Below, piece after piece: positions 1 to 64,000 of a stretch of DNA of 64,000 nucleotides; the first letter of the stretch is position 1, and every line of letters begins with the position of its first letter. Position numbers and translations under genes: made by a program. Below the pieces are notes generated by a model that was given only the letters and a program-made list of their open reading frames with translations, ran no database searches and was not told the DNA's origin. Location: NCBI RefSeq assembly GCF_014349235.1, contig NZ_JACSOH010000002.1:62001-126000 (forward strand), in the 5' to 3' direction. This DNA comes from Cytophaga sp. FL35 (GTDB taxonomy: Bacteria; Bacteroidota; Bacteroidia; Flavobacteriales; Flavobacteriaceae).

Positions 1-926
1 TCTGAAGTAATTCCCAATGCCGGAAGCAATACAATGTACACCTCAGGGTGTCCTAAGAACCAAAATAAGTGTTCAAACAATACAGGCGAACCCCCCTGGT
101 AGTGCAAAACCTCTCCCTGAATGAAGATATCGGATAAGAAGAAAGAAGTACCAAAACTTCTATCCATTATCAAAAGTAAAGCTGCTGATAAAAGAACTGG
201 GAAAGAGATAATACCAATTATAGCCGTTACAAAAAAGGCCCAAATGGTCAATGGCAGTCTTGTCATCGCCATTCCCTTTGTTCTAAGGTTGATTACAGTA
301 ACAACATAGTTCAATGATCCCAAAAGGGAGGAGGCTATGAATATGGCCATCGAAACCAACCAAAGGGTCATTCCCAAACCAGATCCTTGTTGCGCCATTG
401 GCAAGGCACTTAATGGAGGGTAAATAGTCCATCCTGCCGCTGCAGGACCTGCTTCAATAAATAGGGAAGCCACCATTACCACACATGAAACAAAGAACAT
501 CCAAAAAGAGAGCATGTTCATAAATCCTGATGCCATATCCCGCGCACCAATCTGTAGTGGAATCAATAAGTTACTAAAAGTACCACTAAGACCTTGAGTA
601 AGTACAAAAAATACCATCAACGTACCATGGATAGTAACCAATGCCAGATACACATCGGCATCCATAACACCTTCCGGCGCCCACTTTCCTAGAACAGCTT
701 CAAAAACAGAGAAAGACTCCCCTGGCCATGCCAACTGCATACGGAATAATAAGGACATTGCAATACCCAAGAATCCCATTATCAATACACCAGTAATAAA
801 ATATTGCTTGGCAATCATTTTATGATCCTGGCTAAATATGTACTTGGTTACAAAAGTCTCTTTGTGATGGTGCCCATGATCGTCATGTGCATGGTCATCT
901 ACGTGTGCATGTGCTGTAACAGACAT
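1..926 (-). CDS. ctaD: Cytochrome c oxidase subunit I (5' part; truncated by window edge)
   Basis: Catalytic haem-copper subunit of an aa3/caa3-type terminal oxidase, reducing oxygen at the inner membrane with cytochrome c electrons. The frame is open from the ATG at 926 to the window start (about 308 codons). It contains typical subunit I segments: a TIHGTLMVFF helix with the haem-ligand histidine, the IGARDMASGFMN loop, and a WFLGHPEVYI segment at the cut end with the CuB histidine and the proton-channel glutamate. The first 21 residues are unusually histidine rich (eight His). It lies 59 bp downstream of subunit II and is the last visible gene of the act-cox operon. The identification is secure; only the C-terminal part is missing. 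Confidence 0.96.
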   Translation of the reverse strand, partial: MSVTAHAHVDDHAHDDHGHHHKETFVTKYIFSQDHKMIAKQYFITGVLIMGFLGIAMSLLFRMQLAWPGESFSVFEAVLGKWAPEGVMDADVYLALVTIHGTLMVFFVLTQGLSGTFSNLLIPLQIGARDMASGFMNMLSFWMFFVSCVVMVASLFIEAGPAAAGWTIYPPLSALPMAQQGSGLGMTLWLVSMAIFIASSLLGSLNYVVTVINLRTKGMAMTRLPLTIWAFFVTAIIGIISFPVLLSAALLLIMDRSFGTSFFLSDIFIQGEVLHYQGGSPVLFEHLFWFLGHPEVYIVLLPALGITS

Positions 927-985
927 AATCTTAATTTTATTAATTTTCTTTTCTAGCTTCTAAATTTGTATTTACTCACCGAAAC

Positions 986-2074
986 TTATTGAACACCGTT
1001 CATCGCAGTATCGGAATCTCCCTGATTTAAAACCGTTTCTGCAAAAGTACCTTGGTCGGCAATCCACTTCTCATACTCTTCTTGCGTTTCTACCACAATT
1101 TTCATTTGCATATTATAGTGCGATTTACCACAGATTTTATTACATAAAAGAATGTAATCAAACTCCCAAGGATCGGAGTTAGGTTCACCATTTGCGGCTC
1201 TTTCTGAACGTATTTCATTGGTACGTCTAACCTTATCCTTTATATCAGGATTTTGACGCATTTCCGCTGTAGTATAAATAGGAGTAAAAGAAAACTCCGT
1301 AATCATACCTGGCACACAATTCATCTGAGCTCTAAAATGGGGCATATAAGCCGAGTGCAGTACATCTTGAGATCTCATTTTAAAATTGACCTTTCTACCT
1401 ACCGGTAAATGCAATTCCTTAACTACAACATCATCAGCTGCGTAGGAATCCCCCTCATCAAGACCCAATATATTGGCTTTGTTAATATCTATCATGCGCA
1501 CATTAGCGTCACCCAATACGTTGTCCTCACCGGCATATCTAGCCGTCCAACCAAATTGCTGTGCATAAAGCTCAACTACAAGTGGGTCATCCTCATCATT
1601 CACATCCATAATAGTAGTCCAAGTGTAAAGACCCCATAAAATCAAACCTGCCAAAACAACCACAGGAATAATGGTCCAGATAAACTCCAACTTATCGTTA
1701 TCAGCATAAAATAAAGCCTTATTGCCCTTTTTACCTCTGTATTTATATCCAAAGTAATGAAGTAATGCCTGAGTAATGGTTTGAACAAAAAATATAATTA
1801 CAAAGGATACCAACATTAGGCTATCATACTCGTCACCGTGTGCCGAAGCCGCCTCGGGCAATAAGAATTTACCATAGTTATAGAAACTAAAGATGGTAAT
1901 AGCGTAAATGAAAATTAAGAAAGCGAATAATAAATAACCATTGGTCTGGTTATCACTATCGTTTGCTATTTGGGAGGTCTCGGCCTTTAATTGTGACAAT
2001 TCAAATATTTTGGTCATTTGCCAAATAGCAATTGCCACTAATACCAAAACCGCTAAAATCAATACTGTAGTCAT
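986..2074 (-). CDS. ctaC: Cytochrome c oxidase subunit II
   Basis: Electron-entry subunit of the terminal oxidase; it takes electrons from cytochrome c through the binuclear CuA centre in a periplasmic cupredoxin domain. The 362-residue protein has an N-terminal membrane segment, two further helices of the subunit II hairpin (about residues 45-70 and 85-110), then the soluble domain. CuA ligands are visible as the His in VLHSAYMPHF and the C-x3-C, His and Met of CNKICGKSHYNM. The usual Glu between the two cysteines (CxExC) is Lys here. That residue binds copper through its backbone carbonyl, so the centre should still form. It is 32 bp from actF, which supports a combined complex III/oxidase operon. 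Confidence 0.96.
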   Translation of the reverse strand: MTTVLILAVLVLVAIAIWQMTKIFELSQLKAETSQIANDSDNQTNGYLLFAFLIFIYAITIFSFYNYGKFLLPEAASAHGDEYDSLMLVSFVIIFFVQTITQALLHYFGYKYRGKKGNKALFYADNDKLEFIWTIIPVVVLAGLILWGLYTWTTIMDVNDEDDPLVVELYAQQFGWTARYAGEDNVLGDANVRMIDINKANILGLDEGDSYAADDVVVKELHLPVGRKVNFKMRSQDVLHSAYMPHFRAQMNCVPGMITEFSFTPIYTTAEMRQNPDIKDKVRRTNEIRSERAANGEPNSDPWEFDYILLCNKICGKSHYNMQMKIVVETQEEYEKWIADQGTFAETVLNQGDSDTAMNGVQ

Positions 2075-2106
2075 CGTATGCTCTACTATTATACGTTAAA
2101 ATTACT

Positions 2107-3429
2107 CTAGTAATGGAAATGCCTGCTTTCCTCTATAAATGGATTTCTCTTTGGTTGTAAAGGAACTGTTGCCAATGCTCTGAACACAAAGAATATGAAC
2201 AATCCTGCAAAGAACAATACAGCACCAACCTCTGGAATACCAATAGACCATTGGTCACCCACCGTGGCCGGCATAACCATATTAAATATATCAAGGTAAT
2301 GACCAAGAAGGATTACTATTCCTCCTAGGACAACAAACCAATTAATACGTTTATAATCACTATTTATTAATAGCAATACAGGGAATAGGAAGTTCATTGC
2401 TATCATTCCAAAGAAAGGTAATTTGAAGTCCTCAATTCTAGTAATGTAATAAGTAACCTCCTCGGGAATATTAGAATACCATATTAACATAAATTGAGAA
2501 AACCATAAGTACGTCCAGAAGATACTGATACCGAACATAAACTTGGCTAAATCATGGATATGACTATCATTTACGTCTGGCAACAATCCTTTGGATTTCA
2601 AATAAATAGTTACCATCGCTATTACGGTAATACCCGAAACGAACATACTCGCAAATACATACCATCCAAACAAAGTACTAAACCAGTGCGGGTCCAAACT
2701 CATAATCCAATCCCATGACATCATGGATTCAGATACCAAATAGAAAACCAAAAAGCCAGCGGACCACCTAAAATTCAATTTAAAGTTGGCATTATCATTG
2801 GCCTCGTCCTGTTGTAAAGACAATTTTCTGGAATACTGTCTGTAGAATATCCATCCTCCTAAAAATATTGCCGCCCTAATCAAAAAGAAAGTAGGATTTA
2901 AATATCCGGATTTGCCCTGAATTAGTTCATCATGAGCAACGACCTCAGGATCCATCCAAACAAAAAGATGGTTCATATGCAATACGGACATAACCAATAT
3001 TACGAATACAATGATACCACCAGGCACCAAATAGGCAGTAATGCCTTCCATCACCCTAAACAACAATGGAGACCATCCAGCTTGTGCTGCACGTTGTATA
3101 GCGTAAAACGCCAAAACCCCAAGAGAAATCATAAAGAAAAAGAAAGCTCCCACATAAAGGGCAGCCCACGGTTTGTTCTGTAATTGATGCAAAACATGTT
3201 CATCATGAGAAGCATCATGTGCTCCGTCATGCGCATCAGCACCATGGCTACCTGTAGCAGCGTGAGCTTCACTGGCATGAGCTCCATGACCGTCATCATG
3301 ACTGGCTACAATTGCCTTTGCTTCCTCAACGGTGCTTGGCATGCTGATAAAACCAATTGCTATACCCAGCAATCCTACAGCCATTAAAATGAACGAACCT
3401 ATTTTTAGTTTGTTTGAAAACGTATACAT
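2107..3429 (-). CDS. actF: Alternative complex III subunit ActF (quinol:cytochrome c oxidoreductase membrane subunit)
   Basis: Polytopic membrane subunit of alternative complex III, the menaquinol:cytochrome c oxidoreductase that replaces bc1 in many Bacteroidota. The 440 residues hold about ten hydrophobic segments. The assignment rests on position (after actE, before coxB), length and the NrfD/ActC-like helical pattern. Between helix 1 (about 10-30) and helix 2 (about 88-110) lies a loop with ten histidines in residues 44-81, together with many Ala, Gly and Asp. This insert looks lineage specific and may bind metal. The gene starts 16 bp downstream of the actE stop. Confidence 0.92.
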   Translation of the reverse strand: MYTFSNKLKIGSFILMAVGLLGIAIGFISMPSTVEEAKAIVASHDDGHGAHASEAHAATGSHGADAHDGAHDASHDEHVLHQLQNKPWAALYVGAFFFFMISLGVLAFYAIQRAAQAGWSPLLFRVMEGITAYLVPGGIIVFVILVMSVLHMNHLFVWMDPEVVAHDELIQGKSGYLNPTFFLIRAAIFLGGWIFYRQYSRKLSLQQDEANDNANFKLNFRWSAGFLVFYLVSESMMSWDWIMSLDPHWFSTLFGWYVFASMFVSGITVIAMVTIYLKSKGLLPDVNDSHIHDLAKFMFGISIFWTYLWFSQFMLIWYSNIPEEVTYYITRIEDFKLPFFGMIAMNFLFPVLLLINSDYKRINWFVVLGGIVILLGHYLDIFNMVMPATVGDQWSIGIPEVGAVLFFAGLFIFFVFRALATVPLQPKRNPFIEESRHFHY

Positions 3430-3445
3430 ATCGCTTCTCTAGGAA

Positions 3446-4033
3446 TTATTTCGTTAAATCTTCTTTAAGTTTCATAACATACTCTGAAACTTGCCACATT
3501 TCTTTGGTGTTCATTTGCGAAGCATAAGAACCCATGGAATTGAGACCGTATTGAATAGTATGCATGGTAGTACCTACTGTAATATTACGAGCTACATCAT
3601 CATAACTAGGCACACCTAAAATCTTTTCTCTTTTTACTAAAGTTCCTTGACCATCACCCTTATCTCCGTGACAAATAGCACAATAGATAGTGTATAATTG
3701 TCCACCCGCTGCTAAATTATCCTCACTTTCTAGAGAATCCAAAGGACTGCTCATTACCCTGGCCAATTCTTTGCCCGATGGCGAATTTTCATACGGATAA
3801 GGCATCCAACCCCTAGGTATGGTATTGTCTGGGGGTAACATTGCTTCCGAAACTCCCTTGAACAAAGCAATTCTAGTAGTTTCGTCCTCATTAAAACCTT
3901 GATACGTCTCGTAACCTACAGGCTCATACATGTTTGGCATGTATTGATAGTTTGGCTCCGTTTGATCACTCCAGCAGGATACCAATAAAAATAGGCTTGA
4001 AAACGCTAATGCTATTTTACTAAAACTGTTCAT
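3446..4033 (-). CDS. actE: Alternative complex III subunit ActE (mono-haem cytochrome c lipoprotein)
   Basis: Small periplasmic c-type cytochrome of alternative complex III that passes electrons out of the core complex. The 195-residue protein starts with a lipoprotein signal (a hydrophobic stretch ending LLVSC, lipid Cys near residue 20). It has a single haem motif CAICHGDKGDGQG near residue 116 and a likely distal methionine in the C-terminal third (NSMGSYASQM region). Its start lies 2 bp after the actD stop, so the two are tightly co-transcribed. Known families that look similar are generic cytochrome c class I proteins; the operon position decides in favour of ActE. Confidence 0.93.
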   Translation of the reverse strand: MNSFSKIALAFSSLFLLVSCWSDQTEPNYQYMPNMYEPVGYETYQGFNEDETTRIALFKGVSEAMLPPDNTIPRGWMPYPYENSPSGKELARVMSSPLDSLESEDNLAAGGQLYTIYCAICHGDKGDGQGTLVKREKILGVPSYDDVARNITVGTTMHTIQYGLNSMGSYASQMNTKEMWQVSEYVMKLKEDLTK

Positions 4034-4035
4034 AG

Positions 4036-4569
4036 TTAGTGACTGTTGTTATTTTCCATTACATTGATTTCAACCGCACCGGTATCCATCAATAATTCGG
4101 TAAGCTCCTTCTCATCTCCGTGCACCTCTATCTCCATTAAAAAATGGTCATCCGTAGTTCGCTTATCTGGATTTTCAGCCTCTTTAAAAGGCCAAAGACG
4201 ACTTCTTAGATAAAAAGTGATAACCATTAAGTGAGCCGCAAAGAAAACCGTAAGCTCAAACATAATAGGCACAAATGCCGGCATATTCTCCAAAAAGCTA
4301 AAGCTAGGCTTACCACCAATATCTTGAGGCCAATCCTCAATCATGATAAAATTCATCATGGTAACGGCTACGGTCAAACCTACACAGCCATACAAGAAGG
4401 AAGTAATAGCCAACCTTGTTGGAGCCAACCCCATTGCCTTGTCCAAACCGTGTACAGGAAAAGGACAATAAACCTCTTCGATATGATGTTTTGCAGCCTT
4501 TACTTTCTTTACTGCATGCATTAACACATCATCATCGTTATAATATGCATGTATCGTTTTAGACGCCAT
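4036..4569 (-). CDS. actD: Alternative complex III subunit ActD (DUF3341 membrane protein)
   Basis: Small membrane subunit of alternative complex III, placed between ActC and ActE as usual. It has 177 residues: an N-terminal soluble part (residues 1-50, with the motif VYCPFPVHGLDKAMG typical of DUF3341), two transmembrane helices (about 56-78 and 98-122) joined by a short loop, and a C-terminal soluble part predicted to fold as an alpha/beta domain. The family is thought to stabilise the membrane core rather than carry cofactors; no haem or cluster motif is visible. It begins 3 bp downstream of actC. Confidence 0.93.
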   Translation of the reverse strand: MASKTIHAYYNDDDVLMHAVKKVKAAKHHIEEVYCPFPVHGLDKAMGLAPTRLAITSFLYGCVGLTVAVTMMNFIMIEDWPQDIGGKPSFSFLENMPAFVPIMFELTVFFAAHLMVITFYLRSRLWPFKEAENPDKRTTDDHFLMEIEVHGDEKELTELLMDTGAVEINVMENNNSH

Positions 4570-4572
4570 AGC

Positions 4573-6321
4573 CTATTTTTTATTATTTAGTAAAACCGCT
4601 TGACCGGCCCAATCATCACGTTGTGCCCTACCAGGGAAAGATCCGGTAATAGAGTCCAACAAATCGTACTCCCTTTCGGTCATTCTAGCAACTTGCGCAA
4701 AGGTATAAATACCAATCTCGTTAAGGGTTGCTTCCATCTGGGGACCTATGCCCTTTATTTTCTTTAAATCATCAGGGGTCTGAGTTGCAGCATCAAAGGT
4801 ACCCAAACTGCTCAGCAAATCATTTACTCCCGTTTTATCACCCACCGTAGGAATTTCTTCACCCATCAAAACATCATCGGTGATAATTTCGCTTTTTAAA
4901 TTAGCCGCCTGCATCCTTTCGATCTTATACAAAGGCTGACCAGCATCCCTTAATTTCTTGTAGCGATCACCAGAGGATTTCAAAATAGATTTTACTTCCG
5001 CCTGCGCAATTACAGGGAACGTACGAGAGTACAACAGGAACAACACGAAGAAGAATCCAATAGTACCTACAAATATTCCAATATCCACAAAAGACGGAGA
5101 GAACATCGTCCAAGAAGATGGCAAGTAATCCCTGTGCAGGGAAGTAACGATAATCACAAAACGCTCAAACCACATACCTATGTTTACCACTATGGAAATA
5201 AAGAATGAGAACATAATGCTCGTACGCAATTTCTTAAACCACATGAACTGCGGTGAGAATACGTTGCAGGTCATCATAGACCAATAAGCCCACCAGTAAG
5301 GACCTGTAGCCCTGTTCAAGAATGCATATTGTTCATATTCCACTCCAGAATACCAAGCTACAAACAATTCCGTAATATAAGCACAGCCCACAATTGAACC
5401 GGTAATCATGATTACAATGTTCATTAATTCAATATGCTGTACCGTAATATAGTCTTCCATATGACAAACCTTTCTCATAATGATGAGAAGCGTGTTTACC
5501 ATTGCGAAACCTGAGAAAATCGCACCCGCAACGAAATAGGGTGGAAAAATAGTGGTATGCCATCCTGGTATTACAGATGTAGCAAAGTCAAAAGATACAA
5601 TGGTATGAACCGAGAGTACCAATGGGGTAGCCAAACCTGCCAACACTAAAGATACTTCCTCAAAACGTTGCCAATCCTTGGCACGACCACTCCATCCAAA
5701 ACTCAATAAACTATATATTTTTTTCTGGAAAGGAAGGATTGCCCTATCCCTTAACATTGCGAAATCCGGTAATAAACCTGTCCACCAGAAAACAAGGGAA
5801 ACAGATAAGTACGTAGAGATTGCAAAAACGTCCCACAGAAGTGGAGAGTTAAAGTTCACCCATAAGGAACCAAATTGGTTTGGAATAGGTAATACCCAGT
5901 ATGCCAACCATGGTCTACCCATGTGGATAATTGGAAAAAGACCTGCCTGAACCACAGAGAAAATAGTCATCGCCTCTGCAGAACGGTTAATTGCCATTCT
6001 CCATTTTTGACGGAACAATAACAATACGGCAGAAATCAATGTACCTGCGTGACCGATACCTACCCACCACACGAAGTTGGTAATATCCCAAGCCCAGTTT
6101 ACTGTTCTGTTAAGCCCCCAAGTACCAATTCCGGTAGAAATAGTATAAATGATACACCCAATACCCCAAAGGAATGCCACCAAGGCAATGGAAAAAACAA
6201 TCCACCAGTGTTTGTTGGCCCTTCCCTCTACAGGAGCAGCAATATCCACACTAACATCGTGGTAGCTTTTATCCCCAGTAACTAAGGGTCTTCTTATAGG
6301 TGCTTCGTAATGCGACGCCAT
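4573..6321 (-). CDS. actC: Alternative complex III subunit ActC (NrfD/PsrC-like) with C-terminal helix-hairpin-helix domain
   Basis: Quinol-binding membrane subunit of alternative complex III, from the NrfD/PsrC family. The 582-residue protein has about ten transmembrane helices in the first 450 residues, with conserved segments such as NFVWWVGIGHAGTLISA and FPIIHMGRPWLAYW. After the membrane core comes a cytoplasmic tail, and residues about 517-582 form a helix-hairpin-helix-type domain (DDLKKIKGIGPQMEATLNEI onward). That tail is not needed for the NrfD fold and resembles the end of ribosomal protein S2 in this same window. The gene is 35 bp downstream of actB. Core function is secure; the role of the tail is unknown. 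Confidence 0.95.
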   Translation of the reverse strand: MASHYEAPIRRPLVTGDKSYHDVSVDIAAPVEGRANKHWWIVFSIALVAFLWGIGCIIYTISTGIGTWGLNRTVNWAWDITNFVWWVGIGHAGTLISAVLLLFRQKWRMAINRSAEAMTIFSVVQAGLFPIIHMGRPWLAYWVLPIPNQFGSLWVNFNSPLLWDVFAISTYLSVSLVFWWTGLLPDFAMLRDRAILPFQKKIYSLLSFGWSGRAKDWQRFEEVSLVLAGLATPLVLSVHTIVSFDFATSVIPGWHTTIFPPYFVAGAIFSGFAMVNTLLIIMRKVCHMEDYITVQHIELMNIVIMITGSIVGCAYITELFVAWYSGVEYEQYAFLNRATGPYWWAYWSMMTCNVFSPQFMWFKKLRTSIMFSFFISIVVNIGMWFERFVIIVTSLHRDYLPSSWTMFSPSFVDIGIFVGTIGFFFVLFLLYSRTFPVIAQAEVKSILKSSGDRYKKLRDAGQPLYKIERMQAANLKSEIITDDVLMGEEIPTVGDKTGVNDLLSSLGTFDAATQTPDDLKKIKGIGPQMEATLNEIGIYTFAQVARMTEREYDLLDSITGSFPGRAQRDDWAGQAVLLNNKK

Positions 6322-6356
6322 ATAATTCTGTTATAATTGTTTACTTAAAATACGGT

Positions 6357-9300
6357 TTATGCTTCGTTGGTATTTCTCACTTTTACGTGGTAGAAAACAT
6401 TTGGTTTAGTACCTACATGCTCCAATAAATGATAAGCCCTGTCATCCTCTTCAAGAGAAGCAATTTCACTTCCTTCTTCATTTACATCCCCAAACTTAAT
6501 TGCGCCGCTACTACATGCAGCCGAACAAGCAACAGCATTGTTGAATTCGCCTTCCGCAACGGGTCTACCTTCACGCTTGGCATTCAACACAACCGCCTGG
6601 GTAGCTTGGATACAGAATGAACATTTTTCCATAACACCCCTAGAACGCACAACAACATCTGGATTCAATACCATTTTACCAAGGTCATTGTTCATGTGGA
6701 AATCAAACTCATCATTGTTATTATACAAGAACCAGTTGAACCTTCTCACTTTATAAGGACAGTTGTTGGCACAATATCTGGTACCCACACAACGGTTATA
6801 GGCCATATGGTTTTGACCCTGACGACCGTGCGAGGTAGCAGCAACAGGACATACTGTTTCACATGGAGCGTGATTACAGTGTTGACACATTACGGGCTGG
6901 AAAGCCACCTGCGGATTAACTGATGGATCTTCCAATTCACCAAAACCTCCCAAGGAACCATTATCCCCACTTAAACCATCAAATTCATCTTTCTTGATAT
7001 TATCCTCCTCAAAAGTACTTTCTGAAGAATAGTACCTATCAATTCGCAACCAATGCATATCCCTAGAGAGACGCATTTCTTTTTTACCAACAACAGGAAC
7101 ATTATTCTCAGCATGACAAGCGATTACACAAGCACCGCATCCTGTACATGCATTCAAATCAATGGACATCTTAAAGTGATGGCCGATAGAACGATCAAAA
7201 CTTTCCCAGATATCCACTTCTGGCGAAGTAACCAATGTTTCTTGGTGATTCAAGGAAACATGAGGGATAGGATTCCACTCACTAGATTCTTTTGTATTGA
7301 ATTCCTCCAAGGTGGTCTCTTTAATAATATCGCCCCTACCCATTAAGGTATTGTGCAACTGTATACAGGCAAATTCATGCGTGCCAGATGCTTTTTCAAG
7401 CGTAGCCGCTTGTATGTTATTAAATCCTTGGTAAAGTGGATATGCATTTACCCCGGTTTGCATTTCTTCTTTAAGACCTACTTTTTTACCGTAGCCAAAA
7501 GAGAGACCCACAGAACCTATTGCTTGACCCGGCTGTATGATTACAGGAACATTATTTATGGTTACACCATTAACAGTAATATTCACATAACTACCATCCA
7601 AACCACCGTTGGCCACATTATAGTTTTCCAAGCCCAATCTTTCCGCATCCGCTTTGGAAACTGTAACATAGTTATCCCATGACACTCGTGTAATTGGATC
7701 AGGAAACTCCTGCAACCATGGATTGCTGGCCATAGATCCATTACCCATACCTGTTTTAGGGTACAAAGTCAACTCAAGACCTTCACCGCTTGTAGCATTG
7801 GTCAGCGCACTTATTGCAGAAGCAATGGATATTGAACTTGCCGCGGCAACCATATTACCTGAAGCCGGAACTGCTTCTTTGTCATCCGCAACATCGGCAA
7901 CATTTTCTGGATCGGCATTTAAAACCGAAGCCGAAATAGCGCCTCCTACAAAAACTCCATCATGCAAAGCTTTGTTCCAATCAGCACCATTCAAAATGCC
8001 ATTGGCCCAAGTCTCTTTTATAAATTCATAATAGTTCTTATCCGAACCCATCCACTTCAACAGGGAGGATTGGAACTGTCTCGTATCAAACAATTCACGA
8101 ATGGTAGGCTGCATTAAGCCATAATGTCCTTTTTTAATCTGGACATCTCCCCAAGATTCCAAATAATGGTTGGCAGCAGCCGCAAATTGAGCCACTTCGG
8201 TAGTCTCGTTCCAATTGGTTGAGAACACCACTGATAAGCCCACCTTTTCAAGTCCGCTCACAAATTCAGCAGCATTCGGCAAACTGTAGGCAGGGTTAAC
8301 ACCATCCACAAAAAGAGCACCTACTTTTCCGCTGTTCATATCAGCTATCAAAGTGTTTACCGCTTTAGCACTACCCTGTCTCGTATATTTAGGAGCTGCA
8401 GCATCAAAAGCTTTGCTACCCAACATTTCATTAATTGCCAGGACAACAGTCTGGGCATTCACATCATCCAACCCGGTAACTACCACTGCATTACTAGCAG
8501 CACTACGTATTTGGGCAGCCACACTGTCAACCGAAGCCTGCACATTTTCAGGCAATTCACCACCGGCAGATGTACCGTTTAACTTGGCATACAATTTAGC
8601 CAGAGCAATTTTCTGCTGCATTGGAGTCAAAGGAATCCTTTTATCAGCATTTGCCCCGGAGAGTGTCATATTCGCCTCAAATTGAACATGACGTGACATT
8701 TTCCCTTTATTGGGAACACGACCCTTCGCGTAGCTGGAATCATATCCACCACCTTGCCAATCTCCAAGAAAATCAGCCCCAAAAGAAACTATCAAATCCG
8801 ATTTTGAAAAATCATAATCAGCTAAAGCCCTTTCACCAAACTTTGCTTCAAAAGCGGTCAATGCAGCTTCTTCTCCTATTGCATCGTAAACAACATGCTT
8901 CACATTGGAGTACTCCGCTTTCATTTCAGCAATCAACCTATCCGTTGAAGGACTGGCATATGTTTGCGTAAGCAATGCTATTTGTTGTCCAGAATTCTTT
9001 AATGCCGCCAATTTAGACTTAACCGCAGCGTCCAACGCACTCCAATCAACAGGCTCGCCATTGGCAACTGGCCCTTGTAAGCGGGTGCTATCATAAAGGG
9101 AAAGAACGGAAGCGTTTACACGTGCATTTGCACCACCTCCCACTAAGGCATCCCTATTATTTTCAACTTTTATTGGACGACCCTCGCGCGTCTTTATCAA
9201 TACGCTTGCAAAGTCAAAACCATCCGCAATAGTGGTCGCATAGTAATTAGCAACACCAGGAACTATATTTTCCGGCTGAACCACATAAGGTATGGACTTA

Positions 9301-9527
9301 CGAACCGGACCTTGACATGCCGCCAAAGAAGCTGCAGCGGTACTAAAGCCCACATATTTCAAAAAGTCCCTCCTATTAGTATTGGTTGAAGAAAGATTTT
9401 CTTTATCCCCCAAAAACTCATCAACGGGAATATCCTCAACAAATTCATTTTGCCTTAGCGTCTCAACAATGGAATCATTCGGATTTAACTCCGCTTCGTT
9501 CTTCCAATATTTTTTGTTTGATGCCAT
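6357..9527 (-). CDS. actB: Alternative complex III subunit ActB (Tat-exported molybdopterin-oxidoreductase-like/iron-sulfur protein)
   Basis: Large periplasmic subunit of alternative complex III. A long N-terminal region precedes a variant Tat signal with NRRDFLKYVGF (twin Arg at 52-53) and a lipobox ending at Cys71, so it should be exported folded and anchored as a lipoprotein. Residues about 80-740 are a molybdopterin-oxidoreductase-like domain, which in ActB lacks the molybdenum cofactor. The C-terminal part is an iron-sulfur module with four cysteine clusters: CTGCGACVIAC, CQHCNHAPCETVC, CVGTRYCANNC and a CSFC segment followed by CSAAC. These would hold 4Fe-4S/3Fe-4S clusters. The length of 1056 residues fits the family. 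It lies 36 bp downstream of actA. Confidence 0.96.
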   Translation of the reverse strand: MASNKKYWKNEAELNPNDSIVETLRQNEFVEDIPVDEFLGDKENLSSTNTNRRDFLKYVGFSTAAASLAACQGPVRKSIPYVVQPENIVPGVANYYATTIADGFDFASVLIKTREGRPIKVENNRDALVGGGANARVNASVLSLYDSTRLQGPVANGEPVDWSALDAAVKSKLAALKNSGQQIALLTQTYASPSTDRLIAEMKAEYSNVKHVVYDAIGEEAALTAFEAKFGERALADYDFSKSDLIVSFGADFLGDWQGGGYDSSYAKGRVPNKGKMSRHVQFEANMTLSGANADKRIPLTPMQQKIALAKLYAKLNGTSAGGELPENVQASVDSVAAQIRSAASNAVVVTGLDDVNAQTVVLAINEMLGSKAFDAAAPKYTRQGSAKAVNTLIADMNSGKVGALFVDGVNPAYSLPNAAEFVSGLEKVGLSVVFSTNWNETTEVAQFAAAANHYLESWGDVQIKKGHYGLMQPTIRELFDTRQFQSSLLKWMGSDKNYYEFIKETWANGILNGADWNKALHDGVFVGGAISASVLNADPENVADVADDKEAVPASGNMVAAASSISIASAISALTNATSGEGLELTLYPKTGMGNGSMASNPWLQEFPDPITRVSWDNYVTVSKADAERLGLENYNVANGGLDGSYVNITVNGVTINNVPVIIQPGQAIGSVGLSFGYGKKVGLKEEMQTGVNAYPLYQGFNNIQAATLEKASGTHEFACIQLHNTLMGRGDIIKETTLEEFNTKESSEWNPIPHVSLNHQETLVTSPEVDIWESFDRSIGHHFKMSIDLNACTGCGACVIACHAENNVPVVGKKEMRLSRDMHWLRIDRYYSSESTFEEDNIKKDEFDGLSGDNGSLGGFGELEDPSVNPQVAFQPVMCQHCNHAPCETVCPVAATSHGRQGQNHMAYNRCVGTRYCANNCPYKVRRFNWFLYNNNDEFDFHMNNDLGKMVLNPDVVVRSRGVMEKCSFCIQATQAVVLNAKREGRPVAEGEFNNAVACSAACSSGAIKFGDVNEEGSEIASLEEDDRAYHLLEHVGTKPNVFYHVKVRNTNEA

Positions 9528-9563
9528 ACGTCTCTATGTAATTAGCTACTCTTTCTTAATCTA

Positions 9564-10928
9564 TTAATAGTGGCACTTTCCACATTCCAGTCCGCCCATT
9601 TGAGCAGCTGTCAACTTCTCAACACCGTACTTTTTGGAAAGCTCATCGTGTATTTTCTCGTAATATTCGTTGCCCTCAATCTTTACATTGGTTTCACGGT
9701 GACAATTGATACACCAACCCATGGTCAACGGAGAATGTTGCGAAACAATTTCCATTTCTTCAATAGGCCCGTGACATTCTTGACACTGAACACCCGCTAC
9801 CGTTACGTGCTGAGAGTGATTGAAATACACAAAATCTGGAAGGTTATGAATTCGAACCCACTCCACCGGTTTTGTATTTCCAGTATATCTTTGGTTTTCT
9901 TCATCCCAACCAACGGCAGCATAAAGCTTTTTAATCTCCTGATTGTAGTCCACCCCATATTCCTGCTTACCTTCTGCCAAAGTTTCCTCGGACACCTGAT
10001 AGATGGATTTATGACAGTTCATACACACGTTCAACGAAGGAATACCCGAATGCTTGGAAACCCTAGCAGATGAATGGCAGTACTTACACTCAATTTTATT
10101 CTCACCAGCATGAATTCTATGTGAGTAATGTATTGGCTGAATAGGCTCATACCCTTGATCAATACCCACTTGCATCATCCAACCATAAGCGAAATAAGCA
10201 CTCCCCAACAACAAAACGATGACGGACACCAACACCAAGAACTGATTATCTACGAACGCCTTCCAAATAGGTTTTCTTTTAACCGCTTCCTCCTCGGCAA
10301 AAACAACACCATTGGCCTCCGCAATCCTCTTAAGTGTACGGTTGACCAACACCAGCATCACCACCAACAAGCCAAAAACCAAGGCAAGCGCCCCAAGAAT
10401 AACATTATTGGAAACCCCAGACCCAGAACCGCCCGCAGCACCAGGAGAAGCTTCCGAAGCGACATCAACAGCAGGCTTTTTTGGAGGAGCCGCCGTATAT
10501 GCCAATATATTATCTATATCCACATTGGACAACGTAGGAAAAGCGGTCATTGCCGCTTGGTTGTACTCATTATAAATTTTGTTGGCATAAGCATCGCCCG
10601 AAGCAATCATCCCAGGACTGTTCTTAATCCAAGAATACAACCACTCACGATCCAGACCCTCATCTTCAGCCAATCTCGCTTCAACGTTTGCCAAAGCAGG
10701 ACCGGTCATCTTACGATCTAATGCATGACAAGCTGCACAGTTTTGATTGAATAAGTTTTTACCTGCCGCAGGATCACCATCCGTTTCAGCAGCAGCTTCG
10801 GTTTGCTCAGAAGATGCCTCAGCAGCAGCCTCGTCTTGCGCATAGATTGAAGTGGAAATCAGTAGGAAAAATAATACAGTTACACCTAGAATCTTAGAAA
10901 ATGGATGGAGGTACGGAACCTTTTTCAT
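9564..10928 (-). CDS. actA: Alternative complex III subunit ActA (multihaem cytochrome c with fused mono-haem domain)
   Basis: Multihaem cytochrome c of alternative complex III and first gene of the act operon. I place the start at the ATG at 10928, because the protein then begins with a normal signal sequence (MKKVPYLHPFSK, a hydrophobic core, then an AQ cleavage region). The frame extends ten codons further upstream, to 10958. Six CxxCH motifs are visible: CAACH in an N-terminal cytochrome c domain, then CKYCH, CMNCH, CQECH, CINCH and a C-terminal CGKCH. A transmembrane helix separates the first domain from the pentahaem part. The protein therefore looks like ActA fused to a class I cytochrome c. 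A Bacteroidota-type promoter lies about 90 bp upstream. Confidence 0.94.
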   Translation of the reverse strand: MKKVPYLHPFSKILGVTVLFFLLISTSIYAQDEAAAEASSEQTEAAAETDGDPAAGKNLFNQNCAACHALDRKMTGPALANVEARLAEDEGLDREWLYSWIKNSPGMIASGDAYANKIYNEYNQAAMTAFPTLSNVDIDNILAYTAAPPKKPAVDVASEASPGAAGGSGSGVSNNVILGALALVFGLLVVMLVLVNRTLKRIAEANGVVFAEEEAVKRKPIWKAFVDNQFLVLVSVIVLLLGSAYFAYGWMMQVGIDQGYEPIQPIHYSHRIHAGENKIECKYCHSSARVSKHSGIPSLNVCMNCHKSIYQVSEETLAEGKQEYGVDYNQEIKKLYAAVGWDEENQRYTGNTKPVEWVRIHNLPDFVYFNHSQHVTVAGVQCQECHGPIEEMEIVSQHSPLTMGWCINCHRETNVKIEGNEYYEKIHDELSKKYGVEKLTAAQMGGLECGKCHY

Positions 10929-11014
10929 ATGGATTTTATTTCTATCAAATCTTGGCACGATAATTTCTGTTGTATGAAAAATAAGCTTTGCTTTATCAGT
11001 GCTAAAATTGATGG

Positions 11015-11045
11015 CAAAAATACGACATAGACTTTATTTTGTAAA
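11015..11045 (-). promoter_or_regulatory. Predicted promoter of the act-cox operon
   Basis: On the minus strand the sequence TATTTTTG (11022-11015) fits the Bacteroidota -7 element TAnnTTTG. Exactly 19 bp upstream is TTTA (11045-11042), a three-of-four match to the -33 element TTTG. Transcription would start near 11008, leaving a leader of about 80 nt before actA. The element match is seen directly; its use is inferred. Confidence 0.6.
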
Positions 11046-11122
11046 TGTTAAAGGATTGATAATTGCTAATTTATATTTATTCTAAATAAATTGCGAGCAC
11101 CAGTGTTTGTTCAATAAAAATC

Positions 11123-11130
11123 TACTTTTG
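11123..11130 (+). promoter_or_regulatory. Candidate -7 element for the SPOR-domain gene
   Basis: TACTTTTG is a full match to TAnnTTTG and lies 34 bp before the ATG at 11164. No good -33 element is found at 19 bp, so support is moderate. Its position makes an upstream start at 11107 unlikely, because that start would precede the transcript. Confidence 0.4.
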
Positions 11131-11163
11131 TATAAAACGGTAAGACCCAATAATTTCCCTCTA

Positions 11164-11535
11164 ATGAAAACTACACTCCTATCATTTGTGAGCTTATTCT
11201 CCGTAGCAATATGCTCTGCCCAACAGGGTACAATTAACATTTCTCAGGACGAAAAAATTACGGAATTGCTGGATATTTATAAGACAGCAAATGAAAGCAC
11301 GGACTATTATCGCATACAAGTAGGTTTTGGCTCCTATGCAAAAGCTCAAAATATTCAATCTAAAGTAGGTGAGGATTTTCCAGATTTACCCTCCAAAATT
11401 GAATTTGACTCCCCTACTTACAGGGTAAGGGTAGGTCGTTTTAAAGACAAGCTTGCCGCCGAAAGAAAATTTGCAGAGGTAAGAAAAAAGTATCCCGATG
11501 CGATGTTGCTACAACCAAAAAAATCGACCCGTTAG
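11164..11535 (+). CDS. Exported SPOR-domain protein
   Basis: Small secreted protein of 123 residues with a signal peptide (MKTTLLSFVSLFSVAICSAQ) and a C-terminal SPOR-like repeat (about residues 45-118). The repeat has the pattern YRIQVGFGSYAKAQNIQSKV followed by YRVRVGRFKDKLAAERKF. SPOR domains bind denuded peptidoglycan glycan strands at division sites, so a cell-wall role is likely but not shown here. I chose the ATG at 11164 over the in-frame start at 11107, because only the former places the signal peptide at the N-terminus and because a -7 element lies between them. The gene stands alone, divergent from actA, and its stop codon lies in the loop of a terminator hairpin. Confidence 0.85.
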   Translation: MKTTLLSFVSLFSVAICSAQQGTINISQDEKITELLDIYKTANESTDYYRIQVGFGSYAKAQNIQSKVGEDFPDLPSKIEFDSPTYRVRVGRFKDKLAAERKFAEVRKKYPDAMLLQPKKSTR

Positions 11536-11550
11536 GTCGATTTTTTTTTG
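11516..11550 (+). terminator. Intrinsic terminator after the SPOR-domain gene
   Basis: Arms AAAAATCGACC (11519-11529) and GGTCGATTTTT (11535-11545) form a perfect 11-bp stem with loop CGTTA, followed by a run of T. The gene's TAG stop overlaps the loop. The A-run on the left arm makes it usable on the minus strand too, where infB transcription arrives. Confidence 0.85.
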
Positions 11551-11580
11551 CATTCTATTAAAGTTTCTACCGAAGACCTT

Positions 11581-14319
11581 TTACTTTGTCTTTAACTTTT
11601 TCTTAACGGCCACCTCTTGGAAGGCCTCTACAATATCTCCCTCTTTGATATCATTGTAGTTTTTCACTTGCAGACCACAATCATATCCCTTGGATACCTC
11701 TTTTACATCATCCTTAAATCGCTTTAATGATGCCAGTTCTCCTGTAAACACAACTACACCATCCCTGATGAGACGTATACCTGCATTACGGAATATTTTA
11801 CCGTTTGTCACCATACATCCCGCGATGGTACCCACTTTAGATATTTTAAACGTCTCCCTAATTTCGGCAGTACCGGTAATTTCCTCCTTAATTTCAGGAG
11901 ACAACATACCTTCCATTGCATCTTTAAGGTCGTTAATGGCATCGTAAATAATGGAGTACATTCTGATATCGATTTCCTCCTTATCGGCTACATCACGCGC
12001 ATTGCCCATTGGTCTAACATTAAACCCAATAATAATTGCATCAGATGCCGAAGCAAGCAAAACATCAGATTCCGTAATGGCACCTACTCCTTTATGAATT
12101 ATGTTCACCTGAATTTCTTCCGTAGATAATTTCTGGAAAGAATCCGTCAATGCCTCTACCGAACCATCCACATCACCTTTAAGAATTATATTCAATTCTT
12201 TGAAATCACCCAACGCTATACGCCTTCCAATTTCATCAAGCGTTATATGTCGTTGTGTTCTAACGGACTGCTCACGTTGTAGCTGCGAACGCTTTGCAGC
12301 TATTTGCTTGGCCTCACGCTCATCTTCCAAAACATGGAACTTGTCACCAGCCTGGGGCGCGCCATCCAATCCCAAGATTGAAACAGGGGTAGCCGGGCCC
12401 GCTTTCTTAACGGTTTTACCACGCTCATCTTGCATGGCCTTGATTTTACCACTGTGAGTACCCGCAAGGACATAATCCCCAATCTGCAAGGTACCTCCTT
12501 GTACCAAAATAGTTGACACATACCCACGACCCTTGTCAAGGAATGCCTCCACTACGGTGCCATTTGCAACCTTATCCGGATTCGCCTTTAACTCAAGTAA
12601 CTCAGCTTCAAGAAGCACTTTCTCAAGTAATTCCTTTACACCTTGACCCGTCTTGGCCGAAATATCGTGCGATTGAATCTTACCACCCCAGTCTTCCACC
12701 AATAAGTTCATTTGGGCAAGACCTTCTTTAATTTTATCAGGGTTGGCCGTTGGTCTATCTATCTTATTAATTGCAAAAACTATAGGAACTCCGGCGGCCT
12801 GCGCATGACTGATCGCTTCTTTTGTTTGAGGCATGATATCATCATCAGCAGCAACAACGATAACGGCAATATCCGTAACTTGGGCACCCCTGGCACGCAT
12901 AGCGGTAAACGCCTCGTGACCTGGCGTATCCAAGAAAGTAATCCTCTGACCATCTTCCAAGGTAACACCATAAGCACCAATGTGCTGGGTTATACCTCCA
13001 CTTTCACCTGCTATTACATTAGCTTCCCTCACATAATCAAGCAAGGATGTCTTACCGTGATCCACATGCCCCATAACCGTAACAATAGGAGCCCTACTTT
13101 TTAAATCTTCAGGAGCATCTTCTTGTACTTCTATGGATTCCTCCAATTCTGCGGTAACGAATTCCACTTCGTATCCAAATTCATCCGCCACTATAGAAAG
13201 TGTTTCAGCATCTAAACGTTGGTTCATGGTCACCATGATTCCCAAAGACATACAAGCAGATATAATATCCGTGGTAGTTACATCCATCATGGTAGCTACT
13301 TCACCTACTGTAACGAATTCCGTTACTTTCAATACTTTGCTTTCCAGCTCTTGCTGCTCAAGATTTTTCTCGGTTTGCTGACGGTGTTGATCTCGCTTAT
13401 CCCTACGATATTTAGCTCCTTTTCCTTTCTTGGATTTACCTTGGAGCTTCTCTAGGGTTTCACGAATTTGCTTTTGCACATCTTCCTCCGTAGGCTCCAC
13501 TTTGGGAGTGAAACGATTGTTTCCTGGCCCCCTTCTTTGGTTACCACCTTGGTTTCTATTTCCTCTTTGCTGGCCACCGCCACCAGTGTTACTACCTGGT
13601 TTAACTATACGTTTTCTACGCTTTTTACGGTCATTGCCATCTGAAGACGACTTGTTCTCTTCTTTCTTTTTCTTTGGCTTGTCAAATTTTGACAAGTCAA
13701 TCTTGGCGGTAATTTTAGGACCTGAAAGTTTTTTGTATTTGGTAGCAAGAACATCATCACCTTCTTTTGGCTCAGGTTTGGGCTCTTCTTTTTGCTCCTT
13801 CTTTACAGGCTCTTCCTTTTTCACCTCTTTGGCCTCAACCACTTTCTCCTCTTTTAGAGGTTCTGGTTTAGGCGCTTCCTTCTCAACAACAGGCTCTACT
13901 ACAGGCTTTTCCTCCTTCTTTGGTTCTTCTTGTTTTGGCTCCTCTTTTTTCTTTGGATTCAAATCAATTTTCCCCACGGTTTTTGGGCCTGTAAGCTCCA
14001 CTTTGCCCAACAAAGGTTTTTCAGCGGCAGTACGCTTCTCCCTTGCCAAGCGTTTTTCTTCCTGTTCTTGCTCCAATTGCAGACGCAAAGCTTCTTTTTC
14101 TTCACGCTTTTCCTCACCCACTTTTTTAGAAGCAACTTTCTTGCTCTTATCGGTTTGGAACTCTCCTTGAAGCACCTCATAGACCTCATCGGAAATCTTT
14201 GTGGTAGGCCTAGCTTCAATCTCATGACCTTTAGAGGCCAAGAAATCCACCGCCCTATCCAAAGAAATATTAAACTCCTTGAGGACTTTGTTGAGTCTTA
14301 TTTTTGCAACGTCTGCCAT
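11581..14319 (-). CDS. infB: Translation initiation factor IF-2
   Basis: GTPase that delivers initiator tRNA to the 30S subunit and promotes subunit joining. The 912-residue protein has an IF-2 N-terminal domain, a long charged Lys/Glu/Pro-rich linker (about residues 65-330), and then the G domain with [12 protein letters not shown] (P-loop), DTPGHEAFT (G3) and NKID (G4). Domains II, III and C2 follow. It is the third gene of the rimP-nusA-infB group, 43 bp after nusA, an arrangement conserved across bacteria. Length and motifs are normal for Bacteroidota. Confidence 0.98.
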
Positions 14320-14362
14320 AAATTTCTTCTCCTAATTCTTTTAAATTGCTGCTAATATATAG

Positions 14363-15595
14363 CTAATCTTCCAATTCTTCTTTGAGTATACGCACAACTT
14401 CCAAAATTGTTTCCTCTTCCAAATCTGTACGTTTTACAAGATCATCTACATCTTGCTCCAAGATGCTACGGGCAGTATCCAAGCCTATCTTTTTGAACTC
14501 CTCGATAATCCAAGCATCAATTTCATCCGCAAATTCTGTAAGCTCCACATCTTCCTCTACACCTTCACGGAACACATCTATCTCATAACCAGTTAATTGA
14601 CCGGCCAACCTAATATTATGTCCGCCTCGACCAATTGCCTTTGAAACCTCTTCCGGCCTTAAATAAACCTGAGCGGTCATTTTTTCATCATCCAACTTTA
14701 CGGTTGTAACCCTCGCTGGACTCAATGCTCTTGTAACCATTAACTGCGGATTTGCAGTCCAATTGATTACATCTATATTTTCATTTCCTAATTCACGAAC
14801 AATACCATGGATCCTAGAACCTTTCATTCCTACACAGGCACCAACTGGATCAATACGATCATCATAGGAGTCTACGGCCACTTTCGCTTTTTCCCCAGGA
14901 ATACGTACAGCCTTTTTAATAGTAATCAAACCGTCATACACTTCCGGAATCTCCTGAAAGAACAATTGCTCTAAAAATTTGGGGGAGCTTCTGGACATAA
15001 TAATAGAAGGCTTGCTTCCTTTAAGTTCTACGCTCTCGATAATTCCACGAACATTATCTCCTTTTCTAAAGAAATCCGAAGGTATTTGACGGTCCTTTGG
15101 AAGTATAATCTCATTACCTTCATCATCCAATAAAATTATGGCCTTATGCCTAATGTGATGCACCTCCGCAGTATAGATCTCACCTTCCAAATCCTTAAAC
15201 TGCTTGTAAATGGTAGTATTATCATGCTCATGAATCTTGGAAATCAAGTTTTGACGAAGTGCCAGTATGGCCCTTCTACCCAAATCTATAAGCTTTACCT
15301 CCTCAGATACATCCTCACCAACCTCAAAATCGGGCTCAATTTTTCTAGCGTCCGTTAAGGAAATCTCCTCATTAGGCTCCTCTACTTCACCATCTTCTAC
15401 AACCACACGGTTTCTCCAAATCTCCAAATCCCCCTTGTCCGGGTTAATAATGATATCAAAGTTATCATCAGATCCAAATTTCTTTTTGAGGGCGCTTCTA
15501 AAAACTTCCTCTAAAATAGCCATAAGCGTTACCCTGTCAATAAATTTATCGTCCTTAAACTCTGAAAAAGACTCAATTAACGCGATATTTTCCAT
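14363..15595 (-). CDS. nusA: Transcription termination/antitermination factor NusA
   Basis: RNA-polymerase-binding factor that modulates pausing, termination and antitermination. The 410-residue protein shows the N-terminal polymerase-binding domain (from MENIALIESFSEFKDDKFID), an S1 domain (about residues 135-200), and two KH domains with GACVGMKGSRIHGIVRELG and AIGRGGHNIRLAGQLTG. A short acidic C-terminal tail replaces the C-terminal repeats of Escherichia coli NusA. It is 13 bp downstream of rimP and is read with rimP and infB. Confidence 0.97.
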   Translation of the reverse strand: MENIALIESFSEFKDDKFIDRVTLMAILEEVFRSALKKKFGSDDNFDIIINPDKGDLEIWRNRVVVEDGEVEEPNEEISLTDARKIEPDFEVGEDVSEEVKLIDLGRRAILALRQNLISKIHEHDNTTIYKQFKDLEGEIYTAEVHHIRHKAIILLDDEGNEIILPKDRQIPSDFFRKGDNVRGIIESVELKGSKPSIIMSRSSPKFLEQLFFQEIPEVYDGLITIKKAVRIPGEKAKVAVDSYDDRIDPVGACVGMKGSRIHGIVRELGNENIDVINWTANPQLMVTRALSPARVTTVKLDDEKMTAQVYLRPEEVSKAIGRGGHNIRLAGQLTGYEIDVFREGVEEDVELTEFADEIDAWIIEEFKKIGLDTARSILEQDVDDLVKRTDLEEETILEVVRILKEELED

Positions 15596-15608
15596 TACTC
15601 TGTTACCA

Positions 15609-16070
15609 TTAAAATGTTATTATGACTTTAGCTTCTTTAATATCAGAAAATTTGATTTCCTCTCTTTTCTGTACTGTTCTTTTTCCTTTTCCCACAGGTT
15701 TAGGCTCCCTTGCCTTCCATTCAAGAAAAATTGCCTCCTGATTGGTCTCGGTCAAACTACCCTCAAAGGTTTCCGTCTCAGTTTCAACTTTTAATTTCCT
15801 CCCTATATTTTTCGCATACTGCCTTGGCAATATCAAGGGGGAGGTTGCTCCAGCCGAGGTTACCTCCAAGGAAAAATCCTGCTCCTCTCGGTCAAGATTA
15901 TGCTCAATGGCCCTGCTTATTTTCATGCAGTCTTGCAATGAGACTCCATTATCACCATCAAGGACAACTTTTATGGAATTGTCCGGAGCTACTTTAAAAT
16001 CAATTAAAAATAATGATTTATCCTCTTCCAATGCATCCTGCAATAATGACGCCGCCTTGTCCTTCAACAT
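15609..16070 (-). CDS. rimP: Ribosome maturation factor RimP
   Basis: Assembly factor for the 30S ribosomal subunit. The 153-residue protein has the two-domain RimP pattern: an N-terminal alpha/beta domain with the [20 protein letters not shown] segment and LEVTSAG, and a C-terminal SH3-like domain ending in EAKVIITF. It is first in the rimP-nusA-infB operon, with a candidate promoter about 70 bp upstream. Confidence 0.94.
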
Positions 16071-16138
16071 ACCATTTAGAAATAAAAAAGAGGACTTAAT
16101 TGTCCCCTCATGAATACTTTTATATCCTTTCAGTGCTG

Positions 16139-16168
16139 CAAATATACAATTTTTTTAATTCTCACAAT
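16139..16168 (-). promoter_or_regulatory. Predicted promoter of rimP-nusA-infB
   Basis: The minus strand reads TATATTTG at 16146-16139 (full TAnnTTTG match) with ATTG at 16168-16165, giving an 18-bp spacer against the usual 19. The start of transcription would be near 16132, about 60 nt before rimP. Confidence 0.5.
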
Positions 16169-16261
16169 AGACCTAAAGCATATCTGGTTTTAAATGACGT
16201 AGTTACCTTCAATTACATCAAACCACTAAGGTAAATTACCAGAATACCTCATAAAATTGCA

Positions 16262-16292
16262 TAAAAAATCCCGAAGCATTTACTTCGGGATC
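16262..16292 (-). terminator. Intrinsic terminator of tRNA-Gln
   Basis: On the minus strand, just after the tRNA, ATCCCGAAG pairs with CTTCGGGAT across a six-base loop, followed by a T run. It ends the tRNA transcript before rimP's promoter region. Confidence 0.85.
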
Positions 16293-16297
16293 CCTTG

Positions 16298-16369
16298 TTG
16301 GCCTACTAGGACTCGAACCTAGAATGACTGGACCAAAACCAGTAGTGTTGCCAATTACACCATAGGCCA
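16298..16369 (-). tRNA. tRNA-Gln (anticodon TTG)
   Basis: Cloverleaf on the minus strand: acceptor TGGCCTA/TAGGCCA, D arm around GTGTAATTGGCAACAC, anticodon stem ACTGG/CCAGT with loop TTTTGGT (anticodon TTG, reads CAA/CAG), and T arm CTAGG-TTCGAGT-CCTAG. Length is 72 nt with an A discriminator. CCA is not encoded. It is followed by its own terminator. Confidence 0.95.
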
Positions 16370-16668
16370 ATACCAATTTCTAAAAACGAAATCATGTTCC
16401 GTATTAGAGCGTGCAAATTTAAAACAAAGTTTCATTTGCACAAACATTTTTATGAGTAAAATTTACTTTGCCCTAAAATCCTCAGCATTTACCCCTACAA
16501 ACCCTATGAGCACTCCTCGAACGGCCCCAACAAAATGGAATACAACACCCAAACCCTGTTACTTTACCTACTAAACCTTTCAAATTACCTGTTAAACCTT
16601 TATGAAAAACACCTCCCTGTATTTATATTAATTAGTAAATTCGCCGCATTGGTTAAACCACTTAGTAC
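16370..16668. other. Intergenic region between tRNA-Gln and the DUF2723 gene
   Basis: About 300 bp, AT rich, without a convincing gene; the one open frame here overlaps the start of the next gene and lacks coding character. TAAACCTTT occurs twice about 20 bp apart near 16571-16600, and TAAATTCG near 16640 is a seven-of-eight match to the -7 element without a matching -33. The upstream part must hold the tRNA promoter. Confidence 0.4.
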
Positions 16669-19600
16669 ATGTTTGCAAAGAACTTCAACAAATGGGACAC
16701 CCTTTTGGGGTGGGCCGTATTTGCCATAGCCCTCATTACCTATATTATTACCGTTGAACCTACCAATAGTTTTTGGGATGCGGGCGAATACATTGCCACA
16801 TCGGCAAAATTACAGGTAGGCCACCCTCCCGGAGCTCCTTTACAACAAATGATAGGAGCCTTTTTTGCCATGTTTGCATTTGAACCGGACCAGGTGGCCC
16901 GTATGGTCAATTACGTATCTGGCGTATCTAGTGCCTTTACCATTCTATTCATGTTTTGGACCATTACCAATCTTGCCAGAAAATTGGTAAGCAAGAAAGA
17001 TGAAGTTATGACCAATAGCAAGGCTATTGCTATTTTAGGAAGCGGACTTGTAGGTGCTCTGGCGTTTACCTATTCGGATAGTTTTTGGTTCAACGCCGTA
17101 GAAACGGAAGTTTATGCCATGGCGAGCCTCATAATGGCTCTTCAATTATGGTTAGGCCTTAAATGGACAGATAATTTGGACGACCCCAGAGGTCACCGTT
17201 GGCTCATTTTAATTTGTTTTGTAGTAGGGCTAACGTTCGGGGTCCAGTTCATGGGCTTTTTGGCAATACCTTCCATTGGACTTTTATATTATTTTCAAAC
17301 GTACAGGACAACTACGGTCAAGAATTTTCTTTTGGCCAACCTTGCCGTGATTGCGGTGTTGATGCTCGTTTATAAGTTTTCGTTAACCTATGTTTTAAAA
17401 CTATTTGGATGGAGCGAGGTATTCTTTATCAATAGTATTGGTTTGCCATTTAACTCTGGCTCCATAATCATGGGACTTATCTTCATAGCCGCCTTTTATT
17501 TTGGCCTCAATTACACCAGAAAAAACAATTATAGAACGGCCAACCTCATTGTGCTTTGTTCCATGTTTATTTTCCTAGGGTTCTCTACTTGGCTAATGCT
17601 CCCTATACGTGCCAACGCTAGAGTGGTAATCAACGAAAATAATCCTGAAGACGCTCGGGCACTTTTAGCTTATTACAACAGGGAACAGTACCCTGGGGTA
17701 GATAGTCCGGTATATGGCACTTACTATTCCAATACTTTTGGCGATGCCGGCGAGGACAAAGACGAGGCTCCTAAGTATGAAAAGGACGAGAAGTTGGGCA
17801 AATATGTTATAACAAATTATTACAAAGGCGCGGTACCGGGGGACGATCCCAAACATGTTGGGCTTTTACCCAGAATGTGGAGCGGCCAACATGCAGAAAA
17901 CTACATGCGCTACTTTGGGCCATTGGACTTTAAAATGAAACAATCCAATGAAGAACTCAGAAGAGCGGTAAAACAAGTTAAGGACGGCTTTGCCAATGGT
18001 GAAATAGACGCAGAGCAATATATTAGTTTCTTAAGAAGGTTTAGTGATTATCTAGAAGTAGAACCTCCATCATTATGGCAAAACATCAAATACATGGCCC
18101 AATTTCAATTTGGCTACATGTATTGGAGGTATTTTATGTGGAATTTCTCCGGAAAGAACAATGACGTGCAGGGCCGTTACAATGGTAATGGCGAATGGAT
18201 CAGCGGCATCCCTTTCCTTGACAGCATCCGTTTGGGAAGTCAGGATAATTTGCCGGACGAAGTCAAAAATAACAAAGCAAGGAACACGTATTTCCTACTT
18301 CCCTTGCTTTTAGGGATAATTGGAATTCTGTTCCAAATTGCTAAAAACCCGAAACAATTCTGGGTATTGTTAATTTTCTTCCTGTTTACAGGTCTGGCAA
18401 TCCAATTTTACACCAATCCTTCTATATTTCAGCCTAGGGAGCGAGATTATTCTCTAGTAGGCTCTTTCTATATTTTCGCAATTTGGATAGGGCTAGGTGT
18501 ATATGGTTTGTTTGAGGAACTAAGAAAATACCTTACCCCTAAAATTTTGGCTCCTGCCATAACCATTGTTTGCCTTCTGGCGGTACCTACAGTGATGGCG
18601 GTACAAAATTGGGATGACCATAATCGCTCCAATCGTTTCACTGCCAATGCTTCGGCCAGGGCCTATTTAGATTCATGTCAAGAAGATGTGGGAGCTATTT
18701 TATTTACGATCGGTGACAATGATACCTTCCCACTATGGTATGCCCAAGAAATTGAAGGTTACCGTACGGATGTTCGCATCGTATGCACCAGTCTCTTTGA
18801 AACGGATTGGTACATTGACCAAATGAAGCGTAAAGCCTATGAAAGCGACCCCATTCCTTCACAGATTGAACATGATAAATACCGATGGGGATCCAGGGAC
18901 GTGCTCTACTATCAAACTGTTGACCCATTATTTAACAAAAAGATTTCTGAAAGCAGATGGTCTATTCATGATTTTATCAAGTGGGTAGATAGTGATGAAC
19001 CCCAGACCAAACTAAAATACATTTTGGAAAGACAAGAAAACATTGATATGGAGGCCTATTCCGAAAGTGCACAGAATATTGTTTACTACCCCACCAATAA
19101 ATTACGCATTCCCGTAAACAAGAAAAATGTTCTGGAAAGCGGTCTGGTCAAGGAAAAAGATAGCGCCCAAATTGTAGACTTTATTGATATAGACCTTCCT
19201 CGTAGCGCTATCACTAAAAAGAGTATGATGATGCTGGATATCATTGCCAACAATGACTGGAAAAGACCTATCTATTTTTCAGGCGGAAGTTTTGATGATG
19301 CCGAATTTATCTGGATGAAAGATTACCTACAGCTGGACGGAATGGCCTATAAATTGGTTCCAATCAAGACCGAAAGAAAGAACTCCTATGAAATGGGAAG
19401 AATAGACAGTGACCTTATGTATGATATTGTCACCAATTGGTATTGGGGGAATTCCGGAAGCCCGGATATCTACCACGATCCGCAAACAAGAATTCAAGGG
19501 CTTTCTTATAGAAGTAACCTTGCCCGCTTGGTTGAAACGCTATTGAACGAAGACAAAATTGAAAAGGCAAAGGACATCATCAATATAGCCATGGACAATA

Positions 19601-20046
19601 TTCCGGTAGACTATTTTGAATATTACACCTTTGTTGAACCGTTTGTAGATGGATATTATAAGGTTGGAGAGACCAACAAAGCAAGGGAATTATTTGAAAA
19701 ACTAAAATACATCTATCAAGACCGTTTAGACTATTATGCAGGTATTCCTTTAGATGAGCAATATGACCAAATTGATGAAATCATTGCAGATATGGAAGGA
19801 TACCGCAGGAACATTGATATTTTGATTGGCAATAATGACCGTGAGAAAGCTGAAAAGGAAACCCTTATATTCAATGAATATATAGATAAGTTTCAACACT
19901 TTTACAGGGATAACCTTTTAGAGGAAGAACCCTTGAATCCTAACGGTAATCCAGATTTGAAAGACACCATGCCCGTATCTGACACTACTGTAATTGATGC
20001 CACTACCACAACCGATGAGATACCGGATAGTATTCCTGTTCAATAA
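16669..20046 (+). CDS. DUF2723 membrane protein, probable protein O-mannosyltransferase-like glycosyltransferase
   Basis: Large inner-membrane protein of 1125 residues. The N-terminus has the DUF2723 signature: a first helix, then EPTNSFWDAGEYIATSAKLQ and VGHPPGAPL, with the acidic residues typical of the GT-C glycosyltransferase loop. About ten to twelve transmembrane helices run to residue about 660, followed by a soluble region of about 450 residues with TPR-like helices near 950-1040. DUF2723 is related to O-mannosyltransferases (human TMEM260 is a member), so a lipid-linked sugar donor and exported protein acceptors are plausible; the activity is inferred. The gene stands alone and ends in a strong terminator. 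Confidence 0.85.
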   Translation: MFAKNFNKWDTLLGWAVFAIALITYIITVEPTNSFWDAGEYIATSAKLQVGHPPGAPLQQMIGAFFAMFAFEPDQVARMVNYVSGVSSAFTILFMFWTITNLARKLVSKKDEVMTNSKAIAILGSGLVGALAFTYSDSFWFNAVETEVYAMASLIMALQLWLGLKWTDNLDDPRGHRWLILICFVVGLTFGVQFMGFLAIPSIGLLYYFQTYRTTTVKNFLLANLAVIAVLMLVYKFSLTYVLKLFGWSEVFFINSIGLPFNSGSIIMGLIFIAAFYFGLNYTRKNNYRTANLIVLCSMFIFLGFSTWLMLPIRANARVVINENNPEDARALLAYYNREQYPGVDSPVYGTYYSNTFGDAGEDKDEAPKYEKDEKLGKYVITNYYKGAVPGDDPKHVGLLPRMWSGQHAENYMRYFGPLDFKMKQSNEELRRAVKQVKDGFANGEIDAEQYISFLRRFSDYLEVEPPSLWQNIKYMAQFQFGYMYWRYFMWNFSGKNNDVQGRYNGNGEWISGIPFLDSIRLGSQDNLPDEVKNNKARNTYFLLPLLLGIIGILFQIAKNPKQFWVLLIFFLFTGLAIQFYTNPSIFQPRERDYSLVGSFYIFAIWIGLGVYGLFEELRKYLTPKILAPAITIVCLLAVPTVMAVQNWDDHNRSNRFTANASARAYLDSCQEDVGAILFTIGDNDTFPLWYAQEIEGYRTDVRIVCTSLFETDWYIDQMKRKAYESDPIPSQIEHDKYRWGSRDVLYYQTVDPLFNKKISESRWSIHDFIKWVDSDEPQTKLKYILERQENIDMEAYSESAQNIVYYPTNKLRIPVNKKNVLESGLVKEKDSAQIVDFIDIDLPRSAITKKSMMMLDIIANNDWKRPIYFSGGSFDDAEFIWMKDYLQLDGMAYKLVPIKTERKNSYEMGRIDSDLMYDIVTNWYWGNSGSPDIYHDPQTRIQGLSYRSNLARLVETLLNEDKIEKAKDIINIAMDNIPVDYFEYYTFVEPFVDGYYKVGETNKARELFEKLKYIYQDRLDYYAGIPLDEQYDQIDEIIADMEGYRRNIDILIGNNDREKAEKETLIFNEYIDKFQHFYRDNLLEEEPLNPNGNPDLKDTMPVSDTTVIDATTTTDEIPDSIPVQ

Positions 20047-20057
20047 GAATACCATTC

Positions 20058-20100
20058 AATAAAAAAGCCCCGTTCCTTTTGAGACGGGGCTTTTTTATTA
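20058..20100 (+). terminator. Intrinsic terminator, probably bidirectional
   Basis: AAAAAAGCCCCGT and ACGGGGCTTTTTT form a perfect stem around TCCTTTTGAG, with A and T runs on both sides. It can stop the DUF2723 transcript on the plus strand and the thioredoxin-like gene on the minus strand. Confidence 0.88.
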
Positions 20101-20113
20101 AACTATTAATTCT

Positions 20114-20410
20114 TTATATGTACTCGTTTAAAATACCGATTAACGTGTTGGCATCCTGTTCACCACTCTGTCTCCAAACCATTTCCCCCTTTTTATAAAT
20201 CATCAGGGTTGGTAACCCCTTCACCCTCAATGCCTGAGACAATTCCTTATTTTTATCTATATCGATTTTTATTACCTTACCCCTATCCCCCAAGGCGGCA
20301 GCTACGTCACGTAGCACCGAATGCATGGCAGTACTCTGCTCGTTCCATTCGGCATAAAAATCCAACAATACGGGGATTTTCAAATCTATAAGTTCACCAA
20401 ACTTTGACAT
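20114..20410 (-). CDS. Thioredoxin-fold protein lacking all cysteines
   Basis: A 98-residue protein with a complete thioredoxin fold pattern: the PVLLDFYAEW strand, then helix, VIKIDIDKNKEL, the cis-proline loop GLPTLMIYKKG (Pro67) and a C-terminal helix. The usual WCxxC active site is W22-N-E-Q-S26, and no Cys occurs anywhere. It cannot be a classical disulfide reductase. Thioredoxin-like proteins without the redox pair often act as chaperones or binding modules. It sits 92 bp downstream of the metallophosphoesterase on the same strand and ends at a shared terminator. Function unknown. Confidence 0.85.
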   Translation of the reverse strand: MSKFGELIDLKIPVLLDFYAEWNEQSTAMHSVLRDVAAALGDRGKVIKIDIDKNKELSQALRVKGLPTLMIYKKGEMVWRQSGEQDANTLIGILNEYI

Positions 20411-20502
20411 AGGTAATTCATTGGGTTAAAAATCAAATGTAGTAAAAAATGTTAAATCCGCTTACCGCACCCGAATTTTAAAGACAACGCCCGGCGTTAA
20501 AA

Positions 20503-21732
20503 TCATGTTAAGGGTTTTCGCTTTAAGGTAATCACACTAATTTCTGGCCATATACCTACTCTCCCTGGATATCCCAAGAACCCGAAACCCCTGTTAACAT
20601 TAATAAATTGCCCCATCTCCTTATAGATGCCGGCCCAATATTTATAACGCCATTTAACCGGACTCCATTTGATCCAGCCCGGTATTTCAATTCCAAACTG
20701 CATTCCGTGGGTATGCCCGCTTAAGGTCAAATGATAGTGATACTTATCTTGAAGGACCACATCTTCCCAATGTGATGGATCGTGGCTCATTAGTATTTTA
20801 AAGTCTTCCGGCTCTATTTGTGTTGAGGCCTTGGTAAGGTCGCCAGCTTTTTTAAATCCGCCCCTTCCCCAGTTCTCAACTCCTACCAGCGCAATTTTTG
20901 CACCTTCTTTTTCAAGATATCTGTGCTCGTTCAGAAGCAAATCAAAGCCCATTTCCCGCTGAAGGTTTTTCAGATCGTCCAAATTTTTCCTTTTTAACTC
21001 CGGCGTATCCCAAGCAACATAATCCCCATAGTCATGGTTTCCCAACACGGAAAACTTACCGTCCTTTGCCCGTAAAGTAGAGAACAAATCGGCCCATGGA
21101 ATCATTTCTTCACACTTATTGTTGACCATATCCCCTGTAAACAAAATAACATCACTTTGCTGTTCATTGATAAGGTTAATGGCATATTCAATTTTCTTTC
21201 GGTCATCAAAACTTCCGCTATGCACATCGGAAATTTGGGTAATCTGGTATCCATCAAATTCCTCTGGTAGATCTTCAAACTCCAAATTATACTTCAGTAC
21301 TTGAAAATTATACTTCCCCCTGTACATACCATATAATAATGCCCCAAAGGGAATGGCTGCCAACCCCAACCCGATAAGACTCAAAAACTTACGCCTTTGC
21401 GGTAAGGTAAAAGTCTTATCGTTTCCAGAAAACTTATGGTACAATCCCGCAACCAGCCTAAAAATATCCTCTGAAAAAAGAAATAGAATAGTAATGAGCT
21501 GAAAGGCCATAACTGTAAGCAACAGGCCAAAAGCATAGCTTTTAGGTTTACTTAGTACACGCCCCTCTTCTTCACCCAAGGTAAATTGATAGATAAAATT
21601 CCCCAATACCAAGAGCGCGATGGCAATAAACAGATAATGAACCCAAGGGTATCGCGTCACCGTTTTAAGCGCCTGAAGAGCGTAAAGCCCCAGTGCAAGG
21701 TAGATAGCTATAAAAATAATCCAACGTAACAT
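20503..21732 (-). CDS. Membrane-anchored metallophosphoesterase
   Basis: Calcineurin-like phosphoesterase of about 409 residues. I place the start at the ATG at 21732 (MLRWIIFIAIYLAL...), six codons inside the longest frame, because the protein then begins with its first helix. Four membrane segments lie in the first 135 residues. The catalytic domain follows with the metal motifs ISDVHSG, FTGDMVNN, VLGNHDYGD, MSHDPSHW and LSGHTHGMQFG. The family includes YkuE-like enzymes acting on UDP-linked or lipid substrates; the substrate is not known here. It precedes the thioredoxin-like gene and follows cutC on the same strand. Confidence 0.9.
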   Translation of the reverse strand: MLRWIIFIAIYLALGLYALQALKTVTRYPWVHYLFIAIALLVLGNFIYQFTLGEEEGRVLSKPKSYAFGLLLTVMAFQLITILFLFSEDIFRLVAGLYHKFSGNDKTFTLPQRRKFLSLIGLGLAAIPFGALLYGMYRGKYNFQVLKYNLEFEDLPEEFDGYQITQISDVHSGSFDDRKKIEYAINLINEQQSDVILFTGDMVNNKCEEMIPWADLFSTLRAKDGKFSVLGNHDYGDYVAWDTPELKRKNLDDLKNLQREMGFDLLLNEHRYLEKEGAKIALVGVENWGRGGFKKAGDLTKASTQIEPEDFKILMSHDPSHWEDVVLQDKYHYHLTLSGHTHGMQFGIEIPGWIKWSPVKWRYKYWAGIYKEMGQFINVNRGFGFLGYPGRVGIWPEISVITLKRKPLT

Positions 21733-21779
21733 AGGACAAAGATATCCCATCCATAGCGCCGGATTGCCCCATTTAGATC

Positions 21780-22502
21780 TTATTTAACCGCTTTCACCAC
21801 ATTCTCAATGTTTTCCAATTTGGAAACTGCCAATTGGTTGTCCAATAGAAACGAAGGGGAGTTCATGGAAACTTTAGGGTCTACTTTTAAGCTAGGGACA
21901 AAGTGGGTTCCTGATAAATGAATTGCCTTAATGCCGGCCTCCTTAAAAAGGTGCGCATTGCCCGGTTTTACGCCACCACCAGGCATGATACTTATTTTTT
22001 TACTTTTGAGTTGGAGCGATTTAAGCAATTCCAATCCTTCAACAGAAGAGGTAGACTGCCCAGATGACAAAATGGTTTTCACGCCTATTTCTTGTAATTG
22101 TAGAAGTGACTCTTCAGGATTTGGAAGCCAATCAAAAGCACGGTGAAAGGTAAAATGCAGATTTCCTGTTAACATTACCAACTGCGCTGTTCGCTCTACA
22201 TCCAAATTATTATGGTCATCCAACACACCGGAAACAATTCCTGCAAAACCAATATCCTTGCACAACTGGATATTTTCTTTCATAATCTCAAACTCTACTT
22301 CGGAATAAGTAAAATCCCCACTTCTTGGCCTAATCAAAACATGTACGGGAATAGAAATGATTTCCCGAATTTTCTTTAGCAATCCGTAGGATGGGGTAAT
22401 GCCGCCTACGGCAAGTTCTGAGCACAATTCAATTCGGTCAGCTCCCGCTTTCTGTGCATTTAGGGCCGATTGAACTGAATTTGCACAAACTTCTACAAGC
22501 AT
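21780..22502 (-). CDS. cutC: CutC family protein (copper homeostasis)
   Basis: TIM-barrel protein of 240 residues with the CutC signature at the N-terminus (MLVEVCANSVQSALNAQKAG, then ADRIELCSEL) and the conserved segments VLIRPRSGDF, GIVSGVLDD, TFHRAFDW, ILSSGQS and IMPGGGVKPGN. CutC was linked to copper tolerance in Escherichia coli, but its enzyme activity is not established. It is divergent from the glycosylasparaginase gene with only 37 bp between start codons, and is followed on its own strand by the metallophosphoesterase 47 bp away. Confidence 0.92.
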   Translation of the reverse strand: MLVEVCANSVQSALNAQKAGADRIELCSELAVGGITPSYGLLKKIREIISIPVHVLIRPRSGDFTYSEVEFEIMKENIQLCKDIGFAGIVSGVLDDHNNLDVERTAQLVMLTGNLHFTFHRAFDWLPNPEESLLQLQEIGVKTILSSGQSTSSVEGLELLKSLQLKSKKISIMPGGGVKPGNAHLFKEAGIKAIHLSGTHFVPSLKVDPKVSMNSPSFLLDNQLAVSKLENIENVVKAVK

Positions 22503-22539
22503 AATCGTATATTTAGCCGACTAAATTAAACAACCGAAA

Positions 22540-23535
22540 ATGAAAAGGAGAAAATTCTTAAAAAATTCAAGCCTTACCGCGGCGGGAGCCTTATCAGCCC
22601 CATTAATGGCCAACTACCAAAAGGATGGCATTAGCAATCCAGAAAATGAAGTAGACCTACCTGTTAAACCCATTGCCGTGTGCACTTGGAACTTTAAAAA
22701 TGCTACGGCAAAAGCATGGGAAATACTTGAAAAAGGAGGCAACTCTTTAGACGCTGTAGAACAAGGTGTAATGGTAGAGGAAGCAGATGTTAAAAATGAA
22801 ACCGTAGGTAAGGGCGGTAGACCGGACCGTGATGGAAATGTAACCCTTGATGCCTGTATTATGGATAAGGACGGTAATTGTGGTTCCGTGGTTTACCTTC
22901 AAAATATTGTACACCCGGTTTCCGTGGCCCGAAAGGTTATGGAAGAAACCCCCCATATCATCCTTGCCGGAAGAGGTGCTGAACAATTTGCCTACGAACA
23001 AGGGTTTAAGAAAGAGGACTTGTTTACGGAAAGTACCCGAAAACAATATAAGGAATGGAAAAAGACCTCTAAGTACGAAACTATCATCAACATTGAAAAC
23101 CATGACACTATTGGTATGCTGGCTATGGATGAAAATGGGGATATTTCAGGAGCCTGTACTACTAGTGGCATGGCATATAAAGTTGGTGGCCGTGTTGGTG
23201 ATAGTCCAATAATTGGCGCCGGACTATTCGTGGATAACGAGGTGGGGGCCGCAACTGCCACCGGAGTTGGAGAAGAGGTAATCCGCACCGTAGGCAGCTT
23301 TCTGATTGTTGAACTGATGAGGCAAGGCAAGAGTCCGCAAGAAGCGTGCGAAGAAGGCGTAAAAAGAATTATGGCCAAGAATAAAAACCGAAAGGATTTT
23401 CAGATAGGATTCCTGGCGCTTAACAAAAAAGGGGAAACGGGCGGATATTGTGTGCACCCAGGTTTCACCTATAGCCAATATACCGAGAAAGGACAAGAGA
23501 ACGTGAATGTTGAAAGCTTTTATCAAAAAAACTAA
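22540..23535 (+). CDS. Exported glycosylasparaginase (N4-(beta-N-acetylglucosaminyl)-L-asparaginase)
   Basis: N-terminal nucleophile hydrolase of 331 residues that splits the GlcNAc-asparagine bond of N-glycans or related beta-aspartyl amides. The N-terminus MKRRKFLKNSSLTAAGALSA is a Tat-like signal. The precursor cleaves before the nucleophile Thr in NHDTIGMLAMD (about residue 189), giving alpha and beta chains. GGRVGDSPIIGAGLFVDNEV and the GAATATGVGEE stretch are the substrate-binding part. The domain length matches the bacterial glycosylasparaginase family. The role is probably breakdown of host or algal glycoproteins. It is divergent from cutC and ends in a perfect terminator. Confidence 0.9.
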   Translation: MKRRKFLKNSSLTAAGALSAPLMANYQKDGISNPENEVDLPVKPIAVCTWNFKNATAKAWEILEKGGNSLDAVEQGVMVEEADVKNETVGKGGRPDRDGNVTLDACIMDKDGNCGSVVYLQNIVHPVSVARKVMEETPHIILAGRGAEQFAYEQGFKKEDLFTESTRKQYKEWKKTSKYETIINIENHDTIGMLAMDENGDISGACTTSGMAYKVGGRVGDSPIIGAGLFVDNEVGAATATGVGEEVIRTVGSFLIVELMRQGKSPQEACEEGVKRIMAKNKNRKDFQIGFLALNKKGETGGYCVHPGFTYSQYTEKGQENVNVESFYQKN

Positions 23536-23555
23536 AACCACCGTTTCGGGTAGAT

Positions 23556-23582
23556 AAAAGCGGGCGTGGCCCGCTTTTTTTA
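23556..23582 (+). terminator. Intrinsic terminator after the glycosylasparaginase gene
   Basis: AAAAGCGGGC and GCCCGCTTTT form a perfect 10-bp stem with loop GTG, followed by T residues. Confidence 0.9.
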
Positions 23583-23655
23583 TTCACAATTTCGGGGTAA
23601 TTAAATGCAAATTCATAATTTGAACCGCTAACTTCGTATTTTAAATACCGTTTTC

Positions 23656-26490
23656 ATGTCCGAACAAAAAAGACTTTTCCTTTTAGATGCCTACGCCCTT
23701 ATTTTCCGTGGTTATTATGCCCTAATAAAAAATCCAAGAATTAACTCCAAGGGCATGGATACCAGCGCCATCATGGGGTTTATGAATTCCCTTTTCGATG
23801 TAATCAAAAGGGAAAAACCGGATCATTTGGCGGTTTGTTTTGATAAAGGGGGAAGTGCAGAACGTACCGAGCTTTTTCCGGAATACAAGGCCAACAGAGA
23901 TGAAACACCCGATGCGATTAGAATTGCCATTCCGTATATCCAAGATATTTTAAAGGCGATGCACATTCCATCTGTGGTTTTGGAAGGTTGGGAAGCCGAT
24001 GATATTATCGGAACCTTGTCCAAACAGGCCGAAAAAGAAGGTTATAAAGTCTATATGGTCACTCCTGATAAGGATTTTGGACAATTGGTTACTGAAAATG
24101 TATTTATGTACCGCCCTGCAAGAATGGGCAACGGCATTGAAATTTGGGGAATACCAGAAGTGCAAAAACGTTTTGGAGTAGAAAGACCGGAACAGGTGAT
24201 TGATTACCTAGGTATGATGGGCGATGCTAGTGATAATATTCCAGGGCTTCCCGGGGTAGGCGATAAAACCGCCAAGAAATTCATTGCCCAGTTCGGATCC
24301 ATGGAAGGTCTTTTTGAAAATATCGACCAGCTTAAAGGTAAAATGAAGGAGAAGGTAGAGGAGAACCAAGAGTTGGGACTACTTTCCAAAAAATTGGCGA
24401 CTATTTGTACCGATTGTGATGTGACTTTTAACGCTGAAGACTATGAACTATCCGTTCCTGACAGCGAAAAAGTTCAAGAGATATTTGAAGAACTCGAGTT
24501 TAGAAGGCTAAAAGACCAGTTTATCAAAATTTTCTCAGGCGAAACCGAGGAAACCCAAACCCAAGTAACGAGTACTGAAACCGCCAAAAATCAAGCGCAA
24601 ACGGCCGGTAGCGGTCAATTCACTTTATTTGGTGGCGATGGCGCCGCTCCAGCAACCATCAAGGATAGTTCTAGCAGAATGACCATCAACGATGTGGCAC
24701 ACTCCTATCAAAGTGTGGCCCCTGGTATGGCCATGAAACTATTTTTACAAAATTTGATGAAACAGACTTCTGTTTGTTTTGATACGGAAACGACTTCTAT
24801 CAATCCGCTGGAAGCCCATTTGGTGGGTATAGCCTTTTCATGGGAAGCCACCAAAGGCTTTTACATTCCCTTTCCGGAGGAAAAAGAAAAAGCGCAAGAA
24901 CTGATAGAAGAACTGCGTCCGTTTTTTGAATCCGAAGAAATTGAAAAAATTGGTCAGAACCTCAAATATGACATCAAAGTGTTGGATAAATATGGGGTTG
25001 ATGTGAAGGGCAAGTTGTTCGACACCATGTTGGCACATTACCTGATCAATCCGGATATGAGGCATAATATGGATGTGCTTTCGGAAACCTATCTAAACTA
25101 CACCCCTATTTCCATTACGGAACTTATTGGCAAAAAAGGAAAGAACCAGTTAAGCATGCGCCAAGTTCCCTTAGAAAAACAGACCGAATACGCTGTTGAA
25201 GACGCAGATGTCACTTTTCAATTGGCCCAACATTTTAGACCGGAACTGGCCGAAGCTAAAACCGAGGATTTATTTAATGATATTGAAATTCCGCTTTTGC
25301 GGGTATTGGCGGATATGGAATTGGAAGGAATAAATCTGGACAAGGACTTTTTAAATTCTCTTTCGGATGACCTTACCAATGACATAAAAGCCTTGGAAGA
25401 AAAAATATACGAAGCGGCCGGGGAAGAATTCAACATAGGCTCACCTAAACAGTTGGGAGAAACTCTATTCAGCAAAATGAAGTTAGTGGACAAGCCCAAG
25501 AAAACCAAAACGGGCCAGTTTTCCACTTCAGAAGATGTGCTTTCCTATTTGGCAAAAGACCATGAAATTATCCAGCATGTGCTGGATTACCGCGGACTTA
25601 CCAAATTAAAAAGTACGTATGTAGACGCTTTACCGGAACAGGTTGAGGCCACAACCGGACGGGTGCATACGGATTATATGCAAACCGTAGCCGCTACCGG
25701 ACGTTTGAGCAGCAACAATCCCAACCTCCAAAATATTCCCATACGAACCGAACGCGGGAGACAAGTAAGAAAAGCTTTTGTTCCCAAGAATGAGGAGTAC
25801 ACTCTGCTAGCCGCAGATTATTCCCAAATAGAACTACGTATCATTGCCGCTTTGAGCGAGGAGACTACCATGATCGAAGCTTTTAAAAACGGAGAGGATA
25901 TTCATGCCTCTACGGCTTCTAAGGTTTTTAATGTTCCCATTGATGAAGTTACTAGGGAACAACGCAGCAACGCCAAAACGGTCAATTTTGGAATTATCTA
26001 TGGAGTATCGGCATTTGGCCTAAGCAATCAAACGGACCTGTCCCGTTCCGAAGCCAAGGAGTTGATAGACACCTATTATAAGACCTACCCCAAACTCCGT
26101 AACTACATTAGTGAACAGGTTGATTTTGCGCGGGAGAACGGTTATGTGCAAACAGTTTTGGGACGCAGACGCTATTTAAAGGACATTAACGGAAGTAATG
26201 CTGTGGTACGAGGTGCCGCAGAACGCAATGCTGTAAACGCGCCTATACAAGGAAGCGCCGCGGATATCATTAAAATTGCCATGATCAACATTCATAAAAA
26301 GTTGGAAGCAGGCAACTATAAAAGTAAAATGCTGCTCCAAGTTCATGATGAATTGGTCTTTGATGTGTATAAGCCGGAGTTGGAAGAATTAAAACCCTTG
26401 ATTCAATCTGAAATGGAGAATGCCTACCAATTATCGGTACCCTTAGACGTGGAGCTTGGCTTAGGCGATAATTGGCTAGTGGCGCATTAG
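23656..26490 (+). CDS. polA: DNA polymerase I
   Basis: Repair and Okazaki-fragment polymerase of 944 residues with all three domains. Residues 1-290 are the 5' nuclease (LLDAYALIFRGYYAL, AVCFDKGG, GMMGDASDNIPGLPGVGDK). Residues about 345-535 are the 3'-5' exonuclease with its catalytic acids intact (FDTETTSI, NLKYDIKVLD, YAVEDAD), so proofreading should be active. The C-terminal polymerase domain has motif A DYSQIELRIIAALS, O-helix RSNAKTVNFGIIYG and motif C VHDELVFDV. A Gln/Thr-rich linker lies between the first two domains. It appears to be transcribed alone. Confidence 0.98.
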   Translation: MSEQKRLFLLDAYALIFRGYYALIKNPRINSKGMDTSAIMGFMNSLFDVIKREKPDHLAVCFDKGGSAERTELFPEYKANRDETPDAIRIAIPYIQDILKAMHIPSVVLEGWEADDIIGTLSKQAEKEGYKVYMVTPDKDFGQLVTENVFMYRPARMGNGIEIWGIPEVQKRFGVERPEQVIDYLGMMGDASDNIPGLPGVGDKTAKKFIAQFGSMEGLFENIDQLKGKMKEKVEENQELGLLSKKLATICTDCDVTFNAEDYELSVPDSEKVQEIFEELEFRRLKDQFIKIFSGETEETQTQVTSTETAKNQAQTAGSGQFTLFGGDGAAPATIKDSSSRMTINDVAHSYQSVAPGMAMKLFLQNLMKQTSVCFDTETTSINPLEAHLVGIAFSWEATKGFYIPFPEEKEKAQELIEELRPFFESEEIEKIGQNLKYDIKVLDKYGVDVKGKLFDTMLAHYLINPDMRHNMDVLSETYLNYTPISITELIGKKGKNQLSMRQVPLEKQTEYAVEDADVTFQLAQHFRPELAEAKTEDLFNDIEIPLLRVLADMELEGINLDKDFLNSLSDDLTNDIKALEEKIYEAAGEEFNIGSPKQLGETLFSKMKLVDKPKKTKTGQFSTSEDVLSYLAKDHEIIQHVLDYRGLTKLKSTYVDALPEQVEATTGRVHTDYMQTVAATGRLSSNNPNLQNIPIRTERGRQVRKAFVPKNEEYTLLAADYSQIELRIIAALSEETTMIEAFKNGEDIHASTASKVFNVPIDEVTREQRSNAKTVNFGIIYGVSAFGLSNQTDLSRSEAKELIDTYYKTYPKLRNYISEQVDFARENGYVQTVLGRRRYLKDINGSNAVVRGAAERNAVNAPIQGSAADIIKIAMINIHKKLEAGNYKSKMLLQVHDELVFDVYKPELEELKPLIQSEMENAYQLSVPLDVELGLGDNWLVAH

Positions 26491-26561
26491 AGAGTAGTTG
26501 CTGAATCCAATTTAGAGCAAGAAAAGATAATTGAATGCCTAAATTATTGTTAATACAATAC

Positions 26562-26599
26562 CAATTTCCCTCTCTACAACGTTGTAAGGGAGGTAATTG
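26562..26599 (+). repeat. Imperfect inverted repeat upstream of the T9SS mini-protein
   Basis: A 38-nt dyad centred on the perfect palindrome TACAACGTTGTA (26575-26586), with outer arms CAATT and AATTG; 14 of 19 positions pair as Watson-Crick and two more as G-U. It ends 13 bp before the start codon at 26613, so it could be an operator or an RNA hairpin in the leader. Confidence 0.5.
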
Positions 26600-26612
26600 A
26601 TATCAACAAACA

Positions 26613-26948
26613 ATGAAGGTTAAATGGTTTTTAGGGGTAATTTTGCTTTTTATGCCGTTGGCATTAGTTGCTCAAGAGGAACCTAATACTCAAAAGGTTT
26701 CTATACCACAAAAAATTAAAGTCTTCCCCAATCCGGCCACCAATGTGGTGAATATACTAGGATTGACCAATAGTGATAAAGCAAATATTACCATATATGA
26801 TATTTATGGCAACCCAATCTTTTCAAGACAATGGGAAATTAGAAAAAATGCCCTAAACATACCAGTGTCCTCCTTAGAAGCCGGTGCATACATTATTACC
26901 ATCAACTCCAATCAACAAAACGTACGTACCAAGTTCTACAAGAAATAA
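26613..26948 (+). CDS. Mini-protein consisting of a signal peptide and a T9SS type A sorting domain
   Basis: A 111-residue protein. Residues 1-20 are a signal peptide (MKVKWFLGVILLFMPLALVA). After a 15-residue spacer, the rest is a complete type A C-terminal sorting domain of the type IX secretion system, with KVFPNPATNVVNI, ITIYDIYGNPIF, the LEAGAYIITI strand and a basic TKFYKK end. Normally this domain is the tail of a large secreted protein and is cut off at the cell surface. Here there is almost no cargo. The gene is intact and starts with ATG. It lies 122 bp after polA and appears to be its own unit. Confidence 0.88.
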   Translation: MKVKWFLGVILLFMPLALVAQEEPNTQKVSIPQKIKVFPNPATNVVNILGLTNSDKANITIYDIYGNPIFSRQWEIRKNALNIPVSSLEAGAYIITINSNQQNVRTKFYKK

Positions 26949-27075
26949 ATTGAAATTCTACTTTGTGGTAGGTACTATTTAAATAATCTTACCTTAGCAA
27001 ATACTTTGGGTGCCCAATACAAAATGTCCCCTCTTTTTCCTTTTATTTTTTTTAAAAAATATTCTGAAATAACCA

Positions 27076-27106
27076 TTTGTTATTCAGAAGAATTAGTGTA
27101 CATTTG
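27076..27106 (+). promoter_or_regulatory. Promoter of rplM-rpsI (perfect Bacteroidota consensus)
   Basis: TTTG at 27076-27079 and TACATTTG at 27099-27106 match TTTG-N19-TAnnTTTG exactly, including the 19-bp spacer. The start of transcription would be near 27113, giving a 40-nt leader before rplM. Confidence 0.82.
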
Positions 27107-27152
27107 CAGCCCGTTTATCGGGATTGAAGTGTTTAATTAAAAAGTAACCGTA

Positions 27153-27608
27153 GTGGATACATTAAGTTATAAGACCGTTTCTGCCAATAAATCAACTGTA
27201 GACAAGCAGTGGGTGTTGGTTGATGCTGAAGGGGAAGCTCTAGGGCGTTTAGCTTCTAAAGTTGCTAAAGTACTTAGAGGGAAACATAAGCCAAGTTACA
27301 CTCCCCATGTAGATTGTGGTGATAACGTTATTATCATCAATGCCGAGAAGATTGAAATGAGCGGCAACAAGTGGAACGAGAAAGTTTATTTGAGATACAC
27401 AGGGTATCCAGGTGGTCAACGTTCTACTTCCGCTAAGGAGCTTTTAGCTAAAAATCCAGCTCAAATTGTTGAGAAAGCGGTAAAAGGAATGCTACCAAAA
27501 AACAGATTGGGCGCCGACCTTTTTAGAAACCTAAAAGTTTATGTTGGTTCAGAGCATGATCACGAAGCTCAAAAACCAACGGTAATCAACTTAAAAGAAT
27601 TCAAGTAA
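27153..27608 (+). CDS. rplM: 50S ribosomal protein L13
   Basis: Ribosomal protein uL13, 151 residues, with the family motifs [39 protein letters not shown] and [18 protein letters not shown]. The start codon is GTG (27153), chosen because it yields the expected N-terminus [20 protein letters not shown]. It has a perfect promoter 47 bp upstream. The stop codon overlaps the rpsI start (TAATG), so the two are translationally coupled as in most bacteria. Confidence 0.97.
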
Positions 27609-27994
27609 TGGAGACCATTCACAAAATCGGAAGAAGAAAAACAGCTGTGGCCCGTGTTTACGTTTCTACTGGAAGCGGAAAAATCACGGTAAACCAGAGA
27701 GAATTGAACGATTATTTTCCTACTGCTACACTTCAATACAAGGTGAAGCAACCTTTTTCCCTAACGAATACCGAAGACGCGTATGACGTTAAGGTAAATG
27801 TTTACGGAGGTGGTATAACTGGTCAAGCAGAAGCTGTTCGTCTTGCTTTGTCAAGAGCTATGTGCGAAGTTGACGGCGAAAATCGTTCTGTTTTGAAACC
27901 GGAAGGTCTATTAACTCGTGACCCAAGAATGGTGGAGCGTAAGAAATACGGTCAGAAAAAGGCACGTAAGAAGTTCCAGTTCTCTAAACGTTAA
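27608..27994 (+). CDS. rpsI: 30S ribosomal protein S9
   Basis: Ribosomal protein uS9, 128 residues, with IGRRKTAVARVYVSTGSGKI, the GGGITGQAEAVRLALSRAM stretch and the basic C-terminal tail ending in FQFSKR that reaches the P site (the usual end is SKR). Its ATG overlaps the last base of the rplM stop. A strong terminator follows 15 bp later. Confidence 0.98.
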   Translation: METIHKIGRRKTAVARVYVSTGSGKITVNQRELNDYFPTATLQYKVKQPFSLTNTEDAYDVKVNVYGGGITGQAEAVRLALSRAMCEVDGENRSVLKPEGLLTRDPRMVERKKYGQKKARKKFQFSKR

Positions 27995-28009
27995 GACAGA
28001 ATTTTATAT

Positions 28010-28045
28010 TTGGCACCTTCTTATTGGAAGGTGCCAATTTTTATA
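28010..28045 (+). terminator. Intrinsic terminator after rplM-rpsI
   Basis: TTGGCACCTTC and GAAGGTGCCAA form a perfect 11-bp stem around TTATTG, followed by TTTTTATATTTTT. Confidence 0.92.
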
Positions 28046-28251
28046 TTTTTAACCTAAGTTCATTGAAAGTTCGCCTCTTGGCGAATAAATTAAGGCTGTG
28101 TTCCATACCAAGGGAAACAGTATCCGGGAGACCCAAAAGAACCCTAAATTTGATTGGGCACCGTTAGTTTAGCATCTAAATGATAGAGGCTCCTTACATT
28201 TAAGGTACCACTTTGTCATTGCCTATTCAAAAGAACGTAAACTAAATTAAA
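28046..28251 (+). promoter_or_regulatory. Promoter and leader region of rpsB-tsf
   Basis: About 200 bp without a gene. It contains a perfect small hairpin TTCGCC-TCTT-GGCGAA (28070-28085) and a full -7 match TAAATTTG (28145-28152) with no good -33 at 19 bp. Autogenous regulation of rpsB through its leader is known in other bacteria, so this region could hold a structured leader. I cannot assign a known motif. Confidence 0.4.
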
Positions 28252-29370
28252 ATGGCGAAAGTCGAAGTAAAACAATTATTGGAAGCAGGTGTGCATTTTG
28301 GACACCTTACACGAAAGTGGAACCCTAACATGGCTCCTTACATCTACATGGAGCGTAACGGCATCCACGTTATCAATCTTTACAAAACCGTTGCAAAATT
28401 AGAAGAGTCTAAGGAAGCATTAAAGAAAATTGCTGCTTCAGGACGTAAAATTCTTTTTGTAGCAACCAAGAAACAAGCTAAGGACATTGTTGCAGAAAAA
28501 GTTGCCAATGTAAACATGCCCTACATCACAGAGAGATGGCCAGGTGGTATGTTAACCAACTTTGTGACCATCCGTAAGGCGGTTAAGAAAATGGCCTCTA
28601 TCGACCGTATGAAAAAAGACGGTACATTCAACACCCTTTCAAAAAAGGAGAGATTACAAGTAGACCGTTTACGTGCCAAATTGGAAAAGAACCTTGGTTC
28701 TATTTCTGATATGACACGCCTACCAGGTGCTATTTTTATTGTTGATACCATGCGTGAGCACATTGCGGTTAAGGAAGCTCAAAAATTGAACATTCCAATT
28801 TTCGCAATGGTCGATACCAATTCTGACCCTAGGGATGTCGATTATTTAATTCCATCCAATGATGATGCTTCTAAGTCTATCAACATCATTATGCAAGAGG
28901 TAACCGATGCGATAGCAGAAGGACTTTCTGAAAGAAAATCTGAGAAGCAAGCCGATAAAGAAGGTGCCGATGACGCAAAAAAGGCTAAAAAAGAGTCTAA
29001 AAAATTGGAGCCTACACCAGAAACGGTCGAAACCAAAGCTCCTCCTGTTGTAGCAAAAACCCCTAAACCTGAAGTAAATGTGGAGGCTACCAAGGAAGCT
29101 GTAGCCAAAGAAACGGCTGCTGATGACCTAACAAAAGTGGAGGGTATTGGCCCTAAAGCTGCCGAGGCTTTAGTGAACGCAGGAATAGCTACCTATTCTG
29201 ATCTAGCAAAGGCTGATCCGGAAAAAGTAAAGGAGATTTTGACTGAAGCCAGCTCTAGAATGTCTCATTTAGACCCAACCTCTTGGCCTAAGCAAGCCCA
29301 AATGGCTGCAGATGGTAAATGGGACGAGTTGAAAGAGTGGCAAGACAGCGTTAGCGGTGGTGTTGAATAA
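28252..29370 (+). CDS. rpsB: 30S ribosomal protein S2 with C-terminal helix-hairpin-helix extension
   Basis: Ribosomal protein uS2 (372 residues). Residues 1 to about 228 are a normal S2 core: EAGVHFGHLTRKWNPNMAPY, HVINLYKTV, ITERWPGGMLTNF, IVDTMREHIAVKEA and MVDTNSDPRDVDYLIPSNDD. A charged linker rich in Lys, Ala, Glu and Pro (about 229-290) leads to a helix-hairpin-helix-type domain (about 291-350, DDLTKVEGIGPKAAEALVNA) and an acidic end. S2 in most bacteria stops near residue 240. The tail resembles that of ActC in this window. The gene heads the rpsB-tsf pair. S2 function is secure; the extension's role is unknown. Confidence 0.95.
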   Translation: MAKVEVKQLLEAGVHFGHLTRKWNPNMAPYIYMERNGIHVINLYKTVAKLEESKEALKKIAASGRKILFVATKKQAKDIVAEKVANVNMPYITERWPGGMLTNFVTIRKAVKKMASIDRMKKDGTFNTLSKKERLQVDRLRAKLEKNLGSISDMTRLPGAIFIVDTMREHIAVKEAQKLNIPIFAMVDTNSDPRDVDYLIPSNDDASKSINIIMQEVTDAIAEGLSERKSEKQADKEGADDAKKAKKESKKLEPTPETVETKAPPVVAKTPKPEVNVEATKEAVAKETAADDLTKVEGIGPKAAEALVNAGIATYSDLAKADPEKVKEILTEASSRMSHLDPTSWPKQAQMAADGKWDELKEWQDSVSGGVE

Positions 29371-29471
29371 CCACTTTTCTCAGAAGTAAATTAAATTAAA
29401 AATAACGTTTGCTTTATGAAGATTGCCTTCAACCGAACTATCTTCCAGCAAATTGAAAAATAGCATAGAAA

Positions 29472-30296
29472 ATGGCAAAAATTACAGCCGCAGAAGTAAA
29501 TAAATTAAGAAAGACCACTGGCGCAGGTATGATGGACTGCAAAAAAGCCTTGGTTGAAGCAGAAGGGGATTTTGACAAAGCTATCGAAATCCTTCGTAAA
29601 AAAGGTCAGAAAGTAGCAGCTAAAAGAGCCGATAGGGATTCCTCAGAAGGTGCAGCTATCGCTAAAGTGAATGCTGATAATACGCAAGGTGTTATCATTT
29701 CATTGAATTGCGAAACTGACTTTGTTGCCAAAAATGACAGTTTTGTGACATTGGCCAATGAATTGGCAGATTTAGCTCTTGGTTTTGACAGCAAAGATGC
29801 TTTCTTGTCTGCTGATTTTAAAGGAATGACGGTTCAGGACAAATTAACGGAGCAAACTGGCGTAATTGGTGAAAAAATTGAAATTGGAGGGTTCGAGAAA
29901 TTGAGTGCGCCTTTCGTAGGAAGCTATATTCACGCAGGTAACAAAATTGCCGTTCTTACAGGACTTTCTGCTGCCGTTGACGGTGCAGAAGAAGCTGCAA
30001 AGGATGTTGCAATGCAAGCTGCCGCTATGAACCCTGTTGCTCTAAACGAAGACGGTGTTGACCAATCTGTAATCGACAAAGAAATCGAAATTGCAAAAGA
30101 TCAATTGCGTCAAGAAGGTAAGCCAGAGGAAATGTTGGATAAAATCGCTAAAGGTAAAATTAAGCGATTCTTTAAAGACAACACCTTGGTAAACCAAGAT
30201 TTCATTAAAGACAGCAAGCAAAGTGTTGCCCAATATGTGAAATCTGTAGATTCTAGCTTGGAAGTTACCGATTTTAAAAGGGTCGCTTTAGGATAA
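29472..30296 (+). CDS. tsf: Translation elongation factor Ts
   Basis: Nucleotide-exchange factor for EF-Tu. The 274-residue protein has the N-terminal UBA-like domain (VNKLRKTTGAGMMDCKKALV), the core motif LNCETDFVAKND, which contacts EF-Tu, and a C-terminal module. It is 101 bp after rpsB and ends with tandem stops TAATAA. The order rpsB-tsf is conserved, but pyrH and frr, which often follow directly, are separated here by a peptidase gene on the other strand. Confidence 0.97.
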   Translation: MAKITAAEVNKLRKTTGAGMMDCKKALVEAEGDFDKAIEILRKKGQKVAAKRADRDSSEGAAIAKVNADNTQGVIISLNCETDFVAKNDSFVTLANELADLALGFDSKDAFLSADFKGMTVQDKLTEQTGVIGEKIEIGGFEKLSAPFVGSYIHAGNKIAVLTGLSAAVDGAEEAAKDVAMQAAAMNPVALNEDGVDQSVIDKEIEIAKDQLRQEGKPEEMLDKIAKGKIKRFFKDNTLVNQDFIKDSKQSVAQYVKSVDSSLEVTDFKRVALG

Positions 30297-30300
30297 TAAC

Positions 30301-30352
30301 GAACCCTTTTGGTTCACAAAAAAACCCGCTACACTTCTAGCGGGTTTTTTTA
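30301..30352 (+). terminator. Hairpin and intrinsic terminator after tsf
   Basis: A small hairpin GAACC-CTTTT-GGTTC (30301-30315) is followed by a terminator with stem AAAAACCCGCT / AGCGGGTTTTT and loop ACACTTCT, ending in a T run. The A run on the left makes it usable by the M61 peptidase gene on the minus strand. Confidence 0.88.
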
Positions 30353-30381
30353 TGTAATAATAACTTAGAGCTAATTTATAT

Positions 30382-32253
30382 CTAACCTTTTAACCAACGT
30401 TGCCTTAACTCTGATTCTTTATTACTTACAGACGCTACCGGAACAATAGTTTCTACTTCCAACATTGGGGTGCCAGCCAAGCCTTTCAACGTAACATCTT
30501 CTCCTCCCCTTCTAACCACCATTTCAATCTCCGTTTCAGGAGACCAAGTAAAACTTTGGCCAATTACGTTTCTAATAGAGTTCAAGTCTATCGTAGTTCC
30601 ATTGATGCTTTTTATGACATCACCACCTTTGACACCTAATGTTTTAAAGAAACTATTTAATTCCAATCCCTTTCTTATATAGATTTGGTCTTCATTTTCT
30701 TGATCTACATCAATGAATGGATTTTCACCATCTAAAAAGAAACCCGTTTGTTTTTCAACAATTTCCGTGGAAAGACCCATCTTCCCTAAGTACTCATTAT
30801 AATCAATTGGAGTATCACCTATAACATGTGTGTCAAAGAAGCTTCTAATTTCCGGGTAGGTCATTGCAACAATTTCATCGATCAGTTCATCGTCTTTGAA
30901 AGGTGTATTGTTTCCATATTTTTTAGAAAGCTCCTTCATCAACCACCGTACTCCTTTCTCACCATTACTCAATCTCCTTAACTCAATATCCAGAACCATA
31001 TTGATTAAAGCACCCTTTTCATATACATTGGCATAATTTTCCTCATATGGTTCCTCCAAAATATTCTCGCTCATCACCGTAAAGGACATTTCATCATCAT
31101 ATGCCTTGGCATTGTTTACCTTATCCATAATACGCTCATAGAACTCCGCCTCGTCTATCAACCCTTGCTGAATTTGAAATAAATTAGCAAAATACTCCGT
31201 GGTCCCTTCATACATCCAAAGATGTTGGGACATTTTAGGATCATTAAAATCAAAGTATTGCACCTCCTCAGAATGCACATTTAGCGGAGTAACAATATGG
31301 AAAAACTCATGTGAAACCACATCTACCATGGCTTGCTCCAAACGATCCTGGGGCATAGCTTCAGGTAAAACCACTACTGTAGAAGTATGGTGTTCCAAGG
31401 CACCAAACCCTTGCGCATCATCTGCTTCCATTGTTGACAAATACAGGAGAATATTGTATTCTTTTGTACCATCAATATCTCCCAAAAACGCCTTTTGCGC
31501 ACTCATCATCTTCTCCATACGCTCCTTTAAACTCGCAGCCGTATATACTCCATTGGGCGAGTAGACACTCAAAGTGACAGTAATATCATTAATCTGAAAG
31601 GTCTCGGTATTTGGTTTCGTATATTGAATGGGACTATCTATTACCTCAAAATAACGACTTGCCAAAAAAACATCTTTACCAACTTCTGTTTCCTCCACGA
31701 TTTTACTTTTTAAGGAAGTTGTTGCTTTAAGGCCTTCAGGGTAGTTGACCGTTATCTCATACGGCACTTCCTTTAAACCTTTAAAATATCCCACAAAACC
31801 ATGAAGATTTAGCACGAAATTTTCATTTTTAAGAATATTGGTTCCAGATGGAGAAAAGACCTTTTCACTGGTCTCACTTTCTGTATCGTAGGTATCGTTT
31901 ACCCTGTAAGTAACCTTATCCAGATTTTTACCTGATTCAACTTTCCATGTATTATCATCCAATTTTTCAAAGTTTAATTCATTGCCTTCATAGTCCAAAG
32001 CTTTGAAATCCTCGATATATTTTCCATAGTTATCCTCACTGTAAGTTCCAGGAACAGTTTTTGGAATATAGAAAAACACCTCTTCTGTCGTAAAAGCCCC
32101 AGGGTTCATGGACACCTGTACTTTATCGTCTTCTATATGTACCAAATCCAAAGTGGTAAACATTGGGGTTTTATCTGCCGTCAATACACTTTTACCGGCA
32201 CCACAACCCAGTAGCAGCAAGCTAAAAAAGCAGCCTAAAAAAATCCTTTTCAT
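30382..32253 (-). CDS. M61-family metallopeptidase lipoprotein with PDZ domain
   Basis: Zinc aminopeptidase-like protein of about 623 residues, related to the glycyl aminopeptidase (M61) family. I place the start at the ATG at 32253, seven codons inside the longest frame, because this gives a lipoprotein signal ending LLLLGC. Residues about 30-230 form the N-terminal beta domain. The catalytic region has HEFFH (zinc motif HExxH) followed by TPLNVHSEEV and MYEGTTEYFANL, which supplies the third ligand Glu. A PDZ-like domain follows near residues 520-600 (LGVKGGDVIKSINGTTID). Likely envelope-located; the substrate is unknown. It lies between tsf and pyrH on the opposite strand. Confidence 0.88.
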   Translation of the reverse strand: MKRIFLGCFFSLLLLGCGAGKSVLTADKTPMFTTLDLVHIEDDKVQVSMNPGAFTTEEVFFYIPKTVPGTYSEDNYGKYIEDFKALDYEGNELNFEKLDDNTWKVESGKNLDKVTYRVNDTYDTESETSEKVFSPSGTNILKNENFVLNLHGFVGYFKGLKEVPYEITVNYPEGLKATTSLKSKIVEETEVGKDVFLASRYFEVIDSPIQYTKPNTETFQINDITVTLSVYSPNGVYTAASLKERMEKMMSAQKAFLGDIDGTKEYNILLYLSTMEADDAQGFGALEHHTSTVVVLPEAMPQDRLEQAMVDVVSHEFFHIVTPLNVHSEEVQYFDFNDPKMSQHLWMYEGTTEYFANLFQIQQGLIDEAEFYERIMDKVNNAKAYDDEMSFTVMSENILEEPYEENYANVYEKGALINMVLDIELRRLSNGEKGVRWLMKELSKKYGNNTPFKDDELIDEIVAMTYPEIRSFFDTHVIGDTPIDYNEYLGKMGLSTEIVEKQTGFFLDGENPFIDVDQENEDQIYIRKGLELNSFFKTLGVKGGDVIKSINGTTIDLNSIRNVIGQSFTWSPETEIEMVVRRGGEDVTLKGLAGTPMLEVETIVPVASVSNKESELRQRWLKG

Positions 32254-32398
32254 AAAACTGTAAGTATAATTCATAATTTTCCAATTCAGTAAAACTGTAC
32301 AAGGTTATAAAAATTAACACAACTCCGGAGTATTATTAGGAAATAATTAAGGGTGACCTTTCCTACAAAACGCATCTAGATTCCAAACATTTTTTGAT

Positions 32399-32406
32399 TA
32401 TTTTTG
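32399..32406 (+). promoter_or_regulatory. Candidate -7 element for pyrH-frr
   Basis: TATTTTTG is a full match to TAnnTTTG and lies 20 bp before the pyrH ATG. No -33 element is seen at 19 bp. If used, the leader is about 14 nt. Confidence 0.4.
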
Positions 32407-32426
32407 CTCCAACGAAATCGTAGCGC

Positions 32427-33134
32427 ATGCAATACAAAAGAATTCTCCTAAAGCTAAGTGGCGAAGCTTTAATGGGAAACAAGCAGTACGGAATTGACTC
32501 AGAAAGGCTTTCTGAATACGCCCAAGAAATTAAAAATGTTGCGGACAAAGGCGTAGAAATTGCCATCGTTATTGGCGGAGGCAATATCTTTAGAGGATTA
32601 ACAGGGGCCGCCATGGGCATGGACCGTGTGCAAGGAGACCACATGGGCATGTTGGCAACAGTTATCAATGGCCTGGCCCTGCAAAGCGCTTTGGAGACAC
32701 AAGGAATACAAACCAGGTTACAGTCTGCCATCCATATCAATGAAGTTGCAGAACCTTTTATTAGAAGAAGGGCCATGAGGCACTTGGAGAAAGGAAGGGT
32801 GGTCATCTTTGGAGGTGGCACTGGAAACCCTTATTTCACGACAGATTCTGCAGCGGTTTTGAGGGCTATTGAAATTGAAGCCGATGTTATTCTAAAGGGC
32901 ACACGAGTTGATGGCATTTACACTTCGGACCCTGAAAAAGACAAGAACGCCACCAAATTCGACTCCATATCCTTTGCTGATGTTTTACTCAAAGGACTAA
33001 AAGTAATGGACACCACGGCCTTTACATTGAGCCAAGAAAACGAGTTGCCCATTGTGGTTTTCGATATGAATAAAAAAGGCAATCTTACCAAATTGGTAGA
33101 GGGAGAAAATATAGGTACCGTGGTCAACCTTTAA
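32427..33134 (+). CDS. pyrH: UMP kinase
   Basis: Phosphorylates UMP to UDP in pyrimidine nucleotide synthesis. The 235-residue protein has the amino-acid-kinase-family motifs [11 protein letters not shown] (phosphate loop), [41 protein letters not shown] and [18 protein letters not shown]. The length and the start [15 protein letters not shown] are typical. It is followed 31 bp later by frr, the common pyrH-frr pair. Confidence 0.97.
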
Positions 33135-33165
33135 CAGACACTTATTACGCATAATTTTTTTAACT

Positions 33166-33720
33166 ATGAACGAAGAGGTACAGTTTATACTTGATTCCGC
33201 CAAGGAAAGCATGGATGCGGCATTGAAGCATCTAGAAAAGGAATTTGTTAAGATACGTGCGGGTAAGGCCAGCCCGGCAATGCTCTCATCCGTAAAAGTG
33301 GAATATTACGGTTCGCTTACGCCATTGGCACAAGTTGCCAACGTAAACACACCAGATGGCCGTACCATTTCCGTTCAGCCATGGGAGAAAAATATGTTGC
33401 AGGAAATTGAAAAGGCCATTATAAATTCCAACTTGGGCTTCAACCCTATGAACAATGGCGATTTTGTAATCATCAACGTTCCACCTTTAACAGAAGAACG
33501 CAGGATTCAGTTGACAAAACAGGCTAAAGCGGAAGCAGAAGATGCCAAAGTTGGTATTAGAAGTGCCCGTCAAGAGGCCAATAAAGAGATTAAAAATTTG
33601 GATGCATCCGAAGATTTGCAAAAAAACGCAGAGGTAGACGTGCAGGAACTTACTGATGAATACATCAAAAAAACCGATGCCTTTTTGGCAAAAAAAGAAA
33701 AGGAAATTATGACGGTGTAA
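33166..33720 (+). CDS. frr: Ribosome recycling factor
   Basis: Splits post-termination ribosomes with EF-G. The 184-residue protein has the RRF pattern: a long N-terminal helix, VKIRAGKASPAMLSSVKVEY, NVNTPDGRTISVQPWEK, IINVPPLTEERRIQL and the C-terminal helix that ends in KKEKEIMTV. The GRAxP-like helix is intact. It is co-transcribed with pyrH and followed by a terminator. Confidence 0.97.
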   Translation: MNEEVQFILDSAKESMDAALKHLEKEFVKIRAGKASPAMLSSVKVEYYGSLTPLAQVANVNTPDGRTISVQPWEKNMLQEIEKAIINSNLGFNPMNNGDFVIINVPPLTEERRIQLTKQAKAEAEDAKVGIRSARQEANKEIKNLDASEDLQKNAEVDVQELTDEYIKKTDAFLAKKEKEIMTV

Positions 33721-33743
33721 TTACTAATTATTCAAAATTTTAA

Positions 33744-33772
33744 CAAAGCGGTTCAAGGACCGCTTTTTTTAT
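33744..33772 (+). terminator. Intrinsic terminator after pyrH-frr
   Basis: AAAGCGGT and ACCGCTTT form a stem around TCAAGG, followed by a T run. Confidence 0.87.
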
Positions 33773-33824
33773 ACACTTAATGTAACAACAGTTAATTTTA
33801 AAAGCTCTAGTCCATTTAAATCCT

Positions 33825-33861
33825 TTGTGTTAGGAACACAACTTGGCAATAACTACCTTTG
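33825..33861 (+). promoter_or_regulatory. Promoter with overlapping perfect palindrome, upstream of the RND/MMPL exporter
   Basis: TACCTTTG at 33854-33861 is a full -7 match, 19 bp before the ATG at 33881. A perfect dyad TTGTGTT-AGG-AACACAA lies at 33825-33841, exactly over the expected -33 region. Such an arrangement is what a repressor operator looks like. The symmetry is seen directly; the regulator is unknown. Confidence 0.5.
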
Positions 33862-33880
33862 CGCTCGGTAAAAATCTACC

Positions 33881-36268
33881 ATGACGAGTAAATTCACGAA
33901 AGGTTTTTGGGAAAAGACGGCGCGGATCATCCTACGGAATAGGATTTTGATTCTAATCCTTATTGCAGGTATTACGGTATTTCTTGGCATGCAATGGGAG
34001 AATATGCGGTTTAGCAATTCCCAGGCCAATCTACTTCCAGACAATCACCCTGTTAACATAGAATATCGGTCTTTCTTAAAACAGTTTGGTGAAGAGGGTA
34101 ATGCCATTGTTTTTGCTATCAAAGACCAAGCTTTATTCACCCCGGAAAACATTAACCGTTGGAATCGCTTTAGCAAGCAACTCGTCGCTTTCCCTGAAGT
34201 AGATTTTGTATTAAGCTTGGACAATCTTCAAGAGCTGGTCAAGGATAATGAAAAGCAGGAGTTTCAATTAAGACCTTTAATTGATGGCCAATTAAAAACA
34301 CAGAAGGAACTGGACAGTATTAAAGAACACTTGTTTACCGAACTTCCGTTTTATGATAAGCTATTGTTCAATAAGGAAAGTGCTACCATTAGAACGGTAG
34401 TAAATATGGACAAGGACATTGTGAACACAACGGTTCGTAAAGACTTTGTCTTGAAAGACCTCACTAATTTGGTTGAAAATTTTGAGGAAGAAACCGGTTT
34501 GGATGTTCATGTTTCGGGAATGCCCTATATCCGCACCATGAATTCCCAGAATATCATCGATGAAATTGGAAAGTTTATTTTAGCGGCCCTGGGGGTTACC
34601 TCGTTAATATTTTTCTTCTTTTTTAGAAGTTTTAGGGCCACCCTTATTTCCATGTGCATTGTTATCATTGGTGTCATGTGGGCTTTTGGTGTTCTGGGAT
34701 TGCTGCAGTATGAGATAACGGTATTAACAGCATTGATACCCCCTTTAATCATCGTTATAGGTATCCCTAACTGTATTTTTCTAATCAACAAGTACCAGCA
34801 GGAGGTCAAAAAACATGGTAACCAAGCACTATCCTTACAAAGGGTAATTTCCAAAATTGGGAATGCAACGCTTATGACCAACATGACTACAGCTTCCGGC
34901 TTTGCCACTTTTATTATTACGGACAGCAAACTACTTAAAGAATTTGGAATTGTAGCCTCAATAAATATCATTGGTATTTTCGTTTTGTCCCTTTTGATTA
35001 TTCCAATTATCTACAGTTTTTTATCCCTTCCCAAAACAAGACATCTTAAACATTTGAACAAAAAATGGGTAGACGGTTTTGTTAATTGGATGGAAGGTAT
35101 AGTCAGGGAACGGCGAATTTCAGTCTACATAGTTTCCTTGATTTTACTGGTTACTAGTATTATTGGTATCTATCAAATTGAAATTTCAGGGAGCCCCATA
35201 GAAGACATGCCCAAAAAAGCCCAGTTCTTCAAGGACATTCGCTTTTTCGAGAAAGAATTTGATGGCATAATGCCTGTAGAAATAGTGGTAGATACTAAAC
35301 GACCGAAAGGGGTGATGCGCTCTACCAACCTAAAACGCATTGATCAACTAAGTGAGGTCATTACGGAAATCCCGGAGTTATCAAAGCCTATTTCCGTGGT
35401 TAACTTGGTAAAATATTCCAAACAGGCCTTTTATAATGGCCTACCCAAGTACTACCAGTTGCCCACCAATCAAGAGAGCAATTTTATTTTGTCCGTGGCA
35501 CAAAAGTCTTCCGGAAATGAAAATCTTTTAAAGAATTTTGTTGATAGCACAGGACAAACTGCTAGGATAACCACTTTCATGAAGGACGTTAAAACGGATC
35601 GAATGGAAGAAATTGAAGCTAGACTACAAGAAAATATTGATAAGTTCTTCCCCGCCGAGAGGTACAACGTTTACATGACAGGGAGTGCCTTAATTTTCTT
35701 AAAAGGAACCAAGTACTTGGTCAAAAACCTAATTTTATCCTTGGCTTTCGCCATATTTCTGATAGCGCTGTTCATGGCTTACTTATTCAGGTCCTTTAGA
35801 ATGATTGTAATTTCCCTAATTCCCAACTTGCTCCCGTTGGTAATCACCGCTGGCGTAATGGGTTATGCCGGAGTACCAATTAAGCCATCTACCATACTTG
35901 TTTTCAGCATCGCATTCGGTATTTCCGTTGACGACACCATTCACTTTTTGGCAAAATACCGTCAAGAACTGATCACCAATAAATGGCACATTAAAAAATC
36001 CGTTTATGCAGCATTAAGGGAAACCGGAGTAAGCATGTTCTACACCTCTATCGTATTATTTTTTGGTTTTTCTGTCTTTATCATTTCTAATTTTGGAGGA
36101 ACAGTAGCACTAGGAGCATTGGTTTCGGCCACTCTAATGTTCGCTATGTTAGCGAATCTTATTTTGTTGCCTTCCTTATTACTTTCATTGGAACGAAACA
36201 TTGCAAGCAAAAAAATCCTTAAAAAACCGCAAATAGATATCCTTCCAAAAAAGGATGAGGACAATTAA
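33881..36268 (+). CDS. RND/MMPL-family membrane transporter
   Basis: Polytopic inner-membrane protein of 795 residues with the RND superfamily layout: helix 1 (about 17-35), a large periplasmic loop, helices 2-6 (about 205-370), helix 7, a second loop, and helices 8-12 (about 620-770). Motifs include GVMWAFGVLGLLQYEITVLT and the membrane segment FSIAFGISVDDTIHFLAKYR, with the Asp pair that carries protons. At this size, and with no periplasmic adaptor or outer-membrane partner nearby, it belongs to the MMPL/HpnN-like group that exports lipids or hydrophobic compounds rather than the tripartite drug pumps. It appears monocistronic with its own promoter. Confidence 0.87.
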   Translation: MTSKFTKGFWEKTARIILRNRILILILIAGITVFLGMQWENMRFSNSQANLLPDNHPVNIEYRSFLKQFGEEGNAIVFAIKDQALFTPENINRWNRFSKQLVAFPEVDFVLSLDNLQELVKDNEKQEFQLRPLIDGQLKTQKELDSIKEHLFTELPFYDKLLFNKESATIRTVVNMDKDIVNTTVRKDFVLKDLTNLVENFEEETGLDVHVSGMPYIRTMNSQNIIDEIGKFILAALGVTSLIFFFFFRSFRATLISMCIVIIGVMWAFGVLGLLQYEITVLTALIPPLIIVIGIPNCIFLINKYQQEVKKHGNQALSLQRVISKIGNATLMTNMTTASGFATFIITDSKLLKEFGIVASINIIGIFVLSLLIIPIIYSFLSLPKTRHLKHLNKKWVDGFVNWMEGIVRERRISVYIVSLILLVTSIIGIYQIEISGSPIEDMPKKAQFFKDIRFFEKEFDGIMPVEIVVDTKRPKGVMRSTNLKRIDQLSEVITEIPELSKPISVVNLVKYSKQAFYNGLPKYYQLPTNQESNFILSVAQKSSGNENLLKNFVDSTGQTARITTFMKDVKTDRMEEIEARLQENIDKFFPAERYNVYMTGSALIFLKGTKYLVKNLILSLAFAIFLIALFMAYLFRSFRMIVISLIPNLLPLVITAGVMGYAGVPIKPSTILVFSIAFGISVDDTIHFLAKYRQELITNKWHIKKSVYAALRETGVSMFYTSIVLFFGFSVFIISNFGGTVALGALVSATLMFAMLANLILLPSLLLSLERNIASKKILKKPQIDILPKKDEDN

Positions 36269-36325
36269 GCAAAAATCTTCAGTGATTTAACCAACTACTT
36301 GCTCATATCTTTTTATTCAAAAAGT

Positions 36326-36333
36326 TATCTTTG
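36326..36333 (+). promoter_or_regulatory. Candidate -7 element for asnS
   Basis: TATCTTTG is a full match to TAnnTTTG, 26 bp before the asnS ATG. No clear -33 element at 19 bp. Confidence 0.42.
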
Positions 36334-36359
36334 CCCTTCAATTTTCAAGTGACCAAAAC

Positions 36360-37793
36360 ATGAACACGAAGAGCGTAAAGGAAATATTAAAAGGGGAACT
36401 TTTATTACAGGAAGTTACCGTAAACGGTTGGGTTAAAACTTTTAGAAGCAACAGGTTTATTGCTTTAAATGACGGTTCTACTCTTTCGAATATTCAATGC
36501 GTAGTAGACTTTGAAAATTTTGACCAGGATACATTGAAGCAAATCAATACCGGAGCCGCCATAAAGGTAACCGGAACCTTGGCCGAAAGTCAAGGAAGAG
36601 GCCAAAGTGTGGAAATTCAGGTAAAGGAAATTTTAGTACATGGAGGAGCGGATCCAGAGGTTTACCCAATTCAGCCTAAAAAACATTCCTTAGAGTTTTT
36701 ACGAGAGAAGGCCCACCTGCGTGTTAGAACCAATACATTTTCCGCCGTAATGCGTGTACGTTCTGCCTTGTCATTTGCTATTCACCAGTATTTTAGAGAA
36801 AATGGATTTTATTATTTTCATGCGCCTATTATTACTGGTTCCGATGCTGAAGGAGCCGGTGAAATGTTCCGGGTCACCACCTTGGATGATAAAAACCCAA
36901 AACTCACTGAAGAGGGAACGGTAGACTACAAAGAAGATTTCTTTGGAAAGGAAACCAATCTTACAGTTTCCGGACAATTGGAAGCGGAGGCCTATGCCAT
37001 GGCATTGGGAAAAGTATATACTTTTGGACCTACATTTAGAGCGGAAAACTCCAACACCTCTAGACATTTAGCGGAGTTTTGGATGATCGAACCGGAGATG
37101 GCCTTCTATGATTTGGACGCCAATATGGATCTGGCAGAAGATTTCATTAAAAGTGTTCTAAAATATGTTTTGGAGCATTGTGCCGAGGACTTAGAATTCT
37201 TGGAAAAGAGGTTATTAGACGAAGAAAAAACCAAGCCACAGGCTGAAAGAAGTGAAATGGCGCTTTTGGAAAAGCTGAAATTCGTAACTGAAAATGGCTT
37301 TAAAAGAGTAAGCTACACCGAAGCAATAGATATCTTAAGAAACTCAAAGCCCAATAAAAAGAAAAAATTTCAATATATCATTGATGAATGGGGTGCCGAT
37401 CTGCAAAGTGAGCATGAAAGATACTTGGTAGAAAAGCATTTTAAATGCCCCGTAATTCTTTTTGACTATCCTGCAAAAATAAAGGCATTTTATATGCGCC
37501 TCAACGAAGACGGAAAAACCGTGAGGGCCATGGACATTCTCTTTCCGGGAATTGGAGAAATCGTAGGCGGCTCTCAGCGTGAAGAAAGATTGGATGTACT
37601 TAAGGAAAAAATGGCAGCACTTAACATCCCTGAAGAAGAACTTTGGTGGTATTTAGACCTACGTAAGTTTGGCACCGCCACCCATAGTGGTTTTGGCCTA
37701 GGTTTTGAAAGATTGGTACTTTTCGCCACTGGAATGGGTAACATAAGAGACGTTATTCCGTTTCCTAGGACACCGCAGAATGCCGAATTTTAA
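36360..37793 (+). CDS. asnS: Asparaginyl-tRNA synthetase
   Basis: Class IIb aminoacyl-tRNA synthetase charging tRNA-Asn. The 477-residue protein has the OB-fold anticodon-binding domain (residues 1-110, VNGWVKTFRSNRFIALNDGS), motif 2 TFRAENSNTSRHLAEFWMIE and motif 3 GFGLGFERLVLFATG. The segment FDYPAKIKAFYMRLNEDGKT distinguishes AsnRS from AspRS. Direct charging of Asn means that this organism need not rely on amidation for tRNA-Asn. It precedes rpoN by 42 bp, probably co-transcribed. Confidence 0.97.
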   Translation: MNTKSVKEILKGELLLQEVTVNGWVKTFRSNRFIALNDGSTLSNIQCVVDFENFDQDTLKQINTGAAIKVTGTLAESQGRGQSVEIQVKEILVHGGADPEVYPIQPKKHSLEFLREKAHLRVRTNTFSAVMRVRSALSFAIHQYFRENGFYYFHAPIITGSDAEGAGEMFRVTTLDDKNPKLTEEGTVDYKEDFFGKETNLTVSGQLEAEAYAMALGKVYTFGPTFRAENSNTSRHLAEFWMIEPEMAFYDLDANMDLAEDFIKSVLKYVLEHCAEDLEFLEKRLLDEEKTKPQAERSEMALLEKLKFVTENGFKRVSYTEAIDILRNSKPNKKKKFQYIIDEWGADLQSEHERYLVEKHFKCPVILFDYPAKIKAFYMRLNEDGKTVRAMDILFPGIGEIVGGSQREERLDVLKEKMAALNIPEEELWWYLDLRKFGTATHSGFGLGFERLVLFATGMGNIRDVIPFPRTPQNAEF

Positions 37794-37835
37794 CGGGAAT
37801 TGGTTAACTTTATATAGGTTCAATTAAATTTTTCA

Positions 37836-39293
37836 ATGCTAAAGCAACATCTACAATTCAAGTTATCGCAAAAACTATCGCCTCAGCAGATACAACTGAT
37901 GAAGCTCATTCAATTGCCTACCCAGGCTTTTGAACAAAGGTTGAAGCAAGAATTGGAAGAAAATCCTGCTTTGGAGGGTGGAAAAGAAGAATTGGACACC
38001 TATGATGATGAATTTTCAGACCCCTACGAAACTGAAAATGACAATGAAACCATCAATACGGAAGATATCAACATTGATGATTATCTAAGTGATGATGAAA
38101 TTCCTGATTACAGAACCAAGGCCAACAATTACAGTTCAGATGACGAGGAAAAAAGCGTGCCTTATGCAGCAGGTGTTTCCTTTAACCAGTACTTGATCAA
38201 TCAATTGAATACTGTATATTTAAGCGATGACGAATGGAGCATTGCCGAGTTTTTAGTGGGAAGTGTGGATGAAAGCGGTTATATAAGAAGGCCTTTATCC
38301 GATATCCTGGACGATTTGGCCTTTACCCAAAATATATACACGGACGAAGAGACTATTGAGAAGGTATTAAGGATAGTTCAAAAACTTGATCCCCCGGGTG
38401 TAGCCGCACGTTCTCTAGAAGAATGTCTTACCATACAACTAAAACGAAAAGAGGCTACGCCGCCCGTAGAATTGGCCATAGCGATTTTGGAGAAATCCTT
38501 TGAGCAGTTTACAAAGAAGCATTACAAAAAACTTATTCAAAAACATAACATTACCGAAGAACAACTTCGTGATGCTATTTCAGAAATAGAAAAGCTAAAT
38601 CCGAAACCTGGGGGTTCGTATTCGGGTAATAACCGCATGGTAGAGCATGTTGTCCCGGATTTCTCCATAAGGATTGTGGAAGGAGAACTAGAACTATCCT
38701 TAAATGGCAGAAACGCTCCCGAACTGCATGTTTCCAAGGAGTATAGTAATATGCTAAAAGGGTATAAGGAAACTAAGGAGAAATCAAAATCGCAAAAAGA
38801 TACCATCCTGTTCATCAAACAAAAGTTGGATGCCGCCAAATGGTTTATAGATGCCATAAGACAAAGACAGCAGACACTGTTCGTAACCATGAACGCCATC
38901 ATGCAATATCAACACGAATATTTCCTTACTGGAGACGAGCGTAACTTAAGACCGATGATCCTGAAGGATATCGCCGATGAAATAGATATGGACGTTTCTA
39001 CGGTATCCCGTGTGGCCAATAGTAAATACGTAGATACACCTTATGGTACCAAATTGATTAAGGAGTTCTTTTCAGAGTCCATGAAAAATGATCAAGGTGA
39101 AGATGTTTCTACTAGGGAGATAAAAAAAATATTGGAAACGGTCATCGGGGAAGAATCCAAGAAAAAACCACTTACCGATGATAAGTTGGCCGCCATATTA
39201 AAAGAAAAAGGATATCCTATTGCCAGGCGAACCGTTGCCAAATATAGGGAGCAATTGGATATTCCCGTTGCGAGGTTACGCAAACAGATTTAA
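37836..39293 (+). CDS. rpoN: RNA polymerase sigma-54 factor
   Basis: Alternative sigma factor that needs AAA+ activators and reads -24/-12 promoters. The 485-residue protein has the Gln/Leu-rich region I (LQFKLSQKLSPQQIQLMKLI), an acidic region II, the core-binding domain, the helix-turn-helix region and the RpoN box ARRTVAKYRE near the C-terminus. All parts are intact. It lies between asnS and a membrane-protein gene whose ATG overlaps its stop (TAATG). No sigma-54 activator is found in the window. Confidence 0.97.
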   Translation: MLKQHLQFKLSQKLSPQQIQLMKLIQLPTQAFEQRLKQELEENPALEGGKEELDTYDDEFSDPYETENDNETINTEDINIDDYLSDDEIPDYRTKANNYSSDDEEKSVPYAAGVSFNQYLINQLNTVYLSDDEWSIAEFLVGSVDESGYIRRPLSDILDDLAFTQNIYTDEETIEKVLRIVQKLDPPGVAARSLEECLTIQLKRKEATPPVELAIAILEKSFEQFTKKHYKKLIQKHNITEEQLRDAISEIEKLNPKPGGSYSGNNRMVEHVVPDFSIRIVEGELELSLNGRNAPELHVSKEYSNMLKGYKETKEKSKSQKDTILFIKQKLDAAKWFIDAIRQRQQTLFVTMNAIMQYQHEYFLTGDERNLRPMILKDIADEIDMDVSTVSRVANSKYVDTPYGTKLIKEFFSESMKNDQGEDVSTREIKKILETVIGEESKKKPLTDDKLAAILKEKGYPIARRTVAKYREQLDIPVARLRKQI

Positions 39294-39898
39294 TGAGAAT
39301 TTTTCTCTTAGTTATATCTTATATTTTCCACCCCCTATTCACTCCAATTGGGGGCACAGTTGCCTACTTTATACTAACACCTAAATTCACGCCACCAGAA
39401 TTAAAATACGGCAACCTACTGCCCATTTTTATCCTAACGGTCATCATTCCTGTCATAGCGTATTTTATTTTAAGGAATTTAGGCGTGGTATCAACCGTAT
39501 TTGTACCTAATCTAAAAGAAAGGAAATACCCCCTATACATCAACCTTTTAATTTTATTTCTAGTGGTTTATAAGGTCATTGGAAGTTATTTTATCGTAGA
39601 ATTACATTTCTTCTTTATAGGCTTAATAATAGCCACAATGACCACCTTACTTCTACTCTTTTTCAAATTAAAAGCGAGCATTCACTTAATGGGTATGGGA
39701 AGCATTTACATGTTTTTGGTTTGCCTAAGTATTCATTTTGAAATAAATATTACATTGGGCTTAAGTCTATTGACCATCGCTACGGGCCTTGTAGCAACCT
39801 CACGGATTTACCTAAAAGCACATACAAAGCCAGAGTTGGTTATAGGGTTATTTATAGGCCTCCTTTCCCAGCTAATTACGATTCAGTATTGGTTATAA
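39293..39898 (+). CDS. PAP2-like polytopic membrane protein
   Basis: A 201-residue protein with about six hydrophobic helices. It has faint PAP2 phosphatase signatures: a basic segment LKERKYP, a SIH at KASIHLMGMG where PAP2 has SGH, and TSRIYLKAHTKPELVIG, which closely follows the PAP2 pattern SRxYLxxH. The first motif is degenerate, so catalysis is uncertain. PAP2 proteins act on lipid phosphates such as undecaprenyl diphosphate or phosphatidic acid. Its start overlaps the rpoN stop, indicating co-transcription. It converges with the outer-membrane barrel gene on the other strand, 6 bp apart. Confidence 0.6.
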   Translation: MRIFLLVISYIFHPLFTPIGGTVAYFILTPKFTPPELKYGNLLPIFILTVIIPVIAYFILRNLGVVSTVFVPNLKERKYPLYINLLILFLVVYKVIGSYFIVELHFFFIGLIIATMTTLLLLFFKLKASIHLMGMGSIYMFLVCLSIHFEINITLGLSLLTIATGLVATSRIYLKAHTKPELVIGLFIGLLSQLITIQYWL

Positions 39899-39904
39899 GA
39901 ACAC

Positions 39905-40594
39905 TTAAAGAATATAGAAGATCAGCCCAATACGAAGAGAATGAACCTTTAGGTCATTACCATTCAACCCAACATTGTCATTAAAAAGATTACTAAGGGC
40001 ATAATAAGCGTGTAGATTGAAAGTGTTGTATCCAAAATTCAGCGTAGGACCGTATTGAAATCTTTTAATATCCTCATTATAAAAAGATATTTTTGCACCC
40101 TCCGTTGGTACATATTTTGACCTGCCACCAACCACGTAACCAAATTTCACACCTGCATATATCCTCCAAAACTTGTGAGACAATGCATTGGAATTTCGCC
40201 AGCGAAACTCTACTGGAAGCTCTAACATATGGGTTTCAACTTTACTTCGTTTAAAATCATCTTTGTCTTCTATTATATCATAAACAAAGGAATCATCACT
40301 TTCTAAAGCCCTTAAGTTGGAGTAATAGGTATAATAGCCATAACCCAACCCCAGTCCCATAGCTATATTTCTTTCTTTGTTAAGTGGAATGTCTTTAATA
40401 AGACCACCTTGGAGACCATAAGAAAGGTTACTTTGACTTACAGCATCTGGCTTTTCCAGTAAAAAGTTATAGGTTAAACCCAAATAAAATTGATCTTCCA
40501 AATACTTATTATCTACTAATAACGTATCCGTTTGAACTTGCCCATACCCAAGAAAGCAGACCAATAAAAGAAAAGAGAACACTAATTTTTGCAT
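39905..40594 (-). CDS. Outer-membrane beta-barrel protein (PorT/OMP_b-brl-like)
   Basis: A 229-residue protein with a signal peptide (MQKLVFSFLLLVCFLGYGQ) and alternating hydrophobic/polar strands ending in an aromatic (FYIL), as expected for an eight-stranded barrel. Segments such as QFYLGLTYNFLLEK, MGLGLGYGYYTYYSN, LELPVEFRWRN and WRIYAGVKFGYVVGG fit the PorT-like family of Bacteroidota. PorT itself is a T9SS component, but this family has many members, so I do not name it porT. It lies 76 bp after the second exbD gene, with a terminator between them, so it has its own transcript. Confidence 0.75.
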   Translation of the reverse strand: MQKLVFSFLLLVCFLGYGQVQTDTLLVDNKYLEDQFYLGLTYNFLLEKPDAVSQSNLSYGLQGGLIKDIPLNKERNIAMGLGLGYGYYTYYSNLRALESDDSFVYDIIEDKDDFKRSKVETHMLELPVEFRWRNSNALSHKFWRIYAGVKFGYVVGGRSKYVPTEGAKISFYNEDIKRFQYGPTLNFGYNTFNLHAYYALSNLFNDNVGLNGNDLKVHSLRIGLIFYIL

Positions 40595-40609
40595 ATGAAC
40601 AAAAATAAA

Positions 40610-40650
40610 ACAAAAACGCCCTGAACTTTAAAGCTCAGGGCGTTTCTTGT
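40610..40650 (-). terminator. Intrinsic terminator of the exbB-exbD operon
   Basis: On the minus strand, AAACGCCCTGA pairs with TCAGGGCGTTT around an AT-rich loop, followed by T residues. It lies between the second exbD gene and the barrel gene. Confidence 0.85.
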
Positions 40651-40670
40651 ATTAAATATGCTGTTAAACG

Positions 40671-41153
40671 CTACTGCAAGTTATTAAAAGCATCTCCATC
40701 ATAAGTGGTATAATTCACTTTGAGGGCATTTACTTTTCTCAATTCTTGCTTAATATCGGAGATAAGACCCATATTGGCATTTTTATCAACTTTTAAGGCT
40801 GTAGTTAGCACATTCTGTAGTTCCTGAGCTTTCTTAGCCCTTTCCTGCAAAATATAATCTCCAACCGCAGATGGATCTGCAAACTTGTCGTTTAATTGAA
40901 TCTTTGGCTCAGAACCAAATTGAGAAGAATATTGACTGGTAGGAGCACCTACGTAAATGTAGATTACCCTATCCTTCTTTTCTAACTTCTTAATTTCACT
41001 GGCATTTGGCAAAGTATTCTCCACCTTAAGCGAACTATCCTTCATAACGGTCACCGTCATAAAGAAAAATAACAGCATGAAAACAATGTCCGGTAATGCA
41101 GCAGTGTTAACCGCTGGTAAACCTTCATCTTTTTTCTTTGCAAACTTTGACAT
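40671..41153 (-). CDS. exbD: ExbD/TolR-family protein (second copy)
   Basis: Proton-channel accessory subunit, 160 residues. One transmembrane helix (about 20-40) carries the essential Asp in the sequence TAALPDIVFMLLFFFM, followed by a periplasmic domain. ExbB/ExbD harness the proton motive force to drive TonB-type energy transfer across the periplasm. It is the last gene of the four-gene minus-strand cluster, 23 bp after the first exbD. The domain after the helix is about 120 residues long, with an unusual Lys/Gln-rich middle. Confidence 0.9.
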   Translation of the reverse strand: MSKFAKKKDEGLPAVNTAALPDIVFMLLFFFMTVTVMKDSSLKVENTLPNASEIKKLEKKDRVIYIYVGAPTSQYSSQFGSEPKIQLNDKFADPSAVGDYILQERAKKAQELQNVLTTALKVDKNANMGLISDIKQELRKVNALKVNYTTYDGDAFNNLQ

Positions 41154-41176
41154 AGTATTCTGGTTTAACTGTTATT

Positions 41177-41782
41177 CTAATTAGTACTGGTCTCAGCTTC
41201 AGAAAGCTTTTGGGGGAATAGATCTTGAATTCTCTTCACCTTATCCTTCAATTCATCCTTTACGCTAGACTCTGTCTCAGGGTTCAAATATTCAGCTTCC
41301 ATATCGGTAAAATTCCGATTAAAAAGTCGCTGAGCTTCCCTATTTCTAAGGTCATTATAAGCACCTACCAATTCATTTTGAACAGTGATGTAAGTACTAT
41401 ACTTAGTCTCCCTATCGTTTTTAAGAGAAATAATCGCTTTAGTTGGGTTATCCGATGACTCAGTATTTTTAGCACCCTTACAATAAGTACAAGTACCGTC
41501 ACCACCATTATCCAAAAAGGCAATAGCTCTTTCCCTAAGGTTCTTTATTTCGGTAAGCTGATCCTCTACCAACAACTGACCATTTTTATTGATATTAACC
41601 TCAAAGATATTTTTCTGCTTAATAACAACATCATTCTCGGGCGGTTCTATCGGCGGTAACATACGGTCCAAACCGGCATCTGTCTCGATCGTTGTCGTTA
41701 CCAAGAAGAAAATAAGTAACAAGAACGCGATGTCTGCCATAGATCCCGCATTTACCTCTGCTGGTGCTCCTCTTTTTGGCAT
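41177..41782 (-). CDS. exbD: ExbD/TolR-family protein (first copy, with CxxC insert)
   Basis: A 201-residue ExbD-like protein. The transmembrane helix has the essential Asp in GSMADIAFLLLIFFLV. The periplasmic part is longer than usual (about 160 residues). It carries an insert near residues 105-125 with CTYCKG, a CxxC pair that could form a disulfide or bind a metal. This copy and the following one are probably partners in a heteromeric ExbD assembly. It lies 14 bp after the small membrane gene and 23 bp before the second exbD. Confidence 0.9.
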   Translation of the reverse strand: MPKRGAPAEVNAGSMADIAFLLLIFFLVTTTIETDAGLDRMLPPIEPPENDVVIKQKNIFEVNINKNGQLLVEDQLTEIKNLRERAIAFLDNGGDGTCTYCKGAKNTESSDNPTKAIISLKNDRETKYSTYITVQNELVGAYNDLRNREAQRLFNRNFTDMEAEYLNPETESSVKDELKDKVKRIQDLFPQKLSEAETSTN

Positions 41783-41796
41783 AGTTTAAATTTTAA

Positions 41797-42237
41797 TTAT
41801 TTAGTCATCTTTCTAATACCACCCCAAATCATGGAGCCAACAGCGATGATAGTCAATATAAAGAATACATTGATACCAGCACCAATTTGCTTTACTTCAC
41901 TTTCTGTGGTAGCTACGCCTCTATCGGCCATTTCTTGAAGGTTTACATCAGTACCATCGGCCATTACGTAACCAATTCCTACGACTAACAGAAAACCAAC
42001 GATTACGAACAAACTTTTCTTTAAGCTTGCCGGATTAGCAAATAAATTCTTAATAGAAAATATAAGGCTAAAGAATACCGCTACAGCTAATAAGATGTAG
42101 GTAATGATGAACATGGTATTTAGTGCGCCACTACTAGCAGCTTCGGCTGCAGGCATTTCAGACTCTGGCAACAAGAACCAAAGCACGGCACCTATCAAAC
42201 CAACTGCAATGAGCGCAATTTTTATAATCTTATGCAT
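41797..42237 (-). CDS. Small membrane protein of the exbB-exbD cluster
   Basis: A 146-residue protein with four predicted hydrophobic segments (about 5-25, 40-62, 75-92 and 125-142) and an acidic loop containing VMADGTDVNLQEMADRG between the last two. I do not recognise a named family. It is placed between exbB and exbD with gaps of 27 and 14 bp, an arrangement I expect to be conserved in related flavobacteria, so it is likely a lineage-specific subunit of the proton-channel complex. Confidence 0.75.
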   Translation of the reverse strand: MHKIIKIALIAVGLIGAVLWFLLPESEMPAAEAASSGALNTMFIITYILLAVAVFFSLIFSIKNLFANPASLKKSLFVIVGFLLVVGIGYVMADGTDVNLQEMADRGVATTESEVKQIGAGINVFFILTIIAVGSMIWGGIRKMTK

Positions 42238-42264
42238 AATTTTTAGGTTTTAAAGGTGTGCGAA

Positions 42265-43011
42265 TTACTTCTTGTGGTCTACCAACAAATCTATCAATAC
42301 GATAGAAGAATCTTCCATATCATTAACAATACTGTCAATCTTAGCAATAATGTAGTTATAGAAAATCTGAAGGATAATAGCGGTAATAAGACCAAATACC
42401 GTTGTTAATAACGCCACCTGAATATCACCTGCAATAAGGGATGCACTCAAGTTACCAACAGCACTAATTTTCTGGAAGGCCTGAATCATACCGATTACCG
42501 TACCCATGAACCCAAGCATTGGAGCAATAGCGATGAACAAGGACAACCAAGAAACATTTTTTTCCAACTGACCCATCTGTACACCACCGTAGGCAACAAC
42601 AGCCTTTTCAGCAGACTCAATGCTTTCTCCAGCCCTATCCAATCCTTGGTAATAGATGGAAGCAACAGGTCCTTTTGTGTTTCTACAAACTTCTTTTGCA
42701 GCTTCAACACCACCGGAAGCCAAAGCATCTTCTACTTGTTGCTTCAATTTAGTAGTGTTAGTAGTAGCCATGTTCAAATAGATAATTCTTTCGATAGCTA
42801 CGGCCAAGCCCAAAATCAAACATAAAAGTACAATACCCATGAAACCGGCACCACCCTGGATAAACATTTCTTTCAATACCTGGGTAAAACCTTTTTCAGC
42901 TTCAGCGGGAGCATCTTGCAACATAGTTGCGGCAGTAGCCATTGCATTTACAGTATTTGTGCTCAATACAAACAACCCGCCCATGGCTAGGATAGAGGAT
43001 AATTTTTTCAT
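42265..43011 (-). CDS. exbB: ExbB/TolQ/MotA-family proton channel protein
   Basis: A 248-residue proton-channel protein. The N-terminus has a signal-like segment (MKKLSSILAMGGLFVLSTN) typical of Bacteroidota ExbB. Three transmembrane helices follow (about 52-72, 155-178, 196-222), with the conserved stretches IAIAPMLGFMGTVIGMIQAF and ISAVGNLSASLIAGDIQVAL, which contain the channel residues. It is the first gene of the exbB-X-exbD-exbD operon and provides the motor core. No tonB gene is found in the window. Confidence 0.93.
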   Translation of the reverse strand: MKKLSSILAMGGLFVLSTNTVNAMATAATMLQDAPAEAEKGFTQVLKEMFIQGGAGFMGIVLLCLILGLAVAIERIIYLNMATTNTTKLKQQVEDALASGGVEAAKEVCRNTKGPVASIYYQGLDRAGESIESAEKAVVAYGGVQMGQLEKNVSWLSLFIAIAPMLGFMGTVIGMIQAFQKISAVGNLSASLIAGDIQVALLTTVFGLITAIILQIFYNYIIAKIDSIVNDMEDSSIVLIDLLVDHKK

Positions 43012-43255
43012 TTTTTCAAACTTAGATTAGTTATTTAATAGGGTTAAAGATAAAAAAAAATCGTAACAAAAAAAGTAAAACTTCCATGTGCGCAAGAAGC
43101 TAAAAATGTAGACTTTACAAGGGATAAACATTCATTGAACCTATAAACCCCTTACAATTTAACCACATCAAAAAGCTACTATTTTTTACATAGAAACCAA
43201 ACTTACACTTATTTTCCTTACTTACGTCTTTTACGGAAAATGTTTTTTGTACTTG

Positions 43256-43343
43256 CAGAGAGGAAGGGATTCGAACCCTCGATACACTTTTGGTGTATAC
43301 ACACTTTCCAGGCGTGCGCCTTCGACCACTCGGCCACCTCTCT
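43256..43343 (-). tRNA. tRNA-Ser (anticodon GGA)
   Basis: A 88-nt tRNA on the minus strand with long variable arm: acceptor AGAGAGG/CCTCTCT with G discriminator, D arm TGGCCGAGTGGTCGAAGGC, anticodon loop CTGGAAA (anticodon GGA, reads TCC/TCT), variable stem GTGTATACACC...GTGTAT and T arm GAGGGTTCGAATCCCTT. CCA is not encoded. Confidence 0.95.
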
Positions 43344-43454
43344 AAATCTTTTCTGCCCCTTCCTTCATCATTAAATCAGGACTAGATAGGCTTACCTTAT
43401 TAGGGCTGCCAAATAACAAAAAAAATATTAGTTGATGAAATTATAAACTGTTTT

Positions 43455-44477
43455 TTATTGCATTTCTCCCCTTAAAGAAGTCTCAAATACTGTTTTGAAG
43501 AGATTAGAGGATATATTATCGCCCAAAAGGTACATTAATTTAGTAATTGCCGCTTCCGTAGTGATGTCTTTCCCATTAATGACTCCCGCTTCTTCTAAAT
43601 GCTTGCTAGTCTCATATCTCCCCATAACAACAGACCCTCCCGAGCACTGGGTCACGTTTACTATATGAATACCATTTTCAAATGCCCTTTGCAAACAACT
43701 TATCAACCATTTTTCTGTAGGGGCATTTCCAGAGCCATAGGTTTCCAGCACCAAGCCTTTTAACCCAGGTATTTTCAATACACTCTCCAACACATTTGGA
43801 GACATATTTGGAAACAACTTTAGAATGGCCACATTGGCATCCATCCTTTTATGTACTTTTAACTTTTTTCTTTCATCCTTAACCAAATGATTTCCAAACA
43901 CCTTGAGATGCACGCCCGACTCGATCAACGGCGGATAGTTGAGTGACGCAAAGGCTTGAAAATGTTCGGCATTTATTTTAGTAGTTCGGTTCGCTCGGTA
44001 CAGTTTATATTCAAAATATAACCCCACCTCTTGAATTACCGGTTTTCCTCTTTCTTGTAAAGCCGCTATTTGTACGGCAGTTATTAAATTCTCCTTGGCA
44101 TCGGTTCTTAAATCACCAATAGGCAATTGGGACCCCGTAAATATTACCGGTTTCGATAAATTCTCCAACATAAAACTCAAGGCTGACGATGTATAGCTCA
44201 TGGTGTCACTCCCATGCAAGACCACAAAACCATCGTGCGTCTGGTAATTTTCCTCAATCAGTGAAGCTATCTTTTCCCAATGACCGGAGTTCATATTAGA
44301 GGAATCAATAGGGGTTTCAAATGAAATCGCATCAATTTTACAATCCAACTGCTTAAGCTCAGGTATCCTCTTTAAAAGTTCACTAAAGTCAAACGCTTTT
44401 AAAGCTCCGGATTTATAGTCCTTAACCATACCAATGGTACCACCAGTGTATATAATAAGTATGTTCACCTTATCCAC
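43455..44477 (-). CDS. ansA: Type I L-asparaginase
   Basis: Cytoplasmic L-asparaginase, 340 residues, without signal peptide. The two catalytic threonine regions are visible: IIYTGGTIGM near the N-terminus and VVLHGSDTMSYTSSAL near residue 88, as is the second part GSQLPIGDLRTDAKENL. Type I enzymes have lower affinity and a metabolic role compared with periplasmic type II. It is 13 bp downstream of the tatD-like gene, so they share a transcript. Confidence 0.93.
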   Translation of the reverse strand: MDKVNILIIYTGGTIGMVKDYKSGALKAFDFSELLKRIPELKQLDCKIDAISFETPIDSSNMNSGHWEKIASLIEENYQTHDGFVVLHGSDTMSYTSSALSFMLENLSKPVIFTGSQLPIGDLRTDAKENLITAVQIAALQERGKPVIQEVGLYFEYKLYRANRTTKINAEHFQAFASLNYPPLIESGVHLKVFGNHLVKDERKKLKVHKRMDANVAILKLFPNMSPNVLESVLKIPGLKGLVLETYGSGNAPTEKWLISCLQRAFENGIHIVNVTQCSGGSVVMGRYETSKHLEEAGVINGKDITTEAAITKLMYLLGDNISSNLFKTVFETSLRGEMQ

Positions 44478-44490
44478 TTACATCTTACTT

Positions 44491-45258
44491 TTAAATTCCG
44501 AAAATAGCTTTTGAGTTTTCAGTGGTTATTCTTGCCACCTCTTCTTTTGATTCACGATAGATTTCCGAAAGTTTTTCCAAGATATTTACCAAGTATAAGC
44601 TTTCGTTTCTTTTACCCCTAAAAGGAGTGGGCGCCAAATAAGGAGCGTCGGTCTCCAAAACTATTTCCGTAAGTGGCACTTCATTAAGGAACTTATCTAT
44701 TTTGCCATTCTTAAATGTAACCACTCCACCAATTCCTAATTTCATATTATATGAAATGGCTCTTTGCGCTTGTTCTAAGTCGCCGGTAAAGCAATGGAAA
44801 ATTCCGAAAAGCCCGTCTCCCTTTTCACTCTCCAACACCTCAAAAACCTCATCGAAAGCATCCCTACAATGTATTACAATGGGCAGTTGAAATCTTTTAG
44901 CCAATCTAATTTGATGAGCAAAGGCCTCCTGTTGTTCCACTAGTAGTGATTTATCCCAATATAAATCCACTCCTATTTCACCAATCGCATAGAACTTTCT
45001 TTTACCCAACATCTCTTCCACGTGAGCCAACTCCTCTTTGTAATTCTCCTTCACATGTGTAGGGTGCAAACCGGTCATTAAAAACATATGTTCCGGAAAT
45101 TCTGCCTCCAATTCCAGCATACTTTCCGTATAAGTAGAGTCGATTGCCGGGATAAAAAACCGTTGAACCCCCGCATCAATAGCACGTTGTACCACTTGAC
45201 TTCTATCATCATCAAATGCCTCACTGTATAAATGTGTATGTGTATCCGTCAAAATCAT
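44491..45258 (-). CDS. TatD-family metal-dependent hydrolase
   Basis: A 255-residue TIM-barrel hydrolase with the metal-binding pattern DTHTHLY (start), AIGEIGVDLYWDKS, IVIHCRDAFDEVFEVL, GIFHCFTGD and LETDAPYLAPTPFRGKRNE. TatD-type proteins are 3'-5' DNA/RNA exonucleases or D-aminoacyl deacylases; the name does not imply a role in Tat export. It is first in a two-gene operon with ansA. Confidence 0.92.
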   Translation of the reverse strand: MILTDTHTHLYSEAFDDDRSQVVQRAIDAGVQRFFIPAIDSTYTESMLELEAEFPEHMFLMTGLHPTHVKENYKEELAHVEEMLGKRKFYAIGEIGVDLYWDKSLLVEQQEAFAHQIRLAKRFQLPIVIHCRDAFDEVFEVLESEKGDGLFGIFHCFTGDLEQAQRAISYNMKLGIGGVVTFKNGKIDKFLNEVPLTEIVLETDAPYLAPTPFRGKRNESLYLVNILEKLSEIYRESKEEVARITTENSKAIFGI

Positions 45259-45384
45259 GTGGCAAAAGTAAGCCTATCTTTTAGCATTTTGAAACTATTA
45301 CCTTTTAACAGTAATTTGAAATGAAGAACATTAGCTTAACGTACCTTTACTCCCTTAAAAAATGTTTGACTTAAGAGCTTACGA

Positions 45385-45822
45385 ATGTCATTAAAGAAAT
45401 TTCTCCAAAAGAAAGGTTACTGCAAAATAGATTTAAAGGTGACGGCTACTGACCATTTTGAGATAAAAGCAAAAATTAATGGGATTACCGGGAGGTTTAT
45501 CTTAGACACCGGAGCTTCCAATACCTGCATTGGTTTTGATAAGGTTGAACAATTCAAACTAACCTCCGAAGCTTCTGAAATTAAGGCCGCCGGTGCAGGA
45601 GGCACCAACCTAGAAACTCTTATTTCAGTAAAAAACAAAATTGAAATAGGCGAATGGAAAAAGAAAAAAGTCAAAATTGTCCTTTTTGACCTTATCCATG
45701 TGAACGAAGCACTAGTGGCACATAATGTAAACCCGGTAGATGGGATTATTGGTGCTGATGTTTTGAAGAAAGCAAAGGCTGTTATAGATTACGATAAATC
45801 TTGCGTATACCTTAAAATGTAA
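45385..45822 (+). CDS. Retropepsin-like aspartic protease (single-domain)
   Basis: A 145-residue protein with a clan AA aspartic protease motif ILDTGASNTCIG near residue 40 and the second-half motif GIIGADVLKKAKAVIDYDKS. These are the features of single-domain retropepsin-like proteins, which act as dimers. There is no signal peptide, so it should be cytoplasmic. The physiological substrate is unknown. It is divergent from the tatD-ansA pair and shares a terminator with sucB on the other strand. Confidence 0.82.
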   Translation: MSLKKFLQKKGYCKIDLKVTATDHFEIKAKINGITGRFILDTGASNTCIGFDKVEQFKLTSEASEIKAAGAGGTNLETLISVKNKIEIGEWKKKKVKIVLFDLIHVNEALVAHNVNPVDGIIGADVLKKAKAVIDYDKSCVYLKM

Positions 45823-45828
45823 CCCAAT

Positions 45829-45862
45829 AAAAAACCCCGGAGTATCTACCCCAGGGTTATCA
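45829..45862 (-). terminator. Terminator shared by the retropepsin-like gene and sucB
   Basis: On the minus strand AACCCTGGGG pairs with CTCCGGGGTT around TAGATA (two G-T pairs), followed by TTTTTT. The A run on the plus strand side makes it probably bidirectional. Confidence 0.75.
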
Positions 45863-45880
45863 TATGGTTTAATTTAAGTT

Positions 45881-47155
45881 TTACAACTCCAAAGCTCTTT
45901 GCTCATTTCCATCCATTAGTAATTCTACCGGATTTTCCAAAGCTTCCTTGATAGCCACTAAGAAGCCAACAGACTCCTTGCCATCAATAATTCTATGGTC
46001 GTAGGACAGCGCTACGTACATGATCGGAGCAATAGCAATGGCACCATCACGAACAATAGGTCTTTCCACTATATTATGCATTCCTAAAATAGCACTTTGA
46101 GGTGGATTGATAATTGGAGTGGACAACATGGAACCAAAAACACCCCCATTGGTTATGGTAAATGTGCCTCCGGTCATCTCATCAACGGTAATTTCACCTT
46201 CCCTAGCACGGATTGCCAATCGTTTAACCTCAGACTCAACACCTCTAAAGCTCAAATTTTCAGCATTTCTGATAACTGGAACCATCAATCCCTTAGGCCC
46301 GGATACAGCAATACTGATATCACAAAAATCATAGGATATCATTTCCTTACCATCTATCATGGAATTTACCGCTGGAAATTGCTTCAAGGCCCTAACTACG
46401 GCCAAAGTGAAAAAGGACATAAAACCTAAACCTACGCCGTGCTTTGACTTAAAATCCTCTTTGTATTTAGACCGAAGTTCAAAAATAGGTGACATGTCCA
46501 CTTCGTTAAAGGTGGTAAGCATGGCCGTTTCATTTTTCACGGAAACCAACCTTTCTGCCACTTTACGTCTTAACATGGACAATTTAGACCTAGTTTCTCC
46601 CCTACTTGCTCCAGATGGAGACCCCATGGAAGGAACCGCCTTTACGGCATCATCCTTGGTAATCCTACCATCCTTACCCGTTCCTTTCACGGAGGAGGCA
46701 TCAATTCCTTTTTCGTTCAATATTTTCTTGGCAGCGGGAGATGCCACTCCTGAAGCATAGGTCTCTTTTGCCTGAGCGGGCTGAGAAGCTTTCGCATCAT
46801 TATTGGACGGAGCCTTTTCTTGATCTTTGGCCAAATCCTTTTCCGCTTTGTTACCAGCACCCTCATCCCCACTTCCAGCGGTTGAATCTGCACCAGCACT
46901 AGCACCATCCGGTTTGGGTGCATCCGTATCAATTAAACAAACCACTTCGCCTACAGCAACGGCATCGCCAACCTCGGCCTTTAAAGTAATAATCCCACTT
47001 TGCTCTGCGGGTAGTTCAAGGGTTGCCTTATCGGAATCCACTTCGGCAATGGCCTGGTCTTTCTCTACATAATCTCCATCTTCAACCAACCATTCCGCAA
47101 TCTCCACTTCGGTAATAGATTCGCCCGGAGATGGAACTTTCATTTCTAATATCAT
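45881..47155 (-). CDS. sucB: Dihydrolipoyllysine-residue succinyltransferase (2-oxoglutarate dehydrogenase E2)
   Basis: E2 core of the 2-oxoglutarate dehydrogenase complex in the TCA cycle. The 424-residue protein has an N-terminal lipoyl domain with the modified Lys in [13 protein letters not shown] (residue 43), a Pro/Ala/Lys-rich linker, the peripheral-subunit-binding domain ([15 protein letters not shown], about 137-170) and the catalytic domain with the active-site motif [11 protein letters not shown] near the C-terminus. It follows sucA by 52 bp; the pair is co-transcribed. E3 is not present here. Confidence 0.96.
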
Positions 47156-47207
47156 GCTATTGTGTATTTTCTAGGTTATGATAGTTAAATTCAAAATTCT
47201 TTTAAAA

Positions 47208-50030
47208 CTATGCTTTCGCACTTTCTTTAGGTTTTGGAATTGGCTTTGTCATGTTATCCTTTTCCTTGTCAAAAACATAGTCAATTACTTGCTGATGTCT
47301 CATTTTGGAGCGAACTGCACTACCCGCCGCAGGCGAGGCATAAAATCTTCTTGAAGCCACCCTAAATTTTTGAGACTCCGGAAAATGCATCATCATATGG
47401 CTCCACGCCCCCATATTCCTTGGTTCTTCTTGAGCCCAAACAATATCATCAGCATTACTGTACTTCGCAATAATCTCTTGCATCTGCTCTACCGGTACTG
47501 GGAACAACTGCTCCACGCGAACCAAAGCCACATCTTCCCTAGCATGTTCTTCCTTGGCCGCGAGCAAGTCATAGTAAAACTTACCGGTACAGAAAACAAG
47601 ACTTTTTACTTTCTTGGCGTCAGCTGAAGAATCATCCAAAACTTCTTTAAACTCCCCATTGGCTAGCTCGGAAACGGTAGAAACCGCTTTTGGATGCCTC
47701 AATAAACTTTTAGGAGTAAAGATGATCAATGGCTTTCTAAAATTCACCTTCATCTGCCTTCTTAAAATATGGAACATTTGCGCGGGAGTGGTCACATCTG
47801 CTATATACATATTGTCCCTGGCACATAACTGCAAGTACCTTTCCATACGAGCCGAAGAATGCTCTGCACCCTGACCTTCATACCCATGCGGTAACAGCAT
47901 TACCAAACCGTTCTGTAATTTCCATTTATCTTCTGCGGCAGAAATATATTGGTCAATCATAATCTGAGCCCCATTACTGAAGTCCCCAAACTGAGCTTCC
48001 CAAATCGTCAAGGTATTGGGACTGGCCATGGCATACCCATAATCAAACCCTACAACACCATATTCCGAAAGAAGGGAATTATAAATCTGAAAAGCGCCTT
48101 GGTCTTGAGAAAGGTGGTTTAACAACAAAACTTCTTCCTCACTCTCCTCTACCTTCATGACGGCATGCCTGTGCGAAAATGTACCGCGCTCCACATCCTG
48201 ACCGGACATACGAACACCGTAACCCTCCGAAAGCAGGGTACCGTAAGCCAATAGCTCACCCATGGCCCAATCCAGAGAATCTGTTTCAAAATACATTTTC
48301 TTGCGATCCTTGATAAGTTTTTCCACTTTTCTCAAGAACTTTTTGTCCTTTGGCAGTTCTGTAATCACCTTTGCGATTTCAGTAAGCTTCTTTTCATCAA
48401 AGCTTGTATCTACCTTATCCATCATCTCCCATTCGCGAACATTGGAAAATCCTTTCCATTCATCCGCCATAAAAGGAGTGATCTTTGTTTTATCTTCTTT
48501 ACGAGAATCTTCCAATTCTTCTTCAAGAGAAGCTTTGTACTCATCCTCCAAATGCTTCACATAGTCCTGATCAATGATTCCATCCTGTATTAATTTTTCA
48601 GCATAGATATCCCTTGGGTTTTGGTGCTTGGCAATGGCCTTATACAATTTAGGTTGCGTGAAACGGGGTTCATCTCCTTCATTGTGACCATATTTTCTAT
48701 ACCCTAAAAGATCAAGAAATACATCCCTATTAAACCGCATTCTATATTCCAATGCGAACAAAGATGCGTGCACTACCGCCTCAGCATCATCCGCATTTAC
48801 GTGCAGCACCGGACTTAACGTAACTTTACCGACGTCTGTACAGTAGGTAGAACTACGAGCATCTAAATAATTGGTGGTAAAACCAATTTGGTTGTTGACC
48901 ACTATATGAATGGTTCCATTGGTCTTATAACCATCTAGAGTAGCCATCTGCACAACCTCATATACCAAACCTTGTCCGGCTATGGCAGCATCTCCATGAA
49001 CCACTATGGGCAATACCTTTGAAAAATCTTCCGGAAAATGAGTATCCTGTTTAGCTCTGGCGATACCTTCCACAACAGCACCTACAGTTTCTAAGTGCGA
49101 AGGATTGGGCGCAATGTTCATCTTTATACGCTTACCGTTATCGGTTTTACGATCGGAGGTCCAACCTAAATGATATTTAACATCGCCATCAAAAATCTCC
49201 TGCTCATAATCTTTACCATCAAACTCACTAAAAATATCCTTGGCGGCCTTGCCAAAAATATTGGTAAGCACATTTAACCTACCTCTATGAGCCATTCCCA
49301 TAACAAATTGCTCCACACCTAGTTCAGCAGCACGTTCAACAACAGCGTCCAAAGCAGGTATTAGTGATTCGTTCCCTTCCAAGGAAAATCTTTTTTGGCC
49401 TACGTATTTGGTATGTAAAAAGCCTTCAAAAGAAACCGCTTGGTTCAACTTTCTAAGAATCCTCTTTTTGTGGTCTACGTCAAATTTTGGATGGTTATCA
49501 TTTACATTGAGCCATTGCTGAATCCATTCAATACGCTCCGGATCACGAATATACATATACTCTACCCCAATGGCATCGCAATAAATCCGCTGTAAATGAT
49601 CAACAATTTGAGCCAATGTACTTGCCCCTATACCGATAATTTCGCCCGCGCTAAAAACTATGGACATATCTTCTTTGGCTAGACCAAAGTTCTCGATATC
49701 CAAGGTTGGCTCATATTTTCTTCTCTCCCTTACAGGATTGGTTTTAGTAAAGAGGTGTCCGCGACTTCTATAGCCATCAATCAATCTAATGACCTGAAAT
49801 TCTTTTTGTAGCGAACTTGGCACTTCTACATATTGCCCATTTTGAGAAAGGGAACCAGAACCTATTGTTTCCAAATCCAATTCATCCAAGGCCATTTCCG
49901 AGCCAAAATCAAATCCCTGAAAAAAGGCCCTCCAACTGGGCTCTATACTATCTGGGGCTTTAAGGTACTTGTCATATAAATCCGCAAAAAAAGCAGTATG
50001 TGCGGCATTTAGAAAGGAATACTTATCCAT
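47208..50030 (-). CDS. sucA: 2-oxoglutarate dehydrogenase E1 component
   Basis: Thiamine-diphosphate enzyme that decarboxylates 2-oxoglutarate and transfers the succinyl group to E2. The 940-residue protein begins with the E1 N-terminal E2-binding region (YSFLNAAHTAFFADLYDKYL, SWRAFFQGFDF) and contains GMAHRGRLNVLTNIFGK, the ThDP motif GDAAIAGQGLVYE ... NNQIGFTT, and HGYEGQGAEHSSARMER in the C-terminal half. It is upstream of sucB on the minus strand. A 7/8 -7-like element lies about 20 bp upstream. Confidence 0.97.
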   Translation of the reverse strand: MDKYSFLNAAHTAFFADLYDKYLKAPDSIEPSWRAFFQGFDFGSEMALDELDLETIGSGSLSQNGQYVEVPSSLQKEFQVIRLIDGYRSRGHLFTKTNPVRERRKYEPTLDIENFGLAKEDMSIVFSAGEIIGIGASTLAQIVDHLQRIYCDAIGVEYMYIRDPERIEWIQQWLNVNDNHPKFDVDHKKRILRKLNQAVSFEGFLHTKYVGQKRFSLEGNESLIPALDAVVERAAELGVEQFVMGMAHRGRLNVLTNIFGKAAKDIFSEFDGKDYEQEIFDGDVKYHLGWTSDRKTDNGKRIKMNIAPNPSHLETVGAVVEGIARAKQDTHFPEDFSKVLPIVVHGDAAIAGQGLVYEVVQMATLDGYKTNGTIHIVVNNQIGFTTNYLDARSSTYCTDVGKVTLSPVLHVNADDAEAVVHASLFALEYRMRFNRDVFLDLLGYRKYGHNEGDEPRFTQPKLYKAIAKHQNPRDIYAEKLIQDGIIDQDYVKHLEDEYKASLEEELEDSRKEDKTKITPFMADEWKGFSNVREWEMMDKVDTSFDEKKLTEIAKVITELPKDKKFLRKVEKLIKDRKKMYFETDSLDWAMGELLAYGTLLSEGYGVRMSGQDVERGTFSHRHAVMKVEESEEEVLLLNHLSQDQGAFQIYNSLLSEYGVVGFDYGYAMASPNTLTIWEAQFGDFSNGAQIMIDQYISAAEDKWKLQNGLVMLLPHGYEGQGAEHSSARMERYLQLCARDNMYIADVTTPAQMFHILRRQMKVNFRKPLIIFTPKSLLRHPKAVSTVSELANGEFKEVLDDSSADAKKVKSLVFCTGKFYYDLLAAKEEHAREDVALVRVEQLFPVPVEQMQEIIAKYSNADDIVWAQEEPRNMGAWSHMMMHFPESQKFRVASRRFYASPAAGSAVRSKMRHQQVIDYVFDKEKDNMTKPIPKPKESAKA

Positions 50031-50378
50031 AAAAGGTTATCTGTCGTGCAAATAAAATTAGAACTTGTCCTCGAATTTTTTAAAAAAATAGATTTTCTTG
50101 TCCTTACGCCCATAGGACCTACAGATTCCTTTTTTATCATACAAAAAGAATCCAAAGATCTCAAAACAGCCATAATTCTTTAAAAACCTATCCAAACAAA
50201 AACGAAGATAAGCTCATACAAAAATACAATAATTCCCATATTTCTGGGACATCTAATGTCTTGATAATAAAAATTCAAAGATAACGATCAAAAATTGCCC
50301 TGATTGTTGAAAACCTAAAAAAATTAGCTGCAAAAACTTCGGTTATTCCTTATGGCGCCAAACTTTTACCAAGCCCAT
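50031..50378. other. Intergenic region upstream of sucA
   Basis: About 350 bp without a recognisable gene, AT rich. It holds a seven-of-eight -7-like element for sucA on the minus strand (CAAATAAA at 50049-50056), an imperfect hairpin around GATTCCTTTTTT/AAAAAGAATC near 50126-50155, and a small hairpin TCCCA-TATTTC-TGGGA near 50237-50252. No terminator with a clear T run follows the small gene at 50379. Confidence 0.45.
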
Positions 50379-50732
50379 TTAGCCATACTTCTTCTTAAGA
50401 AATACTTTTTGAAATTCTCTTTTAAGTATTAAGCCAGAAACTTGGTCTGCAACCTCTACCACATCTGTCACCTGTATTTGCTTAAAAAGCCGCTCTGGAA
50501 CATCAACTACATATAAAAGATTAAGATATTCCCCAAACTTTTCCATTATGAGGTAATAGACCTTTTCCTTTAATTTCTGAAAAAGTTTAGCGGGTACAAT
50601 TCCATCGGAAATCTCAAAATCTATGTTGGCCAAAACAAAATCCTTCTTTAATTGAAGAACAAGATTAGGATACAAGCTATTTTTTACCGCATCTTCAAGC
50701 ACATCCAAACCTTTAGCATTATAGGAATTCAT
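50379..50732 (-). CDS. Conserved-looking hypothetical protein
   Basis: A 117-residue soluble protein of mixed helix and strand, with no signal peptide, membrane helix or cysteine. I do not recognise a family. Segments that look structured are LEDAVKNSLYPNLVLQLKKD, a central FQKLKEKVYYLIMEKFGEY helix and a VPERLFKQIQVTDVV stretch. It lies 51 bp downstream of galE on the same strand and could be in the galE transcript. Coding is supported by an ATG start, normal codon use and a following open frame without competition. Confidence 0.6.
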   Translation of the reverse strand: MNSYNAKGLDVLEDAVKNSLYPNLVLQLKKDFVLANIDFEISDGIVPAKLFQKLKEKVYYLIMEKFGEYLNLLYVVDVPERLFKQIQVTDVVEVADQVSGLILKREFQKVFLKKKYG

Positions 50733-50783
50733 ACCTTACTTACGGTTGAGTAGTAGAATTAGATGCATTCAAGACTAAAAATA

Positions 50784-51800
50784 TCAGCCTCTTATCTTAC
50801 GTTCCCAGTCCCACGCAGATTTCATTGCCTCATCCAAGGTGTATTGAGCTTTCCAACCCAAAACTTCATTTGCTTTCGTGGTATCTGCATAAGCTTCGGT
50901 AATATCTCCGGCCCTGCGGTCTACAATCTTATAATTCAACTTTTCGCCAGAAACCCGTTCAAAACTATTGATTACTTGCAAAACGGAACTCCCTTTACCC
51001 GTTCCCAAATTGAACACTTCATAATTGTCACCGTTTTTAGCTTGCAACAGTCTTTTTAAAGCTTGCACATGGGCCTTTGCCAAATCTACCACGTAGATAT
51101 AATCCCTGACACAAGTACCATCCTCCGTAGGATAATCGTCGCCAAAAACAGATAATTGTTCCCTCATGCCAACACCGGTCTGTGTTATAAATGGCACCAA
51201 ATTTTGAGGAACTCCAATAGGCAACTCTCCAATTTCCGTGCTAGGATGCGCACCCATTGGATTAAAATAGCGTAAGGCTATAGCCTTGAGTGACGGTGTT
51301 ACACGGCAAGTTTCACTTATAATCTCTTCACCAATTTGTTTAGTATTGCCATAAGGAGATTCTGCAGGTTTTACAGGAGCGTTCTCCGTTATGGGCATAG
51401 CATCTGCCTGACCATAAACCGTACAGGAAGAGCTGAAAATAAAGTTGGAACTATCCTTTTTAGCTAGTTCCTTTAAAAGGTAGACCAACGTTCCAATATT
51501 GTTCTCATAGTACAACAAAGGTTTTTCTACGCTTTCCCCTACCGCCTTGGAAGCCGCGAAATGAATTACCCCTTCAACGTCATGGTGTCTTTTAAAAAAG
51601 TCTTCGACCTTACTTTTCTCTTTTAAATCTATTTTTTCAAAGAGTGGCAATTTACCGGTAATGGCCTTAATTCCGTCTAAAACCTTTTCCGTAGAATTGG
51701 AACAATCATCAATGATAACAACCTCAAACCCTTCATTCTGTAACTCCACGACGGTATGTGACCCAATAAAACCTAGGCCTCCGGTAACTAATATTTTCAT
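50784..51800 (-). CDS. galE: UDP-glucose 4-epimerase
   Basis: Interconverts UDP-glucose and UDP-galactose, supplying sugars for envelope glycans. The 338-residue short-chain dehydrogenase has the NAD motif TGGLGFIGSHTVVELQ, the catalytic pair S/T and YxxxK in SSSCTVYG...ESPYGNTKQ, and YFNPMGAHPSTEIGE and DYIYVVDLAKAHVQAL, typical of GalE. It is 53 bp downstream of the aminotransferase gene, suggesting a shared transcript for surface-sugar synthesis. Confidence 0.95.
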   Translation of the reverse strand: MKILVTGGLGFIGSHTVVELQNEGFEVVIIDDCSNSTEKVLDGIKAITGKLPLFEKIDLKEKSKVEDFFKRHHDVEGVIHFAASKAVGESVEKPLLYYENNIGTLVYLLKELAKKDSSNFIFSSSCTVYGQADAMPITENAPVKPAESPYGNTKQIGEEIISETCRVTPSLKAIALRYFNPMGAHPSTEIGELPIGVPQNLVPFITQTGVGMREQLSVFGDDYPTEDGTCVRDYIYVVDLAKAHVQALKRLLQAKNGDNYEVFNLGTGKGSSVLQVINSFERVSGEKLNYKIVDRRAGDITEAYADTTKANEVLGWKAQYTLDEAMKSAWDWERKIRG

Positions 51801-51853
51801 ATGGACTTTTTTATTGATTGGTATTTGGAATAGTTTACAATATTATTTAAAAG

Positions 51854-53008
51854 TTACCCCTCTACATATTCGATTACCGACTTTGCAATAAATGCTATCT
51901 GCTCATCATCCAACTCCGTATGCATGGGCAAAGAAATTACCTCTTTTACCAGCTTATTGGTTACTTCAAAATCTTCCTCTTTATACCTTTCGTCCAGATA
52001 GGCTTTTTGCTGATGTAGTGGAATAGGATAATAAATTCCGAAAGGAATGCCTCTTTGCGTTAGGTGTTGCGCCAAACCATCACGTTTACCGTTTGTTATT
52101 TTCAAGGTATATTGATGAAAAACATGACATTTACACAATTGTATTTCACAGTTGCAGCTTGAAGTAATGGCAGGAACGATTATGTGCTCTGTATTTTTGA
52201 AAGCTATGCTATACTTAGCCGCGGCGGCTCTTCTTTTATCACAGTATTCATTTAGAAGAGGAAGCTTCGCCCTTAACACAGCCGCTTGAATAGAATCCAA
52301 GCGAGAGTTTACGCCCACCACATCATGATGATATCTTTCATACATACCATGGTTAACTATTCCCCTTAGCGTATGCGCAAGTTCGTCATCATTTGTAAAA
52401 ATAGCACCCCCATCTCCGTAAGCTCCTAGATTTTTGGAGGGAAAAAAAGAGGTGGCTCCTACATGCCCAATAGTACCGGCCTTTTGACTACTTCCATCTT
52501 CAAATATATAATCCGCCCCAATAGCCTGGGCATTATCTTCTATAACAAACAGATTGTGCTTGTTGGCCAACCTCATAATGCCTTCCATATTTGCACATTG
52601 CCCAAATAAATGAACAGGAACAATCGCCTTGGTTTTTGGAGTAATAGCTTTCTCCAACGCTTCCAAATCAATATTAAAACTATCTGGATATACATCTACC
52701 AAAACTGGCGTAAGCTGTAATAGCGCTATAACTTCTACGGTAGCCGCAAAAGTAAAATCTGAAGTAATCACTTCATCTCCAGGCTTTAAGCCAAGCCCCA
52801 TCATAGCTATTTGTAATGCATCTGTACCATTGGCACATGGTATTACATGCTTGACACCCAAATAGGATTCCAGTTCACGTGAAAAAGAATGTACCTGCGG
52901 ACCATTTATAAAGGCAGAGGTTTCCAAAATTTCAGTTATAGCATCATTGACTTGTTCCTTGATACCTTCATATTGGCCGCCCAAATCGACCATTTGAATC
53001 TTTTTCAT
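51854..53008 (-). CDS. DegT/DnrJ/EryC1/StrS-family aminotransferase
   Basis: PLP-dependent enzyme that aminates keto-sugars on nucleotide carriers for surface polysaccharides. The 384-residue protein has the family motifs GVKHVIPCANGTDALQIAMM, VHLFGQCANMEGI, VIEDNAQAIGA and the PLP lysine in SFFPSKNLGAYGDGGA, and VNSRLDSIQAAVL. Near residues 283-293 is an uncommon insert with four cysteines, SCNCEIQLCKCHVFHQY (CxCx4CxC), just before the conserved HVFHQYT strand; it might bind a metal. It starts the aminotransferase-galE pair. A candidate -7 element lies 25 bp upstream. Confidence 0.88.
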   Translation of the reverse strand: MKKIQMVDLGGQYEGIKEQVNDAITEILETSAFINGPQVHSFSRELESYLGVKHVIPCANGTDALQIAMMGLGLKPGDEVITSDFTFAATVEVIALLQLTPVLVDVYPDSFNIDLEALEKAITPKTKAIVPVHLFGQCANMEGIMRLANKHNLFVIEDNAQAIGADYIFEDGSSQKAGTIGHVGATSFFPSKNLGAYGDGGAIFTNDDELAHTLRGIVNHGMYERYHHDVVGVNSRLDSIQAAVLRAKLPLLNEYCDKRRAAAAKYSIAFKNTEHIIVPAITSSCNCEIQLCKCHVFHQYTLKITNGKRDGLAQHLTQRGIPFGIYYPIPLHQQKAYLDERYKEEDFEVTNKLVKEVISLPMHTELDDEQIAFIAKSVIEYVEG

Positions 53009-53032
53009 CTACAATTTATTACTATGCAGGCA

Positions 53033-53040
53033 CAAAAATA
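53033..53040 (-). promoter_or_regulatory. Candidate -7 element for the aminotransferase-galE transcript
   Basis: Minus-strand TATTTTTG is a full match to TAnnTTTG, 25 bp before the start at 53008. No clear -33 element at 19 bp. Confidence 0.38.
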
Positions 53041-53099
53041 CGAAACGGAAAACTAACTATTTCTCCCAAGTACCGTAATTTAGCCCAAAATAAAGAAGC

Positions 53100-54341
53100 G
53101 TGCATTTTATCTATAATGTTACTGCCCAAATGTCTTGGTTCATACTAAGGATGGTGGCCCTTTTTAATTCTAAAATCAAACTCTTTGTAGAGGGTAGAAA
53201 ACAAACACTTTCTATATTAAAAGAGAAGCTTTCTCCAAACGAAGGTACCATCTGGGTCCATGTTGCCTCATTAGGCGAATTTGAACAGGGGCTTCCTATA
53301 ATTGAAAAACTAAAAATCAAATACCCCCAACACAAAATTTTAGTCACGTTCTTTTCCCCTTCAGGTTATGAGGTGAAAAAAAATACCAAAATAGCAGATG
53401 CCGTTTGCTATTTACCCCTAGACACCAAAAAAAACGCCCAGGAGTTTATTGAAAAGGTCAATCCGGTTCTGGCACTTTTTGTAAAATATGAGGTTTGGCC
53501 CAATTACTTATCTGAATTAGCAAATAGAAAGATTCCAACACTACTCGTCTCAGCCATTTTTAATGAGAACAAAATTTACTTTAAGCCCTACGGAAAATTT
53601 ATGCGGCGAGCCCTAGAAAAATTTGACCACATATTTGTACAGGATGATACTTCCAAACAATTACTGAGCGATATAGGGATAAAAAACGCAACGATAAGCG
53701 GTGATACCCGACTAGATAGGGTTTCCGAAATTTTGGAAAGCGACAACCATTTAGATTTCATGGAGGCCTTCAAAAAAGATAGGCTTTGCTTTGTTGCTGG
53801 AAGCACGTGGCCAGAAGACGAAAACATATTGGTAGATTACATTAACAATTCTACAAAAAACATCAAGTTCGTCCTTGCCCCACATACCATAAAGAGTGAT
53901 AAGATTCATGGACTCGCAGGTGCCATATCTAAAAAGACCATGTTATATTCCAAAATGAACAGCAACACTATTGGAGAGCATGATGTACTTATCATTGACC
54001 ATATTGGCTTGTTGACAAAAATTTACAGTTATGCCGAAATTGCCTATGTGGGAGGTGGTTTTGCAACCGGACTGCATAATACGTTAGAGCCAGCCGTTTT
54101 TGGAATTCCCGTAATCATAGGTCCAAAATTCAAAGGTTTCAATGAAGCGGAAGACTTGGTCGCCTCCAAAGGAATACTGACCATAAACGATCAATGGACA
54201 TTTGGGGAGACCATGAAAAAACTTACCGAAAATACTGAATTTAGAGAGCGCACAGGACAGATCAACGCAAATTACATAAGTAAAAACAAAGGTGCGAGTT
54301 CTCTAATCATTCAAAAAATAGATACTATTCTAACTAAGTAG
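53100..54341 (+). CDS. waaA: 3-deoxy-D-manno-octulosonic acid (Kdo) transferase
   Basis: Adds Kdo to lipid A in lipopolysaccharide assembly at the inner membrane. The 413-residue GT30-family protein has a short N-terminal membrane anchor, IWVHVASLGEFEQGLPIIEK, a central ISGDTRLDRV, and the C-terminal motif EIAYVGGGFATGLHNTLEPA followed by FGIPVIIGP. I use the GTG start at 53100 because the resulting N-terminus MHFIYNV fits the flavobacterial form; an internal ATG would remove it. It is divergent from the aminotransferase gene and does not overlap other genes. Confidence 0.94.
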   Translation: MHFIYNVTAQMSWFILRMVALFNSKIKLFVEGRKQTLSILKEKLSPNEGTIWVHVASLGEFEQGLPIIEKLKIKYPQHKILVTFFSPSGYEVKKNTKIADAVCYLPLDTKKNAQEFIEKVNPVLALFVKYEVWPNYLSELANRKIPTLLVSAIFNENKIYFKPYGKFMRRALEKFDHIFVQDDTSKQLLSDIGIKNATISGDTRLDRVSEILESDNHLDFMEAFKKDRLCFVAGSTWPEDENILVDYINNSTKNIKFVLAPHTIKSDKIHGLAGAISKKTMLYSKMNSNTIGEHDVLIIDHIGLLTKIYSYAEIAYVGGGFATGLHNTLEPAVFGIPVIIGPKFKGFNEAEDLVASKGILTINDQWTFGETMKKLTENTEFRERTGQINANYISKNKGASSLIIQKIDTILTK

Positions 54342-54433
54342 ACTTATTCTGTTCATTTATCCCCTCCAAAGTTGATTTATATTTTCAACAATTAAATTTT
54401 TGTTAGTTTTATCTCAATCAACAGAACTACTCA

Positions 54434-55774
54434 ATGAATTCCAAGCTTTTTAAAATATCCCTCACTGCGGCTTTGTCCGGTTTTCTATTTGGCTTTGACA
54501 CCGTAGTTATAAGTGGTGCCAACCTACCTATTAAAGAATTATGGAACACCTCTCCATGGTTCCATGGAACCTTTATCATGTCCATGGCACTTTGGGGTAC
54601 CGTTATTGGGTCATTGTTTGGAGGCATACCATGCGATAGATTTGGACGTAAAAAAACCCTCTTTTGGATTGGTATTTTGTATGCAGTTTCCGCTTTAGGT
54701 TCGGCCATGGCTCCAGACCCGTATACCTTTTCCTTTTTTAGGTTTATTGGTGGTTTGGGTGTAGGAGCATCATCCGTTGCGGCGCCTATTTATATTTCGG
54801 AAATTTCGTCTCCCAACAATAGAGGACAACTTGGTGCGCTTTACCAATTTAATCTAGTATTGGGTATTTTAATCGCATTTATATCCAATTTCCTTTTAAA
54901 AGGATTTGACGGTACAAATGATTGGAGGTGGATGCTTGGCGTTGAAGCTATTCCTGCAATAATTTATACCTTAATGGTTTTTAGCATACCGAACAGCCCA
55001 AGATGGTTGATTTTAAAAAGAAATGATTTTGAAGGCGCTTTCAAAACATTGAGACTTCTAGTTACCGAGGAGGAGGCAACTTCCAAAATAGAGGAAATAA
55101 AATCGTTTTCACCAACATCCCAAAAAACCGAAGGATTATTTTCCGGCAGGTATAAAACGCCATTGATACTAGCTTTTTTGATCGCTTTTTTCAATCAACT
55201 ATCCGGTATCAATTTTGTACTTTACTATGCACCGGAAATATTGGAAAGGGCTGGTTTGGCAGCCCAAGAATCTTTATTTAGCTCCATATCAATTGGCGTT
55301 GTGAATCTCATTTTCACTTTTGTAGGAGTCTGGTTAATTGATAAGTTGGGTAGAAGACAACTTATGAAAATTGGTTCTGTGGGCTATATTATAAGTTTAG
55401 GTATGGTTGCCTGGTGCTTTTTCAGTGGTGCCAGTTCAACCCTACTACTTACATTCATCCTTATTTTTATCGCATCTCACGCAGTTGGCCAAGGTGCCGT
55501 AATTTGGGTATTTATATCCGAAATTTTCCCTAATAAGGTACGAGCATTTGGACAGTCTTGGGGTACAGGAACGCATTGGGTTTTTGCTGCCCTAATCACA
55601 TTAATAACTCCTATTTTTCTGGATAGCGAAAGCGGCATATTTAAAGATAATCCTTGGCCCATATTTGTATTTTTTGCCGGAATGATGTTTTTGCAGTTAC
55701 TTTTTGTCCTGTTCATGATGCCCGAGACAAAAGGAGTCTCTTTAGAGGAATTAAGCAAAAAACTTAGCCAATAA
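54434..55774 (+). CDS. MFS sugar/proton symporter (sugar porter family)
   Basis: A 446-residue major facilitator protein with twelve hydrophobic helices. Sugar-porter signatures include GFDTVVISGANLP near the first helix, DRFGRKKTL after helix 2, EISSPNNRGQLGALYQ, PNSPRWLILKR after helix 6, the FNQLSGINFVLYYAPEI segment in helix 7, and PETKGVSLEEL at the C-terminus. Family members import hexoses or pentoses with H+. The sugar cannot be told from sequence. It is between waaA and the tiny membrane peptide, apparently in its own transcription unit. Confidence 0.9.
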   Translation: MNSKLFKISLTAALSGFLFGFDTVVISGANLPIKELWNTSPWFHGTFIMSMALWGTVIGSLFGGIPCDRFGRKKTLFWIGILYAVSALGSAMAPDPYTFSFFRFIGGLGVGASSVAAPIYISEISSPNNRGQLGALYQFNLVLGILIAFISNFLLKGFDGTNDWRWMLGVEAIPAIIYTLMVFSIPNSPRWLILKRNDFEGAFKTLRLLVTEEEATSKIEEIKSFSPTSQKTEGLFSGRYKTPLILAFLIAFFNQLSGINFVLYYAPEILERAGLAAQESLFSSISIGVVNLIFTFVGVWLIDKLGRRQLMKIGSVGYIISLGMVAWCFFSGASSTLLLTFILIFIASHAVGQGAVIWVFISEIFPNKVRAFGQSWGTGTHWVFAALITLITPIFLDSESGIFKDNPWPIFVFFAGMMFLQLLFVLFMMPETKGVSLEELSKKLSQ

Positions 55775-55858
55775 CTCAAGATTAAATTCAAGAACATAGC
55801 ATATACCAAGTAAGGCATCACCAAAATAACTTATTAAATAACAGAATGGTAGCGTTAT

Positions 55859-55889
55859 TTTTCTTAACTTTAAGTAAACGTTAAGAAAA
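55859..55889 (+). repeat. Perfect inverted repeat immediately before a tiny membrane-peptide gene
   Basis: Arms TTTTCTTAAC (55859-55868) and GTTAAGAAAA (55880-55889), 10 of 10 paired, with an 11-nt loop. The last base of the right arm is the A of the ATG of the next gene, so the hairpin, if formed in RNA, would abut the start codon. No T run follows it. Confidence 0.6.
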
Positions 55890-56020
55890 TGGAACAAGAA
55901 CTACCCGTAGGCGTTAAAATGCTCAATCTATTTTTACGGATAATGGTAGGCTGCCTCGTCCTCGTTTTGGCAGCAGTCCCCGTAATGCTTATTTTAGATA
56001 AGATTGGACTTTTCGAGTAA
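55889..56020 (+). CDS. Single-span membrane peptide (43 residues)
   Basis: A short gene encoding 43 residues: a polar N-terminus (MEQELPVGVKMLNLFLR), one strongly hydrophobic helix (about residues 18-36, VGCLVLVLAAVPVMLIL) and a short charged end (DKIGLFE). No family is recognised. It has an ATG start, a TAA stop, a perfect inverted repeat ending at the start codon and a terminator 50 bp after the stop, so it looks like an independent transcript. It could be a small regulator or subunit of a membrane protein. Confidence is moderate because of its size. Confidence 0.55.
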   Translation: MEQELPVGVKMLNLFLRIMVGCLVLVLAAVPVMLILDKIGLFE

Positions 56021-56069
56021 CTTCCTTTTTAAATCAAAAGGATTAAAAAATTTAACTTAGTAAATAAAA

Positions 56070-56100
56070 TTAAATAGCCCCGTAAATGGGGCTATTTTGT
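56070..56100 (+). terminator. Intrinsic terminator after the 43-residue peptide gene
   Basis: AAATAGCCCC (56072-56081) pairs with GGGGCTATTT (56088-56097) around GTAAAT, followed by T residues. Confidence 0.85.
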
Positions 56101-56205
56101 TAATGAACATTCAGTCAACGAATAATTTAATTTTTTGTCCAAAATTTTAACTAAAACGTGTTTTACATCGTTGTAACATTTAAGATTTCTTTTACGTACA
56201 AGGCT

Positions 56206-56213
56206 TAACTTTG
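56206..56213 (+). promoter_or_regulatory. Candidate -7 element for the surface-modification run
   Basis: TAACTTTG is a full match to TAnnTTTG. It overlaps the possible TTG start at 56211, which rules that start out, and lies 30 bp before the ATG at 56244. No good -33 element is found at 19 bp. If used, it would start the transcript for the genes at 56244-61983. Confidence 0.45.
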
Positions 56214-56243
56214 ATAGTCCTTTTTAGGAAATTTAATATTATC

Positions 56244-57308
56244 ATGATTCAGACCATAACCAATAAGCAAGAGTGGAAAAAATGCATAAACACTTTTCCA
56301 CATCATGATTTTTACCACACGTATAGCTACCATGAATTATCTAAAAAACAAGAGGAACAGCCTATTCTGTTTTCTTATGAAGACGCTAATGGGCTTGTAG
56401 CCCTACCCCTTTTAATCAGAAATATAAAAGGCACCAATTACAAAGATGCCACCTCAGTTTATGGATATGCCGGACCGTTAGTTTACAAATTCAAAACGGA
56501 ATATGATAATTCAAAATTTAAAATTGAATTTCAAAAATTTCTTATTAGTGAAAATATCGTATCCATATTCTCTAGGCTACATCCATTTATAGAATACCAA
56601 GATCAAGTTTTAAAGGGGTTGGGCGAAATTTCCAATCCAGGTTCCCTCGTGAACATAGACTTAAAAAAACCTATTGAGGAGCAAAGGGCGTGTTATGGTA
56701 GCAGGCTCAAAACTTATCTGAACAAGGCCAGAAAAAGTTGTAGTGTTTATCTAGGCAGCACGGAAGAGGACATTCAGGAATTTATATCCATATATCACGA
56801 AAATATGGATCGGGTGGGAGCAAACGAAGGTTACTTTTTTGATGAAAGATATTTCTACAGGCTTTTATTAAGCTCTGAATATGAAACCGAACTTCTTCTT
56901 TGCAAATCAAATGAGACCGATGAAATAATTGCCGGGGCCATTTTTATTCTAACCGATGATATCGTGCAATATCATTTGTCTGGAGCGAAAACGGAATATT
57001 TAGACCTAGGAGGTATCAAACTAATAATAGACGAAATGCGATTAAGAGCTAATGAGATGGGCTTCAAATATTTTAATCTAGGAGGAGGAAGAGCCAACAG
57101 AGAAGACTCACTTTTGTCCTTTAAATCAAGCTTCAGTAAAGACCTGGTTCCCTTTAAACTATGGAAATATATTGTTAACCAAGAAATTTATGACTACCTA
57201 ATTGAAAAAGAGCTTAAAAGAGTGAGTAGTTCCATAACGGATGAAGAACTGGAGTTTTTCCCTGCATACAGAATTATCCCTAAAAAAAATTCTTTGACCA
57301 ATGGTTGA
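56244..57308 (+). CDS. FemAB/GNAT-like acyltransferase
   Basis: Cytoplasmic acyltransferase of about 354 residues with the two-GNAT fold of FemAB and peptidoglycan-bridge-type enzymes. Visible features are LPLLIRNIKG, YGYAGPLVYK, IFSRLHPFIEYQD, RLKTYLNKARKS, SIYHENMDRVGANEGYFFDE and YFNLGGGRANREDSLLSFKS. FemAB enzymes transfer amino acids from tRNA to muropeptides; relatives acylate other envelope substrates. The ATG at 56244 is chosen because a -7 element covers the earlier TTG. The gene overlaps the next by 8 bp, so they are translationally coupled. Confidence 0.78.
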   Translation: MIQTITNKQEWKKCINTFPHHDFYHTYSYHELSKKQEEQPILFSYEDANGLVALPLLIRNIKGTNYKDATSVYGYAGPLVYKFKTEYDNSKFKIEFQKFLISENIVSIFSRLHPFIEYQDQVLKGLGEISNPGSLVNIDLKKPIEEQRACYGSRLKTYLNKARKSCSVYLGSTEEDIQEFISIYHENMDRVGANEGYFFDERYFYRLLLSSEYETELLLCKSNETDEIIAGAIFILTDDIVQYHLSGAKTEYLDLGGIKLIIDEMRLRANEMGFKYFNLGGGRANREDSLLSFKSSFSKDLVPFKLWKYIVNQEIYDYLIEKELKRVSSSITDEELEFFPAYRIIPKKNSLTNG

Positions 57309-58545
57309 AAACAATCCATTTTTATCCAAGGAGTTCTCTGGCGTTTGGATGAAGCATTTTGGCGAATCCCAAGAAATTGAATCACCAAACTTTATAAATC
57401 CGGTTAAATTTATAAGGCATCCGAAACTACCGGTCAAGCAAAACATAGGTAGCACACTTACGAAAGGGATTGGCTACCAAAAGAGCAAGCCCGAAAAGAT
57501 GGAAATTAACGGTACGTATCTCCTTTATGATATACCTTCCTATTTTAACAATGAAACAGCAGAATCTAAAAAAATTGGATTTCTAAGCACTAAACAATAC
57601 CCCGGTTATTTAATTGAGCTTACCGCATTTGCCAACTACCAAGAGTACTTACAAAAGACTTTTAGCAAAAGTAGCCGCTACAAGCTTAATAAATACAAAA
57701 AGAGATTGGAGGAATGCTTTGATATAAGATATCAAATGATATGGGGGACTGTGGAAATCGAAGCTTATGATAAAATTTTTGATACGTTCAAAAATCTTTT
57801 GGAAAAGCGTTTTGATGACAAGGAGGTGTATAATAATAATTTGGACCCAAAGGAATGGAACTTTTACAAAGAGGTAGTCTACCCTTTACTCCTAGAGAAA
57901 AAAGCAGGCCTTTTTGTTATCTATGATGAGGAAACCCCTATTGGGATTACTCTTAATTACTTTTCTGACACTATTATTTTCGATGCCATAACAGTTTTTG
58001 ATATTGATTATGCCAAGTTTCATTTAGGGTCAGTGACCATAATGAAAATTCTAGAATGGGGATGGGAACACCATTTTAAGATTTTTGATTTCTCAAAAGG
58101 TCATTATGAATATAAAACGCGTTGGGCCACTCAAAAATATGATTTTGAATATCATATCTATTATGATAGAGATTCTATCAAATCTAAAATGCTTGCCAAT
58201 TGTATACAGCAATTTTATCAACTGAAACAACAATTAAGAGACAGAAAATTAAATGAAAGATTGCATAAACTCACCTACGTTTTAAAAAAGAATAAGAAGC
58301 TAAAAGAGAAAACATTCGATTATTCCTTTTCAAACCTGGAATCAGAAATTATACCAGACCATTTAGAAGAGTTAAATCCTAAGAAATTAGTGAATAAACA
58401 CCTTAAAACAATTGCTTTTGACTTTCTATATCTAAACAATGAGTGTATGAAAAATCTTAGAATCTATAAGAGCGACCAGAACGAAATTGACTATTTGCTC
58501 ATAGGAAACCAAAGGCAAATTGGGGTAAAAATCAATAATCACTAG
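57301..58545 (+). CDS. GNAT-type (CelD/BcsL-like) acyltransferase
   Basis: A 414-residue cytoplasmic acyltransferase in the Acetyltransf_6 group. The N-terminal 90 residues form a variable region, then come SRYKLNKYKKRLEE, NLLEKRFDDKEVYNNNLD, YPLLLEKKAGLFVIYDEETP and the family mark IFDFSKGHYEYKTRWATQ. It starts 8 bp inside the previous gene. It is clearly paralogous to the third acyltransferase at 61039: both have LLEKRFD(D/E)K followed by NNNL, and YPLLL then LFVIYD. Likely role: acylation of a sugar or lipid-linked precursor. It is followed by the MBOAT gene with a 22-bp gap. Confidence 0.8.
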   Translation: MVENNPFLSKEFSGVWMKHFGESQEIESPNFINPVKFIRHPKLPVKQNIGSTLTKGIGYQKSKPEKMEINGTYLLYDIPSYFNNETAESKKIGFLSTKQYPGYLIELTAFANYQEYLQKTFSKSSRYKLNKYKKRLEECFDIRYQMIWGTVEIEAYDKIFDTFKNLLEKRFDDKEVYNNNLDPKEWNFYKEVVYPLLLEKKAGLFVIYDEETPIGITLNYFSDTIIFDAITVFDIDYAKFHLGSVTIMKILEWGWEHHFKIFDFSKGHYEYKTRWATQKYDFEYHIYYDRDSIKSKMLANCIQQFYQLKQQLRDRKLNERLHKLTYVLKKNKKLKEKTFDYSFSNLESEIIPDHLEELNPKKLVNKHLKTIAFDFLYLNNECMKNLRIYKSDQNEIDYLLIGNQRQIGVKINNH

Positions 58546-58567
58546 AAATCAATTTAAACCACGATAC

Positions 58568-60019
58568 TTGTTATTTAACTCCTTAGAATTTTTACTATTT
58601 CTACCCTTGGTCTTCATTTTGTACTGGATGGTTTTTCACAAAAACCTAAGAGCCCAGAACATTCTGATCATCATTGCCAGTTATATTTTTTACGGCTGGT
58701 GGGATTGGCGTTTTCTTCTACTCATTTTAATGAGCACATTAGTAGACTTCTTTGTAGGTCAACAAATATATAAGCATCAAAATTCGGGGAAAGCAAAATA
58801 TTGGCTCTGGGTTAGCATGGCCTTCAATCTAGGACTATTAGGTTTTTTTAAATATTTCAACTTTTTTGTTGACTCATTTATTGACATGTGGTCATTCTTT
58901 GGGTACGAAATGAAAAGTACATGGACGCTAAGGGTGATTTTACCTGTAGGTATTTCGTTTTATACCTTCCAAACAATGTCGTATTCATTTGACATCTATT
59001 TTAAAAAACTGAAGCCCGCAAATGACCTTGTTGCTTTTACAGCCTTTGTTGCATTTTTTCCACAGCTAGTTGCCGGACCCATTGAAAGAGCTTCCAATTT
59101 GTTACACCAGATTTCGAATAAAAGAGTTTTCAATTTTGACCAGGCCTCTAGCGGGATTAAACTTATGCTTTGGGGTTTCTTCAAAAAACTGGTGATTGCC
59201 GATGCTTTGGCTCCCATTGTCGATGATATTTTTCAAAACTATAGTGATTATCCGGCATCTACACTTATACTAGGTGTTTGCCTTTTTAGCTTTCAGGTGT
59301 ATGGCGATTTCAGCGGTTATACGGACATTGCCCTAGGAACCGCAAAGTTATTGGGGGTTGAATTAATGTCTAACTTTAAGTTCCCTAACTTCTCGCGTAA
59401 CGTGGCCGAATATTGGCAACGTTGGCACATCTCGTTATCGACATGGTTCAGGCACTATCTTTATATTCCCTTGGGTGGTAATAGGGTAGGTAAACTTTTA
59501 TCCATTAGAAATATTACCATAATTTTCGTGGTTAGTGGCTTTTGGCATGGTGCGAATTGGACCTTTATTTTCTGGGGAGCATTGCATGCGCTTTTCTATA
59601 TTCCCGTATTCTTAATGGGAAGAAACCGAATCTATGCCGACAATGTAATAGCAGAAAATAGTTGGTTACCATCCCTAAAGGAAATCGGACAGGTATTATT
59701 GACCTTTGCTTTGGTCACTTTCTCCAGAATCTTTTTTAGGTCTCCCACCCTAACCGATTCTTTTGCCTACATTAATAAAATTATCGAAGATTTCAGTTAC
59801 GCTCCCTATGTTCATCCGATGGGTTACCGAATGATCGATTTTTATGTTTTGATAGCCCTATTTACCTTTTATGAATATCTAATTAGAAAAGACGAGCGAA
59901 ACCCGTTCAAATTTAAATCTAGATATGTGAGGTTTTTTGTATACTCTGTTCTCATATTACTTATGTTGCTATTCTATGATGATGGTGTCAATAGATCGTT
60001 TATTTATTTCCAATTTTAA
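58568..60019 (+). CDS. MBOAT-family O-acyltransferase (AlgI-like)
   Basis: A 483-residue polytopic membrane protein that passes acyl groups across the inner membrane to exported glycans. It has about ten helices, the start MLFNSLEFLLFLPLVFILYW, VGISFYTFQTMSYSFDIYF and the catalytic histidine region VVSGFWHGANWTFIFWGALH, as in AlgI and DltB. The start codon is TTG (58568); its N-terminus fits the family well, and no better ATG exists. It precedes an SGNH-type protein by 3 bp, matching the AlgI-AlgJ/X type of pairing. Confidence 0.93.
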   Translation: MLFNSLEFLLFLPLVFILYWMVFHKNLRAQNILIIIASYIFYGWWDWRFLLLILMSTLVDFFVGQQIYKHQNSGKAKYWLWVSMAFNLGLLGFFKYFNFFVDSFIDMWSFFGYEMKSTWTLRVILPVGISFYTFQTMSYSFDIYFKKLKPANDLVAFTAFVAFFPQLVAGPIERASNLLHQISNKRVFNFDQASSGIKLMLWGFFKKLVIADALAPIVDDIFQNYSDYPASTLILGVCLFSFQVYGDFSGYTDIALGTAKLLGVELMSNFKFPNFSRNVAEYWQRWHISLSTWFRHYLYIPLGGNRVGKLLSIRNITIIFVVSGFWHGANWTFIFWGALHALFYIPVFLMGRNRIYADNVIAENSWLPSLKEIGQVLLTFALVTFSRIFFRSPTLTDSFAYINKIIEDFSYAPYVHPMGYRMIDFYVLIALFTFYEYLIRKDERNPFKFKSRYVRFFVYSVLILLMLLFYDDGVNRSFIYFQF

Positions 60020-60022
60020 GGG

Positions 60023-60982
60023 ATGAAGAAATTTGTATTAAAATGCTTGGTTTACGTATTTCTGATTTTACTGACCTTAGAAGGATTGGTAAGGCTTTTA
60101 CACCTATACACCGAAGACCCACCGAGATACATTGATGAGTATGGTGTAGAAAAGCGTGTTCCCGGTAGTTCAGGATACGCTGTAACCGGAAATAGAAATC
60201 AGAATTTTTCAGAGTTCAGGATCAATGAAGAAGGTTTTAACTCCAAAAATGAATTCAACCCCACCGCGGAAGATTATGAAATAGCATTAATTGGAGATTC
60301 ATTCATAGAAGGCTTTCATCAAGATTACTACATTTCTACCGGCGAGAAAGTAGAAGAAAAAATCAAAGATATTAGCATATATGAATATGGTTACGCCGGT
60401 TATGACTTGGCGAATCAAATGCATTTGATACACGCTTATAAAGAACAATTTGAATTAATTGATAAGATAGTCATCTACCTTAATTATGAAAGCGACCTTT
60501 CTAGGGGCGAGTACAGCCCTAATTATGCAAGGATCAAAATGCTGAATTCCACACTTTTCAAGATTCGTGATAACATCAAACTTTTGGCCTACGGTTCAAA
60601 AATTGGCATTCTAGAACCTTTCAAAAGACTTGCTCAAGGCAAAGCTTTTAGGGAGCCCCAAAATGGCTATCAAGAAAACGAGGTAAAGCTGTCGCAAGAA
60701 GAAATAGACGCACAAGAATTAAAACGACTTAACAATTTCAAAAGCCTGGTCACTCTTTACGGTTTTGACAAAGAAAAAACGGTTATTCTGCTAGACTCAA
60801 GAAAAACGGCCGATAGCTTTTTAAGATACTGTAAAGCCGAAAATATTGAGGTTTTAGATTTTGCATCCCATTTTAAAGCATCAAAAAAATCGACCACCTT
60901 AATTTACGACCATCATTGGAATGAACATGGCAGGGAGCTGATTGCGAAAACTATAGCAAATTACATTAAGGAAAATCCATGA
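60023..60982 (+). CDS. SGNH/GDSL-type protein, probable partner of the MBOAT enzyme
   Basis: A 319-residue protein with an N-terminal membrane segment (residues 4-25) and a periplasmic SGNH hydrolase fold. The Ser nucleophile motif GDSFIEG is at 91-97 and the C-terminal catalytic motif DHHWNEHG is at 296-303. In AlgJ/AlgX-type pairs such a protein receives acyl groups from the MBOAT partner and transfers them to polysaccharide outside the membrane. It starts 3 bp after the MBOAT stop, which strongly suggests a functional pair. The donor and acceptor are unknown. Confidence 0.8.
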   Translation: MKKFVLKCLVYVFLILLTLEGLVRLLHLYTEDPPRYIDEYGVEKRVPGSSGYAVTGNRNQNFSEFRINEEGFNSKNEFNPTAEDYEIALIGDSFIEGFHQDYYISTGEKVEEKIKDISIYEYGYAGYDLANQMHLIHAYKEQFELIDKIVIYLNYESDLSRGEYSPNYARIKMLNSTLFKIRDNIKLLAYGSKIGILEPFKRLAQGKAFREPQNGYQENEVKLSQEEIDAQELKRLNNFKSLVTLYGFDKEKTVILLDSRKTADSFLRYCKAENIEVLDFASHFKASKKSTTLIYDHHWNEHGRELIAKTIANYIKENP

Positions 60983-61038
60983 TAACTTTTCTTTTTTAAC
61001 TGAATTAAAATGAAGAAAAATTCAATTTATATACAAAA

Positions 61039-61983
61039 TTGGCAATTGAAGTAAAATATCGGTTTGTTTTTGATTTTTTTATGAAGGGTACCGTACCTCC
61101 AATGTACAAAGCCCCCATAAAAAATAAATTGACCAACAAATCTTTGCCCATCTCAATCAATCAAGCAGATTTTAAGAATATAAAACTCATCACAGTTTGG
61201 GATATTCCCGAGTATATAGATGTGCCTGAAGCCCCCCTTAACAAGAATATTTCCCGAAGAAAAATACGCCAATATAAAGGTTTCTTAATAGATCTTACAG
61301 GTTCTAAAAGTGTTGACGATTATCTTTTGAAACAGCTAAGTGCACGCAATAGAAAAAAGCTTCGCTCAAAAAAGAAAAGACTGGAAGCTGATCACAACAT
61401 CGAGTACTGTTTCTTTTATGGCAAAATGGAAAGAGCCGCCTACGATAAGCTCTTTTCTCAATTCGCAGCTCTTCTTGAAAAGAGGTTCGACGAAAAAAGA
61501 GTACACAACAACAACTTACATATTTGGCATTATTATCAAGAATTAGCATACCCCCTTTTACTTAAAAAAAGAGCCTCTCTTTTTGTGATTTATGATAAGG
61601 AACAGCCCATAAACATTGCCCTTCACTTTCATTTAGAGGATACCGTTTTCAGTTATATTCAAACCTATGATATTGCATATTCTGACTACAATATGGGCGA
61701 TATAAGCATGTTAAAAAGGCTGGAACTATTTTTTAGGCTGGGTATTAAGACCATCGATTTATCAATGGGAACTACGGATTATAAAATCAAATGGTGCAAC
61801 TACCCTTATCATCTATACTTTCATCTGTTTTACAGAAAAAACAATCTGATTTCATGGAGTAAAATGATAACAACTGCCTATAAACTTAGATTAAAACAAT
61901 ACCTAAGAGATAAAGATATCTTAGGTAAGCGCTTTCGACTTGACAAACTGAAGTACCGCCTGAAAGGTGCTTCTTCAGCATAA
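61039..61983 (+). CDS. GNAT-type (CelD/BcsL-like) acyltransferase, third copy
   Basis: A protein of up to 314 residues, paralogous to the one at 57301: RKKLRSKKKRLEADH, ALLEKRFDEKRVHNNNLH, YPLLLKKRASLFVIYDKEQP and KTIDLSMGTTDYKIKWC. It lacks about 60-90 N-terminal residues of that copy. The start is uncertain: TTG at 61039, ATG at 61081, or a frameshifted gene, because an ATG at 61010 opens a 14-codon frame that ends just past 61050. It lies 56 bp after the SGNH gene, on the same strand, and is probably the last gene of the run; its terminator is shared with the converging gene. Confidence 0.72.
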   Translation: MAIEVKYRFVFDFFMKGTVPPMYKAPIKNKLTNKSLPISINQADFKNIKLITVWDIPEYIDVPEAPLNKNISRRKIRQYKGFLIDLTGSKSVDDYLLKQLSARNRKKLRSKKKRLEADHNIEYCFFYGKMERAAYDKLFSQFAALLEKRFDEKRVHNNNLHIWHYYQELAYPLLLKKRASLFVIYDKEQPINIALHFHLEDTVFSYIQTYDIAYSDYNMGDISMLKRLELFFRLGIKTIDLSMGTTDYKIKWCNYPYHLYFHLFYRKNNLISWSKMITTAYKLRLKQYLRDKDILGKRFRLDKLKYRLKGASSA

Positions 61984-62010
61984 AAAAGCCCCTGAAAAAT
62001 CAGAGGCTTA
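61981..62010 (-). terminator. Intrinsic terminator shared by the acyltransferase and the Gfo/Idh gene
   Basis: On the minus strand AAGCCTCTGA pairs with TCAGGGGCTT (one G-T pair) around TTTT, followed by TTTTTT. The plus-strand acyltransferase stop overlaps the A run. Confidence 0.75.
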
Positions 62011-62026
62011 GATTACAATCAATTGC

Positions 62027-63370
62027 TTATAGTTTTGGCTCCCAACCTGGGGCGTACTCCCTTTTCCACCAGTCTTTCATCACTTTATCATTATTCAAGA
62101 CTTTACCAGTGGTTGTATCAATCTTTATGGTTTCCCCGGCATCTTGAGCCATATTGCCCAAATGGCAAAGCATGGTGGTAATGCTGGCATCCTTAATGTC
62201 CGAGTTCAATGATTTATCCTCACGAATTCCCGCAAAGAAATTGCTTACGTGGTTGACATCTAAAACACCTTCTCCCCTAGTATTGGTTCCGGTACTTTGG
62301 TCTCCATCTTCCTTTACATCTTTAATTTGGTTTCCTCCCAAATCATATAGTTGGTAACCTCCCCTACTAAGGGTGATAATACCTTTGCTACCATAAATGG
62401 TAATACCTCTACCCGGTTGATTAGGCATAATAAGACCCCTACTATGACCCGTCCAGGTGATAAATTTATCATCCCCGAACTTATAAGTAACCTGCTGGTT
62501 ATCTACAAATTCCCAATCGTCATCATATGCGTATTTTCCGCCATAGGAAGTTACACTATCGGGTAAATCAACCCCTAATGCCCATCTACAAACATCAATT
62601 TCATGGGTACCATTGTTATGAACTTCCCCGGTTCCCCAATTTTTGAACCAGTGCCAATTATACGGATGAATATTATCCCTAAAATCTTCCCTTACGGCAG
62701 GTCCTTGCCACATTTCCCAATCTAAGGTTGAGGGAACAGGAACCTTTTTACCCGTTCCTATAGAATCTCTGTTGTTGGAATAATAGGCTTCACCCTTAAA
62801 GACATCTCCGATAATACCCTCTTTGATCTCTTTTACTGCCAGCGCCGAAGATTTGGCCGATCGTTGCTGGTTACCCATTTGCACCTTCTTACCATATTTC
62901 TTTTGAGCCTCTACCAGTAAAGTATTCTCATAAGGGTTATGGCTACATGGCTTTTCAACGTACACGTGTTTACCTGCCTGCAGGGCTAAAATCGCCATTG
63001 GTGCATGCCAATGTTCAGGTGTCGCAATAAAAACGGCATCTACCTTTTTGTCTTCCAAAACCTTTCTAAAGTCTTTTTCGACCTTAGGAACATACCCGAT
63101 ATTCTTTTTACACCATTCATTATGCTCTTCAATAATCTTATCATCTACATCGCAACTATAGATAATTTTGGCATTCGAATCGGTATGAATAGCTTTGATA
63201 TGTGCTTTTGCCCTGCTACGCACCCCAATGATAGCGCAATTTATTTTATCGTTTGCCCCTAAAATTCTGGAATACCCCAAGGGTGACATCGCATTCATAC
63301 TGCCGCCAAACGCCAAACCTGCGGCACCCACGGAGGCTTTTTTGATAAAGTTTCTTCTATCCGAACTCAT
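62027..63370 (-). CDS. Tat-exported Gfo/Idh/MocA-family oxidoreductase
   Basis: NAD(P)-dependent sugar oxidoreductase, 447 residues, with a Tat signal (DRRNFIKKASVGAAGLAFGG) at the N-terminus. The Rossmann part has INCAIIGVRSRAKAHIKAIH, then IIYSCDVDD and VDAVFIATPEHWHAPMAILA, and the catalytic EKP motif in VYVEKPCSHNPYE. The C-terminal half shows WEMWQGPAVREDFRDNIHPY and NNGTHEIDVCRWALG. Exported members of this family are common in Bacteroidota, and several oxidise sugars at C3. It lies 55 bp downstream of a DUF1080 gene, and the two probably form one operon. Confidence 0.92.
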   Translation of the reverse strand: MSSDRRNFIKKASVGAAGLAFGGSMNAMSPLGYSRILGANDKINCAIIGVRSRAKAHIKAIHTDSNAKIIYSCDVDDKIIEEHNEWCKKNIGYVPKVEKDFRKVLEDKKVDAVFIATPEHWHAPMAILALQAGKHVYVEKPCSHNPYENTLLVEAQKKYGKKVQMGNQQRSAKSSALAVKEIKEGIIGDVFKGEAYYSNNRDSIGTGKKVPVPSTLDWEMWQGPAVREDFRDNIHPYNWHWFKNWGTGEVHNNGTHEIDVCRWALGVDLPDSVTSYGGKYAYDDDWEFVDNQQVTYKFGDDKFITWTGHSRGLIMPNQPGRGITIYGSKGIITLSRGGYQLYDLGGNQIKDVKEDGDQSTGTNTRGEGVLDVNHVSNFFAGIREDKSLNSDIKDASITTMLCHLGNMAQDAGETIKIDTTTGKVLNNDKVMKDWWKREYAPGWEPKL

Positions 63371-63425
63371 ATTCTTTAGTTTAAGTTTAGTTTGATATAT
63401 ACGTATTACGAACCTAAATAGTGGA

Positions 63426-64000
63426 TTACTTACTTAAATCCTTAATTTTAATATTTTTGAAAAAGACCAAATCTCCATGATCCTGAAGTAAGATATGCCC
63501 TTTATCCGCCTCCCCAAAATTGGGCCATTTTACATATTTGCTTTCAGAAACCAATTTTCTGTATGCATCACTTTTTCGCTCGTATTCCAATACTTTTTCA
63601 CCATTTAACCAATGTTCTACATGATTATCTTTTGAAATGATATGGGCTGTGTTCCATTCTCCAATGGGGTTAATAGGTTTATCCTCAGCTGCAGTTATTA
63701 AGTCATACAGAGAAGAAACTGTTCTGTTGCCATCTTTCCCCATTTTTGCATCGGGATGTTTATCATCATCCAATATTTGGTATTCCAGACCAATGGATGA
63801 ACCCGGGCCCTTATTGATATCTGTATTGACGTAGTATTTAATGCCACTATTACCTCCTTCTGTCAATTTAAAATCTACCTTTAATTCAAAGTCGCCGTAC
63901 AATTCTTTGGTAACTATGTCACCTCCGGCAGCAGATTCTTCTCCTCCTGAAGACAAAACACTTAACACACCATCTTTGATTTCCCAGCCATGATCCGGAA
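63426..64000 (-). CDS. DUF1080-family protein (3-keto-glycoside hydrolase-like), cut by the window edge
   Basis: The C-terminal part (about 190 residues) of a DUF1080 protein with a beta-sandwich fold related to laminarinase-type lectin-like folds. Seen are [66 protein letters not shown] and [16 protein letters not shown], all typical of this family. Its frame is open to the right edge, so its start and any signal peptide lie outside. DUF1080 members hydrolyse 3-keto-glycosides, usually after oxidation by Gfo/Idh/MocA enzymes; that fits the neighbouring gene. The substrate is unknown. Confidence 0.88.

Follow-up and report, generated by a model that had tools for sequence, protein, structure and literature searches.

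Five genes lie in the same orientation (+ strand) at positions 56244–61983 of the window, the 64,000-nucleotide stretch of DNA of a marine flavobacterium analysed here. They encode, in order, a FemAB-like protein, a CelD-like protein (CelD1), an MBOAT, an SGNH protein and a second CelD-like protein (CelD2). The successive junctions are an 8-base overlap and gaps of 22, 3 and 56 bases, and gene calls together with Pfam matches confirm the run as the sequence-only reading had described it.

56072..56097, − strand: terminator-like hairpin of 10 pairs, upstream of the block
56244..57308, + strand: FemAB-like double-GNAT transferase, core gene 1 (ATG start; 354 aa)
57301..58545, + strand: CelD-like Acetyltransf_6 protein, CelD1, core gene 2 (414 aa)
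58568..60019, + strand: MBOAT, core gene 3 (TTG start; 483 aa)
60023..60982, + strand: SGNH protein, core gene 4 (319 aa; N-terminal hydrophobic stretch)
61039..61983, + strand: second CelD-like protein, CelD2, of another subfamily (TTG start; 314 aa)
61986..62009, − strand: terminator-like hairpin of 10 pairs, between CelD2 and a convergent oxidoreductase gene

An alternative in-frame TTG is located upstream of the FemAB ATG, at position 56211. Terminator-like sites around the block are below expectation (3 observed, compared to a mean of 4.8 in shuffles), and sigma-70-like sites are about 2 standard deviations above it (34, compared to 23.0 in shuffles, sd 5.2). Given these counts, and since the hairpins flanking the block both have the form of a terminator on the − strand alone, we make no claim of a transcript for the block. 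A TAnnTTTG promoter-type site at 56206 carries no weight, as the window contains 77 such sites on its two strands.

Predicted double-GNAT transferases

The FemAB-like protein matches Pfam FemAB (PF02388) with 38 bits, above the cut-off of 24, and also Acetyltransf_6 with 27.2 bits. Its AlphaFold2 model (pLDDT 92.9) has a predicted double-GNAT fold, with Z-scores of 23.3–24.8 to FemX and FemA; the nearest PDB folds are FemX, FemA and Sba18/Sbb17 (Z 21.9–24.8), all other rows being at or below 17.8. Phe293 and Lys294 (codons 57120–57125) align with the Phe-Lys pair of FemX (its lysine being Lys305 by our own count) and are invariant in an alignment of 52 sequences, comprising the window protein and 51 of 63 non-redundant relatives. 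The basic helix has a mean net charge of +5.8 in this alignment, and the CoA-loop pattern [QR]xxGx[GA] is found in one of the 52 sequences, as counted over the FemAB alignment alone. FemAB is, by its model, a predicted double-GNAT protein that is closest to tRNA-dependent transferases.

At E up to 0.1, FemX enzymes are the sole sequence relatives of FemAB in the PDB. This is consistent with a peptidoglycan module, in which FemAB would make a peptide bridge and the MBOAT and SGNH proteins would form a PatA/PatB-like peptidoglycan O-acetyltransferase, and the relay residues of the pair (see below) are indeed those of PatA/PatB. We regard such a module as improbable: the FemAB protein scores 23.9 bits against the peptidoglycan-bridge equivalog NF047883 (cut-off 500), the genes recur in polysaccharide loci, and FemAB is patchy (38 of the 199 genomes of the family at E ≤2.9e-100), which is odd for a cell-wall step. 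The sequence-only reading was to be abandoned if FemAB grouped with ordinary peptidoglycan bridge enzymes; the NF047883 score does not support that assignment. The equivalog of XrtA/PEP-CTERM FemAB proteins (TIGR03019), linked to exopolysaccharide by name, is likewise missed, with 36.2 bits against a cut-off of 260.35.

CelD1 and CelD2 match Acetyltransf_6 (PF13480; cut-off 22) with 49.9 and 53.5 bits, respectively. They share 42% identity across residues 74–330 of CelD1, and the blocks LLEKRFD, NNNL, YPLLL and LFVIYD, quoted earlier, are present in the translations. The two are thus paralogs, as had been proposed, but they did not arise by local duplication, because they fall into separate clades, each with members from other genera. 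This placement derives from a tree of 111 proteins, built from the CelD genes of 35 chosen loci and the two of the window. The clade of CelD2 is separate, with 13 rows, and includes array position 2 of other genera. CelD1 and CelD2 are old, distinct subfamilies. In relatives, as many as seven CelD genes stand in collinear arrays, and the array positions form separate clades across genera.

The model of CelD1 (pLDDT 94.7) matches FemX with Z-scores of 16.2–17.0 and an rmsd of 3.4–3.8 over 256–265 residues, as expected of a double-GNAT fold. Foldseek ranks first 2hqy, a functionally uncharacterised protein from Bacteroides; the query-normalised TM-scores are only ~0.4, and those of the Fem-type rows are modest. 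CelD1 is, again by its model, a predicted double-GNAT protein closest to tRNA-dependent transferases. In an alignment of 68 CelD sequences (the window's two and 66 of 127), Lys272 of CelD1 (codon 58114–58116) is invariant (68/68); in CelD2 it is Lys249 (codon 61783–61785). The basic helix has a mean net charge of +6.2, and the CoA-loop pattern is absent (0/68, counted over the CelD alignment alone). The invariant lysine is probably the equivalent of FemX Lys305; the two are equated through their position in the Pfam model only, because the CelD and FemAB profiles do not align (no hhalign match, probability 0.1%). Compared with PDB sequences, CelD gave one match at E 0.6, which we take as noise, and did not find FemX.

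FemAB and CelD1 thus resemble the FemABX enzymes (Weissella FemX, Orf11 of BD-12, Sba18/Sbb17) in double-GNAT fold, basic helix and near absence of the CoA loop and, for FemAB, in the Phe-Lys pair. They differ in that FemAB lies below the bridge-enzyme equivalog cut-off and is linked to polysaccharide genes, and in that the CelD profile gave no sequence match to FemX.

The MBOAT/SGNH pair

The MBOAT protein matches PF03062 with 88.4 bits (cut-off 27), and the adjacent SGNH protein matches ALGX (PF16822) with 26.5 bits, exactly the cut-off of 26.5. The catalytic histidine of the MBOAT (codon 59546–59548) lies in a WHG motif, and the protein ends in an acyl-shuttle motif, FIYFQF (59999–60016), with the tyrosine codon at 60005–60007. 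All 48 MBOATs from the examined loci, with a small number of genomes counted twice, have both WHG and a C-terminal FXYXXF. In the SGNH protein, the serine of GDS is encoded at 60299–60301, and DHHWN provides the Asp/His close to the C-terminus. Its homologues contain GDS in 38/39 and DxHW[NS] in 39/39 cases, with both in 38/39 (some genomes counted twice). The pair carries all of the acyl-relay residues examined, including the FIYFQF shuttle.

The FXYXXF motif has been described, and the acyl-relay mechanism shown, for PatA/PatB (PMC12148441). The catalytic His, the C-terminal FXYXXF of the MBOAT and the SGNH Ser with DxH are common to PatA/PatB, AlgI/AlgJ-AlgX and DltB/DltD, whereas pairs of the block type are often embedded among FemAB and CelD genes. 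The MBOAT stays below the cut-off of the DltB equivalog TIGR04091 (131.5 bits against 375). It carries the FXYXXF motif itself.

Linkage to polysaccharide loci and change of place

Conservation of the block was assessed in 79 FemAB loci; these derive from the 80 top-ranking members of a set of 307 relatives, so all locus counts lean towards close relatives. ORFs were called with our own script, and genes were labelled by their best phmmer match to representatives. Linkage was counted over 77 of the 79 loci (L062 and L093, in which the ORF caller gave no FemAB label, were left out), 66 of which have flanks of at least 8 kb on either side of FemAB. Among these 66 long-flank loci, 46 have glycan genes within 10 kb, 32 contain CelD1 and 26 contain MBOAT and SGNH, which are always together and, at the score limits used, never alone. 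The uninterrupted order FemAB-CelD1-MBOAT-SGNH occurs in 12/79 loci from seven named genera, three further loci of the 79 have this core with one extra CelD, and a second arrangement, with SGNH-MBOAT on the opposite strand, is found in 9/79.

The conserved unit is therefore a core of four genes, FemAB-CelD1-MBOAT-SGNH, and the fixed five-gene module proposed earlier is not borne out. Exact five-gene orthology with Zobellia is ruled out, because the fifth gene of Zobellia falls in a third clade of the CelD tree. The expected co-occurrence in relatives is partial: the core recurs in other genera, but 28 of the 66 long-flank loci lack both CelD1 and the MBOAT/SGNH pair.

Over 199 family genomes (FemAB at E ≤2.9e-100, CelD at E ≤0.001), 27 have both FemAB and CelD, 19 CelD alone, 11 FemAB alone and 142 neither (Fisher p 8e-13, kinship ignored). 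When the FemAB tree is considered (57/79 loci, quick tree), four independent pairs give a median p of 0.5 for the correlation of CelD and MBOAT linkage, so a CelD-MBOAT link beyond common descent is unsupported. Linkage of the core genes is thus common but incomplete, and it is no longer significant when kinship is considered. Incomplete linkage of this kind is what would be expected if unrelated surface genes travelled together by chance, with no common function. We find this very hard to credit in view of the uninterrupted order in seven named genera, the two different arrangements and the presence of the four genes together at a second site.

The second site emerges from comparison with Zobellia, where the orthologous core lies inside a polysaccharide locus. 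The core occupies the interval between a HAD and a large HAD gene in four Zobellia loci (L056, L057, L058 and L060) and in locus L051 of genome G001. In four genomes, including the window's own, the HAD gene adjoins the large HAD gene with only 329–362 bases between them. The polysaccharide locus of the window's genome is on another contig and lacks the core; it encodes a phosphoglycosyltransferase, a GT2, a PylC-like ATP-grasp protein, a HAD protein and Wzy_C, the last ~11 kb from the HAD and ATP-grasp genes. The site of the block is empty in three relatives (G204, G205 and G080), where a transporter, a small ORF and an oxidoreductase lie side by side; G001 has kdtA, a small ORF and an oxidoreductase at the corresponding site. 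From the absence of the core in the home locus, and its presence at a site empty in three relatives, we conclude that the block changed place in the Euzebyella/Pseudozobellia line; the filled and empty sites are observed, and we infer the direction of the move. This separation of the block from its polysaccharide locus explains why the remaining glycan genes are missing from the window. The sequence-only reading had found no polymerase in the run; the Wzy_C gene on the other contig is a candidate.

Proposed function

From the gene identities, predicted folds, conserved residues and linkage to glycan loci, we infer the donor, the acceptor and the order of steps. The block probably encodes a module that decorates a polymerised surface polysaccharide, with N-acylation of a cytoplasmic precursor followed by O-acylation outside. 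FemAB and the CelD-like proteins would act as cytoplasmic double-GNAT transferases, placing amino-acyl groups (most likely from aminoacyl-tRNA) or other acyl groups on the amines of a sugar precursor that is linked to undecaprenyl or to a nucleotide. Once the glycan is exported, the MBOAT would load an acyl group onto the tyrosine of its own FIYFQF; the serine of the SGNH protein would take it over from there, and this protein would esterify the glycan. The core would belong with the polysaccharide locus elsewhere in the genome. The earlier proposal of a surface-glycan module with cytoplasmic enzymes and an export-side pair is upheld by the core in glycan loci of other genera, the intact relay residues and the missed NF047883 cut-off.

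The proposed cytoplasmic step has precedents. For an amino-sugar acceptor there is the Fem-like Orf11 of BD-12, which uses Gly-tRNA to turn streptothrisamine into glycylthricin (PMC12945691). HfsK of Caulobacter, by description a Fem-like GNAT, is a proposed acylator of the holdfast polysaccharide, and has paralogs whose deletion effects add up (PMC5362036). HfsK, one of whose traits is c-di-GMP binding through the C-terminus, differs in that no MBOAT/SGNH partner is described for it in that material.

Alternatively, in the same glycan module, FemAB and CelD could use acyl-CoA or acyl/aminoacyl-ACP as donor, for example with a hydroxy acid that N-acylates a diamino sugar. Genes for an AMP-binding ligase and a carrier protein, which could supply a donor without tRNA, are both present in 10/79 FemAB loci (own labels; best 80 of 307 relatives), and the best NCBIfam matches of this ligase are amino acid adenylation and then DltA, both below cut-off. 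The variable group of Qui2NAc4N in Flavobacterium psychrophilum is predicted to depend on ketoacyl-ACP synthases, and in other strains on a PglD-type acyltransferase (PMC6519341). Such a donor is possible, though on balance we doubt it, as the CoA-loop pattern is nearly absent from both families, the nearest solved folds include tRNA-dependent enzymes, and the five-gene block itself has no ligase or carrier gene.

Within the favoured decoration module, a bolder and rather unlikely extension is that CelD and FemAB act on glycan precursors as a tRNA-dependent assembly line in which every protein contributes one residue. In relatives, the collinear arrays with six or seven CelD genes would then specify a defined short peptide per repeat unit, and the window would hold a three-step version (FemAB, CelD1, CelD2).

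Among the matches listed in a search of mostly non-subscription literature, titles and the starts of abstracts contained no description of the Fem/CelD and MBOAT-SGNH combination in Bacteroidota, which is weak evidence of novelty. The block would join Fem-type transfer and an MBOAT-SGNH acyl relay within a single module for flavobacterial surface glycans. The CelD arrays of relatives raise the question of whether peptides are assembled stepwise on bacterial surface sugars from charged tRNA.

Relocation of the gene block

All five genes of the block (FemAB, CelD1, MBOAT, SGNH and CelD2, the first four being the core) are present where the sequence-only reading had placed them, with the same overlap of 8 bases and gaps of 22, 3 and 56 bases. 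Pfam and NCBIfam searches assigned them, in order, to FemAB, Acetyltransf_6, MBOAT, ALGX and Acetyltransf_6, the Pfam ALGX match of the SGNH gene lying exactly at the cut-off. In this genome (4.84 Mb in 81 contigs), the block is flanked on the 5′ side by a kdtA-like gene, sugar-transporter genes and a 43-residue ORF, and on the 3′ side by a convergent gene, which we take to be oxidoreductase-like.

Features at the site (window positions)
55889-56020: ORF of 43 residues with one hydrophobic stretch
56244-61983, + strand: five-gene block

The block has changed place. The Zobellia polysaccharide locus (L056, L057, L058 and L060) is ordered Bac_transf, GT2, ATP-grasp, HAD, FemAB, CelD1, MBOAT, SGNH, CelD and large HAD, and the order in genome G001 (L051) is identical. 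In the window's genome (contig C5), Euzebyella saccharophila, E. marina and Pseudozobellia sp. WGM2, the HAD gene of this same locus is followed immediately by the large HAD gene, only 329–362 bases away, and all five genes are instead flanked by the sugar transporter on one side and the oxidoreductase on the other (4 of 4). Three relatives have an empty second site, with transporter, small ORF and oxidoreductase adjacent: Pareuzebyella (G204), a Pricia MAG (G205) and G080. In G001, kdtA, small ORF and oxidoreductase adjoin. These four genomes hold the core inside the polysaccharide locus (L064, L061, L046 and L051, respectively). Aurantibacter and two Zobellia are uninformative on the second site, since their oxidoreductase gene is distant from kdtA. 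The 43-residue ORF has 60–100% identity across the loci of seven relatives, including loci that lack the block; it is part of the second site as it was before the block.

Because the polysaccharide-locus arrangement is the commoner one, we infer that the move was from there to the second site; it is possible that the block was instead gained from elsewhere and lost at the old site. The core that changed place comprises four genes: CelD2 was ruled out by the tree as an orthologue of Zobellia's fifth gene, from which it groups apart, and thus joined the core by some other route. CelD2 groups with array position 2 (see below) and with a G189 CelD adjoining another FemAB (L034:9522-11706), apart from that genome's main FemAB-CelD1-MBOAT-SGNH locus. 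Two FemAB genes are likewise present in E. marina (G172), the second at C3:535472. In the window's genome, the polysaccharide locus contains a further MBOAT ending in FIYFQF (L141:16374-17816), whose 292-residue neighbour (L141:15460-16338) has no match in Pfam.

Occurrence and linkage in relatives

FemAB matches at E 1e-30 or better occur in 49 of 199 family genomes (38 of them at E 2.9e-100 or better), and the CelD family in 46 of 199. At E 1e-60 the FemAB subfamily is found in 9 of 395 phylum genomes, the window's own counted, six being from Flavobacteriaceae. The closest named relative by FemAB, among the best 80 of 307, is E. saccharophila (94%). Neighbourhoods were compared in 20 fetched regions and 79 named loci, with neighbours named from Pfam and NCBIfam searches of representatives. 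Bac_transf phosphoglycosyltransferase, GT2 and GT4 glycosyltransferases, PylC-like ATP-grasp, HAD genes and formyltransferases are neighbours of the genes in many loci; DltA-like ligase and carrier-protein genes are near FemAB genes in some.

Glycan genes lie within 10 kb of FemAB in 46 of 66 long-flank loci. Of the same 66, CelD1 is present in 32, MBOAT with SGNH in 26, and both CelD1 and MBOAT in 20. In 28 of the 66 loci, neither CelD1 nor MBOAT is present. On the FemAB tree (57 loci), the minimum numbers of changes are 6 for CelD linkage, 8 for MBOAT linkage and 3 for glycan linkage; paired tests on this tree did not establish correlated linkage, and the linkage statistics are weakened because the loci are related by descent.

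A recurrent protein of ~365 residues adjoins a DltA-like ligase gene (L045:13304-14401 and the X365-labelled genes in L097, L098, L110, L111, L114, L116, L119, L126 and L129); for the L045 copy, neither Pfam nor NCBIfam gave a match at the limits used. Three FemAB genes with one internal stop codon (G148:C40:99484, G129:C36:775190 and G036:C21:59578) are perhaps decaying copies.

Export pair and cytoplasmic enzymes

The WHG histidine is retained in the window MBOAT, whose C-terminal motif is FIYFQF; WHG and a C-terminal FXYXXF are both found in 48/48 MBOATs of the other loci, a few genomes being counted twice. The FXYXXF motif is shared with PatA, in which its tyrosine is reported to carry the acyl group, and PatB is described as accepting the acyl group from a synthetic acetylated peptide (PMC12148441). 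In the SGNH protein, the N-terminus is hydrophobic and the active-site motifs are GDS and DHHWN; 38 of 39 homologues keep both motifs.

The AlphaFold2 models of FemAB and CelD1 are confident (pLDDT 92.9 and 94.7). FemAB matches FemX, FemA and Sba18/Sbb17 at Z 21.9–24.8, followed by MprF at 17.8. For CelD1 the Z-scores are 16.2–17.0 (FemX), 15.8–15.9 (Sba18/Sbb17), 14.7 (FemA), 13.2–15.1 (MprF-type chains) and at most 13.6 (other rows); its top Foldseek match is 2hqy, a Bacteroides protein without assigned function, with query TM-scores of ~0.4. Phe293-Lys294 of FemAB, invariant in 52/52 sequences, aligns with the Phe-Lys pair of FemX. A lysine invariant in 68/68 CelD sequences may be the counterpart of the FemX lysine, judging by its place at the equivalent end of the Pfam model. 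The CoA-loop pattern, scored in these two families alone, occurs in 1/52 FemAB and 0/68 CelD sequences, and both families have a basic helix N-terminal of the domain. These features fit tRNA-dependent enzymes; a common fold does not identify the donor, and aminoacyl-tRNA is, by a little, the favoured one.

CelD arrays and the role of the module

Six or more CelD matches occur in 9 of the 46 CelD-bearing genomes, and five to seven CelD genes are adjacent in L037, L039, L040, L041, L043, L048 and L050. The arrays stand beside MBOAT or glycan genes. A quick tree of the collinear arrays of G072, G006, G019 and G070, from four genera, with SH-aLRT support and without bootstrap, has six clades, each holding one array position from all four genomes. 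Positions 1, 2, 4, 5 and 6 each have a support of 100; that of position 3 is 96, or 99 with an extra G070 copy included. Five G120 genes are placed beside positions 2 to 6 (support 90–100). Since each position forms its own clade across genera, the arrays are old, with their members kept distinct. This suggested a tRNA-dependent assembly line in which each array member would add one residue, a reading that we consider unlikely.

Titles and abstract beginnings of the literature matches listed on FemAB with MBOAT, polysaccharide, GNAT, capsule, lipopolysaccharide or CelD/BcsL give no account of the module in Bacteroidota; the match for FemAB, MBOAT and polysaccharide concerns Rubrivivax. Taken as a whole, the best explanation, combining a decoration module, its donor and its relocation, is reasonably probable, and the block very probably serves in the decoration of a surface polysaccharide.
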